64,000 bases of DNA from Halonotius pteroides (lineage in GTDB: Archaea; Halobacteriota; Halobacteria; Halobacteriales; Haloferacaceae), in NCBI RefSeq assembly GCF_003605635.1, contig NZ_QMDW01000011.1, positions 1-64,000 of the forward strand, written 5' to 3'. Positions 1 to 64,000 of this stretch are shown here, in pieces; within the stretch, counting starts at the first letter, position 1; the number at the start of each line of letters is the position of its first letter. Both the position numbers and the translations under genes were made by a program. Below the pieces are notes generated by a model, which saw nothing but the letters and a program-made list of their open reading frames with translations, was not told the origin of the DNA and did not search any database.

Positions 1-21
1 GGTTCTGGTGACGACGACTAA
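1..21 (+). CDS. tnpB: C-terminal end of an IS200/IS605-family TnpB (partial)
   Basis: The first seven codons read Gly-Ser-Gly-Asp-Asp-Asp-stop, followed at once by two hairpins and the disrupted remains of a vapC gene. This layout is that of a tnpB 3' end next to the right end of an IS200/IS605-type element. The rest of the gene lies outside the window, so the assignment rests on context: the downstream hairpin resembles the left-end hairpin of the tnpB element at the other edge of the window (63277-63296). The last six residues alone cannot prove the family. Confidence 0.5.
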   Translation, partial: GSGDDD

Positions 22-76
22 CTGGTATTCCCCATGCGTGGGAAGCCGCGCCGTTTAGGGCGCGGAGGATGTCACA
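22..76 (+). mobile_element. IS200/IS605-type right end; likely 3' end of a TnpB guide RNA
   Basis: Two hairpins follow the tnpB stop: a 4-bp stem at 31-42 (CCCA/TGGG) and a strong 7-bp stem at 46-65 (CCGCGCC/GGCGCGG, loop GTTTAG), then AGGATGTCAC. In this family the right end doubles as the scaffold of the TnpB guide RNA (omega/reRNA), and the bases just outside the element become the guide. Here those bases belong to the vapC target gene. Hairpins and position are seen in the sequence; the RNA function is inferred, and the exact cleavage point (about 70-80) is uncertain. Confidence 0.6.
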
Positions 77-325
77 CGCCGAAACCTGGTCGCTGATCTC
101 CGGCGCGTAGATATCGACGCCTCCGTAGATGTCAGCCAGTACCTCTTCGACCCGTTCCTGTTCTACGCGCTTCTTTTTCGTCAACACCGACCGAATTTCC
201 ATGAGATTGAGAATCGACGTACAAAAGTCGTGATTCCCATTCAGCAGTTCAGTCGCTACGTCGCCGCGACCCGGTTCGTCAGTGATGCTAGCGATGAAAA
301 CGTTCGTATCGACGAATACCTTCAT
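76..325 (-). pseudogene. vapC: vapC-like PIN-domain toxin, truncated by the IS insertion
   Basis: Reading from the ATG at 325 gives a typical PIN start, MKVFVDTNVFIAS (first catalytic Asp in VDTN), followed by an N-terminal Glu in LMEIRS. PIN toxins are about 130-140 residues; here recognisable sequence stops after about 83 residues near position 76, where the element's right end begins. The C-terminal acidic residues (the usual TRD-type motif) are missing, so the toxin should be inactive. The start overlaps the upstream vapB stop (ATGA), which is the usual vapBC arrangement. Confidence 0.75.
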
Positions 326-474
326 CGACGTTCTCGCGCTTCGCGTATCGCCTCCACGGAGTCGATGTCGACATCAGCCAGCCGTCCCGACAGCAGGTCA
401 CCAAGTTTGACTGCCGACTTGTCGTCCCCATCGGCCGGCTTCGACCAATCCGGTGGCGTTGCGTAACTTCCCAT
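322..474 (-). CDS. vapB: VapB-like antitoxin (50 aa)
   Basis: This small ORF starts at the ATG at 474 and ends in a TGA that overlaps the vapC start by 4 nt. The N-terminal half is acidic and the C-terminal half ends in an Arg/Glu-rich helix (EAIREARERR), the kind of segment that wraps a PIN toxin. No clear ribbon-helix-helix or AbrB fold is visible in 50 residues, so the assignment rests on operon position. A box A (GATAATAAAT on the plus strand, 494-503) lies about 24 nt upstream and predicts a leaderless transcript starting at this ATG. The antitoxin is intact although its toxin is broken. Confidence 0.55.
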   Translation of the reverse strand: MGSYATPPDWSKPADGDDKSAVKLGDLLSGRLADVDIDSVEAIREARERR

Positions 475-493
475 ATGGCTGGATAGAGGTGGT

Positions 494-503
494 GATAATA
501 AAT
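494..503 (-). promoter_or_regulatory. box A promoter of vapB
   Basis: On the minus strand this is an AT-rich TTTATTATC element centred about 24 nt before the vapB ATG, the spacing expected for a leaderless haloarchaeal transcript. Confidence 0.5.
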
Positions 504-568
504 CAATTTGGCCGGTTGCGCTCTCTGACCGATTCGATAGCGAGGCGAATCTCCGTGAGGGTGGTGTC

Positions 569-862
569 CTACCGACTCTCCCGCTGCTCGACTTTGTTCA
601 ACTCGATCAGTAGCCGAAAAACCGTCTTCACGAGGTTGGCGTCGAGATCGAACGTGGCGGCGTTGTCACCAGCGCGCTCCATCACCGCGTCCTCCTGACT
701 TTCGTCGGTTGTCGGCAGATCGCGTTCGGCCTTGACATCGGCGATCGTCTCGGCGACGTAGGTGCGGCGGGCGATCAGCTCAACGATCTCTCGATCTATC
801 GATTCGATCTCCTCGCGCAGTTCCTCAAGACTCATCTCGTCTGGTTCGGGGTTCGTGCTCAT
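569..862 (-). CDS. chorismate mutase, AroQ class
   Basis: This 97-residue protein converts chorismate to prephenate, the first step to phenylalanine and tyrosine. The all-helical AroQ pattern is clear: LREEIESIDREIVELIARR contains the catalytic helix-1 Arg and Asp, followed by YVAETIADVKAERDLP with the conserved Lys, and a C-terminal helix (FRLLIELNKVEQRESR). Monofunctional AroQ proteins are 90-100 residues. Its start overlaps the end of the shikimate kinase gene by 4 nt, so the two are one transcript and presumably translationally coupled. In archaea shikimate kinase and chorismate mutase genes are often paired. Confidence 0.93.
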   Translation of the reverse strand: MSTNPEPDEMSLEELREEIESIDREIVELIARRTYVAETIADVKAERDLPTTDESQEDAVMERAGDNAATFDLDANLVKTVFRLLIELNKVEQRESR

Positions 863-1752
863 TGGATGGATGCTCCAGTGGTTCGGGTCGTTGTCTCGAT
901 CAGCGTGCCATCACGTTCGGCCCACAACTCGCTGACGGGTGCCAGCGACGTCTCATCGCCGACCGCGACAACGCTCGGGCCGGTGCCGGACAGCGAGACG
1001 CCGTGGCAGTGCGGCATGGCCTCGACGGTCGGGTCGGTATCGAAATCCAGCGCGGCCACATACGCCAACCCGTTGACCGTCATCGCCTCACCGAACCGAC
1101 CATCGAGGGCTAACTCGGCGACGAGGTCGGCCATCTTAGCGACGTTCTCACAGCGGTCGACATCGGCGTCGGCGCTGTAGGCGCGTTCCGGCGGCGTCCA
1201 GACCAGCACATCCCACTCGCGGGGTTCGTGAGCCAGCAGTTCGTCGGCGGTATTGTCGGTGACAACGACGCCACCGAGCATGCTCGCCGAGGCATCATCG
1301 AACGCGCCGGTGATCGTGACGCCAACGTCACGGGCGGCCTCGACGCCGATCCGGCAGGCACCGAGCTTCGTGATCGCGTCGCCAACAGCTGCCGTATCAG
1401 TGTCGTCGTCGGAAACGACGGTAACACCGAGCGCGTCAAGCGTCGCTAACACGGTCGCGTTGGCGGCGGCACTTGAACTCTTCAGTCCGGCGGCCATCGG
1501 CACCTCGCTGTCGGTGGTGACGACGCCGCCCTCGCCGTTGCCGAAGCGATCGACGACGCGTTCGACACAGCGTTCGATCAGGCGGGTGTCGGCGTCGGTC
1601 GCGTCTGTGATCTCGCCGGTCACCGCGTCGGCGTCGGCTGCAAGCTTGACGGTCGCGGTTGTCTCAACATCGATCGCGAACGCCGAGCCCTGCCCGGTCG
1701 CTAAGGCGTTGAGGATGGTACTGGCACCGGGTGCGGTTGCGACGCCGTTCAT
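859..1752 (-). CDS. aroK: archaeal shikimate kinase (GHMP kinase family)
   Basis: The enzyme phosphorylates shikimate in the common aromatic pathway. Archaea use a GHMP-family kinase unrelated to bacterial AroK. The ATP-binding motif is seen as PMAAGLKSSSAAANA, and a C-terminal GHMP motif as SLSGTGPSVVAVG. I chose the ATG at 1752 because the protein then starts MNGVATAPGAST, the usual family start, giving 297 residues; upstream sequence in the same frame looks non-coding. A box A (CGTATATAACC on the minus strand, about 1815-1825) lies about 65 nt upstream, so a short 5' UTR is likely. It heads a two-gene operon with chorismate mutase. Confidence 0.93.
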   Translation of the reverse strand: MNGVATAPGASTILNALATGQGSAFAIDVETTATVKLAADADAVTGEITDATDADTRLIERCVERVVDRFGNGEGGVVTTDSEVPMAAGLKSSSAAANATVLATLDALGVTVVSDDDTDTAAVGDAITKLGACRIGVEAARDVGVTITGAFDDASASMLGGVVVTDNTADELLAHEPREWDVLVWTPPERAYSADADVDRCENVAKMADLVAELALDGRFGEAMTVNGLAYVAALDFDTDPTVEAMPHCHGVSLSGTGPSVVAVGDETSLAPVSELWAERDGTLIETTTRTTGASIQ

Positions 1753-1911
1753 ACCAACAGGGGTGGCGGCGGCGATCAAAGGTGTGGCGGTTCGGCCCTG
1801 CTTGGCAGGACAGCGGTTATATACGATCAGACTCGAAATAATAGGCATGTGCAACGTTCGTCGAACCGCTGTTGTCACCGTCTCGGTGCGACACTCTGGT
1901 CGGTGAGTTCG

Positions 1912-3198
1912 ATGGCCCGAACGCTGCGGCTGGCGGTGTTGGTGGTCGCTCTCCTCGTCGTGGGGAGTGTCACCGCCGGCACAGCGGCTGCCGCAGCTGG
2001 TGATGCGACGACTGCGGTCTACGATGTTGACGATGTTGAGAGCGATATCCCTGATGCCACGCTAACTGACGGCGGCGTCTACTGGCAGGGCCAACAGCTC
2101 GGTCTCGGCAATGTTAGCGGCGACCTCGCCACCACGACGAACCGAACCGATGTTGAGACGCTGCACCTGCGGGCGTACGACTCGGATGATAACGAACTCG
2201 GACGACTCGTCCGAGAGATTGACCTCGTCAAGGGCAACGAAACCTTACAAACGACCGATCTCAACGGGACGTACCTCCTCTTGCCGGCCGATCAGCGCGA
2301 TGTCGCGATAACGTTCCAAGACGGGCGTGTCAATGGAACAGTTCCGACCGAATCAGCGCCCGCGTTTGAGGTGCTCGTCCAAACGCTGACCGTCGAGTGG
2401 GCACCGAGTCCACCGAGCGCGGTTGGCTCCGATCGAGAACTGCAGGTGCGATCAAATCGCCTTCGCTACAACGTCAACGTGAGTAGTCCGGATCTCAACT
2501 ACACACAGTTAGAGAGCGCGTTCATGGATGACCGGTTTCTCCGGAATCAAAACGGCCCGTTCGATACCCGCCGGCCGTTCACCCGTGGGGCCGAGAGCTA
2601 CGAGGTCTATGCTGACGATGACACGGTTGTTCTTCGAGGGTTTGCTGATGGATCGCTTCGCCCCGATCTCGGTGGGTTGCCGCGACTCCCGGAGGCGGTC
2701 ATGGTTGAGGTGACTGATACCGGTGTTCGAGACACCGCCTCGCTGTCGACCGGGGCTGTCGAAACAGGGCCGTTCAACGTCACCCAGCTACGGCTCCCCG
2801 AGCGTGTCGATCCCGGCCAGTCGGTGACGATGTCGGCGACGATCGCCAACGAGTGGCCCGGAGCTGATACCCAAACTGTCACGTTTGACTTCGCTGGCCG
2901 ACAACAGACAGTCAGAACCCAGTTGGCCGGTGGGGCAGCAACAGAGATCACAGCGACGTTTACCGCTCCTGAAGAACCAGGCGACAAACCCTATGCTGTC
3001 GGTGCCGGCGGCGAATCGGCGACTGGGACGCTCACCGTTGTTGCTCCTGAGCCAGAAACAGGTTCGGAGTCCGTCTCTGGTGATGACGGTAGCACATCTG
3101 ATAGCGGCGGGGGAACCGGATTGATCGGCCCAATCGGCGTAGGCGGGATCATGTCGACATTCTCGTTGTTGACCGTGCTGTTGTTCCGTCGTCGGTGA
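1912..3198 (+). CDS. secreted, C-terminally membrane-anchored haloarchaeal protein
   Basis: This 428-residue protein has an N-terminal signal peptide (RTLRLAVLVVALLVVGSV, cleavage near TAAAA), a beta-rich extracellular region with Asn-X-Ser/Thr sequons, and a C-terminal hydrophobic segment with a basic tail (LLTVLLFRRR). Residues about 285-385 look like a CARDB/Ig-type domain. The Ser/Gly-rich stretch before the last helix resembles a wall-spanning linker. I took the ATG at 1912, which begins right at the signal peptide; a GTG at 1903 or 1849 is possible. A TATATAC element near 1818-1824 also serves this direction. Function is unknown; probably a surface or adhesion protein. Confidence 0.7.
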   Translation: MARTLRLAVLVVALLVVGSVTAGTAAAAAGDATTAVYDVDDVESDIPDATLTDGGVYWQGQQLGLGNVSGDLATTTNRTDVETLHLRAYDSDDNELGRLVREIDLVKGNETLQTTDLNGTYLLLPADQRDVAITFQDGRVNGTVPTESAPAFEVLVQTLTVEWAPSPPSAVGSDRELQVRSNRLRYNVNVSSPDLNYTQLESAFMDDRFLRNQNGPFDTRRPFTRGAESYEVYADDDTVVLRGFADGSLRPDLGGLPRLPEAVMVEVTDTGVRDTASLSTGAVETGPFNVTQLRLPERVDPGQSVTMSATIANEWPGADTQTVTFDFAGRQQTVRTQLAGGAATEITATFTAPEEPGDKPYAVGAGGESATGTLTVVAPEPETGSESVSGDDGSTSDSGGGTGLIGPIGVGGIMSTFSLLTVLLFRRR

Positions 3199-3237
3199 CA
3201 GTCGTCGCAGAGGTCAGTTGCCTGTCTTGCCGACTAA

Positions 3238-3567
3238 TTATAACAAATAGATAAGGAGCCCACCAGCTAAAACAAACAAGAGTGCAAACGCAGCGTTTGC
3301 CCAAACCTTCGGGGGGCGACCGAATACACGACCGAGCAGTTGGCGGCTTGGCGGGAACAACTGAACCCCGCCGTACACAACCGGAATGCCACCGAGATTA
3401 TTCGGGAGCACTGAGAGGCCGCCGACGATGATGAGGAAGCCAACCGCGTAGCTCAGCCGACCGATGATTACCTTTCGTTTAGTGTCTGAATCCTGTGGCT
3501 CACCACAGTTCGGGCAGAACGTGGCTGTGTCGTCGACTTCGGTGCCACAGTTATTACACGTAGGCAT
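3238..3567 (-). CDS. zinc-ribbon membrane protein
   Basis: This 109-residue protein begins with a double-CxxC zinc ribbon (CNNCG and CPNCG, residues 4-21), then a short basic linker and two hydrophobic segments (about 38-55 and 90-108) separated by a loop. Such small zinc-ribbon/transmembrane proteins are common in haloarchaea and their function is not known. It stands alone between a secreted protein and the cohesin cluster. It is AT-richer than housekeeping genes nearby. Confidence 0.75.
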   Translation of the reverse strand: MPTCNNCGTEVDDTATFCPNCGEPQDSDTKRKVIIGRLSYAVGFLIIVGGLSVLPNNLGGIPVVYGGVQLFPPSRQLLGRVFGRPPKVWANAAFALLFVLAGGLLIYLL

Positions 3568-3685
3568 TTGCTACTAGGTGGCGATTGCTCGTTTGACATA
3601 TCAACGCTTTCATTTCTGAACGAAACGTATCAGTGGCCGATGTACCTGATAACTGTTTGTCTATCTATACTATGGTGTGTTTCTG

Positions 3686-4675
3686 TCAGGATGATTTTCG
3701 GCCGATAATATAACTTGCTGCCAGAACTGCGATCAGTGTTAGTGTGACTCCAAACCCAGGAACCGCACTGTCGGTGTCGCCTTCGGATGTTGTACCATTT
3801 CCTGTAGAGCTATCATTAGCTGGTTGTGTAGATGGGGTTGAATCACTTGGTTCAGTGTTTGTTTCGTTCAACTCTGCTTCTGCTCTGGTTTCACTTTCCG
3901 CGGTTGAACTGTTCACGTCCTCGGTTCTATTGCTGTCAGCCTCTGTGTTGTCCGTAGCTTCTTCAGCATCTGTGTCCGCTGTAGTTTCGTCACTATCTAT
4001 GTTCTCGTCTGTCGTCGCTTCACTATCAGACTCATCACTTGTCGTCGCTTCGCTATTTGTGTCTTCTTCGGTTGTCTCCCCACCGTCAGACTCGTCGTCT
4101 GTGTTCTCCTCACTATCGGAATCGTTGTCTGTAGGATCGTCAGCCTGGCTTGGAACCTCCGCGTCAACTGTTCCATCGGTAGTTGTTATTGCAAATTCAG
4201 TTGACCCCTCAGACGCTTTTGCGGTAGTGAATTCGAGCGGTGTTGTTGCCCCGTCATCAGCATCACCCGCGGCCTCGACAGTAATTGTGGCGACTGTTCC
4301 GTTGGCTGTTTCGACGCCTCCGCCATCAAAAATAGCCTCTAAGTATTCTACCTCTCCGGGTGTCGAGATATTGTTTACAAGTGCTCTCCCGCCGAGATAC
4401 GACCCTTGCTCCTGATCGGTTACTGTGATCACATCCGAGTCGTATCTAAGTGTGTATTCAATACCTTGAGGAGTTGCATCCGACAGCCTCTCATATGTGA
4501 CTGCAATTGTTTTGGATTCCCCCTGTTCAAGCGATACGTCGGTTGGTGAGACTGCGACCTCTCCATCTGGTGACTGCGCACTGACACTCGGTGCGCCGAC
4601 GATCAACCCGAGTATTAGTACCTTGACAAACACCACGGTAACTAACTGCTGAAGAGTGTTTCTTTCCATGATCAA
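3686..4675 (-). CDS. cohesin-domain surface protein with PGF-CTERM anchor
   Basis: This 329-residue protein has a signal peptide (to about residue 33, VSA), a cohesin-like beta domain (about 38-175, with typical strands such as GIEYTLRYDSDVITV and VATITVEAAG), a long acidic Ser/Thr/Asp/Glu-rich linker (175-300) and a C-terminal VPGFG, hydrophobic helix and basic tail (GRKSS). The last part is the PGF-CTERM signal, known to be processed by archaeosortase A, which swaps the helix for a lipid. It would thus display a cohesin module on the cell surface, the linker spanning the S-layer. It is the third gene of a minus-strand operon (55-nt gap). The ATG at 4669 is an alternative start. Confidence 0.82.
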   Translation of the reverse strand: MIMERNTLQQLVTVVFVKVLILGLIVGAPSVSAQSPDGEVAVSPTDVSLEQGESKTIAVTYERLSDATPQGIEYTLRYDSDVITVTDQEQGSYLGGRALVNNISTPGEVEYLEAIFDGGGVETANGTVATITVEAAGDADDGATTPLEFTTAKASEGSTEFAITTTDGTVDAEVPSQADDPTDNDSDSEENTDDESDGGETTEEDTNSEATTSDESDSEATTDENIDSDETTADTDAEEATDNTEADSNRTEDVNSSTAESETRAEAELNETNTEPSDSTPSTQPANDSSTGNGTTSEGDTDSAVPGFGVTLTLIAVLAASYIIGRKSS

Positions 4676-4730
4676 TGTCGTTGAGTATGGTGTGCTTGTT
4701 TTGATAGCATGCAGTAGATAACTAGACTCT

Positions 4731-5564
4731 TCAGCTTGCCGGTGATAATCTCATGTTAAGTTTAATATTCATATCTGTTGATTCAATATCACTACTTTCC
4801 GGATCAATCTTGAAACTAATTGTGTTTTCGGGGGATGGATCGTTTGCTGGATCCTCGTTGGCTAATGGAACCTCTGTATCTGTACCCTGTTCAGTGACTG
4901 TCGTTTTTGTAATATCCCTAACTTCTACATCACTGGGTAATGTAATTGTAAACTCATCATCTTTCCCATCAGCACTGACATCGCTTACTGCCAGATCTAG
5001 AGTGTGAATCACCTCTGAATCATTGATCTCTGACGGCGACAGTGCTGCATTTGTAATCTCGACTGTCTCTGGTGTTCCCTCCACAGCTTTAATGCTCCCT
5101 CCGGTGATTTCTATTTCTTGTGTCCCAGCAGTCACCTCACTGAATGTGAGATCAGTCTTGTCACCCTGATCAACACCATCTGCGAGTTCAACAGTAATGG
5201 TTGCAACTGTAAATTCGTCTGATTCGATCTGGTCTTGATTGATCAGATAGCCGAACCTGAATGCGCCTGGATCGATTATATCACTGCCTCCCCGACTGTC
5301 AACGTGTTCTCCAAGCTTGGAGTTGGTCACTTTTATTACCTCAGGATCATGCTCAAGCCGAAATTCTAGGCTGCTTGGACTCTCCCCAGATTGGGTATCA
5401 TAAATAACATCTATTTTTTGCGATTCTCCATCCTCAAGCGAGGTTTCGGTGGGCGTTAGTCTCATCTCTCCGGTCGACTCTCCAGCGACACCAAGAGATC
5501 CGATCATCACGCTGATGACGGCTGCGACAACTACTACAGTTGCAATGGTAGCTTTATCGTACAT
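4731..5564 (-). CDS. secreted cohesin-domain protein
   Basis: This 277-residue protein has an N-terminal hydrophobic signal or anchor (residues 5-27) and a cohesin-like domain (about 30-165). The domain matches that of the next gene in pattern: LTPTETSLEDGESQKIDVIYD here, SPTDVSLEQGESKTIAVTYE there, then SLEFRLEHDPEVIKVT and FTVATITVEL. A second beta-rich domain (about 165-277) follows, with no C-terminal membrane helix. It sits between the dockerin-like gene (22-nt gap) and the PGF-CTERM cohesin gene, so the three are probably co-transcribed. It could be a soluble scaffold piece or held by its N-terminal helix. Codon use is AT-rich. Confidence 0.7.
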   Translation of the reverse strand: MYDKATIATVVVVAAVISVMIGSLGVAGESTGEMRLTPTETSLEDGESQKIDVIYDTQSGESPSSLEFRLEHDPEVIKVTNSKLGEHVDSRGGSDIIDPGAFRFGYLINQDQIESDEFTVATITVELADGVDQGDKTDLTFSEVTAGTQEIEITGGSIKAVEGTPETVEITNAALSPSEINDSEVIHTLDLAVSDVSADGKDDEFTITLPSDVEVRDITKTTVTEQGTDTEVPLANEDPANDPSPENTISFKIDPESSDIESTDMNIKLNMRLSPAS

Positions 5565-5586
5565 AATGTGTCAATACTGTCTGTGA

Positions 5587-7863
5587 TCAGGGTGGCTCGT
5601 ACTCTTGGGCAACGATGGTCACATCCACAAGGTCGACAACGCCATCATTATTCACATCATGTTGGGAATCTTCATTAGTATCTATGGTCTCAATTCCACG
5701 CTTATCAAGTATTGACTCTACATCACCATCTAGAGTCACATTCCCTCTATCGTTTGGAACGTCATCTAAGGTTACATCTCCTCGCTTATATATCTCTTCG
5801 CCATTTCCACCGCGTGGATCGCTTACGGTTTTGTTGTCACCGATCACGCCTCGGCTTGCATCGTTAACCGGCACCACTGTTATATCGTAAACGCTCTTGG
5901 TAGCGTAGCTACCGTTATCGATGAAGGTGTCATCTTGTGGAACATGTGCGAGCGTTCCATCACATGTTGAGAGGCCCTCACAGTCTATGAACTGCGACTC
6001 ATCACTTGATTCGTCGGGAACTTCTCCATTGCGCGTATTATTTAATACAATTTTAGAGATTTCCCCCTCATTACTTTCTGCTTCAACCTCAAATCGCACC
6101 GGGGCACCAACCATGTCGCCACTGCTCGTAAGGTGATCTACATCAGCCTGTTCAAACTCGATGACAGTCTTAGGATTAAATACGTCCACCTCTGTAGTGT
6201 CTGTCTCAAACTTTAATTCCTTAACATCTTTCTCATTAAGATCTGTACTTATTTTACTGTCAGTCGAATTTATTAGTCGACTACCTTCAATATCTGCAGT
6301 GTCAGTGACTGTCTCTAATTCGACGATTTCAGAGTTTTCAGTGTTAGCACTATCTGATTGATCAGGTTCAAACTCACTCTCGAATCTAAATGACATGTTG
6401 AATAGTGTTACATCCTCCGATCCCTCGCTGATGACCGGCCCACCGCTTGCATTTACTATGACCGTTTCAATTTGACCCGCTTCACTTTCTCTGATATCAG
6501 TCCTGTTTCCAATAAGACTAATTTGATATTCGGTATCCTGGTAAACTATCTGATCTGGATTAAATTCAAGAACATGTTTGACAGCATCTACTCTGTCGTC
6601 TCCGGCAGCAGATGCATTCACAGTTAGATTGAATCGACTAGTATCCGATATATTTGCTTCCGAAATATTTGTTTTTATATTTATCCGCTCGGTTGGTGGC
6701 TGGATATCGAACTCATTCGCTTCGTTGACGATATCACTTGGATTATATCGATCAACACGATCAATGGCTTGTGACTGTGGAGATATCGAATTTAAACTTG
6801 TTTCATCATCCAAACTGGCCTCAACTTCGCCACCATCAACAAGCTTTGTAGCATTGACCCCAGAGAAATTGTATGAGTCTTCATTAAATACCGCCTCTGC
6901 ATCGATTGTATTACCATCATTGTCTCTGAGTTCAACAGTGTAATCTTCGTTCTCACCTGTTACTTCATCAGATACTTCTATAAGCCTATGTGGCTCAAAA
7001 ATAACCTTTTTTGTGTTTCCTTCAGTGACTTCTACGGCTTCCGTGTTATCAAGTGTATAGTTTTCTCCATTTATTTCTGCGGTAACATCACCATCACCAC
7101 TAAAATCTGATTCATCGACAGTGAACTCAGCACTTATGTTGTTATTTCCATCTACTTCGATATCTTCCTGATTCTGTTCTTGTCCATCACTCGTCGAAAT
7201 CACAATCTCAGCATCACCATCAACCGGCGCATCACTGACGTTGATTGTTGCGTTAATTACCCCTGTGTTAACCGTCTCACCTTCCTCTAAGTTCCGTCTT
7301 AATGAACTATCGGGGGCCCATGTGTAGCTACTCTCATCTTCAATCCCACCCCCATCGATATAGGCGAATTTATAATCAATCGTATCCGGCGCACCAATAT
7401 CCGCCTCGTCAACTCGCACAACAACATAGCTGTCTTTCTGTTCTACGACCTCAATCTCTGCACTACTACTCCCGTCGAACTGTGATGTTTCTTCATCCCA
7501 CGGTTCGACTACATTTGTCCCATCACCGATTGCAATACGGTAATCGGCGTCGAGATCGCCTAAGTTTTCCCAGAATTTTGCAGTCTCACCACCAGAATCT
7601 GCAAACGTCTCGTCATTGATGCCTTCTGGATTACCAGTGTCAACATAAATGTCTGTTATATTACTGGACAAGTCATTGTTTTTTGTGAATGTTATGTTGA
7701 ATTTTATATCTCCACTATCCTCCTCAATAGTTGCACTATCGAATGGCTCCTTGTCTCCGTCAAAATCGATTGTATCTGCTGCCACGGCAGCTGATGGAAC
7801 CAGCGTAGCCACGATGACCAAGGCCACGAGAAGTATTAATGATCTTCGCAGGACTGTCGACAT
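5587..7863 (-). CDS. large secreted protein with cohesin-like and dockerin-like domains
   Basis: This 758-residue protein has a signal peptide (residues 1-29, cleavage after AVAA), several beta-rich segments with many Asn-X-Ser/Thr sequons, a cohesin-like region around residues 390-510 (KHVLEFNPDQIVYQ, VTLFNMSFRFESE) and a C-terminal dockerin-like module (about 695-756). The module contains one canonical calcium loop, DVNNDGVVDLVD, preceded by a degenerate copy (GDVTLDD to DGDVESIL). Dockerins bind cohesins in calcium-dependent complexes, and two cohesin genes lie directly downstream. It lacks a PGF-CTERM, so it may be held at the surface through its partner. A box A (AGTTATAATTGC, minus strand, 7883-7894) lies 26 nt before the ATG. 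Confidence 0.75.
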   Translation of the reverse strand: MSTVLRRSLILLVALVIVATLVPSAAVAADTIDFDGDKEPFDSATIEEDSGDIKFNITFTKNNDLSSNITDIYVDTGNPEGINDETFADSGGETAKFWENLGDLDADYRIAIGDGTNVVEPWDEETSQFDGSSSAEIEVVEQKDSYVVVRVDEADIGAPDTIDYKFAYIDGGGIEDESSYTWAPDSSLRRNLEEGETVNTGVINATINVSDAPVDGDAEIVISTSDGQEQNQEDIEVDGNNNISAEFTVDESDFSGDGDVTAEINGENYTLDNTEAVEVTEGNTKKVIFEPHRLIEVSDEVTGENEDYTVELRDNDGNTIDAEAVFNEDSYNFSGVNATKLVDGGEVEASLDDETSLNSISPQSQAIDRVDRYNPSDIVNEANEFDIQPPTERINIKTNISEANISDTSRFNLTVNASAAGDDRVDAVKHVLEFNPDQIVYQDTEYQISLIGNRTDIRESEAGQIETVIVNASGGPVISEGSEDVTLFNMSFRFESEFEPDQSDSANTENSEIVELETVTDTADIEGSRLINSTDSKISTDLNEKDVKELKFETDTTEVDVFNPKTVIEFEQADVDHLTSSGDMVGAPVRFEVEAESNEGEISKIVLNNTRNGEVPDESSDESQFIDCEGLSTCDGTLAHVPQDDTFIDNGSYATKSVYDITVVPVNDASRGVIGDNKTVSDPRGGNGEEIYKRGDVTLDDVPNDRGNVTLDGDVESILDKRGIETIDTNEDSQHDVNNDGVVDLVDVTIVAQEYEPP

Positions 7864-7974
7864 AACATAATAAATATCATGTGCAATTATAACTCTTTTC
7901 CAACATTATCATGATTGATACGATCCCCGCTAGCCTTATTACGCTGCTATTAAAATATAACTGTACTATCACCG
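7864..7974. promoter_or_regulatory. divergent promoter region of the surface cluster
   Basis: This AT-rich 111-nt spacer separates the divergent surface genes. Minus strand: AGTTATAATTGC (7883-7894), centred 26 nt before the ATG at 7863, predicts a leaderless transcript. Plus strand: TTAAAATATAAC (7950-7961), 14-25 nt before the ATG at 7975. One short spacer therefore controls all four surface genes and may allow joint regulation. Confidence 0.6.
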
Positions 7975-10900
7975 ATGCTTCCCAAAATAAAAGCCCCGTC
8001 ATACACGGCAGCAATGCTTGCCGGATGTATGATGATAGGGTTATTATTACTGCTGCCCGGTGCGGCGACTGCCCAGGCAGCGAATGGGACGCTTGAGCTG
8101 AAGGTTATTAACGCAGACGGCGAGCCAATTGACGGAGCAGAAGTCCGAGTCAACGACGAATCAATCGATAAAACTGAGTTCAATAATGATCTGATTGAGG
8201 GTGAGGCTACTGTTGAGACCGATAGCGACGGTCGTTTCAGGAATGCTAGCGTTCCTGTTGGGGTGAAAAATATCACTGTCGGTAACCCTGGAGACTCCGA
8301 GTTTAAATATGAGAGCCAATATCATGAGTCGGTAGCTATCTTAATTGGTGAGACAACTACAGAACAATTCACTCTTGAAAGGAAAACAAGAACAGTTACT
8401 GGTCAAGTGTTTAGCAATGGTCGGGATCCTGCGCCAATCTCTGATGCCACAGTTGAGGTTACGAATATTACCAAGCAGCAGCGGGATCTGATTAGGAACT
8501 CTGATAGCTTGCGTCAAACGGCGACAACTAATGATGTCGGTGAATACCGCATCGATATTCCCACATCGACCGGTCTTAATCTTAGCTTTAGTCGTGACGG
8601 ATACAAATCTACCGAGGTGGTGATTGGTAGTGATGACTCCGGTGAGGTAATAAATAACTTGCTTCACGTGCTTGAAAATCAAGACGGAGTGGTGTTTGGA
8701 ACTGTTACTGTTGACAACAACGGTGAAGTACCTGTCTCCGGAGCGGTTATTAAAGCTGATGTTAATCCTGCCAATTGGGCTCAGATCGACGAAGCTGACA
8801 TCTCCGATACAACTGGTTCAGACGGTGCGTATCGTATCAGAGCGCCAAGCGGTAGACACACTGTTATTGTAGAATCAGAAACATTTAATAATAAGAAAAA
8901 AGAGGTTACAGTTCGCCCTAACGAAGCTAATGAAACGAACTTCTCGCTTGGGATTCGACAACTCCAAATTGATTCTGTGACTCCACAAACAGTGCAGTCG
9001 GGCGACACTGTTAGCATCGACTACACATACTCAGGGCAGTTTGAGACGCTCAATTTCACCGTGGGACCTGAGAATCAACCTATTATTTCTCAAGAGGTTG
9101 ACGATGCTGTCTCATCGGGAAAGATCACATTCGAAACCCCTGATCGAAGTGAAATCGAAGACGGAAATTACACGATCACACTTTCGACACCACGCAGGAC
9201 AGCCACCGACACAATCCGCGTTTTGAACCCAGTTGACCCTGAGGCAGTCGGCGTCGGCGAGTTGGGCGAAGAGTCTTATCGGGCACCGGCTGGTGATTTC
9301 GTGGAAATAACCACCGGTGGTGAATACATGCTTATTGGCGGCGACAGGCCATCTGACAACAGTGATACGATTACGCAGTATCTTGACGTGCTATACGTTG
9401 AGGAGGGTTCAACGACAATTAACACACGGCTTGTGGGTACAGCTGTCTCCTCGGATCGGGCGTACGGTGAGGGGGTGAAGAGCTACGCCCATTCCATCGG
9501 TGCTGATTCCGAACCACGTGGTGATTTTGCTGATGTCTCGTTTACCGGTGCGTCTACCTTGGCTGAATTCCGCCGGAATCTGGGTATCGATAGCCGAGCT
9601 ACCCCCTTACAAACCGGCCGTTACCGGTTGCTAGCCGGCGAAAATGGCCGTATAACCGTCGATAGTGGTGTCCCGCGGTTCCGCAAGCCTGTCGGCCGCT
9701 CAAACCTGATTTTGACCCAACCACAGTTGGAGGCTGTAAACACGTATGTCCTCCCACCTGAGTCGGCAAATGCCGAAGATGTTGCTGGCCCTTCGGATGA
9801 CGCTACCGAATCAAACACGATTGCGGAGGGCGAACGACTCCTGATCGAGATTCAAGCTACCGGAATGTATGGTGCTACAACCGACGATCCGACCGTTGAA
9901 TCAATCCCACCTGCTGCCATTGCAGATCTGTTAGCAAAACCCGAGGGTGTCGATATGGATCTTTCAACATGGTACTATGATGGCTCCGAAAACACTGAAG
10001 CAGATCTACAATTTTCTGCTGTGAGCCCCAGCGACGTATACGTGATCCCGGACACCACAACAGATCAATGGGAGGATGAAACAGTCATCGGCGAAGATAG
10101 CCTGATTAGTGGCTTATATATCGTTGTTGACACCCGCGGTGAAGCATTTTCGGCACCTGCATATGGCGACGTTATGCAGTTTACAACGGCGTATGAATCT
10201 CCCGATGGTAGCCGATATTTGTATCAGGACACCGATGCTGGTACGCAGCCACGACCATTTGATCCGGCCATTGAGTCTGCCGATGGCGTTGAGCATTATC
10301 CCTACTTTGGTGCGACTGATACAACCGTCGCGGTAAACAGCACAGTTGAATTCATGGAACCATCAATTCAATACGGACGAACCACAGTTGACGGCAGTCT
10401 TGTGGTGCCAGCCGAAACCGGTGGGCAGATCCTTGGCTCAACAACATTGGCGCCAGGCACTCAAGCCACGATCCAGCTTATCGATCAGAGCCGATCTGAT
10501 CCTGAACTTGTAACGATCGACGAGGTTACGATCGAAGACGATCGAACGTTTACTGCATCCGCAGATTTCTCTGAGCTTGCGTCGGGTGATCAGGTCACTG
10601 TTGAGTTCTATACTGCTGGTCGACTTCCCGGTAACCGTGTTATCGACAGACGGGGTGCGCGTGTTGTTGAGGATATAAACAATATCGCAAACTACCAGAT
10701 AACTAATTTTTCTGGCACAGTTGCGGTTCAACAACGATCTTCGCTTTCTGAGGTTGAAGCCACTATCAATAATACGGGTGAACTCACCGGTCAACAGGTG
10801 GTACGGTTTAGCATTGACGGGAAACCGATTCGCAACGAATCACTCCGTTTGAGTGGAAACGGGAACGCGACACTCGATCTCTCTGATCAGTTTGTTACAC

Positions 10901-11178
10901 TCCCGGTCGGTACCTATGAGTACACTGTCCGAACTGACAACGATGAGCAAACAGGTGAGCTCAGAGTCGCATCGCCAGAGAGTGGAACAACGATCACCAG
11001 CGAGGACACCAATACGACGACCACCAGTAGCCCACTTGATGAAAACGAGCTGCCTGGGGAGAACGATGACGAGTCGGATCCCAACGGCCTCTTTGGCATA
11101 GTGGGCGTCAGTGGTCGGGATGTTGCCCTTGGTGCCGCGCTCACCGGAACCGCACACGTGCTTGGCTACTGGACGTAA
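7975..11178 (+). CDS. large multi-domain surface protein (carboxypeptidase-regulatory-like repeats, BGTF-like domain)
   Basis: This 1067-residue protein has a signal peptide (to about residue 35, ATAQA). Three carboxypeptidase-regulatory-like beta domains follow (about 38-125, 130-220, 235-320; each has the GxVxxxxGxPIxxAxV and DGxYRI pattern). Next comes an Ig-like segment near 325-415, then two related segments (about 420-585 and 585-770, IAEGERLLIEI) resembling haloarchaeal S-layer-type domains. A BGTF-like surface domain lies at about 790-900 and a CARDB-like domain at 910-1000. The C-terminus has an acidic Ser/Thr-rich linker and a weak hydrophobic segment, with no PGF motif. It is divergent from the cohesin operon and probably belongs to the same surface system. 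Codon use shifts from AT-rich at the start towards the genomic norm. Confidence 0.72.
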   Translation: MLPKIKAPSYTAAMLAGCMMIGLLLLLPGAATAQAANGTLELKVINADGEPIDGAEVRVNDESIDKTEFNNDLIEGEATVETDSDGRFRNASVPVGVKNITVGNPGDSEFKYESQYHESVAILIGETTTEQFTLERKTRTVTGQVFSNGRDPAPISDATVEVTNITKQQRDLIRNSDSLRQTATTNDVGEYRIDIPTSTGLNLSFSRDGYKSTEVVIGSDDSGEVINNLLHVLENQDGVVFGTVTVDNNGEVPVSGAVIKADVNPANWAQIDEADISDTTGSDGAYRIRAPSGRHTVIVESETFNNKKKEVTVRPNEANETNFSLGIRQLQIDSVTPQTVQSGDTVSIDYTYSGQFETLNFTVGPENQPIISQEVDDAVSSGKITFETPDRSEIEDGNYTITLSTPRRTATDTIRVLNPVDPEAVGVGELGEESYRAPAGDFVEITTGGEYMLIGGDRPSDNSDTITQYLDVLYVEEGSTTINTRLVGTAVSSDRAYGEGVKSYAHSIGADSEPRGDFADVSFTGASTLAEFRRNLGIDSRATPLQTGRYRLLAGENGRITVDSGVPRFRKPVGRSNLILTQPQLEAVNTYVLPPESANAEDVAGPSDDATESNTIAEGERLLIEIQATGMYGATTDDPTVESIPPAAIADLLAKPEGVDMDLSTWYYDGSENTEADLQFSAVSPSDVYVIPDTTTDQWEDETVIGEDSLISGLYIVVDTRGEAFSAPAYGDVMQFTTAYESPDGSRYLYQDTDAGTQPRPFDPAIESADGVEHYPYFGATDTTVAVNSTVEFMEPSIQYGRTTVDGSLVVPAETGGQILGSTTLAPGTQATIQLIDQSRSDPELVTIDEVTIEDDRTFTASADFSELASGDQVTVEFYTAGRLPGNRVIDRRGARVVEDINNIANYQITNFSGTVAVQQRSSLSEVEATINNTGELTGQQVVRFSIDGKPIRNESLRLSGNGNATLDLSDQFVTLPVGTYEYTVRTDNDEQTGELRVASPESGTTITSEDTNTTTTSSPLDENELPGENDDESDPNGLFGIVGVSGRDVALGAALTGTAHVLGYWT

Positions 11179-11229
11179 TACCGGTATATACCGGCGGTCT
11201 TTTTCGACTCCCACGTGTATGCTAGTACA

Positions 11230-11670
11230 ATGCCCGTCCACAGCGACGTTGCTCCCCGAACACTCGGTGTCGAACTCCGTCCCGAAGGCGTCGTCGTCAC
11301 CTACGCTGACGATCGAACGACGATGTACCGCGGAGCCCCAACAAAGGTCAATGACTCGCTCACGACAAATCCAGGCAAAGAAACCCACCTGCTTGTCACC
11401 GATCCGACCGAAACAGAGGGCGTCATGCTCTATGTCAACGATCTGAAAACACACGATGACATTCTCAAAGACACCGGTGTCGGTCGTATTTTGTTAGACG
11501 ACGGCGACGAGGAGGAGGTCTTCCCGGGTGTCACGGTACGCCGGAGCGGCGATCATCGAACAACGATCGACGCCGATCCTGAGACCGCCCGCGGCCGTGT
11601 CTTTGTTTTCGTTGAGGACGATTGGGGCGAAGAGAGCTATGAGTTTGTCCCGGAATCGGAGCTAGAGTAA
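11230..11670 (+). CDS. conserved haloarchaeal protein (DUF5796-like)
   Basis: This 146-residue soluble, acidic protein resembles an uncharacterised family conserved in haloarchaea (I believe DUF5796): SDVAPRTLGVELRPEGVVVTY near the N-terminus and VFVFVEDDWGEESYEFVPE at the C-terminus. I chose the ATG at 11230, which gives the usual family start; a GTG at 11215 is in frame. A box A (GGTATATACC, 11183-11192) lies upstream. The following gene starts 2 nt after its stop, so the two are co-transcribed. No function can be assigned. Confidence 0.75.
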   Translation: MPVHSDVAPRTLGVELRPEGVVVTYADDRTTMYRGAPTKVNDSLTTNPGKETHLLVTDPTETEGVMLYVNDLKTHDDILKDTGVGRILLDDGDEEEVFPGVTVRRSGDHRTTIDADPETARGRVFVFVEDDWGEESYEFVPESELE

Positions 11671-11672
11671 CG

Positions 11673-11957
11673 ATGAGCCTCCGGAAACAGTGGCGTGAGC
11701 TTGATCGATCGCTTGTTCCGCAGGTGCCGGATCGGTACGCGTTGTATGAGCTTGGCGATGCTGCGGGCACCACAATCGGCTTTGGGATCGGGCCGCTGCC
11801 GGACGAGCTACGAGAGTTACTGGCCTACGGCGAGGGAACGGAGTTCCACTATACGACCGACACAGCCGATGTCGGCGACCCGGGACAAATTCGCTGGGAG
11901 CTGGCGAACAACAAACCACATGCCGAGCAACTGCTGGCCGAACAGCTTGATAGCTAA
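11673..11957 (+). CDS. conserved haloarchaeal protein, 94 aa
   Basis: This small acidic protein of unknown function starts 2 nt after the preceding gene and is surely in the same operon. Visible features are an amphipathic N-terminal helix (LRKQWRELDRSLVPQ), a beta-rich middle (YALYELGDAAGTTIGFGIG) and a C-terminal helix (ANNKPHAEQLLAEQL). It has no cysteines and no membrane segment. I recognise it only as a haloarchaeal conserved hypothetical. Confidence 0.75.
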   Translation: MSLRKQWRELDRSLVPQVPDRYALYELGDAAGTTIGFGIGPLPDELRELLAYGEGTEFHYTTDTADVGDPGQIRWELANNKPHAEQLLAEQLDS

Positions 11958-11967
11958 CCGCCCGAGA

Positions 11968-12903
11968 TCAGTGATCGCTAAACTGTTTATCGAGGAGTGC
12001 GACGAAGTCCTCAGGGAACTCGACGTGCGGTAGTAGCTTGCTCTCATCGAAGACGACAAGCGGTACGTCCGCCTCAGCTGCTAGCTCCCGACCCTGTGAC
12101 AGCGGTGTGATCTCGGCGTCACGACCCCACAGGATCGTTGTTGGAATCGCAAGCTCGGACAGTGTCTCTCCGAGGTCGATGTTCGCGTTGAGATAGCCAC
12201 TGATAAATGACGATGGCGCGAAGCGAGCGTTCGGCTGGTGGGCTGTCTGCCACTCGTAGTCCAGCCAGTCCTCGGTGACAGTGGCCATATCGTAGTAGCC
12301 GTGATCGGCGTTGAAATGGCGAATCGAGGGTTTCGAGGCGACGAGATTGAACAGCCCGGTGCCGACCACCGGGAGCCGAAACAGCTCCCGGAGCAACTGA
12401 TTTGGGGGTTCCGGGCCAGCGATGGCTGCCGGACAGATGAGGAGTAGTTCGGATATCGTTGTCTCGGTTGTTGTCAGTGCGTCTAGCGTGTACGCCGCCG
12501 ACAGCGACGAGGCAACGACAGCGGGGTCGTCGTACTCGGCGAGGAAGTCGGCGACGAACTCCTCGTACAGGGTCGCGGAGTATCGCAGCGGTGGCCGGTC
12601 GGAACACCCAAACCCGGGGAGATCCGGCGCAACGACGTGATACTTCTCGGCAAGGTCGTTAAATACCGCGCGGAACTCACCGCTTGAGCCGGCGGCGTTG
12701 ATCCCGTGGAGGAGGAGTAACGTCTGGTCTTCCGGGTCGCCAGCCTCGGTGGAGGTGATATCCATCCCACGCCAGTCCTCGGTGTGGTGGGTGCCGTTGA
12801 GTGGCGGTTGGAGGTCGGTCGCGGTCGCCTGCAGCCACCGGTTGAGTGCCGTGATGGCTCCCCCACCGACTGCAGCGGACGCGAGGAGTTTACGGATCGA
12901 CAT
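11968..12903 (-). CDS. alpha/beta-hydrolase fold protein
   Basis: This 311-residue predicted hydrolase has an oxyanion-hole motif ([11 protein letters not shown], about residues 60-70), a nucleophile elbow in the variant form SSLSA (about 134-138; the usual motif is GxSxG), an acid residue in [10 protein letters not shown] (near 262) and a C-terminal catalytic His in LLPHVEFPE (about 293). A weakly hydrophobic N-terminus ([15 protein letters not shown]) may anchor it. Related proteins are described as esterases or haloalkane-dehalogenase-like, but the substrate cannot be read from the sequence. It is convergent with the upstream two-gene operon. Confidence 0.85.
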
Positions 12904-13040
12904 ACCAGTGGTTGGGCGGCGAGATAGTTATATCCGCCACTTCGCTGATGCTGTGGCTTGGGGTATGGGTGTAGTGAGAAGTTTTGCGAGGGAAGAACGC
13001 TCAAGAGCGGTCTTCCGCATCACGGGTGTGACCCCGGCGA

Positions 13041-13124
13041 TGCGAGGGGAGGGATTTGAACCCACGGACCTCTACAGGAGCGGATCTTGAGTCCGCCGCC
13101 GTTTCCGGGCTTGGCTACCCTCGC
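13041..13124 (-). tRNA. tRNA-Leu (anticodon CAA)
   Basis: The minus strand folds as a class II tRNA of 84 nt: acceptor GCGAGGG pairs with CCCTCGC plus discriminator A, the anticodon arm is GCGGA-CTCAAGA-TCCGC with anticodon CAA (reads TTG codons), a long variable arm follows, and the T-loop is GGTTCAAATCC. The variable arm and A73 fit leucine. No intron and no encoded CCA. A possible box A (GTTAAAC on the minus strand) lies about 30 nt upstream. Confidence 0.95.
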
Positions 13125-13213
13125 ATGCGACCGAAGCTATCGCGGCGATCCTGTTTAACGCGTCGGTTTTCTCCAGCAGCCACACCTTTGTCCAGCGGCT
13201 TCGAAACAGCAGT

Positions 13214-13696
13214 ATGGACGATCACACCCGCGATCCAGGCGTTGCCCCGCCGCTCGGGAATCCCACGGGCTGGCGACAACCGGATCGGCAGTGGGAACAC
13301 GCCACCCTCCGCCGGGCAGTCGAACACGGGATTCGGCTGTTCAACGACGGTGCGTACCACGAATCCCATGACTGTTTTGAGGATGAGTGGTACAACTACG
13401 GGGGCGGCACCACCGAGAGCGCGTTTCTCCACGGGATGGTACAGGTCGCCGCTGGCGTCTACAAACACGTCGACTTCGAGGATGATGATGGGATGCGGTC
13501 GCTGTTCCGCACAGCTAATCAGTATCTCTGTGGTATCCCCGACGATTTCTACGGCGTTGCCCTCCCTGACATTCGGACAACAATCCGGTCGGCCCAAACG
13601 GAGCCAACGCTCATAGAGGGCTGGCAGCTCACCGTCGACGGCGAGAGCCCAGCAGCCTACCCGGCGGATTACGCTTACGCGGAAAAACTGGAATAG
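13214..13696 (+). CDS. DUF309-family protein
   Basis: This 160-residue protein carries the DUF309 signature: [22 protein letters not shown] (residues about 41-62) followed by [15 protein letters not shown]. The His and Glu residues suggest a metal site or a helical hydrolase-like pocket, but the family has no established function. The gene lies alone between the tRNA and a deacylase gene. The ATG at 13214 is the first plausible start. Confidence 0.88.
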
Positions 13697-13757
13697 CCCC
13701 GACCGCCGGCTCTCGGATATCGGGGAGATAAAATAGCCCGGTGGCGTGAAACCGACA

Positions 13758-14576
13758 ATGAAGGTCTACGAGCTCGGTGAGGGAACTCCCGAGGTCGCGG
13801 TCATCGGCGGAATCCACGGCGACGAGCCCTGTGGCCCGCTGGCGATCAAACGATTGCTTGCCGAGGAACCGACCGTCGAGCGACCGGTCAAGCTGATTAT
13901 CGCCAACGAGGACGCGCTTGAAGCCGGCCAGCGGTATCTTGAGGCCGATCTCAACCGCGTCTTCCCCGGCGATCCGGCTGCTGACGCCCACGAACGCCGA
14001 CTCGCCGCCGACCTGCTGGCTGAGATCGAAGACTGCACCACGCTCGCGCTACACTCCACGCAGTCGTATGCCGAGCCGATCGGTGCGGTGAAGGCCGTTG
14101 ACACGGTCGCCCGCGAGATCGTCCCGCAGCTTCCGGTGTCGGTGATCACTGAAACTGACGACAACACCGATGGCCGCCTGATCAAGTATCCAAACGTCAT
14201 CGAGGTCGAATGTGGGCTCCAGGGCACCGATGACGCCGCAAAAAACGGCTATGAACTCGTCAGAGCATTCTTAGCAGCAACCGGGGTACTCCCGCTTGAC
14301 GATGCGATGGATCGGCTTTCAATCCCGGATCCCGAAACCATCCCTGTCTTTCGGGTCGAGGGCCCGATCCCGAAAGCCGAGGGGACGGAGTATGAGGTGT
14401 TTGTTGAGAACTTCGAACGAGTGGCCGCCGGCACCGCCTTCGCCGCTGTCGATGGTGAGCCGATCCACGCCAAAGCGGATTTCTACCCGGTGTTGCTCTC
14501 ACCGTACGGCTACGCCAACATCTTTGGCTACCGCTCCGAGCGCGTTGGAACGGTTGCCGAGTGGAACGGCGATTAA
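13758..14576 (+). CDS. succinylglutamate desuccinylase/aspartoacylase-family zinc deacylase
   Basis: This 272-residue protein belongs to the M14-like AstE/AspA family. The first two zinc ligands are in GGIHGDEPCG (His and Glu, about residues 19-28), a third in LALHSTQS, and the substrate-binding Asn-Arg in EADLNRVFPG. I chose the ATG at 13758, which gives the common start MKVYELGEG. Members remove acyl groups from N-acyl amino acids; the substrate here is unknown. The 3' end overlaps the convergent UPF0179 gene by 4 nt. Confidence 0.88.
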   Translation: MKVYELGEGTPEVAVIGGIHGDEPCGPLAIKRLLAEEPTVERPVKLIIANEDALEAGQRYLEADLNRVFPGDPAADAHERRLAADLLAEIEDCTTLALHSTQSYAEPIGAVKAVDTVAREIVPQLPVSVITETDDNTDGRLIKYPNVIEVECGLQGTDDAAKNGYELVRAFLAATGVLPLDDAMDRLSIPDPETIPVFRVEGPIPKAEGTEYEVFVENFERVAAGTAFAAVDGEPIHAKADFYPVLLSPYGYANIFGYRSERVGTVAEWNGD

Positions 14577-15019
14577 TCCTCGGCTTCAAACTCGACGAGC
14601 GTGAGATCGCGGTCGAGTTCACAGTAGTCGTGTGGTGGCTCCCCGACGACCTCGGCGATGCGGTACTCCGTCTCGAAGCCGGCACCGTCCGGGACGCAGA
14701 ACTCGTGGCTCGGACACTCGGTGTGCGGACAGGGGCCCTCCAGTTCGGCTTTGCTGCCCGCATACGCCCCCCGAGAGGCGACGTTGGCGCGTACCGGTGC
14801 GGGTTCGACCTCAACGGCGCGCACCCCGTTGTCGTGGAGCGCGCAGTCAAGCAGTTGTGCGTTGTCGCGGATCGCGGTCACGCGATAGCGACGCCCCTCG
14901 GTGAGATTGAGACATTGGCTTCGGTAGGGACAGCCCTCACAGCCCCCTGCCTCGCCACCGTAGACGAACTCCTGACCCTTCTCGGCGAGGCGGTCGCCAA
15001 TCAGCGTGACGGTTGTCAT
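14573..15019 (-). CDS. UPF0179 family protein
   Basis: This 148-residue cysteine-rich protein matches archaeal UPF0179: ITLIGDxLAEKGxEF-like N-terminus (VTLIGDRLAEKGQEF), a CxGCPYRSQCL cluster (about 27-36), and C-terminal PCPHTECPSHEFC. The four to eight conserved Cys suggest a metal or iron-sulfur site. The start at 15019 is set by the family N-terminus MTTVTLIGD. Function unknown. It is followed on the same strand by nothing close; the upstream gene on the minus strand begins 50 nt away. Confidence 0.88.
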   Translation of the reverse strand: MTTVTLIGDRLAEKGQEFVYGGEAGGCEGCPYRSQCLNLTEGRRYRVTAIRDNAQLLDCALHDNGVRAVEVEPAPVRANVASRGAYAGSKAELEGPCPHTECPSHEFCVPDGAGFETEYRIAEVVGEPPHDYCELDRDLTLVEFEAED

Positions 15020-15068
15020 AGCTGTCCCTATAGTATCCAGCCAGATTACCGTTCCCCTCGATTGACCG

Positions 15069-15449
15069 CTACCCGCTTTCGCCGACCAACTCGTCAAGTC
15101 GGTCGAAGTAGGCCTCTCGCGGCACCTGATACAGGCTTCTGTAATCGATCTCGCCGGCAGCAAACCGCTCGGCGTGGTCGATCGCGCCGTCGATCGCGGC
15201 TGCTCGATCCTCGTAGCGCTCGTTGACAGCCTCAATCTCGGGTTCCAAGAAGAGTGTTACCTGCCATGTGCCGGTGGTGCTGCTGCCGGGGCGTCGCCGC
15301 GGAGTGCCACTGGTCACGTAGATCGTCGGCAGACAGGGTGCGGGAAACGCCTTCGAGTCGAAGACATCGGGCCGGTAGGCGAGGATCACCCGGCCGTCGC
15401 GTTCCTCGTGCCAACACTGCCAGCCGGCCGGGAGCGATGACGCGTCCAT
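15069..15449 (-). CDS. conserved haloarchaeal protein (DUF5820-like)
   Basis: This 126-residue protein has a compact pattern seen in a haloarchaeal family of unknown function (I believe DUF5820): WQCWHEERDGRVILAYRPD, then FPAPCLPTIYVTSG, and a C-terminal helical half (VNERYEDRAAAIDGAIDHAERF). The start at 15449 is chosen because it gives MDASSLPAGW, in keeping with the family length. Located between UPF0179 and the phosphoribosyltransferase on the same strand. Confidence 0.75.
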   Translation of the reverse strand: MDASSLPAGWQCWHEERDGRVILAYRPDVFDSKAFPAPCLPTIYVTSGTPRRRPGSSTTGTWQVTLFLEPEIEAVNERYEDRAAAIDGAIDHAERFAAGEIDYRSLYQVPREAYFDRLDELVGESG

Positions 15450-15522
15450 GGGTGTGGGTTGGCTCCGACCCACTAAGCGGTCGCGGTTGTCGGCGACGTT
15501 CTCGTTATCCTCTCGTTGTCGG

Positions 15523-16227
15523 TCACGCCTCGTCGTCGACAAGCACCCACTCGTCGTCGCCAACTGACTCGATGACCTCGCGGCGATTCATCTCGTCGAG
15601 TACCTCATCGAGACGGTCAGGCTGGGCGATCTCCATTTCGATTCTATCGATCCCGTGGACGGCGGCGAGTTCCGCCCGGATCGCCTCCCGCGAAAACGTC
15701 TCGCCGCCGGCGTCGGCCATCACGCCGCTGATCAGATCGACCATATCCTCGATGAAGTTCCAGGGGTAGACGACCCACGTCCACTCGGCGAGGCGTTCGC
15801 CGACGAAATCGGGTTCAAACTCGCTGGTATCCAGCAGCTGGAGGGTTGCGGTGCGTACCTCGCCGACATCGCGGTCGGTCACATACTCGTTGGCGCGGCT
15901 GATCGAGCCGCCGGTGTCGGCGATGTCGTCGATGATGAGCACATCCTTGTCGGCGACGCTGCCGTCCGGCAGCGGGTAGCGGATCTCCGCGTCCGCGCCC
16001 GTCTCAGCCGCGCCGACGTAGTGTTCCATCTTCAGGCTTGTCAGATCGTCGAGCCCGAGGAAATCACAGAGGCACCGGCCGGCGAACCAGCCGCCGCGGG
16101 CGAGGGCGACGACGACATCCGGCTCAAAGTCGGCGGCCTTCACCGCGGTACTTACGTCTCGACACAGCCCGTAGATGTACTCCCAGTTCGTGATCGTACA
16201 ATCGAAGTCCGCTGGGGGGCCGCTCAT
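15523..16227 (-). CDS. phosphoribosyltransferase (purine salvage type)
   Basis: This 234-residue enzyme has the PRPP-binding loop of type I phosphoribosyltransferases, VLIIDDIADTGGS (about residues 97-109), and the N-terminal VVALARGGWFAGR loop. Family members in haloarchaea are described as xanthine/guanine or hypoxanthine phosphoribosyltransferases; the base used here is not certain. A C-terminal extension of about 70 residues (FSREAIRAEL to WVLVDDEA) resembles a small winged-helix fold. The ATG at 16227 is preferred over an in-frame ATG ten codons upstream. It is divergent from a nucleoside deaminase gene, which supports a nucleobase role. Confidence 0.87.
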   Translation of the reverse strand: MSGPPADFDCTITNWEYIYGLCRDVSTAVKAADFEPDVVVALARGGWFAGRCLCDFLGLDDLTSLKMEHYVGAAETGADAEIRYPLPDGSVADKDVLIIDDIADTGGSISRANEYVTDRDVGEVRTATLQLLDTSEFEPDFVGERLAEWTWVVYPWNFIEDMVDLISGVMADAGGETFSREAIRAELAAVHGIDRIEMEIAQPDRLDEVLDEMNRREVIESVGDDEWVLVDDEA

Positions 16228-16331
16228 CGTATCTCGGCGTCGACCGCCATGGTACATAAAAGCCTCGTGAGCCCACAGCGGTGTTCAGCGGTTCCCAAAC
16301 GTCTATTGTCGTCGTCGCCGTCTCTTTGGGT

Positions 16332-16841
16332 ATGTCTGTCATCCGCGTTGCCGATCCAACTGATCTCGATGCGACGACCCCAGGGCCACCGTTCGCCGAC
16401 TTCGATCACGAGAGCCATCTCCGCCGCGCGCTGACGCTGGCCCGCGAGGCGGCCGACCGCGGCGACGAGCCGTTTGGCTCAGTCCTCGTCGAAGCTGACA
16501 CCCTTGTCGCCGAAGCGAGAAACGCCGTTGTCACCGAAAACGACGTGGCTGAACATCCAGAACTCACGCTCGCTCGCCGGGCGGCCGCCGAGTTCGACGA
16601 GCCTACCGATCTCGTGTTGTACACCTCAACCGAGCCCTGTCCGATGTGTGCCGGCGGGCTGTATCACGCTGGCGTGCGCGCGGTCGTCTATGCAACGAGT
16701 GCCGAACGGCTCGGCGAACTCCGGGACGCCGACATGGTCTGTCCGTCGCCGACGGTCTTCGAGCGCGGCAGCGACCCGGTCGTTGTTGCTGGCCCGGTGT
16801 TGCCTGACGACGGCGACGCCGTCCACCGGGAGTGTTGGTAA
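16332..16841 (+). CDS. cytidine/deoxycytidylate-deaminase-family protein (nucleobase deaminase)
   Basis: This 169-residue zinc deaminase has the two family motifs: H-x-E as AEHPELTL (zinc His and proton-shuttling Glu; more usual is HAE) and PCxxC as EPCPMCAGG. The context SALVEADTLVAEARNAV-like segment and PFGSVLV match guanine- or tRNA-adenosine-type deaminases. The ATG at 16332 is used because the DNA upstream is not coding-like. It stands opposite a phosphoribosyltransferase gene, consistent with nucleobase salvage. Substrate not determined. Confidence 0.87.
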   Translation: MSVIRVADPTDLDATTPGPPFADFDHESHLRRALTLAREAADRGDEPFGSVLVEADTLVAEARNAVVTENDVAEHPELTLARRAAAEFDEPTDLVLYTSTEPCPMCAGGLYHAGVRAVVYATSAERLGELRDADMVCPSPTVFERGSDPVVVAGPVLPDDGDAVHRECW

Positions 16842-16894
16842 CCGTTCGCCGGCTGGAACCCGGGGTTTGAACCCGTTGGTTCCGTAGGGTGGAT

Positions 16895-17812
16895 ATGGAC
16901 ACGCGCCGCACGCTGCTCGTCGATGCCTTCACCGACGATCCCCTCGCCGGCAACGCCGCGGGGGTCGTCCCCGAGGCTGATGGGCTCTCGGCGACACAGA
17001 TGCAAGCGATCGCCCGCGAGTTGGGCGCAAGCGAAACTGCCTTTCTCTCAACGACCGACGACGCCGACCGCCGGATACGGTATTTCACGCCGACCCAAGA
17101 GGTCGACCTCTGTGGGCATGCGACGATCGCCAGTCACGCGCTGTTGGCGGCCGATGGGGCCATCGAGCCCGGCACCCACACGTTGGCGACGAACGTCGGC
17201 ATCCTCGATATCGAACTCCAAGACGATGGTATCGTCTGGATGACTCAATCCCGCCCTGAAGTCGAGACCGTCGCGGTCGACTACGATCGGGTGGCCGACG
17301 CGCTCAGGATCGACGCCGCGAGGCTCAAGGATGTCGGTGCCGACCTGCCGATCGCGCGGGCGACGACCGGCCTGCCGTTTCTCATCGTCCCGGTCAATTT
17401 CCTCGAAGGGCTCAGCGGCGTCCAGCCGGATCTGGAGGCGATCGAAGCGCTCACCGACGAGCACGACGCGACCGGGATCTACGCCTTCACGTTCGACACC
17501 CTCGACGCGGAATCGACGCTGCACGCCCGAATGTTCGCCCCCGGTGCTGGCGTCGACGAAGACCCCGTTACGGGTACCGCAAGCGGGGCCTGCGGCGCGT
17601 ATCTTGACGCGTACGAGGCCTTCGACGAGTTGCCGGACGAGCTCAGATTCGAACAGGGTCATTTCGTCGATCGCGGCGGGATCGTCAGAGTCGATGTGGG
17701 CGTCAACGACCGCGGTCGCAAGGAGGTTCGGGTCGGCGGCGAGGCCGCTGTCGCGCTTGATGGGACACTCACCGTTCCGCCCGCTGACGACGACGAGATC
17801 ATCGAAGTCTGA
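16895..17812 (+). CDS. PhzF-family isomerase
   Basis: This 305-residue protein has the PhzF diaminopimelate-epimerase-like fold: N-terminal [19 protein letters not shown], the catalytic Glu in GASETAFL (about residue 46), and [12 protein letters not shown]. The second half repeats the fold with [16 protein letters not shown] chose the ATG at 16895 over the GTG at 16889. The family performs isomerisations in phenazine and other pathways, but most members have no known substrate. Because the fold is shared with DapF, see the note on the missing dapF; PhzF has only one of the two catalytic positions and is not a proven epimerase. Confidence 0.9.
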
Positions 17813-17832
17813 TTCTATTACTGTGGAACTGT

Positions 17833-18984
17833 ATGGATGATCCTGAACTACCGGATCGAACACAACGGCTAAACCTCTTTCGCCGTTATAAGATGGTAAT
17901 GCAGCGCGTACGGCAGCGACAACCACAGGACTTCGACCGGGTACTCTCCTCGATGTGTACCAAGCCGCATCCTCGTGCCCACGAGGCTGCCGTCGAGTTC
18001 TTGGCGACAAACCCCGGCGACCCCGCGACATATCAGACAGTCGCCGACCTCGAAGCGGACGCTATCGATCAGTTAGGCGACATCGCCGGCCTTGACACCG
18101 CCTTTGGCTACATCGCCAGCGGCGGCACCGAGGCCAACATTCAGGCCGTTCACGCCGCCCGCAATCTCGCCGACGGCACAGATACGGCTGGCAGCGGCAT
18201 GCCGAACATTGTCGCCCCGACGAGCGTCCATTTCAGCGTGACCAAAGCAGCCGAAATGCTTGGTGTGGAGCTTCGCACTGTCCCCGTTGACGACGACTAC
18301 CGTGCCGACCTCGACGCGGTCTCGGCGGCCGTCGACGACGAAACGCAGTTAGTGATCGGCGTCGCCGGCTCAACCGAGTACGGCCGTGTCGATCCGATCC
18401 CCGCGATGACCGAGCTCGCTCACGACGCTGACGCGAACATGCACGTTGACGCCTCCTGGGGCGGCTTTATACTGCCATTTACCGACTATGAGTGGTCGTT
18501 CGCTGACGCACCTATCGACTCAATGGCGATCGACCCCCACAAGTTCGGGCAGGCCCCGGTGCCGGCCGGTGGCCTGCTCGCCCGCGAGCGCGAGACAGTC
18601 GACGCCCTTGCTGTCGACACGCCGTATCTGGAGACGACATCGCAGGCCACACTCACCGGTACCCGTAGCGGCGCTGGCGTCGCCGGCGCGGTCGCCGCGA
18701 TGGACGAACTCTGGCCGGCGGGCTACCGCCAGCAGTACCGCGACCAGCAGGCCAACGCCGACTTTCTGGCCGAGGAGTTTGCTGATCGCGGGATCGATGT
18801 CGCTGAACCGACGCTCCCGCTGGTGACGGCGTCGCTGTCACCGGCGACGTTTGAAGCGTTGCGCGACGAGGAGTGGCGGATCGCCCGTACCGCCGACGGC
18901 GACCTCCGGATCGTCTGTATGCCCCACGTGCGTCGGGCGTCGCTGGAGGCGTTCCTCGCTGATCTGGATCGCGTTCGTGCGTAG
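17833..18984 (+). CDS. mfnA: MfnA-type pyridoxal-phosphate decarboxylase (aspartate/tyrosine)
   Basis: This 383-residue group II decarboxylase binds PLP through the Lys in [14 protein letters not shown] (about residue 238) and has [13 protein letters not shown] just before it. In archaea MfnA acts on tyrosine (methanofuran) or on aspartate to give beta-alanine for coenzyme A; haloarchaea lack methanofuran, so aspartate 1-decarboxylase activity is the likelier role. The start at 17833 follows the PhzF gene by 20 nt, so the two may be co-transcribed. Confidence 0.88.
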
Positions 18985-19044
18985 GTTGCTGACGTGACTC
19001 TTCTCTTGGCGGATGCAACGGCCAGCAGCATCGACATTTCCGCC

Positions 19045-19065
19045 CGAACGCTTATTCGGCGTTCG
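19045..19065. promoter_or_regulatory. inverted repeat over the hicBA promoter (putative operator)
   Basis: A perfect 7-bp inverted repeat, CGAACGC and GCGTTCG, flanks a 7-nt AT-rich spacer (TTATTCG) that looks like box A, 20-40 nt before the hicB ATG. HicB-type antitoxins normally bind such palindromes to repress their own operon. The repeat is seen; its use is inferred. Confidence 0.5.
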
Positions 19066-19084
19066 TCCGTAGGAATCGTCACCA

Positions 19085-19369
19085 ATGGCCAGCACGACGA
19101 AAGACGGTTCCGAGAAATCCGGTGGGGTAGAGTTCACCCGTGAGCCGGACGGATCGATCACGGCGCGGGATACGGAAACCGGACTGGCTCGTGGCGGCGA
19201 GACGCGGGCCGAAGCACTGTCGCAGCTCGCGGAGGTGCTGGCCCTCGAAAACGGCGAGGGCGAGCGGATCGACGACGAGGACGCGTTTCTCGAAGCGTTG
19301 GGAATCGATCCCGACGAGGTCGCGGCAGCGCGTGAAGACCACGACGAACTTCCTGAGTTCATGCAGTGA
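19085..19369 (+). CDS. hicB: HicB-type antitoxin
   Basis: This 94-residue acidic protein shows the partial RNase-H-like HicB fold: VEFTREPDGSITARDTETGLARGGETRAEAL (about 15-45), then a helical tail. The pattern of Gly-Leu-Ala plus regularly spaced Glu/Ala-Leu matches haloarchaeal HicB. It lies 3 nt upstream of the HicA toxin gene. HicB neutralises HicA and commonly represses the operon; the inverted repeat at 19045-19065 would suit this. Confidence 0.85.
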   Translation: MASTTKDGSEKSGGVEFTREPDGSITARDTETGLARGGETRAEALSQLAEVLALENGEGERIDDEDAFLEALGIDPDEVAAAREDHDELPEFMQ

Positions 19370-19372
19370 TCG

Positions 19373-19618
19373 ATGGTTCGAACGACGTTTTCGGGCCGTG
19401 AGATAATCGGCGTGCTGACCGACTTCGGCTACGTTCCCCAACAACGGCACGGGAGCCACGTCCGGCTTCGATACGAGAACGAGGACACCGGCGAGGTTCG
19501 CCTCGTCGACGTGCCGATGCACGACGAGGTCCGGATCGGGACGCTCCACTCGATTGCTGACCAGTGCGGCGCGGCGGAGTTTCAGGCGTGGTGCGAGTGG
19601 ATCGACCGGCACTGTTGA
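19373..19618 (+). CDS. hicA: HicA-type mRNA interferase toxin
   Basis: This 81-residue protein has the double-stranded RNA-binding-like HicA fold: the first helix FSGREIIGVLTDFGYV, then QQRHGSHVRLRY, which contains the catalytic His (about residue 27) in the GSH motif, and a final helix LHSIADQCG. It begins 3 nt after hicB. HicA cleaves mRNA. All key residues are present, so the toxin looks functional. Confidence 0.88.
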   Translation: MVRTTFSGREIIGVLTDFGYVPQQRHGSHVRLRYENEDTGEVRLVDVPMHDEVRIGTLHSIADQCGAAEFQAWCEWIDRHC

Positions 19619-19686
19619 ACTCGTCTCGATGTGAATACTACCTTGGCGGCGGAATTCTTTTGTGACGAAACGGCGTCAATTCATCT

Positions 19687-20117
19687 ATGGAATCGGGAGC
19701 CGAAGACTCACAGGTAGATGCCGTTCTCGACACGTCGGTCTGTGCCGATCCGGCTGTCGAGTTCGTCGCCGTCTTCGGTTCTCGGCCTGCGGGCGAGGCG
19801 ACGCCCGCGTCCGATCTCGATGTCGCCGTCAAGTTCGCCGACGACCTCTCGGCGGGCGAGCGATTCGACAAACGCTGTTTTTGTCGGGCGATCCCCAGCA
19901 AGCCGACGCCCCGTTCATCGATCTCTCGGATATCGAAACGCTGCCGCTCGGTGTCGCCTATGATACCGTCAACGGGACGTTCGTGTGTGGCGACAAACAC
20001 GCCTTCGAGCAGTTCAAAACGGCTATCGAAGCGGCGTTCGACGACCAGCGCGATACGCTTCGCCGCCAGCAGCGCGACGTGATCGACCGGATCGCAGCGG
20101 AAGGGTTGCGTGGTTGA
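19687..20117 (+). pseudogene. MNT-domain nucleotidyltransferase antitoxin, frameshifted
   Basis: The first part reads as an MntA-type minimal nucleotidyltransferase, with FVAVFGSRPAGEATPASDLD (GSx10DxD metal motif). The reading frame then changes: the rest of the protein (FIDLSDIETLPLGVAYDTVNGT, ending at 20117) lies in another frame. The change fits loss of one T in a run of five at about 19877-19882. It could be a true mutation or a sequencing error. MntA partners a HEPN toxin, HepT; only a possible start remnant (VVDERIL, near 20109) follows, and metG begins at 20187, so the toxin appears to be lost. Confidence 0.7.
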
Positions 20118-20186
20118 CGAGCGGATCCTCACTCATGACGCCGACGAATCAGCGGCTTTTAGGCTCCCATCACCAACGAATAGCCA

Positions 20187-22319
20187 ATGAGTCACGACGA
20201 GTTCCCAACCGACCGTCCCGCGGTGGTGACCTGTGGGCTGCCCTATGCCAACGGCGACCTGCACGTCGGCCATCTGCGAACGTACGTCGGCGGCGACGTG
20301 TACGCTCGCGCACTTGAAACGCTCGGCCAAGAGACCGCCTTCGTCTGCGGCTCGGACATGCACGGGACGCCGGTCGCCGTCAACGCCGACAAGGAGGGTG
20401 TCTCCCCCGAGGAATTCGCCTTGGAGTGGCATGAAACCTACAAGCAGACGTTCCCGCAGTTCGACATCGGGTTCGACAACTACGGCCACACCCACGACGA
20501 GACGAACACCGAACTCACCCAGGAGATCGTCCGCGATCTCGCCGCGGCGGGCCATATCTACGAAAAGGAGATCATGGTCGCCTACGATCCAATCGAGGAT
20601 CAACACCTCCCGGATCGCTACGTCGAGGGCACCTGTCCGTACTGCGGCGAGACGGCCCGCGGCGACGAGTGTGACGACGGCTGCCAGCGCCATCTCGAAC
20701 CCGGCGAGATCGAAGATCCCGTCTCCTCGATCACCGGCAATCCCGCCGAGTACCACGAACGCACCCACAAGTTCTTCGAGGTCTCAGAGTTCGAAGACTA
20801 TCTCACCGACTTCCTTGACCGATTGGACGGCACATCAAACGCCCAAAACCAGCCGCGGGAGTGGATCGAATCCGGCCTGCAGGACTGGTGTATCACCCGT
20901 GATCTCGATTGGGGGATCGACTACCCTGACGACGCAGCCGACGCTGACGACGACGATGCCGACGACCTCGTGCTCTACGTCTGGGTTGACGCACCGATCG
21001 AGTACATCTCCTCGACCAAACAGTACACCGACCGCGTCGGTAGCGATGTCTACGATTGGGAACAGCCCTGGAAGGAAGACGGTGAGATCGTCCATGTGAT
21101 CGGCCGCGACATCATCCAACACCACGCCATCTTCTGGCCGGCGATGCTCAACGGCGCGGGCTACGTCGAGCCCCGGGCGATCATGGCCTCCGGCTTCGTC
21201 ACACTCGGCGGTAAGGGCTTCTCAACGAGCCGCGACCGCGCGGTTTGGGCCGACGAGTATCTCGATGAGGGGTTCCATCCCGATCTGTTGCGCTACTACC
21301 TCGCCACCAACGGCGGCTTCCAGCAGGACGTTGACTTCTCATGGGAGAAGTTCCGCGACCGCGTCAACACCGAACTGGTGGGGACACTCGGCAACTTCGT
21401 TTACCGATCGCTGCTGTTTGCCGCCCGCAACTACGGCGGCGCGCCTGATGCGACCGTCTCCGAGGCGGTCGACGATCGAATCAGCGAGGCTGTCGCTGAC
21501 TTCGAGAGCGCTATCAACGACTACTCGATCCGAAAGGCCGGCAACGCCGCCATCGACCTCGCGGGGTTCGGCAACGAGTACATCCAGCGCAACGAGCCCT
21601 GGAAGCTCACCGACGACGATCCCGAACAGGCCGAACAGGTCATCTACGACTGCGTCCAACTCTCGAAGGCGCTGGCCGTGCTCTTCCAGCCGGCTGCCCC
21701 CGAGACCTGCGACCGGCTCTGGAGCCAACTCGGGGAGGACGGCACTGTTGCCGATGCGACGGTCGACGATGCCAGCGCAGCTCCGCAGGGCGAGTTCGAC
21801 GAACCCGACGAACTGTTCGAGAAGATCGAAGCCGAGCGCGTCGAAGAGCTCAATGAAAAACTCGACCAGCGGGTTGCCGACGCAACCGACGATGAACCGG
21901 AGGCCGACGCGGCCGACGTAGACGACACTGACGAGACCATGACTGACGATACGACCGACGACACCGACACACAGGCCGCCAGCCTCGAAACCCTCACCGA
22001 GGAGCGAATCAGCTTCGAGGACTTCCAGGAGCTCGACATTCGCGTCGGCGAGATCATCGACGCCGAGGGCGTCGAAGACGCCGACAAACTCGCCACGCTC
22101 CAGGTCGATATCGGCCTCGAGGAACGCCAACTCGTTGCGGGCATCAAACAGCTGCATGATCTCGATTCACTGCCAGGCACCCGCGTCATCATCGTCGCCA
22201 ACCTCGAAAAAGCCGAGTTGTTTGGCGTCGAATCCAACGGGATGCTGCTGGCCGCCGGCGAGGAGGCCGACCTGCTGACGACTCACGGCGACGCCGCCGT
22301 CGGCACGCGAATCCAGTAA
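20187..22319 (+). CDS. metG: methionyl-tRNA synthetase
   Basis: This 710-residue class I synthetase charges tRNA-Met. Visible: the HIGH-type motif HVGHLRTYV (about residues 21-29), a zinc knuckle CPYCGETARGDECDDGC, and the KMSKS-type motif in the variant GFSTSRDRAV (about 345-355). The C-terminal domain of about 100 residues (FEDFQELDIRVGEI to the end) is an EMAP/Trbp111-type tRNA-binding domain, joined by an acidic linker. The ATG at 20187 starts just before GLPYANGDLHVGH. Full length for haloarchaea. Confidence 0.96.
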   Translation: MSHDEFPTDRPAVVTCGLPYANGDLHVGHLRTYVGGDVYARALETLGQETAFVCGSDMHGTPVAVNADKEGVSPEEFALEWHETYKQTFPQFDIGFDNYGHTHDETNTELTQEIVRDLAAAGHIYEKEIMVAYDPIEDQHLPDRYVEGTCPYCGETARGDECDDGCQRHLEPGEIEDPVSSITGNPAEYHERTHKFFEVSEFEDYLTDFLDRLDGTSNAQNQPREWIESGLQDWCITRDLDWGIDYPDDAADADDDDADDLVLYVWVDAPIEYISSTKQYTDRVGSDVYDWEQPWKEDGEIVHVIGRDIIQHHAIFWPAMLNGAGYVEPRAIMASGFVTLGGKGFSTSRDRAVWADEYLDEGFHPDLLRYYLATNGGFQQDVDFSWEKFRDRVNTELVGTLGNFVYRSLLFAARNYGGAPDATVSEAVDDRISEAVADFESAINDYSIRKAGNAAIDLAGFGNEYIQRNEPWKLTDDDPEQAEQVIYDCVQLSKALAVLFQPAAPETCDRLWSQLGEDGTVADATVDDASAAPQGEFDEPDELFEKIEAERVEELNEKLDQRVADATDDEPEADAADVDDTDETMTDDTTDDTDTQAASLETLTEERISFEDFQELDIRVGEIIDAEGVEDADKLATLQVDIGLEERQLVAGIKQLHDLDSLPGTRVIIVANLEKAELFGVESNGMLLAAGEEADLLTTHGDAAVGTRIQ

Positions 22320-22397
22320 CAGTCCGGCGACAGCGACACAATAGCAGGCTTTTCATAGCGGTGGCCCGTCTGACAGCTATATAGCCGCTGTCTTCCC

Positions 22398-23852
22398 ATG
22401 GATTCCGATACCGACGTGTCGAACACCGTCCTTATCACAGTTGATTCGCTGCGCGCAGACGCCATCAGCCCATACAGCGAGGCCGGTCAGACGCCCACGC
22501 TGGCGTCGCTGGCCGACCGGGGGACGGTCTTCGAGAACGCGTTTGCGACCGGCAACTGGACGCCGTTTTCGTTTCCCGCGATGCTTGCCTCACGGCCGGT
22601 GTTCGCTGACACCGGCCGAATCGGCGTCGACAGCTCGCCGACGCTGCCGCGCGTTCTCGCCGACAGCGGGGTCGCCACCGGCGGCTTCAACGCCGCCAAT
22701 GGCTTTCTGACCTCCCATTGGGGGTACGACGATGGGTTCGATGCGTTCGAGCCCTTTGTCGCCAGCGTCGGATCGAGTATCTACAGCCGGTATCTTGCGA
22801 CCCACCCGACACTTGAGGCGTGGGTGCAGTTGGCGACCTCGCCGATCCGTCGCGTCAAATCGTGGCTCAGCGGCGACGCCGACGACCGTCCTTTCCTCGA
22901 TACCTCCCGGATGTTCGATATCGAGCAGGGCGCAACTGAGTTCATCGAGGCCCGCGAGGACGACGACCAGCCGTTTTTTCTCTGGATCCACTACATGGAT
23001 CCCCACACGCCGTACGTCCCCGCCCCCCGATACATCCGTGCGGTCTCCGACGACACGGTTGGTACCCATCGCATGCTGCGAGCCCACGCCCGCACCGCGT
23101 TCGGCTTAGAGGTCGGCCCACAGACGCTTGCTGACCTCCGGATGCTATACCAGGCTGCCGTCACCCAAGTCGACGCCAGCATCGGCCGCCTGTTGGAGAC
23201 ACTGTCGGCGACCGGCCACGACGACGACACTGCCGTTATCGTTGCCGGCGACCACGGCGAGGAGTTTCAGGAACACGGCCATCTCGCCCACTATCCGAAG
23301 CTCTACGACGAACTGATACGCGTGCCACTCATCGTCGACCTCCCCGGCAGCGACGCCCGCCGAATCGACCAGCCTGTCGGGTTGGACGCGCTTCCGCCGA
23401 CGATCGCCGACTGCTTCGGGGTTGACGCCCCTGAGGTGTGGACCGGCGAGTCGTTGGTAGCAACCGTTCGGGAGGGGGCGGCTCCGACCGACACGCCGAT
23501 CGTCTCGGTTGCGGTTCGCGGTGAGGAGGTCACCACCCAGCCGATCCCACGATCGCTTGCCGACGGCGACCTCCTTGTCAGCGTCCGCGATGAGCAGTGG
23601 CTCTACACCGAGAACACCGAAACCGGTGCGATTGAGCTTTATGACCGCCAGCAGGATCCGACCCAGCAGGATGAGCTATGCGCCAAACAGGGTGGATTGT
23701 CAGCCGACGCTCAGCAGGCCCATGATCGATTCAGCGAGATCGCCGCCGAACACGCCGCCATGCTATCGGCCGCAGCCGACAACGATACCGCTGGCGACGA
23801 CGCTGTCGACGAGGAACTCGAAACACGACTCGCCGCGCTGGGGTACAGATAG
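22398..23852 (+). CDS. sulfatase/alkaline-phosphatase-superfamily hydrolase
   Basis: This 484-residue protein has the superfamily metal motif VLITVDSLRADA (Asp residues, about 12-20), a nucleophile region NWTPFSFPAML where a Ser or Thr replaces the Cys of true sulfatases, and a second metal site VIVAGDHGEEFQEHGH. No transmembrane helices are seen. It may act as a phosphoglycerol- or phosphoethanolamine-transferase-like enzyme, or as a phosphatase on cell-surface glycans. The next gene (GtrA family) starts on the base after its stop codon, so the two proteins probably act in one pathway. A box A (CTATATAGC) lies about 20 nt upstream. Confidence 0.87.
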   Translation: MDSDTDVSNTVLITVDSLRADAISPYSEAGQTPTLASLADRGTVFENAFATGNWTPFSFPAMLASRPVFADTGRIGVDSSPTLPRVLADSGVATGGFNAANGFLTSHWGYDDGFDAFEPFVASVGSSIYSRYLATHPTLEAWVQLATSPIRRVKSWLSGDADDRPFLDTSRMFDIEQGATEFIEAREDDDQPFFLWIHYMDPHTPYVPAPRYIRAVSDDTVGTHRMLRAHARTAFGLEVGPQTLADLRMLYQAAVTQVDASIGRLLETLSATGHDDDTAVIVAGDHGEEFQEHGHLAHYPKLYDELIRVPLIVDLPGSDARRIDQPVGLDALPPTIADCFGVDAPEVWTGESLVATVREGAAPTDTPIVSVAVRGEEVTTQPIPRSLADGDLLVSVRDEQWLYTENTETGAIELYDRQQDPTQQDELCAKQGGLSADAQQAHDRFSEIAAEHAAMLSAAADNDTAGDDAVDEELETRLAALGYR

Positions 23853-24275
23853 GTGCTTCGGTCGTTTCTTCGATCCCTCCTGTATGGTCCGCTGGCCGTC
23901 CAGCTCAGGCGATTTGTCGCCGTCGGCGCGTTCACTGCCGGCATCCAGATGGCGTTGCTGTGGCTCTTTGTCGATCTTGCTGGGCTAAACTATCTGGTGG
24001 GGGCGACGATCGCTATCGAGATCACGATCATTCTCTCGTATATTCTCAACAACGCGTGGACGTTTCAGGCATCCCAGAACACCGGCCGTGTCGACTACCT
24101 CGTCGGGTTGCTGAAAACGAACGTCGTCCGGGGGACGGCGATCCCGCTGCAGTTGGCCATCCTCTACGCGCTTGTTGAGTGGCTTGGGCTGTTGTATCTC
24201 GTCGGCAACGCTGTCGCCATCCTCATCAGCGGGCTGTATCGGTACGTTCTTGATGCGAAATGGACATGGGGCTGA
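23853..24275 (+). CDS. GtrA-family membrane protein
   Basis: This 140-residue protein has four transmembrane helices and the GtrA signature (FVAVGAFTAGIQMALLW, then IEITIILSYILNNAWTF). GtrA proteins help move or handle polyprenyl-linked sugars. The GTG start at 23853 abuts the sulfatase-like gene with no gap, which points to translational coupling and to a joint role in cell-surface glycan modification (inference). Confidence 0.9.
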   Translation: MLRSFLRSLLYGPLAVQLRRFVAVGAFTAGIQMALLWLFVDLAGLNYLVGATIAIEITIILSYILNNAWTFQASQNTGRVDYLVGLLKTNVVRGTAIPLQLAILYALVEWLGLLYLVGNAVAILISGLYRYVLDAKWTWG

Positions 24276-24284
24276 GATGGCTAC

Positions 24285-24986
24285 TCAAAACGGCAGTCGT
24301 GGCTCCAGTCGTGTTACCAGATCACGCACGGCATCCTGTTTGTAGTAGCCGACCGCCGAGGCCGTGATGATGAGCCCGACAAGTGCGATCCCTTCGATGA
24401 ACCGTCCGCTGGCGAACTCACCGCCCGCATAGACGGTGATGACGTACGCTGGGAGCCGCCCGATCGCGATAACCCCAAGAAACGTGCGGAGTCGCCAGGT
24501 TGTCAGCCCGCTCAGGAAGCAGATCGCATCATCAGGCAATCCAGGGATGATAACGAACGCGAACAGGCCAGGGGCACCGACCCGCTCAACAAAGGCGTCG
24601 AAGCGGTCGATCACGTCATCGGCGATAACACCCTCAACGAACGACCGGCCGTACCGCTTGGCGAGGCTGAAGGCGACCGCGCTGCCGATGAGCACCCCTG
24701 TTAGGCTGTAGACTGTTCCATACACCGGCCCAAAGAGGTAGCCGGCGACAAGGGCGACGACCTGTCCGGGGATCGGCGCGAGGACAACCTGGGCGGCCTG
24801 CAGGAACACAAACACCAACGGCGCGAAAACCCCGAACCCGGCGATCCACGTCCGGAGTGCTTGGGCGTTGAACACGAAGGGAGCATATCGGCGGGCACCA
24901 ACGTAGAGGCCGACAAACGCGGCACAGATGGCGACGACAAGCAGGAGCGTCCGCCATCGATCCGCCCGGGATGCAAACACCTTCAT
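24285..24986 (-). CDS. TVP38/TMEM64 (VTT-domain) membrane protein
   Basis: This 233-residue protein has about six hydrophobic segments. The VTT signature lies in the middle: QVVLAPIPGQVVALVAGYLFG and YGTVYSLTGVLIGSAVAFSLAKRYGR, followed by FVIIPGLPDDAICFLSGLT. DedA/VTT proteins are proposed lipid scramblases or flippases. It is convergent with the GtrA gene. The start at 24986 gives MKVFASRADRWRTLLLVVAI, a normal cytoplasmic lead-in. Confidence 0.9.
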   Translation of the reverse strand: MKVFASRADRWRTLLLVVAICAAFVGLYVGARRYAPFVFNAQALRTWIAGFGVFAPLVFVFLQAAQVVLAPIPGQVVALVAGYLFGPVYGTVYSLTGVLIGSAVAFSLAKRYGRSFVEGVIADDVIDRFDAFVERVGAPGLFAFVIIPGLPDDAICFLSGLTTWRLRTFLGVIAIGRLPAYVITVYAGGEFASGRFIEGIALVGLIITASAVGYYKQDAVRDLVTRLEPRLPF

Positions 24987-25148
24987 CTGCCTACCGGTGG
25001 CGCCGGGAGACCCTTGAAGCTACCAGTTTTGTTGTTGACGCTGAAACTGCATGCGACGATTTTTATCCGGTCGAACAGTGATTGTATCAGTATCACCGCC
25101 GCGGTAGCCGAGATTAACTATTATACGCTCGTCGCACATACAGCGGGT

Positions 25149-25523
25149 ATGCCACCCCGAGCAGTCGTCGTTGATGACTCCGCGTTTCAGCGGACGGTCG
25201 TCTCCGAGGCGATCGATGACCATGTTGAGATCGTTGGCACCGCCGAAAACGGTCGTGAGGCGATCAAGGTCTTTGCTGAAACCGAGCCGGATCTGGTGAC
25301 GATGGATATCATGATGCCGAAGCTCAACGGGATCGAGGCACTCTCGGCGATCAAAGACCGCTCGCCGTCGACGACAGTTGTGATGGTCACCAGCGTCTCC
25401 CAGACCGAGAAGATGCGAGCGGCCGCAAAAGCCGGCGCGGACGGCTACGTGACAAAACCCTTCGAGGGCCCGGAGCTAACCGACGAACTTGACGACGCAC
25501 TCGATGGGTCACTGGTCGGCTGA
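25149..25523 (+). CDS. cheY: CheY-like response regulator (single receiver domain)
   Basis: This 124-residue stand-alone receiver has the acidic pair VVVDDSAFQR, phosphoacceptor Asp in LVTMDIMMPKLNG (about residue 55), Thr/Ser in MVTSVSQ and Lys in YVTKPFEG. This pattern is typical of archaeal CheY controlling the archaellum switch. No chemotaxis genes are nearby, so it may be a second, non-chemotaxis receiver. The ATG at 25149 is supported by a box A (CTATTATAC, about 25115-25125), which gives a leaderless transcript. Confidence 0.88.
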   Translation: MPPRAVVVDDSAFQRTVVSEAIDDHVEIVGTAENGREAIKVFAETEPDLVTMDIMMPKLNGIEALSAIKDRSPSTTVVMVTSVSQTEKMRAAAKAGADGYVTKPFEGPELTDELDDALDGSLVG

Positions 25524-25609
25524 GTTACGACCGGCCACACCGTTGTCGGCAGGTGTCGCTGACAGGCGGATCGTGGGGCTTTTTTAAGTTGCCTGTCGTA
25601 CGCCAAGCC

Positions 25610-27361
25610 ATGCGAAACGCGAAAATCGTCTGTACGCTCGGGCCAGCCTCCAGCGACACGGAGACCATTCGTGCGCTGAACGAGGCGGGAATGTCCGTCG
25701 CCCGGCTCAACGCGAGCCACGGGTCGACGGAGCACCGAGCGACCGTTATCGACCGCGTCCGGGAGGTCGACGCCGAGGGCGACCGCTCGCTCGCGCTGAT
25801 GGTTGACCTCAAAGGGCCGGAGGTGCGAACCGCCGAGATCGACGGCCACGTCGAGCTTGAATCGGGTTCTGAGGTTGTCTTCGCGCCGGGCGATACCGCG
25901 ACCCCCGAGCGGGTCGGCCTCTCGGTGTCGATCAAAGGTGTCGGCGACGGTGATCGGATCCTGCTTGACGACGGCCGGATCGAAGCCACCGTCACCGATG
26001 TCGACGGCGAGGAAGTCACCGCCGAGATCGCCAACGGCGGCAAGCTTCAAAGCCGAAAGGGTGTCAACATCCCGGGTGTCGACCTCGATATCAATCTCAT
26101 CACCCCCGGTGACAAACAGGAGCTCAAACTCGCCGCCGACAAGGAGGCCGACTTTGTCGCCGCGAGCTTCGTCCGCGACGGCGAGGACGTGTATGCCATC
26201 GCCGACAAGCTCGAAGAGCTTGGGGCAAATATCCCTGTCGTTGCCAAGATCGAACGCGCTGGCGCGGTCGAGAACCTCGATTCGATCATCAGCGCGGCCG
26301 ACGGTGTCATGGTCGCCCGCGGCGATCTTGGGGTTGAGTGTCCGCTCGAAGATATCCCGATGATCCAAAAGCGGATCATCAAGCAGTGCGTCGACAACGG
26401 TGTGCCGGTCATCACGGCAACCGAGATGTTGGACTCGATGATCGGTAACCGGCGGCCAACACGGGCGGAGGCCTCCGACGTTGCCAACGCCGTGCTTGAC
26501 GGCACTGACGCGGTCATGCTCTCCGGGGAAACCGCCGTCGGCGACCATCCGGTTCAAGTCGTCGAGACGATGGCCAACATCGTCAGCCGCGTCGAATCGA
26601 CCGACGAGTACGCCGAAACCGTCGAACAACGCGTTCCCGCCGCCAGCGATCGTTCCCGTACCGAGCCGCTGGCGCGGTCGGCCCGCTATCTCGCCCGTGA
26701 TATCGGTGCGGCCGCCATCGTCGCCGCCAGCGAATCCGGCTACACCGCCCGCAAGGCCGCAAAGTTTCGGCCGCCGGTACCTGTTGTCGCCACCACGCCG
26801 AACGACCGGGTGCGCCGCCAACTCGCCTTGGTCTGGGGTGTCACCCCGCAGTATCACCAGTACGAAGCGGACGCCGACACCATCCTCGAGAGCAGCGTCC
26901 AGGCGGCGATCAGTGCTGGGGCGGCGAAAAGTGGTGAGACCGTTGTCGCCATCTCCGGGCTGTTCTCGGAGGTCGACGGCGCGAACACAACCAACATGCT
27001 GAAAGTCCATATCGCCGCTGAGAAGGTCGCCAGCGGCAAATCTGTCACCGGTGGCCGGGCGTCGGGGTCGCTGACACGGATCACCGACGGCGACCTTTCG
27101 ACCCTCCCCGAGGGTGCGATCCTCTCGCTTGCGGCTGATTTCGACGGTGAGTTTACCGGCGATGTCACACAGATCGCCGGCATCATCGACAACGGCGGTG
27201 GGCTTACCGGCTATCCAGCCGTCGTCGCCCGTGAGCTGGGGATTCCGATGCTCAGCGACGCCACCGTTCCGGACTCGATCGCCGACGGCGAGACGGTCAG
27301 CATCGACGCCGAACGCGGAATCGTCTTCGACGGCGACGTGCTGCAGTCGACACCACGCTAA
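25610..27361 (+). CDS. pyk: pyruvate kinase with C-terminal PEP-utiliser-like domain
   Basis: This 583-residue enzyme makes pyruvate and ATP from phosphoenolpyruvate. The start MRNAKIVCTLGPAS at 25610 is standard. Visible: the active-site barrel with VDLKGPEVRT, VVAKIERAGAV (catalytic Lys), MVARGDLGVE (Mg/K site) and ITATEMLDSM. The alpha-beta C domain is followed by an extra C-terminal domain of about 90 residues (GAILSLAADFDGEF to the end) resembling the PEP-synthase mobile domain, as in Bacillus and haloarchaeal enzymes. A box A (TTTTTTAAG) lies about 25 nt upstream. Confidence 0.96.
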   Translation: MRNAKIVCTLGPASSDTETIRALNEAGMSVARLNASHGSTEHRATVIDRVREVDAEGDRSLALMVDLKGPEVRTAEIDGHVELESGSEVVFAPGDTATPERVGLSVSIKGVGDGDRILLDDGRIEATVTDVDGEEVTAEIANGGKLQSRKGVNIPGVDLDINLITPGDKQELKLAADKEADFVAASFVRDGEDVYAIADKLEELGANIPVVAKIERAGAVENLDSIISAADGVMVARGDLGVECPLEDIPMIQKRIIKQCVDNGVPVITATEMLDSMIGNRRPTRAEASDVANAVLDGTDAVMLSGETAVGDHPVQVVETMANIVSRVESTDEYAETVEQRVPAASDRSRTEPLARSARYLARDIGAAAIVAASESGYTARKAAKFRPPVPVVATTPNDRVRRQLALVWGVTPQYHQYEADADTILESSVQAAISAGAAKSGETVVAISGLFSEVDGANTTNMLKVHIAAEKVASGKSVTGGRASGSLTRITDGDLSTLPEGAILSLAADFDGEFTGDVTQIAGIIDNGGGLTGYPAVVARELGIPMLSDATVPDSIADGETVSIDAERGIVFDGDVLQSTPR

Positions 27362-27433
27362 TACCGCCGACCACCCCACCGGTGCTGTCACCGCTGAGAC
27401 AAGGGTTATTATTCTCCCACCCATTCTCATAGT

Positions 27434-27637
27434 ATGGCCGATTCCGCCGACAGCGATGTTGATACCCAAGCCGACGGCGATAGCGAGTGGCGATTTTCAA
27501 TTGATGCTGTCGGCCCTGATGCTGCGGACGATCCCGACGACACCGTCATCGAGCCCGAATCGATCTCACTGGAGCATGCCAGTTTCGTTGTGCTTGGGGT
27601 GCTGTTGACGCTCGGCGTCGTTGTCACCGGCCTGTGA
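27434..27637 (+). CDS. small acidic single-helix membrane protein
   Basis: This 67-residue protein has an acidic soluble N-terminal half and one C-terminal transmembrane helix (HASFVVLGVLLTLGVVVTGL). It resembles small conserved haloarchaeal membrane proteins of unknown function. Its ATG is preceded by AGGGTTATTATTC near 27402-27414, a good box A. It precedes the NfeD/SPFH pair on the same strand, but has its own promoter. Confidence 0.72.
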   Translation: MADSADSDVDTQADGDSEWRFSIDAVGPDAADDPDDTVIEPESISLEHASFVVLGVLLTLGVVVTGL

Positions 27638-27718
27638 GACTGTTATCGCCCCTTTTGGGTGTGTGTACTGGTAGCCTCCACATTCAAGGATTATATCCGT
27701 TGAACACGTATGACGTGT

Positions 27719-28327
27719 ATGGTCGTGTTGCTCACGGAGTTTATTAGCCCGGAGGCGGTGCCGTTACTGCTGGTGACCGCCGGACTGTTGCTCTCGCTGG
27801 CGGAAGCTCTCGCGCCGGGTGCGAACTTCGTTGTCGTCGGTATCGGGCTTCTCGGTGCAGGGCTCGTCGGGCTGCTGTTCCCGTTTCTCGGCCCGTTTGC
27901 GCTCGGCCTGTTCGTGCTGTTGTTCGGGATTCTCGCCTTCTACGTCTACCATGAGTTCGATCTCTACGGCGGGAAGGGCCAAGCCCAGACGAGTGACTCC
28001 GAGACGCTGCAGGGAATGACCGGCCGGGTGACCGAACGGGTAACGCCGACCGGCGGTGAGGTCAAACTCCAGGGCGGCGGCTTCAACCCGTTTTACTCGG
28101 CGCGGTCGATGGACGGCGCAATCCCTGAGGGTGCTGATGTGATGGTGATTGATCCCGGCGGCGGCAACGTCGTCACGGTTGAATCACTCGAAACCATCGA
28201 GGACGACATTGACCGGCAGTTGGCTGCCGGCCGCGAGGAGGGTGTGCAGGATGAGTCTGCCGCGGCGGCGTTTGCGGCTGAACACGCCGACAGCACGGCT
28301 GCCACAGAGACCGACACTGAGCGATAA
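27719..28327 (+). CDS. NfeD-like membrane protein
   Basis: This 202-residue protein has three close hydrophobic segments (about 8-75) followed by an OB-fold domain (LQGMTGRVTERVTPTGGEVKLQGG), the NfeD1b layout. NfeD proteins work with SPFH/stomatin proteins, and an SPFH gene follows 57 nt downstream. A box A (TTATATCC, 27691-27698) is centred about 25 nt before the ATG at 27719, which favours that start over the ATG at 27710. Confidence 0.88.
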   Translation: MVVLLTEFISPEAVPLLLVTAGLLLSLAEALAPGANFVVVGIGLLGAGLVGLLFPFLGPFALGLFVLLFGILAFYVYHEFDLYGGKGQAQTSDSETLQGMTGRVTERVTPTGGEVKLQGGGFNPFYSARSMDGAIPEGADVMVIDPGGGNVVTVESLETIEDDIDRQLAAGREEGVQDESAAAAFAAEHADSTAATETDTER

Positions 28328-28384
28328 TCTCCCCAGAGCCCTGCGAAGCCAACCCTTATTGGGGTCTCAACCTAACATCATGTT

Positions 28385-29542
28385 ATGGATCCACTTGTCC
28401 TCCAGTTGGGGTTGACGACGCTCGCCGTCGGGCTGTTGTTCCTGACAGTCGTCGCTGTGACGATCTGGCAGACCGTCGAGATCGTCGACGCCTACGAGAA
28501 GGAGGCGCTCACGGTCTTCGGCGAGTACCGGAAGCTGCTTGAACCGGGCTTTAATCTCATTCCGCCGTTCGTCTCCCGCACCTACGCCTTCGATATGCGT
28601 ACCCAAACACTGGACGTGCCGCGACAGGAGGCGATCACCCGTGACAACTCGCCGGTCACCGCCGACGCCGTCGTGTATATCAAGGTCATGGATGCCAAGA
28701 AGGCGTTCCTCGAAGTGGACAACTACAAAAAGGCTGTCTCCAACCTCGCTCAGACGACGCTGCGGGCTGTGCTGGGCGATATGGAGCTTGACGACACGCT
28801 CAACAAACGCCAAGAGATCAACTCGAAGATCCGCAAAGAACTCGACGAACCCACCGACGAGTGGGGGATTCGTGTCGAGAGCGTCGAGGTGCGAGAGGTC
28901 AACCCATCGAAGGATGTCCAGCAGGCGATGGAACAACAGACCTCCGCCGAGCGTCGCCGCCGGGCGATGATCCTCGAAGCCCAAGGTGAACGCCGCAGCG
29001 CGGTCGAAACCGCCGAGGGTGACAAACAGAGCGACATCATCCGCGCACAAGGTGAGAAGCAAAGCCAGATCCTCGAAGCACAGGGTGATGCGATCTCAAC
29101 CGTCCTGCGTGCGAAATCCGCCGAGTCGATGGGTGAACGCGCGATCATCGAACGCGGGATGGAGAGTCTCGAACGCATCGGCCAAGGCGAGTCCTCGACG
29201 TTCATCCTGCCGCAGGAGCTCACTTCGCTGGTCGGTCGCTACGGCAAGACGCTCACCGGCAGCGACGTTCAGGAAACTGAAGGCCTCGAAGGCAAGGAGT
29301 TCGACGCCGAGACACGCAAGATGCTCGGCCTCGACGACATCGACGAGATCCTAGGCGAGATCGATCAGGCCGCCGAGATGGATATCGAACAGCTCGAACA
29401 GGAGGCCGAACAGATCAAATCCGGCGAGGCCGACATCGCCGGCGGTGAAGCCGATGTTGACGAGCCGGATATCCCGGAGCCGGATCTCGAGGAAACTGAC
29501 GTTGACGACGAGGAACTCATCACCGAAAAAGAGACCGAGTAG
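28385..29542 (+). CDS. SPFH/band-7 (stomatin-like) membrane protein
   Basis: This 385-residue protein has one N-terminal transmembrane helix (about 8-30), an SPFH domain (about 35-205; YKKAVSNLAQTTLRAVLGDM and WGIRVESVEVREV), a long charged coiled coil (EAQGERRSAVETAEGDKQSD, about 195-260) and an acidic tail. Such proteins form ring-shaped membrane scaffolds. The neighbouring NfeD gene supports the usual stomatin/NfeD module. Acts at the cytoplasmic membrane, with likely roles in membrane quality control (family knowledge). Confidence 0.93.
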   Translation: MDPLVLQLGLTTLAVGLLFLTVVAVTIWQTVEIVDAYEKEALTVFGEYRKLLEPGFNLIPPFVSRTYAFDMRTQTLDVPRQEAITRDNSPVTADAVVYIKVMDAKKAFLEVDNYKKAVSNLAQTTLRAVLGDMELDDTLNKRQEINSKIRKELDEPTDEWGIRVESVEVREVNPSKDVQQAMEQQTSAERRRRAMILEAQGERRSAVETAEGDKQSDIIRAQGEKQSQILEAQGDAISTVLRAKSAESMGERAIIERGMESLERIGQGESSTFILPQELTSLVGRYGKTLTGSDVQETEGLEGKEFDAETRKMLGLDDIDEILGEIDQAAEMDIEQLEQEAEQIKSGEADIAGGEADVDEPDIPEPDLEETDVDDEELITEKETE

Positions 29543-29634
29543 CGCGGGTCGCCGCTGACTGTTTTGATTTTGCGTTATATTGCGAGCGACGGTTCGCCCG
29601 CAGATTTATTACGATATCTTACATTCTATTATAC

Positions 29635-29952
29635 ATGCCGATCAGCATCGATCAGTTTGATGAGAAGCCCACGGACGTACTCGACATACAGGACGGCACC
29701 CAACCGCATCAGGTTCTTCGCTTCCTTGCGACGAACAGCGAACAGGCGTTTACGCAGACGGAGATTCACGAGGCGACGGGGATCAAACGCGGCAGCGTCG
29801 GCGCGGTGTTGTCCCGGCTGGACGACCGCGGGCTTGTTCGCCATCGCGGTCGGTACTGGGCTCTCGGCGAGGACGACCGGCTTGCCTCCTACGCGGCCCA
29901 GACACAGGCGAGTTCGGCGTCAACGACTGACGACTACTACCGCGAGGAGTAA
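29635..29952 (+). CDS. winged-HTH antitoxin paired with a MazF-like toxin
   Basis: This 105-residue protein has a MarR-type winged helix: VLRFLATNSEQAFTQTEIHEATGIKRGSVGAVLSRLDDRGLVRHRG (shown here in two parts: residues 22-42 and 43-67 in outline). The adjacent gene, 2 nt downstream, encodes a PemK/MazF-fold protein, so this is a likely antitoxin and operon repressor. A box A (ATTTATTACG, 29604-29613) lies 27 nt before the ATG and gives a leaderless transcript. Confidence 0.78.
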   Translation: MPISIDQFDEKPTDVLDIQDGTQPHQVLRFLATNSEQAFTQTEIHEATGIKRGSVGAVLSRLDDRGLVRHRGRYWALGEDDRLASYAAQTQASSASTTDDYYREE

Positions 29953-29954
29953 CC

Positions 29955-30284
29955 ATGAGTTACGAGCGTGGCGTCGTACTGAAAGGCCCAGATCTGTTTG
30001 GCGACGCCGACTACCGTCCCTACGTTTGTCTGAGCGACGATAGCCATCCATTCAGTGCTGAGGAAGCCCTCTACGCAGCGATCACGACGACCCAGCGTGA
30101 GGCTGCGGTGCGGCTCACTGACCATGATTTCGCCACTGGCGGCCTCCCCAGAGCCAGCTACGTCAATCCGTGGACGGTCGTCTCGATCCGGCACGCTGCT
30201 ATCGACCGAGCAGAAGGCCGCCTCATCGATACAGTGACTGAGCAGGTCGCCACCGAAGCGGGTGGTTATCTCGGCGTTCGGTAG
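29955..30284 (+). CDS. PemK/MazF-like toxin
   Basis: This 109-residue protein has a plausible MazF/CcdB barrel: YERGVVLKGPDLFGDADYRPYVCLSD at the start (in two short stretches), YAAITTTQREAAVRLTDHDF in the middle and YVNPWTVVSIRHAAIDRAEG near the end. The pattern RPYVxLS...A.TTT...T...WTV is like a divergent PemK family found beside HTH genes in haloarchaea. It begins 2 nt after the HTH gene. It is probably an endoribonuclease; the family match is by eye. Confidence 0.72.
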   Translation: MSYERGVVLKGPDLFGDADYRPYVCLSDDSHPFSAEEALYAAITTTQREAAVRLTDHDFATGGLPRASYVNPWTVVSIRHAAIDRAEGRLIDTVTEQVATEAGGYLGVR

Positions 30285-30290
30285 ACTGTG

Positions 30291-31025
30291 TCAGACGCAC
30301 TCGGGATATAATCGCACAGCGAGCAGTTCGATCCCATCGATCAGTTTGGGGCTCGGCTGATTCAGCAGCGAGTCGTCGACAACGTGGACTTCAGCATCCA
30401 GCGACCAGCCGCGCTCTCGCAGTCGATCAGCTGACACGTTGTCGCCGGTGCCACAGATATGCAACACAGCGTGGTCAGGGTCGGCATCGACGACGGTTTC
30501 CTGACCGACTTCCTGTGAGCGATCACCCGGATCGACGAAGGGGTAGTGACCACCCGCGGCGTCGACCGCATCGGGCACCCAGTTGCCGGCGGCCATCGGC
30601 GGGTCTGACCACTCCTCGCAGTAGACGACCGGGTCGTCGCCGCCACCGACGGTTTCGGCAACAGCATCGAGTCGCTGTCGACAGTCAGCCACCAACTGCT
30701 TGCCAGCGTCGTCGACACCGGCAGCCGCGGCCAGCGATTTGAACCCCGCCAGCACCGCATCGAGCCGGCTTGGCTCGTGGTGGTGGACGCGATAGCCGCG
30801 TTTCTGGAGCCCATCGCGGATCTCGCCTTGGAGGTCGTCGCTGGTGCAGACGAGATCCGGGTCGAGGTCGGCGACCATCTCGTAGTCTGGGTTCAGCCAG
30901 CCGCCGACTGTTGGTCGATCGAGCTCGCAGTGGGTGGTGACACCGACAACTCGGTCGGCGACGCCGAGGGCTGTGAGCGTGGCCGTCGCGCTCGGTGCCA
31001 GCGAGACGATCCGCGGCTGTTCCAT
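30291..31025 (-). CDS. cobalamin-binding protein (BtuF-like)
   Basis: This 244-residue protein is a helical-backbone periplasmic-binding-type protein: RIVSLAPSATATLTALGV, VGVTTHCELD and LDPDLVCTSDDLQ match BtuF/cobalamin-binding proteins of haloarchaea. It has no signal peptide when started at the ATG at 31025, and no membrane anchor, so it would be cytoplasmic; upstream in-frame sequence is not signal-like either. A role in cobinamide salvage or vitamin B12 handling is likely. It is convergent with the HTH/MazF pair. Confidence 0.82.
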   Translation of the reverse strand: MEQPRIVSLAPSATATLTALGVADRVVGVTTHCELDRPTVGGWLNPDYEMVADLDPDLVCTSDDLQGEIRDGLQKRGYRVHHHEPSRLDAVLAGFKSLAAAAGVDDAGKQLVADCRQRLDAVAETVGGGDDPVVYCEEWSDPPMAAGNWVPDAVDAAGGHYPFVDPGDRSQEVGQETVVDADPDHAVLHICGTGDNVSADRLRERGWSLDAEVHVVDDSLLNQPSPKLIDGIELLAVRLYPECV

Positions 31026-31215
31026 ACCCTCGTTGGGAGTGGTGGTTTCAAAACATGCTCGCTTTGTGAGCCGCTGACACCCGTCGGACTCATCTTGTGT
31101 TTCTACCACCAAACTATCAGGGTCATTCACCCAAATTCGGCCGGTAGCGGTGCTGTCGCAAAACAATACCACACTGCTTAAGTATTGGTCTGTCGTTGTG
31201 TAGGAAACGATAGCT

Positions 31216-31240
31216 CCCCCGTTCGTCATCTCGTAGGGGG
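31216..31240 (+). promoter_or_regulatory. 5' leader hairpin of the tfb gene
   Basis: A run of C (31216-31220) can pair with a run of G (31236-31240) across a 15-nt loop just before the TFB start. A box A (CTTAAGTATT, about 31178-31187) places transcription start near 31210, so the hairpin would be in the 5' leader and near the start codon, where it could affect translation. The pairing is seen; the role is inferred. Confidence 0.4.
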
Positions 31241-31250
31241 CCCTTAGACA

Positions 31251-32246
31251 ATGAGTGATCAAACCTTTACCAAGACGACCGACCGATCGCCCTCCAGAGA
31301 GCGGCAGCGTGGTACCGAGTCGACAACCGAAACCGAAGAGGAACACGCCGGCCTACAGTGTCCCGAATGCAGCGGCAACGTCATCACCGACGACGAACAC
31401 GGTGAAACCGTCTGTGACGACTGCGGGCTCGTAATCACCGAAGACTCTGTCGACCGCGGCCCCGAGTGGCGGGCCTTCGATAGTGCCGAAAAAGACCAGA
31501 AGTCCCGTGTCGGCGCGCCGACGACGAACACGATGCACGACAAGGGCCTGTCGACCAATATCGACTGGCGGAACAAGGACGCCTACGGCCGCTCGCTCGG
31601 GGCGCGACAACGCCAGAAGATGCAGCGGCTCCGCAAATGGAACGAGCGGTTCCGCACCCGCGACAGCAAGGAGCGCAATCTCAAACAGGCCCTCGGCGAG
31701 ATCGACCGGATGGCGTCGGCGGTCGGCCTCCCCGACAATGTCCGTGAAACGGCGTCGGTCATCTACCGCCGCGCACTCGATGAGGATCTGTTGCCGGGGC
31801 GCTCGATCGAGGGCGTCTCCACTTCATGTGTGTACGCCGCCGCTCGGATGGCCGGCGTTCCCCGGAGCCTCGATGAGATCGCCGACGTATCGCGAGTTGA
31901 AAAAAGTGAGATCGCCCGCACCTACCGCTACGTCGTCCGCGAGCTCTCACTTGAGGTGCGACCAGCCGATCCTGAGCAGTACGTCCCGCGGTTTGCCTCC
32001 TCGCTGGAGCTCTCAGAGGAGTCCGAAATGCGCGCAAAACAGCTGTTGAAAAACGCCAAAGAGCAGGGCGTCCACAGCGGGAAATCGCCGGTCGGGCTGG
32101 CTGCCGCCGCGGTGTATGCGGCCGCGCTCCTGACGAACGAAAAGACAACCCAAGCCGCGGTTTCGGAGGTCGCCGACATCTCCGAGGTGACGATCCGCAA
32201 CCGCTACCACGAGCTACTGGAAGCCGAAGAGGAGATGCTGGTCTGA
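31251..32246 (+). CDS. tfb: transcription initiation factor IIB (TFB)
   Basis: This 331-residue general transcription factor recruits RNA polymerase to TBP-bound box A. The N-terminal zinc ribbon is CPECSGNV...CDDCGLV (about 36-58), then the B-finger region EWRAFDSAEKDQKSRVGAP, and two cyclin repeats (about 125-215 and 225-320) with STSCVYAAARMAGVP and GLAAAAVYAAALLTNE. An acidic N-terminal tail of 30 residues is typical of haloarchaea, which carry many tfb paralogues; which one this is cannot be told. The leader hairpin at 31216-31240 may regulate it. Confidence 0.96.
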   Translation: MSDQTFTKTTDRSPSRERQRGTESTTETEEEHAGLQCPECSGNVITDDEHGETVCDDCGLVITEDSVDRGPEWRAFDSAEKDQKSRVGAPTTNTMHDKGLSTNIDWRNKDAYGRSLGARQRQKMQRLRKWNERFRTRDSKERNLKQALGEIDRMASAVGLPDNVRETASVIYRRALDEDLLPGRSIEGVSTSCVYAAARMAGVPRSLDEIADVSRVEKSEIARTYRYVVRELSLEVRPADPEQYVPRFASSLELSEESEMRAKQLLKNAKEQGVHSGKSPVGLAAAAVYAAALLTNEKTTQAAVSEVADISEVTIRNRYHELLEAEEEMLV

Positions 32247-32480
32247 GCGGTCGGTCATCGATTCTGTAATCGTCGGTATGAGGATTTCTGCGCTAACGAT
32301 AGCACTGAGTAATCTCGCTGCAGTGTAACTGCAAGCTACGTTCTGTCGATGTGTTTGTCGGTGGGATCGACGATGTCGGAATCGCTATCGCAGAAAGATA
32401 GTATCTGTATGGTTCGTCTTCGGTCACCAACAACGTCGCTCTGTACAGATCACGTCGGTCAGCGTTGACGGTGCCGGTCG

Positions 32481-33203
32481 TTAGCTCGCCTGTTGTTCGT
32501 CAAGCCACGCCTCGTACTCGGCTTGGTCGACGACCTCAACTGTGAAGTACATCTGTGAGTGGGCGACCCCGCAGTATTCACTACAGTATCCTTGGTATGT
32601 GCCAGTTTCGCTGACATTTGTTTTGATGTAGTTGGTCTGATCCGGGATGGCGTCGGATTTCATCCCCAGTTCTGGCACGTGGAAGCCATGGATCACATCC
32701 CGGGAACTCACGTTGACATACACATCCTGATCGGCTGGGATGACGACCGTTGGCCCTGAGCCGGCCCCGCTAACTGTCATATTCTGGTTCGGGTAACTCA
32801 TATCCCAGCCCCACTGGTAGGCTTGCGCCTGAATCAGCACATCATTCTCCTCGGGGGCAACCTCCTCTTCGCCGCCGGTGAACTCGACGTTTTCGTCGGC
32901 CATCACGCCGTAGGAGGCAACACCGACAAACAGGAGGATGACGGCTGTGGCAACTGTCCACGTGATCTCAAGCCGTCGGTTCTCCTGGGTCGGCTTTGGC
33001 TCGTCGTTGCCCTTGAACTTGATAACAGCATACAGCAGGATCCCTTCGACTAACAGCGTGATCGGGATCGCAACGATCAGGAGCTGTTCGTTGAGCCCAT
33101 AGATCAACTCCGCCGAGGTCGATTGGGCGGCGACCGGGTCGGCAAACAGTGTCGCCAACACTGCTGCGACCGCCGAGACCGCCACGAGACGCCTTGCGTT
33201 CAT
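32481..33203 (-). CDS. coxB: cytochrome c oxidase subunit II
   Basis: This 240-residue protein has a signal peptide (to about residue 26, VAAQ), two transmembrane helices (about 38-60 and 80-103) and a cupredoxin domain with the CuA ligands: GFHVPELGM (His) and CSEYCGVAHSQM (two Cys, Glu backbone, His, Met). It accepts electrons outside the membrane and passes them to subunit I. The ATG at 33203 begins at the signal peptide. It is divergent from the haem O synthase gene. Subunit I is not in this window. Confidence 0.95.
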   Translation of the reverse strand: MNARRLVAVSAVAAVLATLFADPVAAQSTSAELIYGLNEQLLIVAIPITLLVEGILLYAVIKFKGNDEPKPTQENRRLEITWTVATAVILLFVGVASYGVMADENVEFTGGEEEVAPEENDVLIQAQAYQWGWDMSYPNQNMTVSGAGSGPTVVIPADQDVYVNVSSRDVIHGFHVPELGMKSDAIPDQTNYIKTNVSETGTYQGYCSEYCGVAHSQMYFTVEVVDQAEYEAWLDEQQAS

Positions 33204-33308
33204 GCTTGTTCGCTGTTGGACTGGCGTGTGTAAATACCTGCTGACTCCACCGTATCGGCCCGTAATTAAAATGCTGAATAGCGAGAATCCGGACGCATAT
33301 ATACGTCG

Positions 33309-34730
33309 ATGCCTAATCGCCGTACAGTGAGTTTCAGCGTTCGCCTTCCGGATCGGGTGCCGCTCCTCTTGGCGGCGACAACGATGGGCGTGTATCTGCT
33401 CCTTGTTGTCGGCGTGGCGACGGCGTTGACCGACGCCGCCGCAGCCTGTACGGCCTGGCCAGCCTGTGGCTCCGGCTGGTCGCTGCCAACGACCTTCGAC
33501 GGCTGGGTTGCCTTCGGTCACCGGCTTGTCGCCGTCGTCGTCGGGGTTGGTGTTCTCGCGTCAGCGGTGGCGGTCATCCGCACCGAGGCCGCCCGCCGCG
33601 TCAAACTCGCGGTTGCTGTTGCGATCGTCGCCTATCCAGCCCAGGCTGGACTGGGCGCGGTTGTAGCAACGACCGGCGGTACCGACCGCCTCTCGGCGAT
33701 CCACCTGCTGGCTGGCGTGACAATTTTCGGTGGCCTGTTGGCTGCCCTCACGTGGTGGCTGGAGGCCGAAACCGGCGACCCAGACGATGTGCCTGAGGGG
33801 CCACTGGAGCCATCCGAGCCGCTCGATCCTGAGAGTCGTCCACCGATCCCGACCGACCGGATCGAGCGGACGAAAGCGACGCTGTTTGCGTACTTTCGGC
33901 TCATGAAGCCGCGGTTGATGTGGCTGCTGTGTCTTGTTGCGGCGGCGGCGATGGCCTTGGCCGGCGGCCCGGGGCTGACGCCCTACACGGTCGGGGCGAC
34001 TCTCGGTGGCGGCGCGCTATCGATCGGTGCCTCGGGGACGTTCAACCATATTCTCGAACGCGACGTGGATCGACGGATGGCCCGCACCAGCGACCGCCCG
34101 CTGGCGACGGATCTGGTACCGCTCCGCAACGCTGTCACGTTCGGGCTGGCGTTGACGACGCTGTCGATCGCCCTCTTTGCGACGGTGAATCTGTTGACGG
34201 CTGCCCTCGGCGTTGTCGCCATTCTGTTTTACAGCGTGATCTACACGCTGATCCTGAAACCAAACACCGTCCAAAACACCGTCCTCGGCGGCGCGGCCGG
34301 CGCGCTGCCGGCGTTGATCGGCTGGGCGGCGGTCACCGGTTCGATCGGCGTTGGTGGCCTCCTGCTTGCGGCGTTCATCTTCTGTTGGACGCCAGCGCAC
34401 TTCTACAGTCTCGCCTTGGCCTACAAGGACGACTACGAGCGCGGCGGGTTCCCGATGCTGCCGGTTGTCTACGGTGAAACTGCAACACGGCGACACATCC
34501 TGTGGTATCTCGGGGCGACACTGGTCGCCGGTGCGGCGCTGGCCGCTGCTGACGTGCTTGGCTGGATCTACGTTGCTGTCGCCGTCGGCTTCGGCGCGTT
34601 ATTCCTCTGGTTTGTCATCCGCCTGCACTACGAGCAGACCGAGGCGGCGGCGTTCCGGTCGTTCCACGCCTCGAATGCCTATCTTGGCACCGTCCTGCTC
34701 GCTATCGTCGTTGAGGGGTTGGTGTTGTAG
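33309..34730 (+). CDS. ctaB: CtaA-like/CtaB fusion: haem O synthase (protohaem farnesyltransferase)
   Basis: This 473-residue membrane protein joins a CtaA-like N-terminal half (about 1-160, four helices, FGHRLVAVVVGVGVLA and AIHLLAG with conserved His) to a UbiA-type farnesyltransferase (about 190-473). The prenyltransferase motifs are NHILERDVDRRMARTSDRPL (about 240-260) and YKDDYERGGFPMLP. It makes haem O for the oxidase. This fusion is usual in haloarchaea. A box A (CATATATACG, 33293-33302) lies only about 10 nt before the ATG; the in-frame GTG at 33327 would fit a leaderless start better. Confidence 0.92.
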   Translation: MPNRRTVSFSVRLPDRVPLLLAATTMGVYLLLVVGVATALTDAAAACTAWPACGSGWSLPTTFDGWVAFGHRLVAVVVGVGVLASAVAVIRTEAARRVKLAVAVAIVAYPAQAGLGAVVATTGGTDRLSAIHLLAGVTIFGGLLAALTWWLEAETGDPDDVPEGPLEPSEPLDPESRPPIPTDRIERTKATLFAYFRLMKPRLMWLLCLVAAAAMALAGGPGLTPYTVGATLGGGALSIGASGTFNHILERDVDRRMARTSDRPLATDLVPLRNAVTFGLALTTLSIALFATVNLLTAALGVVAILFYSVIYTLILKPNTVQNTVLGGAAGALPALIGWAAVTGSIGVGGLLLAAFIFCWTPAHFYSLALAYKDDYERGGFPMLPVVYGETATRRHILWYLGATLVAGAALAAADVLGWIYVAVAVGFGALFLWFVIRLHYEQTEAAAFRSFHASNAYLGTVLLAIVVEGLVL

Positions 34731-34733
34731 CCG

Positions 34734-35423
34734 ATGGCTACGACGACCGGCGGGCTCTCGATCCCCGTGCCGACCGGTCGCCGGCTCTACTGGGCGTTGT
34801 TTCTGAATAGCCAACTGCTGGCTGCCGTTCTCTACGTGCTGTTAACGACCGCGAGCTTTGCCTCATTCCGCCTGATCGTGTACGCTGCCATCTGGATCAA
34901 CGTGAGCGTGTGGGTCGTTCTCAACAGCCGGCCAGCGGCGACGGCGGCCACTCGGGTTCGTCGCCGCGCGCTGGCGATCGGTGGCGGTTACTTCGCGCTG
35001 TTGGCCGTCGCTGGCGGCCTCATTACGGTCGGTGTCGGCGAGGCGGCGACCGGGCTGCGGATCGCGCCGTTGCCGCCGGGGTATGGCCCGGCGCTGCTGT
35101 ACAGCGGCCAGCAGGTGACGGTTACGCTGATGCCGAACTATCTCGTTGGCTACGCCGCGCTCGCGTATCTAGTCTACGTGACAGTCATCGACGCTGCTGG
35201 CTCGGCGGCCGCCGGGCTGATCGGGCTGTTTTCGTGTGTCTCCTGTTCGTGGCCGATTCTCGCCTCGCTCATCTCAGCGATCACAGGCGGTGGCTCCTTG
35301 CTTGTCACCTCGGCGCTGCAGGTTTCCTACGGGCTGTCGACGGCCGTGTTTCTGGTGACGGCGGGGCTGCTGTATTGGCGGCCAACTGTGGTGCCGTGGC
35401 TGCAGCGACGGCGGTCGGCGTAA
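34734..35423 (+). CDS. polytopic membrane protein with intramembrane CxxC, oxidase-assembly neighbour
   Basis: This 229-residue protein has about seven hydrophobic segments. Near the C-terminus is a CxxC motif at the start of a helix (FSCVSCSWPILASL, about 163-176). It starts 3 nt after ctaB, so it is probably translated with it. The CxxC and position suggest a role in copper or disulfide handling during oxidase assembly (inference). A weakly similar CxxC membrane protein lies at 48295-48888. Family function is not known to me. Confidence 0.78.
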   Translation: MATTTGGLSIPVPTGRRLYWALFLNSQLLAAVLYVLLTTASFASFRLIVYAAIWINVSVWVVLNSRPAATAATRVRRRALAIGGGYFALLAVAGGLITVGVGEAATGLRIAPLPPGYGPALLYSGQQVTVTLMPNYLVGYAALAYLVYVTVIDAAGSAAAGLIGLFSCVSCSWPILASLISAITGGGSLLVTSALQVSYGLSTAVFLVTAGLLYWRPTVVPWLQRRRSA

Positions 35424-35533
35424 CTCTGGTAGGCCGGTTGCGGTGACGCGGGAGGCGGGCGCGCTTGGTGATAAGCGGCACCGATCGTTTCGTGTGCGAA
35501 ATAGTTTTTATGGGTGCTGTTAAAGCACCGACA

Positions 35534-36106
35534 ATGGATTCCGAGCGTGAGCGAACGATCCTCATCGTCGAGGACGAACAATCCCTCGCTGCACTGCATG
35601 CCCATCATCTGCAGGATGACTACGAGGCGCGGGTGGCGTTCACCGGCGGCGAGGCGTTGGTTGAACTTACCTCGGATATCGATCTCGTCTTGCTTGACCG
35701 CCGGATGCCAGGGATGTCGGGTGACGAGCTCCTCGACCATATCGACGACTGGGAATCCGACTGTCAGGTGATCATGGTTACCGCTGTCGACCCGGATCTC
35801 GACATCATCGACATGCCGCTGGCAGGCTATCTCACCAAACCCGTCTCCAAGGAGGAGCTGTTGACCGCGGTCGAACAGGCGTTCCTCATCGACGACTACG
35901 AGGAGCTGGTCTCCGAGTATTATGAAACACGCAAAAAATACGCCACGCTGACCGCGGAGTTCTCGCCGACCGAGATCGACGACGAGCGATTCGACGAACT
36001 CGAAGGGCGGATCGACGAGCTGGAAGCCGCGATGAACGAGATTCTCGATCAGTTCCCCGACGACGAGCTGCGGGAGGCGTTCCGTGGGATCCACGAAAGC
36101 GACTAA
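35534..36106 (+). CDS. response regulator with HalX domain
   Basis: This 190-residue protein has an N-terminal receiver (about 1-120: ILIVEDEQSL, phosphoacceptor in LVLLDRRMPGMSG, Lys in YLTKPVS) and a C-terminal HalX domain (DDYEELVSEYYETRKKYATL, then the coiled coil ELEGRIDELEAAM). HalX is a haloarchaeal output domain of unknown mechanism. The box A TAGTTTTTAT (35502-35511) lies 25 nt before the ATG and predicts a leaderless mRNA. No cognate kinase lies next to it. Confidence 0.92.
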   Translation: MDSERERTILIVEDEQSLAALHAHHLQDDYEARVAFTGGEALVELTSDIDLVLLDRRMPGMSGDELLDHIDDWESDCQVIMVTAVDPDLDIIDMPLAGYLTKPVSKEELLTAVEQAFLIDDYEELVSEYYETRKKYATLTAEFSPTEIDDERFDELEGRIDELEAAMNEILDQFPDDELREAFRGIHESD

Positions 36107-36178
36107 CGCAATTCACGCACGGTCTGGCGCACTACGCATTAGCGGACTGTTTTTCGGGGTGCCGGGGCTATGGGCTGT

Positions 36179-36418
36179 ATGTCGACAATTGAAATCGAAT
36201 ACTGTGTTCCGTGTGGGTTTCTCGATCGCGCACTCGCGGTTGAGGAAGCGATCTGCCGGCAGTTCGCCGACCACCTCAATCGGATCTCTCTGGTGATGGG
36301 CGACCACGGCGTGTTCATCGTCCGTGTCGACGGCGAGGTCGTCTTCGACAAGGCCGACGACGACTTCGATGTCGACGATATCGTTCGCCGCGTTCGCCCG
36401 CACGTCGCTGGTCGCTAA
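36179..36418 (+). CDS. Rdx (SelW/SelT/SelH-like) family protein
   Basis: This 79-residue protein has a thioredoxin-like fold with the redox motif CVPCGF near the N-terminus (residues 8-13), where selenoprotein W has CxxU. Residues IEIEYCVPCG and DGEVVFDKADDDF fit the Rdx family. The preferred ATG is at 36179, 3 codons inside an earlier ATG at 36170. Function probably thiol-redox; not established in archaea. Confidence 0.87.
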   Translation: MSTIEIEYCVPCGFLDRALAVEEAICRQFADHLNRISLVMGDHGVFIVRVDGEVVFDKADDDFDVDDIVRRVRPHVAGR

Positions 36419-36624
36419 CCGCTCGTGGTCGCCACGTCGCTCAGTGACCCCACCGCATGCCGTCCTCGTCGGTTTCCAGCACCCCGTTGGTTCGGCGACC
36501 AAACCGCCACGTCCCAAAACAGAGTTCCGAGACGCGCGTTCCTGTCGCACCGAGTTGCCGATAGTCCGTGCAGGCAGGTGATTCTATCGCGTCAAAAGCG
36601 CATCCACCCACGGCGATAAAACTG

Positions 36625-36768
36625 TTATAAGAAGACAGCCATTCCTGTTGTCAGACTGATCGCCACACAGATGACGAACATCATGACGAGTGCAACCGTC
36701 GATAGGTAGCCCCTGTCACCGCGACAGGCGTTGCCACTACTCCCCCATAGCCCCCCGGCCATACGCAT
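36625..36768 (-). CDS. possible small membrane protein (47 aa) in a 440-nt gap
   Basis: In the otherwise empty stretch 36419-36860, a minus-strand ORF of 47 residues starts MRMAGGLWGSSGN and has one strong hydrophobic helix (STVALVMMFVICVAISLTTG). An AT-rich ATATATTTG lies immediately before it. The Gly-rich N-terminus followed by a single helix looks like a real mini-protein, but its start overlaps the TATA-like element, so the transcription start is unclear. No further features are seen in the rest of this gap. Confidence 0.4.
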   Translation of the reverse strand: MRMAGGLWGSSGNACRGDRGYLSTVALVMMFVICVAISLTTGMAVFL

Positions 36769-36860
36769 ATATTTGTGACTCCCCCATCTTAGCTCTTGGG
36801 CTCGACAACTCGGGAGCGGTGAAACGGAATCCTTAGGCCGAAACCGCGCCGAGTGCGGAT

Positions 36861-37844
36861 ATGAACGAGGCTGTTGTCGCCGCCGGTGTCAGCAAACGCT
36901 ACGGCGAGACGGTCGCCGTCGACGATGTCGATCTCTCGGTCGCCGACAGCGAGGTCTTCGGGCTGATCGGCCCCAACGGCGCGGGGAAAACAACGCTCGT
37001 CCGCGCGCTTACCGGCACGACGCCGGTCGACGGCGAGATCACCGTCCACGGCGAGGCCCCAACCGCGGTCGACGCCGATCGGGTCGGACTGCTCCCACAG
37101 TCGTTTTCGCCTCCCGCTCGGCTGACCGCCCGTGAACTGATCGACTACTACGGCGGGCTCTATGCGACGGCTCGCGACACAGACGACGTGCTTTCGGCCG
37201 TCGGGATGGCTGCGGCCGCCGACAGCTGGTATGAGACGCTTTCCGGTGGCCAGCAACGACGGGTCTGCGTTGGGATCGCGCTGGTCAACGACCCCGACCT
37301 CCTCTTTCTTGATGAGCCGACGACCGGCATCGACCCCGCCGGCCGCCAATCGCTGTGGTCGCTGCTGGAGGAACTGGCCGACGGCGGTACCACGATCGTC
37401 CTCACAAGTCACTCGATGACGGAGATTCAGCGACTTGCTGATCGGGTTGGGCTCCTGCAGGACGGTCGGTTGGTCGCCGTCGGAACGCCAGCCGAGTTGA
37501 TCGACTCACACGGCGGCGAGAGCCAACTCGTTATCGACACCGACCAAGCGGCGGCCGCTGTCGACGCACTCACCGACGCCGACTTTGCGGCCACCCCGGG
37601 ATCGACTGAGGTCGTCGTCGACGGCGTCTCACCGGTTGAGATCGGCGATGCGGCCGCGGTGCTGTCGACAGCCGGCATCGAGTATGGCTCGTTGGCCTGG
37701 AGTGAGCCCAGCTTAGACGATGTGTATCTCCAGTTGACCGGCGAGGCCTTCGCCGCCGGCGACGCTGACAGCACCGCGGTCGCCACACCACCAGACACGC
37801 CTTCACCGACCGGAACTGAATCCCGACAGGAGGGTGCACAATGA
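36861..37844 (+). CDS. ABC-2-type transporter, ATP-binding protein
   Basis: This 327-residue ATPase has Walker A GPNGAGKTT (about 39-47), signature LSGGQQRRV (about 128-136), Walker B LLFLDEPTTGIDPAG and the switch His in LTSHSMTE. The C-terminal 100 residues form an extra domain seen in drug-export ATPases. It overlaps the permease gene by 4 nt (ATGA), and together they form an exporter of unknown substrate. Confidence 0.93.
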   Translation: MNEAVVAAGVSKRYGETVAVDDVDLSVADSEVFGLIGPNGAGKTTLVRALTGTTPVDGEITVHGEAPTAVDADRVGLLPQSFSPPARLTARELIDYYGGLYATARDTDDVLSAVGMAAAADSWYETLSGGQQRRVCVGIALVNDPDLLFLDEPTTGIDPAGRQSLWSLLEELADGGTTIVLTSHSMTEIQRLADRVGLLQDGRLVAVGTPAELIDSHGGESQLVIDTDQAAAAVDALTDADFAATPGSTEVVVDGVSPVEIGDAAAVLSTAGIEYGSLAWSEPSLDDVYLQLTGEAFAAGDADSTAVATPPDTPSPTGTESRQEGAQ

Positions 37845-38605
37845 GTCGCCTCCGGCGGATTCGTGCGGAGGCCGTCGCCGCGTGGCACTCCTTTCTCCGC
37901 CGTCGGACGGCAGTCTTCTTTACCTTCTTTTTCCCTGTCCTTCTGGTCGTGATCTTCGGCGCGCTTGTCCGCACCCAACCAACCGGCGGCGGGCTGTTCG
38001 CCGAGCCGGCAGCCTACTACATCCCGGGCTATCTGGCGACGGTGGTGTTGTTCACCCCGCTGTCCCGCGTCGGCAGTGAGATCGCCCGCCACCGCGACGA
38101 CAACCGATTCGAAAAGCTGGCGACGACACCGCTGGGGCGCGGCGAGTGGCTGCTCGCCCACACGCTCGTCAACGTCGCCATCATCGGCCTCGCAAGTCTG
38201 TTGATCCTTGGGTTGGTCGTCGTCTTAACCGGTGCTGCGGTACCGATCACTCCCCGGCTCGCACTGTTGGGGCCGTTTATTGTGGGTGCGGTCGTGTTGT
38301 TTTGTGGCTTCGGGGCGATCCTCGGGCGACTCTCCTCGACGCAGGACGGCGTTATCGCCGCCAGCAACACGATCGCGTTTCCCCTGCTTTTTCTGTCGGA
38401 TACCTTTGTCACGCTCGAACTCCTCCCCGGCTGGTTTGCGCCGCTTGTCGACCTCTCGCCGCTGACCTACTTCGCCCGCGGCGTTCGCGCACTCACCTAC
38501 GGGCCGGCCATCGAGGCACCATATGGGCGTGAACTGGCTGTGGTCGCGGTGCTAGCGGTTGGGTTCTTCGTCGCCGGTGCGTATGCGATCCCGCGAACTG
38601 ACTGA
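37841..38605 (+). CDS. ABC-2-type transporter permease
   Basis: This 254-residue protein has six predicted helices: FLRRRTAVFFTFFFPVLLVV (first), several more, and FVAGAYAIP at the end. LLFLSDTFVTLELLPGWFAPLVDLSPLTYF matches the ABC-2 permease signature. It overlaps the ATPase gene by 4 nt. Substrate unknown; daunorubicin-type exporters have the same layout. Confidence 0.92.
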   Translation: MSRLRRIRAEAVAAWHSFLRRRTAVFFTFFFPVLLVVIFGALVRTQPTGGGLFAEPAAYYIPGYLATVVLFTPLSRVGSEIARHRDDNRFEKLATTPLGRGEWLLAHTLVNVAIIGLASLLILGLVVVLTGAAVPITPRLALLGPFIVGAVVLFCGFGAILGRLSSTQDGVIAASNTIAFPLLFLSDTFVTLELLPGWFAPLVDLSPLTYFARGVRALTYGPAIEAPYGRELAVVAVLAVGFFVAGAYAIPRTD

Positions 38606-38683
38606 TCGATCTCACCCAGTTTCAGCTGTTACACTGACCGCAACTGATCCAACTGCGACCGCAAAATAGCCACCCGACCGTCG

Positions 38684-40261
38684 TCAGTTGAAGCTGAGTA
38701 CGACGACGATAATTAGGATCACCAGTATCGCCAGGGCAACGAGTCGCCCCATCGAGACGCCGGCCTCGGGTTCGGCGGCTGTCTCGGCTGCACTGTCAGC
38801 AGCCGCGTCGGCTGTATCAGTGTCAGTCTCGCGTGCGCTGTCGCTACCGCCTGCGTCGTCGGCGTCGTAGGTTTGTCGTGTGTCTCGAACAAGTGTGACT
38901 CGCACGTCGAGGTCGGCGGCGACCTCGGCGTTGGTTGCATCCGGATTCTCGGCGACGGCATCCAGAATCAACTCCTGGACGGCCGTCGGCTCGCCGGGGG
39001 CGGTGTCGACCGACGACTCAGCCGTCTTCTCGCCGGTCTCGTCGTCGAGATCCGAGCGCTCGAGATCGGCGTAATCGTCGCGGGTGTCTCTGACGATCGG
39101 GATTCGAGCCCCTGTTTCGGCGGCGATCTCGGCGTTGGTCAACTCGGGATCTTCGAAGGCGAGCCGGAGGATTTCGGTCTGGCGATCGCTTGGCTCGCCG
39201 GGCTCCCACTCCCTGTCGTCATCCGCGCTGGCACTGACTGTCCCGGCATCGTCGTCATCCTCGTCGTCCTCCTCGATGGTGCCTTGGCCACCGTAGTCGG
39301 CCGATTTACCGGGCTCGTGTTCGACCCGAGTGTCCCGGACGATCGCCACGTGAGTGCCGGTTTTCGCGGCGATCTCGGCGTTGGTCAACTCGGGATCCTC
39401 TTGGGCGAGTTCGAGGATCGCCTGCTCGGTATCGGACAACATACTTGCGTCGACGCCGGGCGGCAACTCGCCGTCGTCGGCGGTTTCGATCCCGCCGCCG
39501 CTGCTGTAGTCGTAGTCGGCAAGCGTATCCCGAACGAGCGGGACGCGTGCGCCGACCGTCTCGGCGATCTCGCCGTACGTCCACTCGGGGTTGTCGGCGG
39601 CGACCTGCTGGATCTGCTCTTGGAGGTCGCTGCTGGCCGATCCATCATCGCTGTCGGCCGACCCGTTGTCGTCGGCTGTTTCGCCGCCGAATTCAAAGCC
39701 GCCGTCGGCGTGTTCACTACGGGTATCTCGAACGAGTGTGACCCGCGCGTCGGTCTGTTCGGCGATCTCAGCGTTGGTCAACGCAGGATCCTCCTCGGCA
39801 AGCGCGAGGATCTCCTGTTGGCGGTCGCTGAGCTCGACCTCGTCGCTGCTGTCTGTGGCCTCATCGTCTTCGTCGTCGACCGGTTCAACACCGACATCGA
39901 CCTGCTCTTCGTACTCGGTGCGGGTATCACGGACGAAGGTGACTCGGTTGTCGGTTTCCTCGGCGATGTCGGCGTTTGTCGCCGATGGGTCGCGGGCGGC
40001 CGCTTCCAGCACCGCGAGCTGTGGGTCGCTGAGATCCGCGGTGTCGACATCGACATCAACCGTGTCGCCCCCGTCAGCAGCGTCGTCCGGGAGTTCGACC
40101 TGATCCTCGTACTCGTCGCGGATATCCCGGACGAGAGCAACCCGCGTGTCGGTTTGCTCGGCGATCTCGGCGTTTGTCGCCGCCGGATCCCGTAGCGCGG
40201 CTTCGAGTACTGCCGATTCGGTACCGCTAAACGACGCTGAGTCGATCGGTTTCTTCATCAT
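38684..40261 (-). CDS. tail-anchored protein with seven HTH-like repeats
   Basis: This 525-residue acidic protein consists of seven copies of a 35-40-residue unit followed by a single C-terminal helix (LVALAILVILIIVVVLSFN). Each unit reads like a short helix-turn-helix: an S-D-x-Q-x-x-I-L-x-x-A helix, an acidic step (EDPELTNAEIAAET), and a recognition helix ending in LVRDTR or IVRDTR. Units are joined by acidic, low-complexity linkers of variable length. The last helix and three trailing residues make it a tail-anchored protein facing the cytoplasm. I know no described family with this layout. Start at the first of two adjacent ATG codons (40261). Confidence 0.72.
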   Translation of the reverse strand: MMKKPIDSASFSGTESAVLEAALRDPAATNAEIAEQTDTRVALVRDIRDEYEDQVELPDDAADGGDTVDVDVDTADLSDPQLAVLEAAARDPSATNADIAEETDNRVTFVRDTRTEYEEQVDVGVEPVDDEDDEATDSSDEVELSDRQQEILALAEEDPALTNAEIAEQTDARVTLVRDTRSEHADGGFEFGGETADDNGSADSDDGSASSDLQEQIQQVAADNPEWTYGEIAETVGARVPLVRDTLADYDYSSGGGIETADDGELPPGVDASMLSDTEQAILELAQEDPELTNAEIAAKTGTHVAIVRDTRVEHEPGKSADYGGQGTIEEDDEDDDDAGTVSASADDDREWEPGEPSDRQTEILRLAFEDPELTNAEIAAETGARIPIVRDTRDDYADLERSDLDDETGEKTAESSVDTAPGEPTAVQELILDAVAENPDATNAEVAADLDVRVTLVRDTRQTYDADDAGGSDSARETDTDTADAAADSAAETAAEPEAGVSMGRLVALAILVILIIVVVLSFN

Positions 40262-40742
40262 TGGTCGACCCGTCGCATTGTAGATATGGTAGTTAGCTGG
40301 CTGGTACGTCCGTCGCTGGCGGCCCCCACTCCGCCGACTCTACTGTTCATACGGGTTGTCAACTCGAAGCAATAGTAATCAATCTAACGCCGTTATACAC
40401 AATTATTGCGTATTGATCCCGATTTATCGCCGAGTTTGTGGCTTCGATAGCAGCGGGATTGTGTACTCATTAGCTGTCGCTCATCCCCACCTTGGAAAGC
40501 AAAAGCGACGACAAGAGCGCGCGATTGGTGACACCCTTGCACTCTGTCGTGATACACGGGGCCTGTGTACGGCCGGTAAACACAGGCTCTACCCCGTTGA
40601 AGATAGGGATCACTGTTAAAGATATGCTTCAAACTATCAGGGCTGATATCTGTCAGGGGGTTCGGTCGAGCGTGATTTTCCCAGCCGATCGCCTCTCGCC
40701 GTGAACCCGGTTTTTACTACCGTGGGTGACGCTACACCAACC
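40262..40742. other. 480-nt intergenic region with a long inverted repeat
   Basis: No convincing gene is seen. An imperfect inverted repeat lies at 40556-40597: ACGGGG-CCTGTGT, an 11-nt loop, ACACAGG, a 5-nt bulge, CCCCGT. It could be an RNA hairpin, an operator or a relic. The right edge holds a box A (GGTTTTTACT, about 40710-40719) for the aldolase gene. The rest is AT-richer than coding DNA. Confidence 0.4.
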
Positions 40743-41393
40743 ATGCGCACCAAACACGACGTGTTCCAACAGCTCCGGGACAGCGGTGTCGTCGCTGTCC
40801 TCCGCGGGGTTGACGCCGACACGCTGATCGAGATCACCGACGCACTCCTCGCCGGCGGCGTCCGCGGGATCGAACTCACCGCCGACACGCCGGGCATCGC
40901 CGACATGGTCGCCGAACTTGACGCCTCCTTCGGCGACGAGGAGATCGCTATCGGCGTCGGCACCGTTCTCGACAGCGAAACCGCCCGCACCGTTATGCTC
41001 GGTGGCGCGGAGTTCGTCGTCAGCCCAAGCTTGCATGCGGATGTGATCGACACCTGCAACCGCTATGGGACGCTTGTCGCGCCTGGGATCATGACGCCGA
41101 CCGAGGCGATCACAGGGTATGAGGCCGGCGCGGATCTGCTGAAGGTGTTTCCGGCTTCCTCGCTTGGCCCGGCGCATCTCGGCGCGATCAAGGGCCCACT
41201 CGACCAGATCCCGCTGATGCCGACCGGCGGCGTTAGCCCTGATAACGCCGGCGACTACATCGAGGCCGGCGCGGAATGCGTCGGCGCGGGCGGCGCGCTC
41301 GTCGATTACGAGGCCGCCGAACGCGGCGACTTTGAGAGCATCACGGAGACTGCCACGGAGTTCCGGGCCGTGATCGACGACGCTCGAAGCTAA
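40743..41393 (+). CDS. kdgA: bacterial-type KDPG aldolase
   Basis: This 216-residue class I aldolase cleaves 2-keto-3-deoxy-6-phosphogluconate to pyruvate and glyceraldehyde 3-phosphate in the semi-phosphorylative Entner-Doudoroff pathway of haloarchaea. Visible: VVAVLRGVDADTLIE (Glu/Arg near the N-terminus), GVGTVLD, the Schiff-base Lys in LLKVFPAS (about residue 138) and LMPTGGVSPDN. The ATG at 40743 gives the normal start MRTKHDVFQQL. A box A lies about 28 nt upstream. Confidence 0.93.
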   Translation: MRTKHDVFQQLRDSGVVAVLRGVDADTLIEITDALLAGGVRGIELTADTPGIADMVAELDASFGDEEIAIGVGTVLDSETARTVMLGGAEFVVSPSLHADVIDTCNRYGTLVAPGIMTPTEAITGYEAGADLLKVFPASSLGPAHLGAIKGPLDQIPLMPTGGVSPDNAGDYIEAGAECVGAGGALVDYEAAERGDFESITETATEFRAVIDDARS

Positions 41394-41402
41394 CTGTCCA
41401 CA

Positions 41403-43097
41403 TCACCGTCGTCTGTCGTCCTGTTTGGTATCGGCTGTTGATCTCTCGGTTTCGGCAGTTGTTGTCTCGACTGACTCCTCTCTTGACGTATCATCCCCGG
41501 TTGCCCCCGTGTCTCGTGTCGCCGCCGATCTGTCTGTCCGCCGGCGTCGCCGATCAGCCAGCGACGCTCGCAGGCGATCCCGAAGCTCCGATCGGAGGGT
41601 GACGGCGTCATCGACCTCGATGTCGACAGCGGCGGCGTCGTCGCCGAGCACCGACAGCGAGCCTGCTGTATCGCCGATGACGGTGGCGACGCGCCACCGG
41701 CGTTGGAACAGCGTGCGGCTGTCGATGACAGTCTGTAGCCGGTGATAGGGAACCCGTTTTGTTTCGCGGTTCCAGACGCCGTTTCGGGTGACAAGGTGGT
41801 TGGTTCCCCGCCGGTAGCCGCGATGGAGCCATTTGTAGTGAGCGGCGATCGGCGCGAAGAGTACACCCACAAGTGGGAGATACCACGGAAGGGCGGCCAG
41901 CCGTGTAACGCTCACGCTGGCCGCATACAGCAGCCCTGTCACCCCAGCCAGTGCGATGAGATACCGCGCCAAGTACCGCCGCCGGATTCGCTTTGGCGGC
42001 TGATTAAACCCGCCTGTCTCACAGCCGTCGATCTCCGCGGCCAACCGCCGGATCCGATCGTGACCGGCGATCGGCACGGCGGCCTCGCTGCCGCGGTCGT
42101 TCGCCTGTCCCGGTGCGTAGCCGGCGGTTTCGACCGCCAGCGTTGCGTACCCTGCCCGCCGCTTCAGGGGGTTGTCGCTGATCGTCACCGTCTGGATCTT
42201 CTCGAAGGGGATCGTCCCGCTGTATCGCTGAAGCAGCCCCCGCTCATACCGAAGCTCGGTTTCCGACCGCGTCAGTCGGAACCCCCAGTAGTTGACGACC
42301 GCCGAGATCGCGCCGACGACCCACGAGAGAACGACCAACCCGACGAGCAACACCACACCCATGACGAACAACACGAGCGTCGGGTCGAGCCCGGTGGTTG
42401 CGACGGCCGCCGGTTCGGGAACGACCGGCGAGACAAACGGAATCAACCCGGTAAACACCGCAAACAACAGCCCCGGGACGCGTGGATCAAACGAAAGGAT
42501 CCCGGCCAGCGCCAGCTCGCTCGGCGAGATCTCAAACAGCAACTCCTCGTTGGGTTCGTCGACCTCTCGCGTCGTCGCGCTGTCGGTCGCTTCGCTGTCA
42601 CCGTCAGTGCTGTCTCTTTCGGCACTGTCGGCTGCTTCGGCCCCTGTTCGCCGACGTTGGTCATCCCCGCGCTTCCGTCGGCGGAGCTCATCTTGGATCG
42701 TTGTCGCCGCATCAGCGGTTACGTATCTGATCGCCGCCTCCGTCGAGCCGCCGCCGGCGGTTTCGAGGTTGATCGCCGACAGCCCGAGTAGCCGCTGAAT
42801 GACGTTTCGGCTGATGTCGACGTTCTGTACCCGGCCGTAGGGGATCTCCCGTTCTCGACGATTCAGGACGCCGGATTCGATATCGAAGGTATCGTCGGTA
42901 AAGGTGTACTGATACCGGCGGTAGTAGGCGAACTCATAGGCGAGGGCCAGCGCGATGGCACCACCGATCCCGGCGGCCACCAACGCGCTACTAAAGCCGA
43001 CTTCGGTGCCGACAGAGCCAACAAAAACAAGCGTGATCGCCAGCCGGCTGGCCTTCTGGAGGGCCCGATACGGCACCGACAGCGGGGCTAACTTCAC
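41403..43097 (-). CDS. membrane protein with three bacterial PH (bPH2) domains
   Basis: This 564-residue protein has hydrophobic helix pairs alternating with bPH2 domains (YdbT-like). The domains begin FTDDTFDIESGVLNRREREIP, LRYERGLLQRYSGTIPFEKIQ and LVTRNGVWNRETKRVPYHRLQ (at about 70-160, 275-365, 430-520). A Glu/Asp/Ser-rich linker sits near residue 165. It overlaps the next PH-domain gene by 4 nt; together they form the YdbS/YdbT-type pair, known from bacteria as membrane proteins of poorly known role. The C-terminus is Arg/Thr-rich. Confidence 0.85.
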   Translation of the reverse strand: MKLAPLSVPYRALQKASRLAITLVFVGSVGTEVGFSSALVAAGIGGAIALALAYEFAYYRRYQYTFTDDTFDIESGVLNRREREIPYGRVQNVDISRNVIQRLLGLSAINLETAGGGSTEAAIRYVTADAATTIQDELRRRKRGDDQRRRTGAEAADSAERDSTDGDSEATDSATTREVDEPNEELLFEISPSELALAGILSFDPRVPGLLFAVFTGLIPFVSPVVPEPAAVATTGLDPTLVLFVMGVVLLVGLVVLSWVVGAISAVVNYWGFRLTRSETELRYERGLLQRYSGTIPFEKIQTVTISDNPLKRRAGYATLAVETAGYAPGQANDRGSEAAVPIAGHDRIRRLAAEIDGCETGGFNQPPKRIRRRYLARYLIALAGVTGLLYAASVSVTRLAALPWYLPLVGVLFAPIAAHYKWLHRGYRRGTNHLVTRNGVWNRETKRVPYHRLQTVIDSRTLFQRRWRVATVIGDTAGSLSVLGDDAAAVDIEVDDAVTLRSELRDRLRASLADRRRRRTDRSAATRDTGATGDDTSREESVETTTAETERSTADTKQDDRRR

Positions 43098-43552
43098 ACC
43101 GCATCCTCCCCGTCGGCGTCGATGGCCAACCCCTTGAGTCGCTCCCGAAGATCGCTTGCGTCGTCGGGTGTTAACCCTGGAATCGTCACATCCGCCCCAC
43201 GGGAGCCGGCGGTGTAGACGACGGTGCTGGCGAGGCCGACGAGCCGCTCGAAGGCCGACCGCCGGGAGTCGACGTGTTGGATTCTGACAAGAGGTACCTC
43301 AGTACGAACCTGTGTGAAAACGCCCCGCTCGAGATAGAGGGCGTCATCGTTGACGACATACCGCCAGTTCCGATACCGCAAGATTGCGTGGACGACGCCG
43401 AGACTGACAAACAGCGCGGTGAGGCCGGCGGGAATCGACAGCGACGCCGAGCGGTAGACGGTGATCCCGGTGGCGGCACCGCCGAGGATGAGTGCGCCGA
43501 CCAGCGAGCGAAGCACCCAGATGATCCGGATCCGTGAGTTGAGCGCGTTCAT
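43094..43552 (-). CDS. bPH2-domain membrane protein (YdbS-like)
   Basis: This 152-residue protein has two transmembrane helices (about 12-33 and 40-58) followed by a bPH2 domain (WRYVVNDDALYLERGVFTQV to the end). The ATG at 43552 is preceded in frame by a GTG. Upstream on the minus strand lies ATGTATACTGG (about 43578-43588), a box A about 28 nt away, so the start agrees with a leaderless mRNA. First gene of a two-gene operon with the triple-PH protein. Confidence 0.83.
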   Translation of the reverse strand: MNALNSRIRIIWVLRSLVGALILGGAATGITVYRSASLSIPAGLTALFVSLGVVHAILRYRNWRYVVNDDALYLERGVFTQVRTEVPLVRIQHVDSRRSAFERLVGLASTVVYTAGSRGADVTIPGLTPDDASDLRERLKGLAIDADGEDAV

Positions 43553-43679
43553 CACCAGCCCTCCTGTCGGCGACGCCCAGTATACATGAGTATAGATATG
43601 GGTGGCGGGCGTATAAGTGCCAATATCATCTGCCCGCTGTCTCAGGAAGCCATCCGTCCATGGATCGATATGTTGAGGA

Positions 43680-44243
43680 TCAGGAACCTGCTTGTCCGTG
43701 GGTTGCTTTGCTGGCGTCGTAGCGCACGTACCACCCATCGTCTTCGACGGTGTAATCGACCGTATTGGCCTCGTATGCTCGCTCTTCGTCCGGCTTTTTG
43801 ACGTAGAACGTCGTGTGAACGTACTGTGCGCTATCAGCCGCCATCGCCTCCTTCCAGTCGCCCAACTGTGTCGGGTTCCCGAGCCGCTGGACAACCAGAT
43901 CCTGGACTGAGACCTCTTCGACGTTGGCGATCTGTACGTCCTCAAATTCGCTGAACGCCGCTGGTGGGACATACTCAGGCTCCACCGGGTAGGTTGGCGA
44001 CTCGGGGTGGATGATTACCCCGTTGAGCGCGTCGACGTTCTCGGCGAGCAGCGCGCGGTAGAACTGCCGCACCGTCCCGGTTGGCCCGCGTCTCGGGTCG
44101 ACGCTGTGTTGCTCGTCGCCTGCCGTCGACTGGTCTGTCGTTTCGTTGGACGGTGTTGACGCCGGTTGGTTGCGCCCAGCGGTACACCCGGCGAGTGTGG
44201 CGATGCCACCGACCGCAGCAAGAAACGCACGACGACTCGGCAT
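43680..44243 (-). CDS. Tat-exported lipoprotein
   Basis: This 187-residue protein begins with a twin-arginine signal (MPSRRAFLAAVGG) and a lipobox LAGC, so it should be exported folded and lipid-anchored. The mature part has a low-complexity linker and an NTF2-like domain (GTVRQFYRALLAENVDALNG to WYVRYDAS). Function unknown. Stands alone between the PH-domain operon and an inositol-phosphatase-like gene. Confidence 0.82.
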   Translation of the reverse strand: MPSRRAFLAAVGGIATLAGCTAGRNQPASTPSNETTDQSTAGDEQHSVDPRRGPTGTVRQFYRALLAENVDALNGVIIHPESPTYPVEPEYVPPAAFSEFEDVQIANVEEVSVQDLVVQRLGNPTQLGDWKEAMAADSAQYVHTTFYVKKPDEERAYEANTVDYTVEDDGWYVRYDASKATHGQAGS

Positions 44244-44298
44244 ACCTGTTCGGTTGTCTTGATCGTACTAAACCGTTTCTAACGGCGTTGTGGTTCTT

Positions 44299-45120
44299 CT
44301 AAGACTCACGCTGGTCGTCGATGCTGTCGCTTTCGAGCGTGAGCACGTCGTCGACAACCGCTCGCAGTACCGCGGTCACCGCACCATCCGGGCTCCCTAC
44401 ATAGCGACCAGTTTCGCTGACTGTGTCGTCGGCGATGATGTCGCTTTCGGCGGCCAGCAGGCCCCCGGCGTGTTGTTCGTAGATGTCTGGTTGGACACAG
44501 ACAAGCGCTTCAATCGATCCGCGGGCGAGCAGGCCCCAGTCGACACAGGGGGCCCAGGTGGTCACGACACGCTTGCACTGCCCGCGGAGGGCTGCTTCGA
44601 GTGCCCGTATCTGGGTGAGTCCGTCAGGATCGGTCACGACCGAGAGGCCGACGACGAGCGCGACCGTCCCGTATTCCAGCGGGAGCGACGTGGTTGCCGA
44701 CAACGGCTCGCCGTTGAGCGTTGCTCCGGCGTCGCGCTTGGCGAGATACAAATCCTCGGTCAGGGGTTCGTAGATCGCGGCTGCCACCGGCGTCTCATTG
44801 TGGAGTGCCGCAACGGCGGTGGCGAACTTCGGGTAGCCGCTGGCGAAGTTGTTGGTGCCGTCGAGTGGGTCAACGACCCAACAGTAATCGCTGTTGCCGA
44901 TGTGGCCCGCTTCCTCGCCGTGAAACGCGTGGTCGGGGTAGTGGGCGTCGATCGCCGCTTGGATCCGGGTCTCCGATTCGCGATCGGCGGCGGCCTTAAC
45001 ATCCGTACCGGTGAACTCGCCGTCGACCGATCCGTTTCTGAACGCCTCTCGGAGGTACTCGCCCCCAGTCGTCGCGGCCTCGGCGGCGACCGCAGCGAGG
45101 TCGTCGGTCGCGTGTTCCAT
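44299..45120 (-). CDS. inositol monophosphatase/fructose-1,6-bisphosphatase-family enzyme
   Basis: This 273-residue phosphatase has the metal motifs of the family: HGEEAG (about 67-72), WVVDPLDGTNNFASGYP (about 80-96, the DPLDGT signature) and CVDWGLLARGSIEALV, the third Asp in a W-D-like context. Members hydrolyse inositol 1-phosphate, fructose bisphosphate or PAP; archaeal ones often have both activities. The ATG at 45120 is used. No operon partner. Confidence 0.9.
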   Translation of the reverse strand: MEHATDDLAAVAAEAATTGGEYLREAFRNGSVDGEFTGTDVKAAADRESETRIQAAIDAHYPDHAFHGEEAGHIGNSDYCWVVDPLDGTNNFASGYPKFATAVAALHNETPVAAAIYEPLTEDLYLAKRDAGATLNGEPLSATTSLPLEYGTVALVVGLSVVTDPDGLTQIRALEAALRGQCKRVVTTWAPCVDWGLLARGSIEALVCVQPDIYEQHAGGLLAAESDIIADDTVSETGRYVGSPDGAVTAVLRAVVDDVLTLESDSIDDQRES

Positions 45121-45483
45121 ACCAACCGCATGGCCGGCGGTTGTATCAGATCATCGGTCGTCGTCGACAGCGAGAGCCGGCTGCTGGCGGCGATGTTTGG
45201 AAACGAGCGGGCAAGCGGGTGAGTTGGCTTTCATGAGCCCTCTGTCCGGTGTTTCTCGCTGCCGGGATCGGAGACACAACGACTAAGTTCAGTTACGACA
45301 CACATCTCGGTGTGAATCACACTGCTGTCATCCCGATCGGCCGTCCATCGATAGCAGTGCGACCCGCCCGTCCGAAGCAGCGCGCCATCTGATCGCTCGT
45401 TGCGGGCGTGGCACCCCGTTTCGGGCCTTTTTACCCACCTCGTACAGTCTCTAAATCATACGACCCACCTATCCACCACAATC
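45121..45483. other. 363-nt intergenic region before dapA
   Basis: No gene is seen. The only clear signal is a box A (CTTTTTACCC, about 45428-45437) about 50 nt before dapA, giving a short leader. The rest has no obvious repeat, RNA or ORF with coding-like composition. Confidence 0.4.
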
Positions 45484-46413
45484 ATGACACAAATCGACTT
45501 CAGCGGGGTCTTCCCGGCGATGGTGACCCCCTTTACAGCGGACAACGAGATCGACACAGAAACGCTCCGCGGGGACGCCCAACGGCTTGAAAAAGCGGGC
45601 GTCGATGGCCTCGTCCCAATGGGCTCGACCGGCGAGTCGGCGACGCTGAGCCATGCCGAACACGTCGAGGCCATCGAAGCCGTCGTCGACGCCGTTGAGG
45701 ACGTGCCCGTCATCGCGGGCACCGGCTCAAACAACACGGCTGAAGCCCTTGACCTCTCCCGACAGGCCGCCGACGCCGGGGCCGACGCGCTGTTGCTCAT
45801 CTCGCCGTACTACAACAAACCCGAACCGCAGGGGATGTACAACCACTACGCGGAGATCGCCGACACGGTTGATCTCCCGCAGATTATCTACAACGTCCCG
45901 AGCCGGACGGGCCGCAACATCGCTGTCGACACGGCCGTCGACCTCGCCGACCACCCCAATATCGCGGGCTACAAAGCCGCCTCAGGTGACCTCAACCGCA
46001 TCTCTGAGGTCATCGAGCGCACGCGCGGCAAAGAGTTTGCCGTGCTCTCCGGCGACGACGGGATGACACTGCCGATTCTCGCCGCGGGCGGGGATGGTGC
46101 GATCAGCGTCGTCGCCAACGTCGAACCGGAACGCGCCTGTGCGATGGTCGGCGCGGCCTTGGAGGGCGACTACGCGTTTGCCCGCGCGATCCATCACGAA
46201 CTCGGGCCGCTCGTCCGCCAGCTGTTCGTCGAGACCAACCCGATCCCGGTCAAAGCTGCGATGGCGATGCGCGGCTACGCGTCCGAGCGCATCCGCTCGC
46301 CGCTGACTGAACTCTCCGAGGAACACCGCGAGGAGCTCCAAGCGCGGCTTGATGAACTCGACACCGATCTCACGAATCCCGCTGATGTCGACGCGGAGGC
46401 GACGGCCGAATGA
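45484..46413 (+). CDS. dapA: 4-hydroxy-tetrahydrodipicolinate synthase
   Basis: This 309-residue TIM-barrel aldolase condenses pyruvate with aspartate semialdehyde, the first committed lysine step. Visible: GVFPAMVTPFT, GSTGESATL (about 45-53), the catalytic Tyr in YNVPSRTGRNI and the Schiff-base Lys in AGYKAASGD (about 163). The start at 45484 gives MTQIDFSGVFPAMV. It overlaps dapB by 4 nt (ATGA) and so forms an operon with it. Confidence 0.95.
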   Translation: MTQIDFSGVFPAMVTPFTADNEIDTETLRGDAQRLEKAGVDGLVPMGSTGESATLSHAEHVEAIEAVVDAVEDVPVIAGTGSNNTAEALDLSRQAADAGADALLLISPYYNKPEPQGMYNHYAEIADTVDLPQIIYNVPSRTGRNIAVDTAVDLADHPNIAGYKAASGDLNRISEVIERTRGKEFAVLSGDDGMTLPILAAGGDGAISVVANVEPERACAMVGAALEGDYAFARAIHHELGPLVRQLFVETNPIPVKAAMAMRGYASERIRSPLTELSEEHREELQARLDELDTDLTNPADVDAEATAE

Positions 46414-47180
46414 CCGAGATCGCCGTCACGGGTGCGGCCGGCCGGATGGGTCGAGAGGTGCTGGCGGCCGCCACCGACCGCGAGGGGATCGACGTTGCGT
46501 TCGCGGTCAACCGGAGTTCAGTCGACGAGCTGATTTCGGGCGTCGTCATCGAGTCCAGCGACAACTTCGCAGAACTCCTCGCGGAGTACGAACCCGATGT
46601 CGTCGTCGATTTTACCGGCCCAGAATCGGCCCGCACCTATGCCGACGCCTGTGCCAACCACGGCGTCGCGCTCGTCACCGGGACGACCGGGTTCGACGAC
46701 GAGGGGGTCGACGCGCTCAGGACTGCCAGCGAGTCGGTGGGGGTGCTGAAAGCGTCGAACTTCTCCCGCGGGGTCGCCGCCCTCCGGCTCGCCGTCCAAG
46801 AGGCGACCGCTGCGCTGCCCGATGCTGATATCGAACTCACCGAAACACATCACAACGCCAAGCGTGATGCCCCCAGCGGCACGGCAAAAACGCTGCTCGA
46901 CGACATCGAGGGTGTCCGCGACGACCTCGGCGACCGCGTTCATGGCCGCGAGGGCGAGGCACCGCGATCAGACGAGGAGATCGGGGTCCACGCGCGCCGC
47001 GCCGGCGATATCGCCGGCGAACACGAGGTGCTGGTCGCCGGCAGCAACGAGACGCTGTCGCTGACCCACCGCGCTGGCGACCGCAGCATTTTCGCCGAGG
47101 GGGCGCTGGATGCCGCCGAGTGGGTCGCGGGACGGGAGGCTGGCTGGTACGACTTCTTCGAGGTTATCGACGACGCATAA
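46410..47180 (+). CDS. dapB: 4-hydroxy-tetrahydrodipicolinate reductase
   Basis: This 256-residue reductase has the NAD(P)-binding GAAGRMGREV (about 8-17), VVDFTGPES and the catalytic region ETHHNAKRDAPSGTA (about 146-160, with His-His and Lys). It reduces the DapA product with NAD(P)H. It starts inside the dapA stop. A gap of 75 nt with a new box A (GTATATATCG, 47211-47220) separates it from the next gene. Confidence 0.95.
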   Translation: MTEIAVTGAAGRMGREVLAAATDREGIDVAFAVNRSSVDELISGVVIESSDNFAELLAEYEPDVVVDFTGPESARTYADACANHGVALVTGTTGFDDEGVDALRTASESVGVLKASNFSRGVAALRLAVQEATAALPDADIELTETHHNAKRDAPSGTAKTLLDDIEGVRDDLGDRVHGREGEAPRSDEEIGVHARRAGDIAGEHEVLVAGSNETLSLTHRAGDRSIFAEGALDAAEWVAGREAGWYDFFEVIDDA

Positions 47181-47255
47181 TTGTTGCTGAAATAATTTGG
47201 TGGACAGTAGGTATATATCGCTTCGCGTCGTAGGTGACCCCACGGAGCCACAGGC

Positions 47256-47825
47256 ATGGATCTCACAGACATCCCAGACGACGCATACGACGGCGAGGCG
47301 TCACCACCCGATCTCGATGCGTTCGAGTCGCCGGGATCGTTGCTCACCGGCGAGTCGACCCGCGAGCGACTCCTCGATACCGTCACCGCGATCCGGTCAC
47401 CGACGAAGGTATCGGCTATCGCCGACCGGGCCGACTGCGACACCGAGACGGCGCGGGACTACCTCGAATGGTTCACCGAGATGGGAATGGTTCGCCGCTA
47501 CGACGGGCGGCCGGTTCGCTATGAGCGCAACGACGCCTACTTCGAGTGGCGGCGTCTCAACCGTCTCCGCGAGAACTATTCCGAAGCCGAAATCGTTGAG
47601 ATGCTCACGGAGACTATCGAGAAGATAGACGAATACAGGGCTCGATTCGATGCGGAGTCACCCGACGAGGTGTCACTCGTCGAGGCGAGCAAAACCACCG
47701 CCACGGAAGCCGCGTGGGAGGCGCTCTCGACGTGGGAGACGCTCGAACGCCGCGCGGCACTGCTCGATGCGGCACGTCGCGGCCACTCGGCCACCGTCGA
47801 CACCGCCCGGTCGATCGATGTCTGA
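47256..47825 (+). CDS. winged-HTH protein, likely antitoxin of a TumE-type pair
   Basis: This 189-residue protein has a winged-helix at about 45-90 (TVTAIRSPTKVSAIADRADC and TARDYLEWFTEMGMVRRYDG) and a long helical C-terminal part. It resembles haloarchaeal ArsR-like regulators that sit beside TumE-family genes. Its end overlaps the next gene by 8 nt. A box A (GTATATATC) lies about 40 nt before the ATG. It interrupts the dap gene order. Confidence 0.78.
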   Translation: MDLTDIPDDAYDGEASPPDLDAFESPGSLLTGESTRERLLDTVTAIRSPTKVSAIADRADCDTETARDYLEWFTEMGMVRRYDGRPVRYERNDAYFEWRRLNRLRENYSEAEIVEMLTETIEKIDEYRARFDAESPDEVSLVEASKTTATEAAWEALSTWETLERRAALLDAARRGHSATVDTARSIDV

Positions 47826-48255
47826 GGATCCGGCTGATACGCCGAGTCGCGGGCCTATCGATACGGAGCTACTCGATCGGATCGCCACGCGCCTCCGGGG
47901 CAGCACTCGCTTCGAGCGGGTCGAACGACAGCCCGGATACGCGCCGAACGCCGTCGTCGCCGACTACGATCTCGGGTACTTTCCGGGCGGCGTCGACCGC
48001 GCGTATCTCCGCATCAGGTGGTTCGAGACCGACGATTTCAGCATCCATTACGCCGAACAGTATCACAGCGGCGACTCGTGGGAATGTCGCTGGGATCGAC
48101 ACCCGAACGATCACAACAGCCGCGAGCACGTGCACCCGCCACCGGATGCAGCGACCCCCGGTATTGACGAAACCCACCCCGACGCGTGGCAGGATGTGCT
48201 CGCAACCGTACTCAATCGTCTCGACGAGCGGATCGACGCCTTCTGGATCGAGTAA
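47818..48255 (+). CDS. TumE-family (DUF6516-like) protein, possible toxin
   Basis: This 145-residue protein resembles the TumE toxin-like family: GYAPNAVVADYDLGYFPGG, then YLRIRWFETDDFSIHYAEQY and a region HPNDHNSREHVHPPP with many His, and a C-terminal helix (VLNRLDERIDAFW). It overlaps its upstream HTH gene by 8 nt, as in known TumA/TumE pairs. The match is by eye. Confidence 0.7.
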   Translation: MSEDPADTPSRGPIDTELLDRIATRLRGSTRFERVERQPGYAPNAVVADYDLGYFPGGVDRAYLRIRWFETDDFSIHYAEQYHSGDSWECRWDRHPNDHNSREHVHPPPDAATPGIDETHPDAWQDVLATVLNRLDERIDAFWIE

Positions 48256-48294
48256 CCCGGGGAGAGTCTGAAGCGCCCGCTATCCCAGCCGGCC

Positions 48295-48888
48295 TCAATC
48301 AACTGTAATCGGACAGCCCCGTATCTCACCGCCGCGCATCCCATCGGCGACCCAGTAGGTCGACAGCAGCAGCGCGACGACCGCCAACAGCGAGAGTTCG
48401 AGGCCGCCCAGCGGCAACAGGACGACGAGCCCGCTGGCACCGAACAGCGAGAGCACGCCCAGCAGGATCGCCGAGCCACAGGCGGCACAGCCCGCGCCGA
48501 GAACGCCGAGGGCGACGCCGAGCAGGCTGCCGCCGCTGCCGGCCGCCGAGAGGTCGTGTTCGCGGAGATGGTACACGACAAGCGCGAGGTTGGCCCCGAC
48601 GAGCGACACCACGAGAAGCAGTGCGGCCCCGTCGACCGGGCTGTAGTTCGTCCCGATGAAGGGATACTGTTCGACGACGAGCACGAGACGATCCGCAAGC
48701 GGCAGCGATCCACCGACGATCAGATCCGCTGTCAGCGTGAGGTTCTGTGAGAGACTAAACAGCGTCAGCGAGGTCGCTGCGGCGAGTACTGCGAACACAG
48801 CGTATGCTGGGATCGACAGCACCAGCCGCATCGTGCGCCCGATGAGTCGGAGATCCTCGCCCCGTGTCGGAAGCCGTTCAGTGATCAT
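48295..48888 (-). CDS. membrane protein with intramembrane CxxC, partner of a DsbA-like protein
   Basis: This 197-residue protein has five or six helices. A CxxC motif begins one of them (GAGCAACGSAILLG, about 130-143). It overlaps the upstream DsbA-like gene by 4 nt, so the two are co-translated. Position of the CxxC and the helix pattern behind it (a Gly-rich break, then a helix ending in a Tyr-Trp) resemble the ctaB neighbour at 34734-35423. A role passing electrons across the membrane to the DsbA-like protein is possible (inference). Confidence 0.75.
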   Translation of the reverse strand: MITERLPTRGEDLRLIGRTMRLVLSIPAYAVFAVLAAATSLTLFSLSQNLTLTADLIVGGSLPLADRLVLVVEQYPFIGTNYSPVDGAALLLVVSLVGANLALVVYHLREHDLSAAGSGGSLLGVALGVLGAGCAACGSAILLGVLSLFGASGLVVLLPLGGLELSLLAVVALLLSTYWVADGMRGGEIRGCPITVD

Positions 48889-49565
48889 AGCTCAAGTGCG
48901 GTTGTGATACTCGCTGTGCTCTGGCTGCCGTTGAACGACGTTTTCAGCGTTCCATCAACGAACGCGAACGTCGCTGGTGTAATGTCGCCAGCACCGGCTT
49001 CTTCGCCGGCCGACAGCGTCGCGTTGATCCGGTCGGCAAAGGCCTCGGAGCGGGCGTCGTCGACGATAGCGGTCGCGTCGAGGTCGGTGTTGTCCCCGAG
49101 CCATGTTTCGGTTTTCGCAAATACGTTGTCGGTTCCGAAGGAACTCTGTTCGGCGAAATAGTGATCGAGGAGGTTCCAGAACGCCGCGTCGTCGCGTGAC
49201 TGCGTCGCCTCCAGGGCGTGGGCTGCCGGCTCACCCCACGCGTAGACGACCGGGTACGGTCGCACGGCGATAGCGAGCTCGCCGCGTGCGACGTATTCGG
49301 ATTCTAAGTCGGCGATAGTGTTCTGATGGAAGGCCGCACAGCGGGAACAGGAGGGGTCGTCCAGCACGACAAGCGTCGCCGGTGCATCGAATGGATCTGA
49401 ACCGAGGTGAGGCCAGTCACTAAGATTTTCGCCGAGCGGGTGGTCGGCCAGCGCGACGGCATCGGCTTCGGTGCCACTGTCGCTACCACCCAGACAGCCA
49501 GCAAGCGTGAGACTAGCAGTCGCTCCGGCCGCGGCGATGATATCTCGTCGTGGTCGATCAGTCAC
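48885..49565 (-). CDS. DsbA-like thioredoxin-fold lipoprotein
   Basis: This 226-residue protein has a signal with twin Arg (RPRRDIIAAAGATASL) and lipobox LAGC, then a DsbA-type fold with the redox motif CSRC (VLDDPSCSRCAAFH, about residues 70-84) and a cis-Pro in DITPATFAFVDG. It is predicted to be anchored outside the membrane and to act as a thiol oxidase or reductase. It is followed by a membrane CxxC protein overlapping by 4 nt. Confidence 0.87.
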   Translation of the reverse strand: MTDRPRRDIIAAAGATASLTLAGCLGGSDSGTEADAVALADHPLGENLSDWPHLGSDPFDAPATLVVLDDPSCSRCAAFHQNTIADLESEYVARGELAIAVRPYPVVYAWGEPAAHALEATQSRDDAAFWNLLDHYFAEQSSFGTDNVFAKTETWLGDNTDLDATAIVDDARSEAFADRINATLSAGEEAGAGDITPATFAFVDGTLKTSFNGSQSTASITTALEL

Positions 49566-49815
49566 TGTTCGCCTCCACGGACTGTTTGTCCGCGACTGAC
49601 GGGCACCGTTGTACTGAGGGGCTACTCATCATGAACACGAGGCAATTAGCCACCACCACCTATGAGCGTTTTTCAAACTATGTCGGGAGTCCGTTCGAAG
49701 ACTCTCTAGATTTCACCGCTGCTGCCCACCGCGGCTATATCGGCTGTCAACCGGCTATTCAGTTCGTGTTGCGGAAAACCACCGGATACAAGCCACTCAG
49801 CGACAGAGCGGATGT

Positions 49816-50655
49816 ATGCCGATCAAATCGGAGATCACCGACCTGTGGCACCGCTACGACGACGGCCTCACCGCCGCCGACGCGACCGACGATGACCTCG
49901 CCACACTCGACGCGTTCCTCGAAGCCCTCGAAGCCGGCGAGGTGCGCGCCGCCGAGAAAACCGGCGACAGCGTGACCTCGTGGGAGGCCAACGCGTGGGT
50001 CAAAGAGGGCATCCTCCTGAATTTCACCCTCAGACACAACCAAACCCAAGAGTACGGCGGCGTCAGCTACAACGACGTGCTCCCGCTGCGTCGCACCGAC
50101 GACCTCGCCGATCGTGGCACCCGAAACACGCCCGACGGAACGACGATCCGCCGCGGTGCCTACCTTGGCGAGGATTGCATCATGATGAGTCCCTCCTTCG
50201 TCAACATCGGCGCGTACGTCGGCGACGGCACGCTCGTCGACTCCTGTGACACGGTTGGGTCGTGCGCACAACTCGGCGAGAACGTGAAACTCGGCGCGAA
50301 CACGCTGATCGGCGGCGTTCTTGAACCGGTCGAGGGCGCGCCCGTGATTATCGAGGATGGCGTCTCGCTGGGCGCTGGCTGCCGGGTCACCTCAGGCTTC
50401 AAGATCGGCGAAAACTCGATTGTCGGCGAGAACACGCTGCTGACGCCACGGATTCCGGTCTACGATCTCGTCGACGACGAGGTAATCTACGGCCACCTGC
50501 CCTCCGAGCGGCGGGCGTTCACCCGGTTCGTCGAATCCTCTGTCAGCGAGCACGATCTCTTCGACGGTGGTGCGTACAAGCCAGCCGTCGTCGCTACCGA
50601 CCTGGAGGAAGAAACGCTGGAAGCAACCCAACAGGAAGACGCCCTGCGGGAGTGA
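49816..50655 (+). CDS. dapD: tetrahydrodipicolinate N-succinyltransferase
   Basis: This 279-residue trimeric acyltransferase has a left-handed beta-helix with hexapeptide repeats (GAYLGEDCIMMSPSFVNIGAY in two lines, VIIEDGVSLGAGCRVTSGFKIG). It makes N-succinyl-2-amino-6-ketopimelate in the lysine pathway. The ATG at 49816 is preceded by a box A (GCTATATCGG, about 49733-49742). It lies away from dapA/dapB, with the HTH/TumE and DsbA-like pairs between. Confidence 0.93.
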   Translation: MPIKSEITDLWHRYDDGLTAADATDDDLATLDAFLEALEAGEVRAAEKTGDSVTSWEANAWVKEGILLNFTLRHNQTQEYGGVSYNDVLPLRRTDDLADRGTRNTPDGTTIRRGAYLGEDCIMMSPSFVNIGAYVGDGTLVDSCDTVGSCAQLGENVKLGANTLIGGVLEPVEGAPVIIEDGVSLGAGCRVTSGFKIGENSIVGENTLLTPRIPVYDLVDDEVIYGHLPSERRAFTRFVESSVSEHDLFDGGAYKPAVVATDLEEETLEATQQEDALRE

Positions 50656-50710
50656 GGTGTCGACCGGCCGAATAGAAAGGCCCAACACGCCGCTCACCGA
50701 ACGCCGTAGT

Positions 50711-52363
50711 ATGAGCGAAGACGCTGGTCACCCGTGGCTTGCCGATGTCGACCTCCCCCGACACCTCGCAGTTCGCGCAGTCGGGCTGTTGCTCGTGGTG
50801 GCTGTGCTCTACTCGATTCGTCCCCTCTTCCATGGGCTCGTCTATCAGGCACTCTACAGCCCCTCGGGGCTGCTTACCATCGGTATCACGACCCTCGCAG
50901 CACTCGTCTTGTGGTTTCTCCCCCCGTTTGCGGCCGCGCCGGTTTCGGGGTTCTCCGGCGACCTTTCGGCTGCCCTGCCGGAGTCAGCGAACCAGAAACT
51001 CGGAGTGCTCGTGGTCGTCTTTACCGCCTTGCTGATCGTGAGCTTCATCTACGGCATCCCGGCCGGGATGGTGACCGAACGCACGATGGCCCAAGACACG
51101 ATGAGCGAGGCGACCGAGATTCAGGAACTACCACAGGTCAACCCGGATAATCCGCGGATCGCTCCGCGGGCGGTCTCCGATGTCCAGACACGTGGCTCGG
51201 TCTCCTACCGGACGCATCGGCTCGGCCCGAGTGATATCGCCCGCGCCGAGGATGGCTCGTTGGCGTGGTCGTATGCGATCGAACCGAATGGCTTTCGCAA
51301 CAAGCTCTTGGACACCCAGCGTGGCGTGTTGCTCTCCGATATGACGCGGATGGAGGATCGCCAGATCACCGCCTTCGACGAGCAGGACTTTGCGGTCGGC
51401 GAGGGGATGTTCCTGCACCGCAGCTCCGACTGGAACCTGCGAGTGACCGACTACTTCTCGCAGTATTATGACGATGCCGTCGAGTTCACCCACGACGGCG
51501 AGGCCTACATGTACTATCCGAAGACGGGCCACGAGTGGCGGCTGACGCCGATCCCACATACCGTGCCGACCTGGGACGGCGGCGCGTTGCTCCGCACTGA
51601 TGGTACTATCGAGCACCTGACCCCCGAGGAAGCACAGAACAGCGAGATCCTCGACGGCCAGCGACTCTATCCGCTCTACAATAGCCGACAGTTCATCGAG
51701 TCGCTTGGCTACCGTAACGGAATCGTCAACCAGCTGCCCACTATCGGTGCCCACCGCGGGGAGGTTGAGATTGCCTCGTTGCCGGCCGGCACCGGCAACA
51801 GCCAGCCGTTCGTGGTCGATCTGGAGGGCGAACAGATGAACTACGTAACGACAATGGAGCCCTACGGCAGTGACACCCGGGGGCTCGACGAGGTCTGGCT
51901 GATCGATGCTGCCACCGGCGAGTTTCGTTTTTTCGGCTCGGATAGAGAGACCCTGACCGGCCCCGAGCGGGCGATGGGGATCGTCCGCAGCGCGGACTCC
52001 CAGACCGGATGGGGCGATAACTTCCAGGTTGTTGAGCCGGTGCCGGTGTTCCTCAACGACCAGCTCTGGTGGCACAGCAAGGTGGTTCCGATCGACAACA
52101 CCGACATCAGCCGGAGTGTGTTCGTCAGTGCGAGCACCGAGGAGGCGGTCGAACTCGGCGATACCGAAGCCGTCCGTGAGTTTATCGCCACCGGCGATGC
52201 GGAGGAGGTCGAGGGTGTCGACACCGAGCCTGCACCGAACGAGACCGGCGTCGACTACTACATCGTGATCAGCGACTCGGATGGGTCGGTTATCGAGCGT
52301 ATTCCGGTTGAACCCAACCAGGAGCCATCGATCAGCTACGAGCCCGCAAACGCCTCCACGTAG
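50711..52363 (+). CDS. large membrane protein of unknown function
   Basis: This 550-residue protein has three N-terminal hydrophobic segments (about 18-38, 45-66 and 94-115) followed by a large extracytoplasmic beta-rich domain of about 420 residues (WAYS-like and YYPKTGHEWRLTP segments, aromatic and charged). The C-terminus is an acidic beta-strand and has no anchor. The stop lies just before the TnpB element. It sits between dapD and lysA on the same strand but has no lysine-related motif. I do not recognise the family. Confidence 0.72.
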   Translation: MSEDAGHPWLADVDLPRHLAVRAVGLLLVVAVLYSIRPLFHGLVYQALYSPSGLLTIGITTLAALVLWFLPPFAAAPVSGFSGDLSAALPESANQKLGVLVVVFTALLIVSFIYGIPAGMVTERTMAQDTMSEATEIQELPQVNPDNPRIAPRAVSDVQTRGSVSYRTHRLGPSDIARAEDGSLAWSYAIEPNGFRNKLLDTQRGVLLSDMTRMEDRQITAFDEQDFAVGEGMFLHRSSDWNLRVTDYFSQYYDDAVEFTHDGEAYMYYPKTGHEWRLTPIPHTVPTWDGGALLRTDGTIEHLTPEEAQNSEILDGQRLYPLYNSRQFIESLGYRNGIVNQLPTIGAHRGEVEIASLPAGTGNSQPFVVDLEGEQMNYVTTMEPYGSDTRGLDEVWLIDAATGEFRFFGSDRETLTGPERAMGIVRSADSQTGWGDNFQVVEPVPVFLNDQLWWHSKVVPIDNTDISRSVFVSASTEEAVELGDTEAVREFIATGDAEEVEGVDTEPAPNETGVDYYIVISDSDGSVIERIPVEPNQEPSISYEPANAST

Positions 52364-52600
52364 GGCTGAGATCGGGCCAAGAGATTCTGAAGACTCTCGT
52401 ATTGTGACCAGAACTGTTCTGATTTTGATTCCCTCCGCAGACCGATAATGGGGGTCTGATCATCGTTTGAAACCACCAGCATACACCGGTTGATCTGGCA
52501 GCCACGATCAACACGGTTGTTGATACCTACCGATCTCGCGAGTCGTTTCGGCAGAAACAGGAGTTTGTTGACGACTCGATTTGAATCGACGTATCCGAAC
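52364..52600. other. 237-nt AT-richer stretch between a membrane gene and a TnpB element
   Basis: No recognisable gene. Short open frames exist on both strands (90 codons on the minus strand from about 52608 to 52336), but codon use is not haloarchaeal and the frame overlaps the stop of the preceding gene. It may be a relic of a disrupted locus or simply target DNA beside the element. Confidence 0.35.
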
Positions 52601-52614
52601 CAAAGCAATCAACA

Positions 52615-52690
52615 GCCCCACCCTACTTCGCTCACCCGGAGGGGTTCGCTCGTGGAGGGTGTCGACAGAACTCAGAGAGTTCTGGCTTCT
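52615..52690 (-). ncRNA. putative TnpB guide RNA (omega/reRNA) 3' region
   Basis: Directly after the tnpB stop the minus strand has a perfect 7-bp hairpin (52667-52683: AGAACTC/GAGTTCT) and then a bulged hairpin closed by CACCCT/AGGGTG (52619-52661). In TnpB systems the transcript over the tnpB end and right end forms the guide RNA scaffold and the flanking bases are the guide. The stems are seen; RNA and guide are inferred by analogy. Confidence 0.45.
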
Positions 52691-53945
52691 AACCAGAGGT
52701 CTGCGACGTCTGGTAACGGGGCTTGTCCGTGAACTCGGCCTCAAACCTATCAGGGTGGGCGGTAAATCCACCACTTAGCGTCACAGTTCCAGACTTCAGG
52801 GCAAGCTGACTGTTGCCCGTCCGCCGAGACGACTGTTGGCCCCGACGGACATACCGTAGACCGATGTTCTTCGCCGCATTGTAATCGGCGTTCGCTTCTG
52901 ACTCACACTTCACGCACCGGAAGTTGTTTCGGGTCGTACGATTCTCGTCGGCAGTGAATCCACACTCGGCGCACCGTGTTGACGTATACGCTGAACCAAC
53001 CTGCTTCACTGAGATGCCTTCCGCTTCGGCTTTGTATTCAACCTGCTCGTACAGCGTTCGGAATGCCCACTTGTGCCCCCACGACGCACCCGTTCGGTCG
53101 CGGATGTCAGTCAGATCCTCGAACGCAATCACATCACACTCGTACCTGAGTGCTTCGTCCACTATCGCGTTCGACGCTTGGTGAAGCACGTCGCGGATGT
53201 AGCGAAGTTCGCGTCCACTTGATTGTTCAAGCGTTCGGTGGGCACTTCGTGTTCCTGTCTGCTGGAGTCCAGCACGCACCTTCTCAAACTCGCGGAGGTT
53301 GTGGGTCAAATCCCGCCCGCTGCAAAACCGAGCGGTACTAGTGACAGCGAGGTTTTCGATACCGAGATCAACCCCGAGAACCGTTCCGTCCTCTGCGGTA
53401 TCTCTCTCGGTGTCGTCTTTAGCTCGGCGGAAGCCGATGTGCAAGAAATAGTCGCCGTCACGGACGGTGAGCGTACTTTCGGTGATGCTCCATTTATCAG
53501 AATCAAGGTATTGATGTTGGTATCCATTATCGGCGTGAGGGAGTGCAAGTGGACACCGAACGCGACTCTCTGTGGTGGAAAGTGACACCGTATCGTCGTC
53601 AAACAGGGTCATAGTTCGGGTGTCATACTTCACCGTGGGTGCGGTGAAAGTTGGCTTACTGACTTTTTTGCCTTTAAACCGGCGTTCAATACAGCCGGTG
53701 ATGGCTTGTGAAGCTTGGTGAGTGGCGAGAATCGCGTGTTGACTACCGAGGTCGGTGTGCTCGCGCACGTTGTCGTAGGCGAGGGGCTGTACGTCGCTTT
53801 TCGCGTTGCAATTACCCCACGCCATGTCTGTGGCAATTTGGCAACCGCGCTTCCACTCGGAGATGGTCTCTTCGAGGAGGTTTTGTTGCTCGTCTGAGAC
53901 TTCAAGACGAGTGATTGCCGTCCGACGAATGTAGTCTTCTGCCAC
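52689..53945 (-). CDS. tnpB: TnpB, RNA-guided nuclease of an IS200/IS605 element
   Basis: This 418-residue protein has all RuvC parts: Asp in GVDLGIENLAV (RuvC-I), Glu in VIAFEDLTDIR (RuvC-II) and Asp in ANADYNAAKNI (RuvC-III), plus a zinc finger CAECGFTADENRTTRNN...CVKC between II and III. It should be active. I chose the GTG at 53945 because a box A (AAGTATAAATATC on the minus strand, 53966-53978) lies 28 nt upstream; in-frame codons up to 54005 run into the TATA box itself. TnpB cuts DNA next to a target motif, guided by the RNA from the element's end. Confidence 0.93.
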   Translation of the reverse strand: MAEDYIRRTAITRLEVSDEQQNLLEETISEWKRGCQIATDMAWGNCNAKSDVQPLAYDNVREHTDLGSQHAILATHQASQAITGCIERRFKGKKVSKPTFTAPTVKYDTRTMTLFDDDTVSLSTTESRVRCPLALPHADNGYQHQYLDSDKWSITESTLTVRDGDYFLHIGFRRAKDDTERDTAEDGTVLGVDLGIENLAVTSTARFCSGRDLTHNLREFEKVRAGLQQTGTRSAHRTLEQSSGRELRYIRDVLHQASNAIVDEALRYECDVIAFEDLTDIRDRTGASWGHKWAFRTLYEQVEYKAEAEGISVKQVGSAYTSTRCAECGFTADENRTTRNNFRCVKCESEANADYNAAKNIGLRYVRRGQQSSRRTGNSQLALKSGTVTLSGGFTAHPDRFEAEFTDKPRYQTSQTSG

Positions 53946-54151
53946 AGTTTCAATGTGGTAGTGTGGATATTTATACTTAGTGTTTGTAATGATGTGAACG
54001 CGCACCTCCCATCCCTACTTGTTCTCCGCTCGTTCCGTGGAGATCGTGTGGAACCGAAGGTTCCGCTGACCATGCAAACGGCGAATACGTGAGCAGAAGC
54101 GGACTCCGCTTTACCGTAAAGTTGAATCGCTGACCGTCCTCATAGTAGGTA

Positions 54152-55387
54152 ATGGCTGTACCTGATCTCGCCGACTCCCCACCTGTCCGCCGGCTGGCTG
54201 ACTGGAACGACCAGCGGCTTCGGTCGCTTGCGGCAACCCACGACACGCCGCTGTACGTTATCGATATCGACCGCGTGCAGGCAAATTACCAACGATTTTT
54301 GTCGGCGTTTCCTGACGCTCACGTCATGTACGCCGCGAAAGCCCACACCGGACAGTCTGTCCTCTCGGCCCTGCTTGACGTTGGTGCCGATATCGAGTGT
54401 GCGGCCGGCGGCGAGATCAAACGGGCAATCGAGGCCGGTGCCGATCCCAACACCCTCCAGTACACCGCGGTCAATCCGCCGGCCCACGATCTCGACTATG
54501 CCGTCGATCTCGCCGCCGACGCGCCGGGCCTGACGATCACGATCGGCGCGACCGACACCCTCGATCGGCTCGCCGAACGCGACTACGACGGCCGCGTTGC
54601 GATCCGGATCAACCCCGGAATCGGCACCGGCCACCACGAGAAGGTCGCCACCGGCAACGACGCCAAGTTCGGGATTCCCTACGAGCAAGTGCCGGCGGTC
54701 GCCGAGCGCGTCCGCGAGGAATTCGACCTCGTCGGCCTCCACTCCCACGCTGGCAGCGGTGTGCTGACCGACGATCTCGAAGATCACTGTGAGGCTATCG
54801 AACGCGTCGGCGAGATGGCCCGCCGCGTCGGCGACCTCGAGTTCGTCGACGTTGGCGGCGGGTTTGGCGTTCCATACCACGAGGACGAACCGCCGCTTGA
54901 TCTTGTAAAAACAGGCGAGATGGTCAGAGACGCTGTCGGCGACATCGACGCGCAACTCAAATTAGAGCCCGGGCGGTATATCGTCGCCGATGCGGGGCTC
55001 ATTCTGACGACCGTCAACACGATCAAGGAGACCCCGGCAGCGACCGTCGTCGGCGTCGACGCCAGCCTCGCCACGCTGATTCGCCCGGCGATGTTCGGCT
55101 CCTACCATCCGATGCGGAACGTCACCGCGCCCGACCGCGCGGCCGACCCCGTCACTGTCGGTGGGCCGGTCTGTACGAGCGCGGACGTGTTTGCGACCGA
55201 CCGTCCCATTGCACGTCCCGAGCGGAACGATATCCTTGCGATCGGCAACGCCGGCTCCTACGGCTACGAACTCGCCAGCCAGTTCCACTCCCAGCCGCGG
55301 CCCGCCGAAGTCGCGCTTGACGATGGTGATGACCGCGTCGTTCGACGACGTGAAACGCTCGACGATGTGACGCGAGTCGAACAGTGA
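54152..55387 (+). CDS. lysA: diaminopimelate decarboxylase
   Basis: This 411-residue PLP enzyme converts meso-diaminopimelate to lysine. Visible: the PLP Lys in MYAAKAHTGQ (about residue 54), HSHAGSGV, and the C-terminal CTSADVF and NAGSYGYELASQFHS. The ATG at 54152 starts MAVPDLADSPPVRRL. It overlaps the next gene by 4 nt. Its upstream region is the end of the TnpB element; no convincing box A of its own was seen within 60 nt. Confidence 0.95.
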   Translation: MAVPDLADSPPVRRLADWNDQRLRSLAATHDTPLYVIDIDRVQANYQRFLSAFPDAHVMYAAKAHTGQSVLSALLDVGADIECAAGGEIKRAIEAGADPNTLQYTAVNPPAHDLDYAVDLAADAPGLTITIGATDTLDRLAERDYDGRVAIRINPGIGTGHHEKVATGNDAKFGIPYEQVPAVAERVREEFDLVGLHSHAGSGVLTDDLEDHCEAIERVGEMARRVGDLEFVDVGGGFGVPYHEDEPPLDLVKTGEMVRDAVGDIDAQLKLEPGRYIVADAGLILTTVNTIKETPAATVVGVDASLATLIRPAMFGSYHPMRNVTAPDRAADPVTVGGPVCTSADVFATDRPIARPERNDILAIGNAGSYGYELASQFHSQPRPAEVALDDGDDRVVRRRETLDDVTRVEQ

Positions 55388-56508
55388 CCGCGGCAACGGC
55401 CGGCTTCGATATCGAAGCCTTCCACGCCAACGCCGTCCAAACCCCATCCGACGAGCGCGTTGATGAGATGCGCGACCTTCTCGTCGCGACGCTGACAGAC
55501 GCAGGCCATCCGCCACGTGTTGATGATGACGGCAATGTCGTCGTCAGTCGCGGCGCGGGTGACGCTGTCGGCGACGACACAACCCGCGACGACCCGGCGA
55601 GCCCGCATCTCGTGCTTAACACCCACATTGATACTGTCGCTCCGCATATCGCCTACGAGCGCGACGGCGACACCGTCGGCGGGCGAGGTGCCTGCGACGC
55701 GAAGGGCCCGCTGGCAGCGTTGCTCGCGGCGTTTTTACGAGCCGACCCCGACGAGGGCACACTCACGCTGGCGATCACACCCGATGAGGAGACTACCCAA
55801 CTCGGCGCGGCCGCCCTTGCCGACCGACTGTCGGCCGATGGCTTCATCATCGGCGAGCCGACCGATCTCGATGTCTGTATCGCCGCCCGCGGGCAGTGTG
55901 AAGCCGAGATCACGGTGTCGGGCGCCGGCGGCCACGCGGCCAGCGTTTCAGCCGACGACAATCCCGTTTTCGGCCTTAAACACGTGCTGGCGGGGCTTGC
56001 GAGTTACGACGATGTGGTTGCTCCCACCAGCCACGAGCTCCTTGGCGACCCGGAACTCACCCCGACGATCGTCACCGGTGGCGACACGCCAAACCGCGTG
56101 CCGGATGCGTGTCGACTCACTGTTGACCGCCGGAGCGTCCCGCCGGAAACAAGCGAAGACTTCGCGTCGTCGCTGGCGACACATCTCGCCGAACAGGTGC
56201 CCGACGAGCAGACTGTTTCAGTTGACCTCATTGACCCAGAGACACCGTTTCCCGATCCCTTTGTCACCGACAACGACGCCGCCATCGTCGACGCGCTCCA
56301 GACCGCCAGCGGCGGCGACGTGCGAGCCTTTGGGGCGGCAACGGAGGCCTCTCATTTTGCGCCGACCGCGCCGACGGTCGTTTTCGGGCCGGGCGTGTTG
56401 GCCGACGACGAGGGCGCGGTCGCCCACGCAGACCGAGAATACGTTCGCCTCGCCGATGTGCGGGCGGCCGCCGATGCCGTGACGGCTGCTCTCGACACGC
56501 TGTACTGA
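55384..56508 (+). CDS. dapE: succinyl-diaminopimelate desuccinylase-like M20 peptidase
   Basis: This 374-residue zinc peptidase has the M20 motifs NTHIDTV (zinc His and Asp), GRGACDAKGPLAA (bridging Asp), TPDEETTQLGA (catalytic Glu) and EASHF near the end. The GTG start at 55384 overlaps the lysA stop. Together with dapD and the gene order this indicates the desuccinylation step; another M20 specificity cannot be excluded. No dapF lies between lysA and dapE or after dapE. Confidence 0.9.
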   Translation: MTAATAGFDIEAFHANAVQTPSDERVDEMRDLLVATLTDAGHPPRVDDDGNVVVSRGAGDAVGDDTTRDDPASPHLVLNTHIDTVAPHIAYERDGDTVGGRGACDAKGPLAALLAAFLRADPDEGTLTLAITPDEETTQLGAAALADRLSADGFIIGEPTDLDVCIAARGQCEAEITVSGAGGHAASVSADDNPVFGLKHVLAGLASYDDVVAPTSHELLGDPELTPTIVTGGDTPNRVPDACRLTVDRRSVPPETSEDFASSLATHLAEQVPDEQTVSVDLIDPETPFPDPFVTDNDAAIVDALQTASGGDVRAFGAATEASHFAPTAPTVVFGPGVLADDEGAVAHADREYVRLADVRAAADAVTAALDTLY

Positions 56509-56574
56509 GACCGTCGCGGTCATCGCGTCGATCGTGTAGACACGCTTATTAGTAATCATTCAATACTTTCGACA

Positions 56575-58131
56575 ATGTCAACGCTTCGCGTGCTGCATGT
56601 CGGGCCGGCTGCCCCACCCGACACGCTCACCAACGGGGCTGAGCCGGCGGCGGCCGACACCGATTTCTCGGTCGCCAGTGCCGACACGGCTGACGCGGGA
56701 CTGCGTGCCTACGAGGCCGAGCATGCGGACTGTCTCGTCGTTGAACCACCGCTTGAGAATGATATCGTCGACTTTCTCTCTCGGATCCGCGAGCGCGATC
56801 CGGAGCTCCCGATTCTCCTCTTTGCCTCACCGGATGATATCGATGTTGTGAGCCAGGTGTTGGCTGCCGGGGCCGACTACGTACCGAAAACTGACGGCGA
56901 CAGCGAGGCCGAACTGTTGGCCGCCCGCATCGAGACGCTGGGCGGTGTCGGCGGCGAGCATCACTCCGCGGATCCGTGGCGACAGTCGACGGCAGCGATC
57001 TCGCGGCTGTACTCGATTACGAACCAATCGGAGCTCTCCTTTTCTGAGAAGCTTAATCGCGCCCTTGCGGTCGGCACCGCTGAACTCGGCTACCCGTTTG
57101 GGTATGCGACCCGGATCGAAAACAGCGATGTCGAGGTGTTGGCCGTCGCCGGGGAGCACGACGACATCGCCGTCGGGCAGACGACCGCGCTATCCGACAA
57201 CTACTGCCAACTGACGATCGCCGAAAACGAACCCGTCGCCATCGGCAACGCCGGCACCGACGACGCGCTCGCAGCACTTCCAGCGTACACCGAAATGGGG
57301 TTGGCGTGTTACGTGGGCGCGCCGATCACCGTCGACGGCGAGGTGTATGGCTCGCTGTGTTTTGCCGGCAACGACCCCCGCGATCCGAAGTTGATCGAAG
57401 CACAAAAGCTGACCGTAAAGACGCTGGCCCAATGGGTTGGCTACGAGCTCGAACGCAGCCAGCGCGAACAGGAGCTCAAACGCCAGATCGACCGACTTGA
57501 GGAGTTTTCCCATATCGTCTCGCATGACCTCCGAAACCCCCTGAACGTCGCCCAGGGTCGGCTTGAGATCGCCCAATCCGAATATGACAGCCCACATCTC
57601 GATACCGTGGTCGACGCCCTTGATCGAATGGAGGATATCATCGAGGATACGCTCATGCTTGCCCGGCAGGGGCAATCCGTCGACAACATCGAGCCCGTTG
57701 AGATCACCGACCTTGTCAACGACTGCTGGGATGTTATCGAAAGCCCCACCGCTGAACTCCGTGTGGTCGATGATTTCACCGTTCACGGCGACCGAAACCG
57801 GCTCTCTCACGTCTTCGAGAACCTCTTTCGGAACGCGATCGATCACAATGAGGGGTCGATCACGATCCGTGTTGGCCTGAAAAATGTGATGTACACAAAC
57901 ACGCGCGCGCCAGACAGCGGCACCTTCAGCTTCTTTGTTGAAGACGACGGCTGTGGGGTGCCGGAAGGCCGTCGGGAATCCGTTTTCGATGCCGGCGAGA
58001 CGACCCGCAAGGACGGCACCGGGTTTGGCCTTCCGATCGTCAAACAGATCGCCGAAGCCCACGGCTGGGAGATTGGACTCACCGATAGCTTCGATGGCGG
58101 GGCGCGCTTCGAGTTTACAAGCGTCAGATGA
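56575..58131 (+). CDS. hybrid sensor histidine kinase (receiver-like, GAF, HisKA, HATPase)
   Basis: This 518-residue cytosolic kinase has an N-terminal receiver-like domain (about 1-125; it lacks a clear phosphoacceptor: LVVEPPLENDI replaces it), a GAF domain (about 140-290, GAPITVDGEVYGSLCF), an H-box FSHIVSHDLRNPLN (His near 316) and an ATPase with NLFRNAIDHN, DDGCGVPE and GTGFGLPIVKQ. It presumably senses a small ligand or redox signal through GAF. No response regulator is adjacent. Box A CTTATTAGTAA lies about 25 nt before the ATG. Confidence 0.9.
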   Translation: MSTLRVLHVGPAAPPDTLTNGAEPAAADTDFSVASADTADAGLRAYEAEHADCLVVEPPLENDIVDFLSRIRERDPELPILLFASPDDIDVVSQVLAAGADYVPKTDGDSEAELLAARIETLGGVGGEHHSADPWRQSTAAISRLYSITNQSELSFSEKLNRALAVGTAELGYPFGYATRIENSDVEVLAVAGEHDDIAVGQTTALSDNYCQLTIAENEPVAIGNAGTDDALAALPAYTEMGLACYVGAPITVDGEVYGSLCFAGNDPRDPKLIEAQKLTVKTLAQWVGYELERSQREQELKRQIDRLEEFSHIVSHDLRNPLNVAQGRLEIAQSEYDSPHLDTVVDALDRMEDIIEDTLMLARQGQSVDNIEPVEITDLVNDCWDVIESPTAELRVVDDFTVHGDRNRLSHVFENLFRNAIDHNEGSITIRVGLKNVMYTNTRAPDSGTFSFFVEDDGCGVPEGRRESVFDAGETTRKDGTGFGLPIVKQIAEAHGWEIGLTDSFDGGARFEFTSVR

Positions 58132-58135
58132 GACT

Positions 58136-58588
58136 CTACGCCGTCGACTCGTCAGTGTCGTCGTCAGCGGTGTCGTCGTTGTCCTGCTTGTCTGCTGTCT
58201 CGTTTTCACCGTCGCCGTCGTTGTGGTCAGCTGCCTCGTCATCGTCGCCATCGGCAGCCTCGTCGACAGCGTTGGCCGTTTCCTCGGGTGTGTGGTCACC
58301 GTCGCCGTGATGTTTCGGTTCGGCTTCCGCAAGCCCGGCCTGCCCTTGAGCGTACACCGGCTTCGTCTTTTCATCGCCGGCGATCGCCTTTGCCGAGATA
58401 TACGTCAGAATCGCTAGGGCGACGAATGGGACGACCATCAGTCCAAGCATCACGCCGGAGGTTCTGACGTTGAAGCCCCACGGTGTGACCACGACGAAGA
58501 GCGCGATGAAAAACAGAATAATCCCTAGTGGGATGAAGTTGACCACCAGATCGAGCATCGTTTCTCGATCGAAGATCTTGGCTTCCAT
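58136..58588 (-). CDS. two-helix membrane protein with acidic tail (DUF6684-like)
   Basis: This 150-residue protein has two transmembrane helices (about 12-36 and 45-68) and a C-terminal, Asp/Glu/His-rich tail of about 70 residues of low complexity. The start LDLVVNFIPLGIILFF matches short haloarchaeal proteins coded near terminal oxidases. The ATG at 58588 is used. It and the next gene on the same strand may be one operon (about 50 nt apart). Confidence 0.75.
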   Translation of the reverse strand: MEAKIFDRETMLDLVVNFIPLGIILFFIALFVVVTPWGFNVRTSGVMLGLMVVPFVALAILTYISAKAIAGDEKTKPVYAQGQAGLAEAEPKHHGDGDHTPEETANAVDEAADGDDDEAADHNDGDGENETADKQDNDDTADDDTDESTA

Positions 58589-58637
58589 ACTATCTGATAC
58601 CTTAGGACGCACAAATAGGTTTCCGGTTTGGATCGAG

Positions 58638-59015
58638 TTAGGCCGGCTGGCGGCGATTCGGAACGAGCAGCGTGCCGGCGATAACGCCGGCGAGTAGCAC
58701 GGCTGCACTGGCCAAGACAGCGTAGGCCCGCATCGTCATGTCGGCTCCGACCCGTGGGTTGACATAGAGAATGGCCCCGCCGAGGCTGACCAGTAGGATA
58801 GCCATCACCCCAAGGGCACGCCACGGTGTTTCGATGTAACCGGCTTCTTGGAGCATCCCGGCGAGACAGCCACAGAACAGCAGTAATCCGCCAACGGCAA
58901 TCGGCAACACGTTGAACACGAGCCCGATCTCGGAGATCGGCACGCCGAGGGCGATAAACAGCGGCCACGGGCTTGCCTTGCGGTACTGCTCGCTGAGTCC
59001 CGGCGTCTCGTCCAT
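58638..59015 (-). CDS. four-helix membrane protein (haloarchaeal cox-cluster type)
   Basis: This 125-residue protein has four hydrophobic segments and a start MDETPGLSEQYRKASPWPLF that resembles the proteins called cox cluster protein in haloarchaea. Function unknown; probably in oxidase assembly. It precedes the two-helix gene on the same strand. Confidence 0.75.
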   Translation of the reverse strand: MDETPGLSEQYRKASPWPLFIALGVPISEIGLVFNVLPIAVGGLLLFCGCLAGMLQEAGYIETPWRALGVMAILLVSLGGAILYVNPRVGADMTMRAYAVLASAAVLLAGVIAGTLLVPNRRQPA

Positions 59016-59074
59016 GGGTGTGTTAGTGGGTGCAGGCTAAAACGCGCTTCGGAAGCAACAGCGGGTGGTTGGAG

Positions 59075-59278
59075 CTACGGTAGTGTCACACCGTGTCGGC
59101 TCAGAAAGTCGCTGGCGGCTTTGATCTCGATGGGGCTGCCGATGATCCGGCACGGTTGGCCCTCCGGTTGGATAACAGTCACCGTGTGTTCGGCTTCGAG
59201 ATCATCCTGAATCCCCTCCAGGGAACGACAGGGGAGTTCGATCTGCGTGCTGTCACGCAGTCGGGTTGGGTTCGGCAT
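59075..59278 (-). CDS. small conserved haloarchaeal protein (VNG_1110C-like)
   Basis: This 67-residue soluble protein has the pattern LRDSTQIELPCRSLEGIQDDL, EAEHTVTVIQPEGQPCRIIGSP and a C-terminal helix IKAASDFLSRHG. I recall it as a haloarchaeal family named after VNG_1110C. No function is known. The ATG at 59278 is preceded by AT-rich DNA. Confidence 0.72.
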   Translation of the reverse strand: MPNPTRLRDSTQIELPCRSLEGIQDDLEAEHTVTVIQPEGQPCRIIGSPIEIKAASDFLSRHGVTLP

Positions 59279-59423
59279 ATCAGCTCATTTGAATGTTGGG
59301 CGGACAGCGTATAATGATACCGAAGTCGTTGTTTGTGCTCTCTCGTGTGGTTGAGTTGCTTTTGCGTACGCCGTGTTATCGACTGTACACAGTATTTCCG
59401 TTCGCACTCGCCGTTACTGTTTT

Positions 59424-59443
59424 TAATACACATCTAATACACA
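59424..59443. promoter_or_regulatory. direct repeats over the mazEF promoter
   Basis: Two copies of TAATACACA (59424-59432 and 59435-59443), 11 bp apart (one helical turn), overlap the box A TTTTTAATAC, just before the antitoxin start at 59449. This suits binding by a ribbon-helix-helix dimer on one face of the DNA. Confidence 0.5.
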
Positions 59444-59448
59444 CAAGT

Positions 59449-59685
59449 ATGGAACGCAAGAATATTACAATCCGCGAAGATCAGGCCGCGTGGATCGACA
59501 CCACCGACCGCAACCTTTCGCAACTTGTTCAAGCCGCGATCGATGACAAAATGGGGCCCAGTGACGACGAATTGGCTGCGGCGTATCAGGCCAACGCTGA
59601 GGATGCCGCCGAAACGGCCGAACAGTGGGCGACAGCCTCACGGGAGGCAACTGATCGTCTCGGTGAGCACCCGACCGACGGATGA
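59449..59685 (+). CDS. mazE: ribbon-helix-helix antitoxin of a MazF-type toxin
   Basis: This 78-residue protein has an N-terminal ribbon-helix-helix (RKNITIREDQAAWIDTTDRN, then LSQLVQAAIDDKM, about 2-37) and a helical tail (AAETAEQWATASREATDRL) that would bind the toxin. It overlaps the MazF gene by 4 nt. A box A about 25 nt upstream gives a leaderless start at 59449. Confidence 0.85.
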   Translation: MERKNITIREDQAAWIDTTDRNLSQLVQAAIDDKMGPSDDELAAAYQANAEDAAETAEQWATASREATDRLGEHPTDG

Positions 59686-60044
59686 CACCTCATCGTGGGG
59701 ATATCGTCCGCGTTGACCTCGGCGGCCCAGACGATGACGATACCCGGGGTAGTGAACTGTATAAATCGCGTCGAGCCGTCGTGATTCAAAACGATACTGG
59801 CAACAAGTTTTGCCCGACGACAATTGTTGCACCGCTCTCGAAAGGCCATACGGAGTACCCGTTTCACATCAACCTCCCTGGATCGATGGCTGAACTCGAA
59901 GTTGACTCCCATGTCCAACTCGATCAGATCCGGACAGTCGATATCGAGAACCGGATCACCGATCACTTTGGCCGTGTAACTGATAGCCAGCTGGCCGATA
60001 TCGATGATGCGATTCGTGTGTCGTTGGGGTTGTTGGATCGCTGA
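59682..60044 (+). CDS. mazF: MazF-family endoribonuclease toxin
   Basis: This 120-residue toxin has the MazF/PemK fold: RGDIVRVDLGGPDDDDTRGSE at the start, RRAVVIQNDTGNKFCPTTIVAP (catalytic Arg/Thr region), and LELDQIRTVDIENR near the end (VQLDQIRTVD). All expected conserved residues are present, so it looks active. It cleaves mRNA in the family. It overlaps its antitoxin (ATGA). Confidence 0.93.
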   Translation: MTPHRGDIVRVDLGGPDDDDTRGSELYKSRRAVVIQNDTGNKFCPTTIVAPLSKGHTEYPFHINLPGSMAELEVDSHVQLDQIRTVDIENRITDHFGRVTDSQLADIDDAIRVSLGLLDR

Positions 60045-60104
60045 GCCAGACCGCGACTCCCCGAATGAACAGCCTTTTCGACGGCGATAGTCCACTGATC
60101 GATA

Positions 60105-61214
60105 ATGGGACTGGAGGAGGAGATCGAATCGATCCGCGAGGAGATCGCCGAAACCCCGTACAACAAGTCGACGGAGGCCCATATCGGTCGGCTGAAGGCG
60201 AAACTCGCCGAAAAGAAGGAAAAACTCGAAAACCAGTCCTCCGCCGGCGGCGGTGGCGGCTATGCCGTCGAGAAACACGGCGACGCGACCGTCGCGCTTG
60301 TCGGCTTTCCCAGCGTCGGCAAATCGACGCTTATCAACGCGCTGACCAACGCCGACAGCGAAACCGGCTCCTACGAGTTTACCACGCTGGATGTCAATCC
60401 CGGGATGCTCAAATATCGCGGCGCGAACATCCAGATTCTCGATGTGCCCGGCCTGATCGAGGGCGCGGCCGACGGTCGTGGTGGTGGCCAAGAGGTGCTG
60501 TCGGTCGTTCGTACGGCCGACCTTGCTGTGTTCATGCTTTCTGTCTTTGAGATCGACCAGTACGAACGCCTGCGTGAGGAACTCTACAACAACAATATTC
60601 GGCTCGATACGGAGCCACCGAGCATCCACATCCGGCAGCGACACAAAAACGGAATTCAGGTCAACAAAAGCGACAGCGTCAGCCTTGACGAAAATACGAT
60701 CACGGAAGTGCTCCGACAGAACGGCTACGTCAACGCCGAGATCACGGTTCGTGGCGACCCTTCGATCGACGAGCTGGTTGACGGGATGATGGACAACCGG
60801 GTCTACATTCCCTCGATGGTGACGGTCAACAAAGCCGATCTGATCGATGAGGAGTACCTCCCGACCGTCCACGAGAATCTTCGGGAACACGACATTGACC
60901 CCGAGGAGTGTATCTTCATCAGTGCCGAAGAGGAGAAAGGCCTTGATGGCTTGACCGAGCGGGTCTGGGCTGAACTCGGCCTCGTTCGGATCTATATGGA
61001 CAAACCCAGCCGCGGCGTCGACTACGACGAACCACTGGTGTTGCGAGAGGGTGATACTGTCGGTGATGCTCTCACCAAACTCGGCGGCGAGTTTGCGGAT
61101 CGCTTTCGGTTCGCCCGCGTCAGCGGCCCGAGTGCGAAACATGACGAGCAGCAGGTCGGAACCGACCACGAACTGGCCGACGAGGACGTGTTGCGGATCA
61201 TCAAGAGTCGGTGA
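60105..61214 (+). CDS. DRG-family GTP-binding protein
   Basis: This 369-residue translational GTPase of the developmentally regulated (DRG/Rbg) group has an N-terminal coiled coil (IESIREEIAETPYNKSTEAH, Lys-rich), G1 GFPSVGKST (about 66-74), G3 DVPGLIEGA, G4 NKAD and a C-terminal TGS domain (YMDKPSRGVDYDEPLVL). In eukaryotes DRGs bind stalled ribosomes. Full length, highly conserved. The ATG at 60105 matches the family start MGLEEEIESI. Confidence 0.95.
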   Translation: MGLEEEIESIREEIAETPYNKSTEAHIGRLKAKLAEKKEKLENQSSAGGGGGYAVEKHGDATVALVGFPSVGKSTLINALTNADSETGSYEFTTLDVNPGMLKYRGANIQILDVPGLIEGAADGRGGGQEVLSVVRTADLAVFMLSVFEIDQYERLREELYNNNIRLDTEPPSIHIRQRHKNGIQVNKSDSVSLDENTITEVLRQNGYVNAEITVRGDPSIDELVDGMMDNRVYIPSMVTVNKADLIDEEYLPTVHENLREHDIDPEECIFISAEEEKGLDGLTERVWAELGLVRIYMDKPSRGVDYDEPLVLREGDTVGDALTKLGGEFADRFRFARVSGPSAKHDEQQVGTDHELADEDVLRIIKSR

Positions 61215-61259
61215 CGATTGTGGATCGCTTTTCGGTCGATCGTCGATAGACATAGGTAT

Positions 61260-61271
61260 TTGTGTACACAA
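61260..61271. promoter_or_regulatory. palindrome upstream of the RHH/PIN pair (putative operator)
   Basis: TTGTGTACACAA is a perfect 12-bp palindrome 10 nt before the antitoxin start, in the box A and start region. Such palindromes are commonly bound by ribbon-helix-helix repressors. Confidence 0.5.
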
Positions 61272-61280
61272 TATGTGTCT

Positions 61281-61592
61281 ATGAGCTCGAGTACTCGTGT
61301 CCACTTCAGAGCCCCTAAGCGGCTGATCGAACAGGCCGACGCACTTGCGGTCGCAGAGGACAAAAATCGAACCGATGTCCTCGTTGAGGCTCTTAGAACA
61401 TATTTGTCCGAGGCGAGCGATGAGGAGCGTATCCAGCAAGCGATTGCAAACGCCTACTACGAGGATCGCCTCGATTTCGAGCAGACGAAAGCCATTGTTG
61501 GCATGGAGACAGCTCAGAATTTTCGGGTGCTCAAACAGCAGCTGTCGGATGACACGATCAGCGAGGAGCTTGCTGACGCCATCGACGAATGA
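61281..61592 (+). CDS. ribbon-helix-helix antitoxin, partner of a PIN-like protein
   Basis: This 103-residue protein has an RHH domain (TRVHFRAPKRLIEQADALAV, then TDVLVEALRTYL) and a helical C-terminal half (EERIQQAIANAYYEDRLDF). It resembles antitoxins paired with DUF3368/PIN-like genes. It overlaps the PIN gene by 4 nt. The palindrome at 61260-61271 is a likely operator. Confidence 0.82.
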   Translation: MSSSTRVHFRAPKRLIEQADALAVAEDKNRTDVLVEALRTYLSEASDEERIQQAIANAYYEDRLDFEQTKAIVGMETAQNFRVLKQQLSDDTISEELADAIDE

Positions 61593-62095
61593 AACTGGTT
61601 GCTGACACCTCCGGGCTCGTGAGTATCGCAAGCACGGCCGCAGCACGGCAGAAGCTATTGCCGTTGTTATTGGATAGCTACGAGGTGACGGTTCCACAGC
61701 AGGTCATCGACGAACTCGAGACTGTTGGGGGGTACGAGGATGAGCACGCGACCGCCGCGAGTGCTGTTCTTGATGACGAGGCCCGTCTCACGGTTGCGTC
61801 GATCGATCTCGATTCAACGTTCCCGCTTGATGATGGCGAAAACGCGGTCGTCCAGCTAGCGAACCGTCTCGATGCACCGTTTTGTTACTGTGACGAGTAC
61901 AATCAGCTATCGTTGATCCATGCCTCTCTGTCGGAGACACAACTTGTGACAACGCCGCGGCTGCTCAAGGCGTTTGTCGCCCGCGGATTGATTTCGAATG
62001 ACACCGCCGAAGAACTACTGGATGGCATCGCGACCGCTCGAAGTTGGGGTGGTAACGCCTACGTACAGCAGGCGACACAGCTCTTTGAGGCGTGA
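61589..62095 (+). CDS. PIN-like nuclease toxin (DUF3368-type)
   Basis: This 168-residue protein starts MKLVADTSGLVSIAS (first catalytic Asp) and has VPQQVIDELETVGGYEDEH (Glu), DDGENAVVQLANRL (acidic pair) and FCYCDEYNQL (Asp/Glu). The order of acidic residues fits a PIN-like fold of the DUF3368 group. It overlaps its RHH partner by 4 nt. Target is probably RNA. Confidence 0.82.
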   Translation: MKLVADTSGLVSIASTAAARQKLLPLLLDSYEVTVPQQVIDELETVGGYEDEHATAASAVLDDEARLTVASIDLDSTFPLDDGENAVVQLANRLDAPFCYCDEYNQLSLIHASLSETQLVTTPRLLKAFVARGLISNDTAEELLDGIATARSWGGNAYVQQATQLFEA

Positions 62096-62097
62096 TA

Positions 62098-62565
62098 ATG
62101 CGACATTCATCGTCTTTAGGCTTAGTCGCCATCGCAACGCTGGCTGTCGTTCCGTGGGTTCTCCAACTCAACGGTGCCGGTGATCTCACAGCGGTGATGA
62201 GTTGGGGGCTGGTCAATACGAATCCGTGGCATGCGCTCCCTCTGCCGTCGTATCTCAATGCGACACAGGGGTTTTCGACGCTCCCGCAGTCATTGCAGGT
62301 GTGGCCGCTGGGCCTCGTTTTCTACGGTGGCGCGTTGCTGAGTGCGGCCATGGGTGTGTTCGCTGGGCGTGAGGATGTCCGCGTGACTGCTGGGTTGCTC
62401 GCGCTGTCAGCGATTACGTCTGTTGTAGTCTGGTGGGGCCTCCTCGGTCGTGGGGCTGCTAGGACGGTTCCGGTCGGTGTGATTGCGACAGCGATGGTGG
62501 CCTGGTGGTTTTACTATCCGGTGCTTGGATCGGTCGGCGCGCCACCGACCCGACCGCGGGAGTGA
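62098..62565 (+). CDS. haloarchaeal membrane protein (TIGR04206-like)
   Basis: This 155-residue protein has four to five hydrophobic segments: LGLVAIATLAVVPWVLQLNG, then a loop with NPWHALPLPSYL, VWPLGLVFYGGALLSAAM, and two more. The pattern resembles TIGR04206, known only from haloarchaea. It starts 2 nt after the PIN gene by the ATG at 62098. Function unknown. Confidence 0.75.
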   Translation: MRHSSSLGLVAIATLAVVPWVLQLNGAGDLTAVMSWGLVNTNPWHALPLPSYLNATQGFSTLPQSLQVWPLGLVFYGGALLSAAMGVFAGREDVRVTAGLLALSAITSVVVWWGLLGRGAARTVPVGVIATAMVAWWFYYPVLGSVGAPPTRPRE

Positions 62566-62642
62566 CATGTGCTATCGTCGAGATTGTCGCTCTTGATGGC
62601 TTTTGTCCCTGTATTTATATTGGGGTCTCTCCTATATTAGGT

Positions 62643-63071
62643 ATGACTTTCAACGGGCTCGACGAGCCGGTCGCCGATGCTGTTCGGGACGTACTTGCCG
62701 ATCAGCCGGTTCGACTCGGTGTCCTCTTCGGTTCATTGGCATCGGGAACCGCTGGCAGTCACAGCGATGTCGATATCGCCGTCGAGTTCGAGTCTGACGT
62801 TACCGACGCCGACCGGTACCGTGCTCGACTGTCACTCGTTGTTGCCCTCTCGCAAGCCCTCGGGACTGATGATTTCGACCTCGTTGATCTCGAAACGGTA
62901 CGTCCCGAAGTCGGGCGCTCGGCGTTGGAAGACTGTATCGTTCTCGTCGGTGACACCGAGCGAGTTACGCATCTCCTCGCAGCGTTCGAACGCCGAGCTG
63001 AACCGCCGACAGCCGATCAACGCCGTGCTCGCTTCGATGCGGCTCTTGAAGGGGTGGAGGAGCGCGTGTGA
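62643..63071 (+). CDS. mntA: MntA-type nucleotidyltransferase antitoxin
   Basis: This 142-residue minimal nucleotidyltransferase has the motif GSLASGTAGSHSDVDIAVEF (about 31-50; GSx10DxD) and a third acidic residue in DFDLVDL. MntA antitoxins AMPylate the HEPN toxin HepT. It overlaps the hepT start by 4 nt (GTGTGA). A box A (ATTTATATTG, 62612-62621) gives a leaderless start at 62643. It is full length. Confidence 0.87.
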   Translation: MTFNGLDEPVADAVRDVLADQPVRLGVLFGSLASGTAGSHSDVDIAVEFESDVTDADRYRARLSLVVALSQALGTDDFDLVDLETVRPEVGRSALEDCIVLVGDTERVTHLLAAFERRAEPPTADQRRARFDAALEGVEERV

Positions 63072-63289
63072 TCGACGCGGAAACCGAGACTCGGATCGTC
63101 GAGAAAGCCGAATACATCGACGAGGCCGTTACCGTTCTCGCCCGTAAACAAGATCTCGATAGAGAGACGTATCTCGCTGACCGCGAGCAGCGTGCTGTCG
63201 TTGAACGCGAGTTCCAAACTGCGATCGAAGCGTGTCTTGATATCGCTGAACTCCTTATAGAATCTCAAGGAGAATACCTGCGACTTTAG
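63068..63289 (+). pseudogene. hepT: hepT HEPN toxin, truncated by an IS200/IS605 element
   Basis: The reading frame begins as a HepT/DUF86 HEPN protein (ETETRIVEKAEYIDEAVTVL, then QRAVVEREFQTAIEACLDIA) but ends after 73 residues, right at the left-end hairpin of a tnpB element; HepT is about 140 residues. The RNase RX4-6H motif, in the missing part, is absent, so the toxin is dead. The frame stops inside the element (LRL-stop reads through the hairpin). The overlap with mntA is typical of this module. Confidence 0.8.
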
Positions 63290-63296
63290 GCGCAGG
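63277..63296 (+). mobile_element. left-end hairpin of an IS200/IS605-type element
   Basis: A 6-bp stem CCTGCG/CGCAGG (loop ACTTTAGG), followed by ATGAATCCGAC, marks the left end of the element that contains the tnpB at 63407. The loop and the bases that follow resemble those of the right-end hairpin at 46-76 (TTTAGG, then CGCGG, AGGATG). The junction with hepT is around 63270-63277. Confidence 0.6.
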
Positions 63297-63406
63297 ATGA
63301 ATCCGACAACTCCTACCACATCCACTGTCGATAGCAAGGCCGGATATTCCACGCCAACCGATACTATTAACAAAACAGCGTTCATAACTGGTTATAAAGC
63401 CAGAAA

Positions 63407-64000
63407 ATGAGTCGAACCGTCCGAACCTTCGAGGCCACAATCACGAACCAGCAACAGGTTCGTGACGACCTCGACCAGCTCGGATGGGCCGCCTCAAAAC
63501 TCTGGAACGTCGGTCGCTACCACGCACAAGAACAGTGGGATGAAACGGGCGATATTCCCGATGACGGGGAACTCAAAACCGAACTCAAAAGCCACGAACG
63601 CTACACGGACTTGCATTCTCAATCCAGTCAGCGCGTTCTCGAAGAACTCGCTGAAGCGTTCAACGGCTGGTTCGAGAAGCGTCGGAACGGCGATGACCGT
63701 GCCCGACCGCCCGGCTACCGCAAAAACGGAGACGCCCACCCACGTTCAACTGTGTCGTTCAAACCGGCTGGCTTCAAGCACGACGCACAGTTCACCCGTG
63801 TTCGTCTCTCGAAAGGCCGTAACCTCAAAGAACACCGTTCGGACTTCATCCTGTGTGACTACCAGACTCGTCCTGATGTTGACCTGACCGAATGGTACAT
63901 TCAACAGGTTCGCGCCGTCTACAAGCGCGACGAGTGGCGGCTACAATTCGTCTGCCGCACCGTCATCGACCCGGAACCGCCGGGGGATGAAGTGGCTGGT
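63407..64000 (+). CDS. tnpB: TnpB N-terminal part (continues past the window)
   Basis: The frame is open from the ATG at 63407 to the window end (198 codons). The N-terminus, RTVRTFEATITNQQQVRDDL with LWNVGRYHAQEQWDETG and RRNGDDRARPPGYRKNGDAHP, is that of haloarchaeal IS605 OrfB/TnpB proteins. The RuvC motifs and zinc finger would lie beyond the end. No tnpA precedes it. ACTGGTTATAAAGCC (63387-63401) is an AT-rich element just before the ATG. Confidence 0.9.
   Translation, partial: MSRTVRTFEATITNQQQVRDDLDQLGWAASKLWNVGRYHAQEQWDETGDIPDDGELKTELKSHERYTDLHSQSSQRVLEELAEAFNGWFEKRRNGDDRARPPGYRKNGDAHPRSTVSFKPAGFKHDAQFTRVRLSKGRNLKEHRSDFILCDYQTRPDVDLTEWYIQQVRAVYKRDEWRLQFVCRTVIDPEPPGDEVAG

Follow-up and report, generated by a model that had tools for sequence, protein, structure and literature searches.

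A divergent gene cluster for cohesin and dockerin-like proteins with a PGF-CTERM anchor signal in a haloarchaeal genome

Cohesin and dockerin proteins of a non-cellulosomal type are reportedly present in the archaeon Archaeoglobus fulgidus, where they are said to have been described by Bayer in 1999 and by Voronov-Goldman in 2011 (PDB 2xdh). The role of archaeal cohesins and dockerins outside cellulosomes has been a standing question since 1999. For ANME archaea, a role in fastening proteins to the outer cell layer has been proposed for proteins combining dockerins and cohesins (Chadwick 2022, PMC9012536), and that paper cites reports of dockerin-cohesin binding for archaeal modules. Dockerins on haloarchaeal mannanases and GAG lyases have been described as substrate-binding (PMC10963439, PMC13260240). 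No description of a dockerin gene laid out together with a separate cohesin gene was found in the open literature searched.

Here we describe three adjacent genes in the window, i.e. the whole 64,000-nucleotide stretch of DNA that was analysed, and assign the locus to the known archaeal cohesin-dockerin systems as a divergent variant. Judging from sequence, the trio is reasonably likely to form a unit by which a secreted protein docks, with calcium, onto a cohesin anchored at the cell surface, in this case without a recognisable enzyme. Like the A. fulgidus proteins, it comprises archaeal, non-cellulosomal cohesins and a dockerin-like module, and a fold search with one domain of its 758-aa protein returned 2xdh among the matches. 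It differs from them in its PGF-CTERM-anchored cohesin, separate second cohesin gene and large orphan dockerin protein, and the sequences are very divergent. With the ANME proteins it shares archaeal dockerin and cohesin modules proposed for cell-surface attachment (PMC9012536); however, S-layer-domain proteins and ABC-transporter binding proteins belong to the ANME sets, whereas the present set has a PGF-CTERM and no transporter domain.

The coordinates and strands of all four open reading frames at the locus were verified, and the three adjacent minus-strand genes of the original prediction stand (Table 1). Their frames are intact and their N-termini signal-like. The gene for the 758-aa protein is followed by those for the 277-aa and 329-aa proteins, with spacers of 22 nt and about 55 nt, so that the dockerin gene comes first and the cohesin genes lie downstream. 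We take the three genes for one operon-like unit that is presumably co-transcribed. All three are missing together from the locus in three sister species, which fits the gain or loss of an entire unit. The same species retain the divergently oriented gene of a 1067-aa surface protein, and therefore this gene, previously counted among the parts of the system, is better seen as a genus-conserved neighbour outside it. No flanking repeats or integration sites were found around the cluster. Low GC content was dropped as sole proof of horizontal transfer; the 1067-aa neighbour is also low in GC in sister species devoid of the cluster.

Table 1. Features of the cluster in the window.
Feature	Coordinates	Strand	Basis
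758-aa secreted protein, first gene of the unit; no domain recognised in its N-terminal part, followed by cohesin-like, Ig-like and dockerin-like modules	5587..7863	-	
Probable cohesin-like domain, residues 395-545 of 758-aa protein	6229..6681	-	Marginal sequence signal and homologue-guided AlphaFold model
Dockerin-like module, residues 699-757 of 758-aa protein	5593..5769	-	Haloarchaeal dockerin profile; first calcium loop degenerate
Canonical second calcium loop DVNNDGVVDLVD, residues 736-747	5623..5658	-	Sequence; Dockerin_1 profile match 735-752
277-aa secreted protein, cohesin and C-terminal domain	4731..5564	-	ORF and profiles
Cohesin domain of 277-aa protein	5100..5459	-	Independent haloarchaeal cohesin profile, E 7e-6
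C-terminal domain of 277-aa protein	4734..5087	-	Also at the termini of further secreted proteins encoded in the genome
Secreted 329-aa protein (327 aa if started at the ATG): cohesin, acidic linker, PGF-CTERM	3686..4675	-	ORF and profile searches
Cohesin domain (PF00963) of 329-aa protein	4166..4555	-	33.3 bits genome scan; 30.3 bits hmmscan
PGF-CTERM archaeosortase signal, residues 301-327	3695..3775	-	TIGR04126 and PF18204

The 329-aa protein had been read as a cohesin with an acidic linker and a PGF-CTERM, and both domain calls proved to lie above cut-off. Its cohesin scores 30.3 bits against a curated threshold of 24.1 and is the sole PF00963 match in the whole genome. The anchor signal is recognised by TIGR04126 of NCBIfam (29.1 bits, cut-off 24.5) and PF18204 of Pfam (23.4 bits, cut-off 18.8), and the protein carries the C-terminal PGF motif, membrane segment and basic tail of PGF-CTERM substrates. 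Archaeosortase A is encoded elsewhere in the same genome (TIGR04125, 300 bits, cut-off 75). The reading frame opens with TTG; an ATG two codons downstream (4669) is the likelier start.

The 277-aa protein yields no Pfam match, to PF00963 or otherwise. Its cohesin (residues 34-155) is detected by a profile of haloarchaeal cohesins from which window sequences were left out, and also by a second profile that includes them. It shares 34% identity with the cohesin of the 329-aa protein, and conserved motifs are present in both. Of the earlier description as a soluble cohesin-like protein, the cohesin is upheld; solubility is unproven, because the C-terminal domain is common to other secreted proteins.

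The 758-aa protein had been presented as a large cohesin-like and dockerin-like protein. The canonical loop DVNNDGVVDLVD near its C-terminus is there; the Dockerin_1 profile (PF00404), however, scores below its cut-off of 22.9 (20.3 bits in the genome scan, 14.3 bits by hmmscan). A haloarchaeal dockerin profile aligns with both halves of the module (E 0.013 for the protein), of which the first calcium loop is degenerate and the second canonical, and the C-terminal position is kept. An AlphaFold model of residues 380-758 built with dockerin rows only is poor (pLDDT 43) except for the last dockerin helix, which is confidently modelled, and a fold search with it was uninformative.

About 150 residues upstream of the dockerin-like module lies the cohesin-like region, whose sequence signal is marginal: it came first or second in a comparison with 200 shuffles and reaches E 0.08 with the cohesin profile that includes window sequences. 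Profile-profile comparison gave a probability of only about 1%, and hence the assignment depends on a structural model and its fold matches. The model, built from cohesin rows and for that reason biased towards the cohesin fold, has a pLDDT of 72 and a pTM of 0.67; its 32 best PDB matches are all cohesins (E from 1.1e-5), including Archaeoglobus 2xdh. We consider the region a probable cohesin-like domain. Pfam and NCBIfam searches of the protein returned no catalytic or other recognised cargo domain, in agreement with the original prediction. No relatives were found in 243 genomes of the order Halobacteriales, in a collection of genome contigs or in plasmids; one weak match was discarded as an unrelated protein.

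Genome-wide profile scans located cohesins only in this cluster, one per chain, and any dockerin partner within the cell must therefore lie there. A candidate second cohesin cluster (contig 19, 71-73 kb) turned out to consist of ordinary surface-protein genes without a convincing cohesin. The 758-aa module is the sole dockerin candidate, no other being found in the genome even at E <= 1. Bacterial cellulosomes likewise use cohesin-dockerin modules and a surface-anchored cohesin, but the cluster has no multi-cohesin scaffoldin, glycoside hydrolase or carbohydrate-binding module, and the genome as a whole has neither a scaffoldin with several cohesins nor a set of dockerin-bearing enzymes. With one dockerin and two firm cohesins on separate chains, the term "cellulosome-like" is too strong.

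A search for the same three genes in other haloarchaea did not recover the exact trio, which is known from one genome only. The arrangement of a dockerin gene with a separate, equally oriented cohesin gene behind it does recur elsewhere in Halobacteriales, in 21 of 23 loci (chance expectation 1/4, p 3e-11, the loci not being fully independent), and in all seven haloarchaeal loci picked only by their cohesin-dockerin protein the separate cohesin gene lies directly downstream. The window genes follow the same order, the dockerin gene directly preceding a cohesin gene on the same strand. In the recurrent pairs the first gene ends in cohesin-dockerin, and the downstream cohesin protein is often PGF-CTERM anchored. 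Of the 13 dockerin proteins scanned, 10 have a subtilase as cargo, followed C-terminally by cohesin-dockerin, and one genome encodes five subtilase-dockerins beside a PGF-CTERM scaffoldin with eight cohesins. Pairs of this kind (e.g. in Natrialba, Natronorubrum and Halobiforma) resemble the window locus in gene order, strand and secretion, and in a cohesin protein ending in a PGF-CTERM or C-terminal membrane segment. They differ in that the window protein has no Peptidase_S8 (subtilase) or CarboxypepD_reg domain, in its stretch of about 150 residues between cohesin-like and dockerin modules, and in the two downstream cohesin genes instead of one.

From the domains and this layout we propose the following mechanism. 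The 329-aa protein would be secreted and cleaved at its PGF-CTERM; archaeosortase A would give it a lipid anchor, and the acidic linker would hold the cohesin away from the cell. The secreted 758-aa protein would bind a cohesin through its C-terminal dockerin, presumably in a calcium-dependent manner, which would leave its N-terminal part exposed at the cell surface. The 277-aa cohesin may serve as adaptor or alternative receptor. Given the probable cohesin-like domain that precedes its dockerin, the 758-aa protein could also form head-to-tail chains. The system would serve to present a surface or adhesion protein without enzymatic function here, and subtilases in the relatives.

Counted against docking are the sub-threshold dockerin, its degenerate first loop, the restriction of the trio to one genome, the missing cargo domain, the poor single-chain model of the C-terminal half and the bias of the cohesin model to its own fold. 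The genes could be descendants of a docking pair that no longer bind, the enzyme of the 758-aa protein having been lost and its first dockerin loop decaying. The loop, the low score, the missing enzyme domain and the patchy presence of the cluster within the genus suit such decay, but intact frames with signal-like N-termini, conserved motifs in two cohesins and a retained second loop and C-terminal dockerin position speak against it. Some natural dockerins function with one dominant half. We consider a vestigial system rather unlikely.

It is still less probable that the dockerin pairs with the cohesin-like domain in its own or an adjacent 758-aa chain, giving a self-capped protein or a filament, and not with the anchored cohesin. 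Cohesin and dockerin do share a chain in nearly all relatives and probably here, yet self-binding alone does not account for the separate cohesin gene, often with PGF-CTERM, downstream in 21 of the 23 loci. We think it very unlikely that the dockerin-like module serves as a structural element for binding substrate or calcium and that the cohesins are ordinary surface beta-sandwich domains. Such a role would agree with the substrate-binding description of dockerins on haloarchaeal mannanases and GAG lyases (PMC10963439, PMC13260240) and with the many Halobacteriales dockerin genes that have no cohesin gene nearby; the tight, orderly pairing of dockerin and cohesin genes argues otherwise, as does the archaeal dockerin-cohesin binding cited in PMC9012536.

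The recurrence of the layout suggests a general means of attaching proteins to the archaeal cell surface. It is an evenly balanced proposal that haloarchaea widely display secreted proteins, mostly subtilisin-like proteases, by dockerin docking onto archaeosortase-anchored cohesins, up to the eight-cohesin scaffoldin with five protease clients, and that the window holds a divergent version of this system, free of enzymes, which displays an orphan surface protein. The pairing suggests proteases, not cellulases, as a main cargo. Docking would complement archaeosortase anchoring with a non-covalent means of display and would offer salt-tolerant docking pairs for engineering. Dockerin proteins paired with separate, often anchored cohesins occur in cultivable haloarchaea, which makes their role directly testable. 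Among deposited structures, PDB 8x39 is a "serine protease" with a dockerin.

The trio of minus-strand genes at the beginning of contig 19 of this 3.0 Mb draft genome (Table) is a divergent version of a known kind of cohesin-dockerin system. Cohesins and dockerins have already been described in archaea. The open reading frames found agree with those of the original prediction. All three encoded proteins start with a hydrophobic, signal-like N-terminus, and the short intergenic gaps (22 nt, then about 55 nt) suggest a single operon.

Table. Positions of the trio, its neighbour and related features
Feature	Position	Strand	Remark
758-aa protein gene	7863-5587	minus	first in transcription order
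277-aa protein gene	5564-4731	minus	second in transcription order
329-aa protein gene	4675-3686	minus	third in transcription order; 327 aa if ATG at 4669 is used
C-terminal domain, 277-aa protein	4734-5087	minus	unannotated, about 110 residues
C-terminal domain, other loci	L138:1492-1800; L139:1468-1785		same domain
1067-aa surface protein gene	7975-11178		divergent neighbour
G087 cluster pieces	L076:3001-20000; L154:1566-5342; L077:3700-8110		contig 1, about 468-493 kb

The predicted combination of cohesin and PGF-CTERM was recovered in the 329-aa protein by profile searches (Pfam cohesin 30.3 bits, cut-off 24.1). A haloarchaeal cohesin profile, made from 30 haloarchaeal loci with the window sequences left out, finds it at E 9e-11. 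PGF-CTERM is processed by archaeosortase A, which another part of the genome encodes (300 bits). Pfam gives nothing for the 277-aa protein, yet its residues 34-155 match the same profile (E 7e-6), which supports the second cohesin; both E-values refer to the small protein set obtained by gene calling on the window and 20 loci. The two cohesins share 34% identity. Our cohesin profile A1 matches solved bacterial cohesins and, weakly, the Archaeoglobus cohesin 2xdh; because it includes window sequences, its E-values for both proteins in the genome search are inflated, as are those of the dockerin profile A2, built likewise. The 277-aa protein may be attached through its C-terminal domain, which is found again at the C-terminus of a beta-helix protein and of a DUF4399 protein of the same genome. 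Within this genome the domain has four matches, at the ends of several secreted proteins that are unrelated in their other parts, and a few relatives have it in large proteins; it is a possible attachment or sorting domain.

The dockerin proposed for the 758-aa protein stands in part. The haloarchaeal dockerin profile spans both halves (residues 699-757), although the first calcium loop is changed, and DVNNDGVVDLVD near the C-terminus is followed by a helix; Dockerin_1 stays under its cut-off (20.3 bits when the whole genome was scanned, 14.3 in a second scan), and the last helix is the one piece of this end that AlphaFold models with high confidence. It is the sole dockerin candidate in the genome by Dockerin_1 scan and A2 search. 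Residues 395-545 show a marginal cohesin-like sequence match; their model (pLDDT 72, pTM 0.67) has cohesins as its 32 best PDB matches, and since it was guided by homologues (19 cohesin rows) we regard the domain as probably cohesin-like. Pfam and other profile searches recognised no enzyme or other domain in this protein, in line with the expected lack of a catalytic domain.

In the best-supported reading, a dockerin protein is secreted and would then dock on a cohesin anchored to the cell, as is reported for archaeal pairs (cited in PMC9012536); the window version would display a protein without a recognised enzyme. Any of the cohesins might be the partner, and chains might also polymerise through the internal, probable cohesin of the 758-aa protein.

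The 1067-aa protein (CarboxypepD_reg and BGTF domains) was originally described as sharing the promoter spacer. Three congeneric sister species (L120, L121, L122) have the locus intact but none of the trio genes: there a zinc-ribbon gene directly adjoins the homologue of the 1067-aa gene, which is therefore an older neighbour and not a member; the joint absence is consistent with the trio having been gained or lost as a unit. Across the genus this protein is conserved at the locus and fast-diverging (39-66% identity, against roughly 55-97% for its neighbours). Within the window (60% GC overall), GC content is lowest in the trio, at 43-50% for its individual genes, which is no proof of horizontal transfer because the 1067-aa homologues are likewise low (47-49%). 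No repeats flanking the trio were found.

Among 243 genomes of the order Halobacteriales, Pfam cohesin occurs in 73, dockerin in 96 and both in 37, a weak co-occurrence (Fisher p 0.015), whereas the association of genes is striking: at least 18 genomes have a dockerin no more than 3 kb away from a cohesin, some pairs in one chain. Gene calls from 20 fetched regions and 7 named loci gave 23 loci with both genes, not all independent (L079 and L155 are one organism, L158 and L159 near-identical, L076 adjoins L077); in 21 of them a dockerin gene is followed on the same strand by a separate cohesin gene (p 3e-11 against 1/4). The 20 regions were chosen partly on adjacency; gene order and strand were not selection criteria. 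The named loci (Natronorubrum texcoconense, Halobiforma nitratireducens, three Natrialba, two uncultured Halobacteriales/Haloferacaceae), picked solely for a cohesin-dockerin protein, all have a downstream cohesin gene (7/7), with PGF on 5/7. Ten of 13 dockerin proteins of these modules are Peptidase_S8 subtilases with a C-terminal dockerin (Pfam scan). One 2.7 Mb haloarchaeal genome (G003; contig 1, at L065 and numerous further sites) holds at least 25 dockerin matches among 75 candidates, and 13 cohesin candidates; it looks like a many-client docking system.

In another haloarchaeal genome, G087, a cluster of about 25 kb encodes a 1258-aa protein that combines eight cohesins with a PGF-CTERM. 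Beside it are several PGF proteins with a single cohesin each, five subtilase-dockerins and one more protein of the cohesin-dockerin type; the whole looks like a cellulosome-like array that bears proteases. Multi-cohesin scaffoldins had been reported absent from archaea with dockerins or cohesins, according to PMC9012536, a 2022 genomic study that found up to five cohesins per protein in ANME.

No description of the haloarchaeal pair of subtilase-dockerin and separate cohesin was found in the open literature; its novelty is provisional, because the search covered mainly open papers. Dockerins of haloarchaeal mannanases and GAG lyases have been described as substrate-binding (PMC10963439, PMC13260240); cohesin partners were apparently left out of account, as the word "cohesin" is absent from both texts. 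In PDB entries 8x39 and 8x3a, solved chains named 'serine protease' bear a dockerin matching the haloarchaeal dockerin profile.
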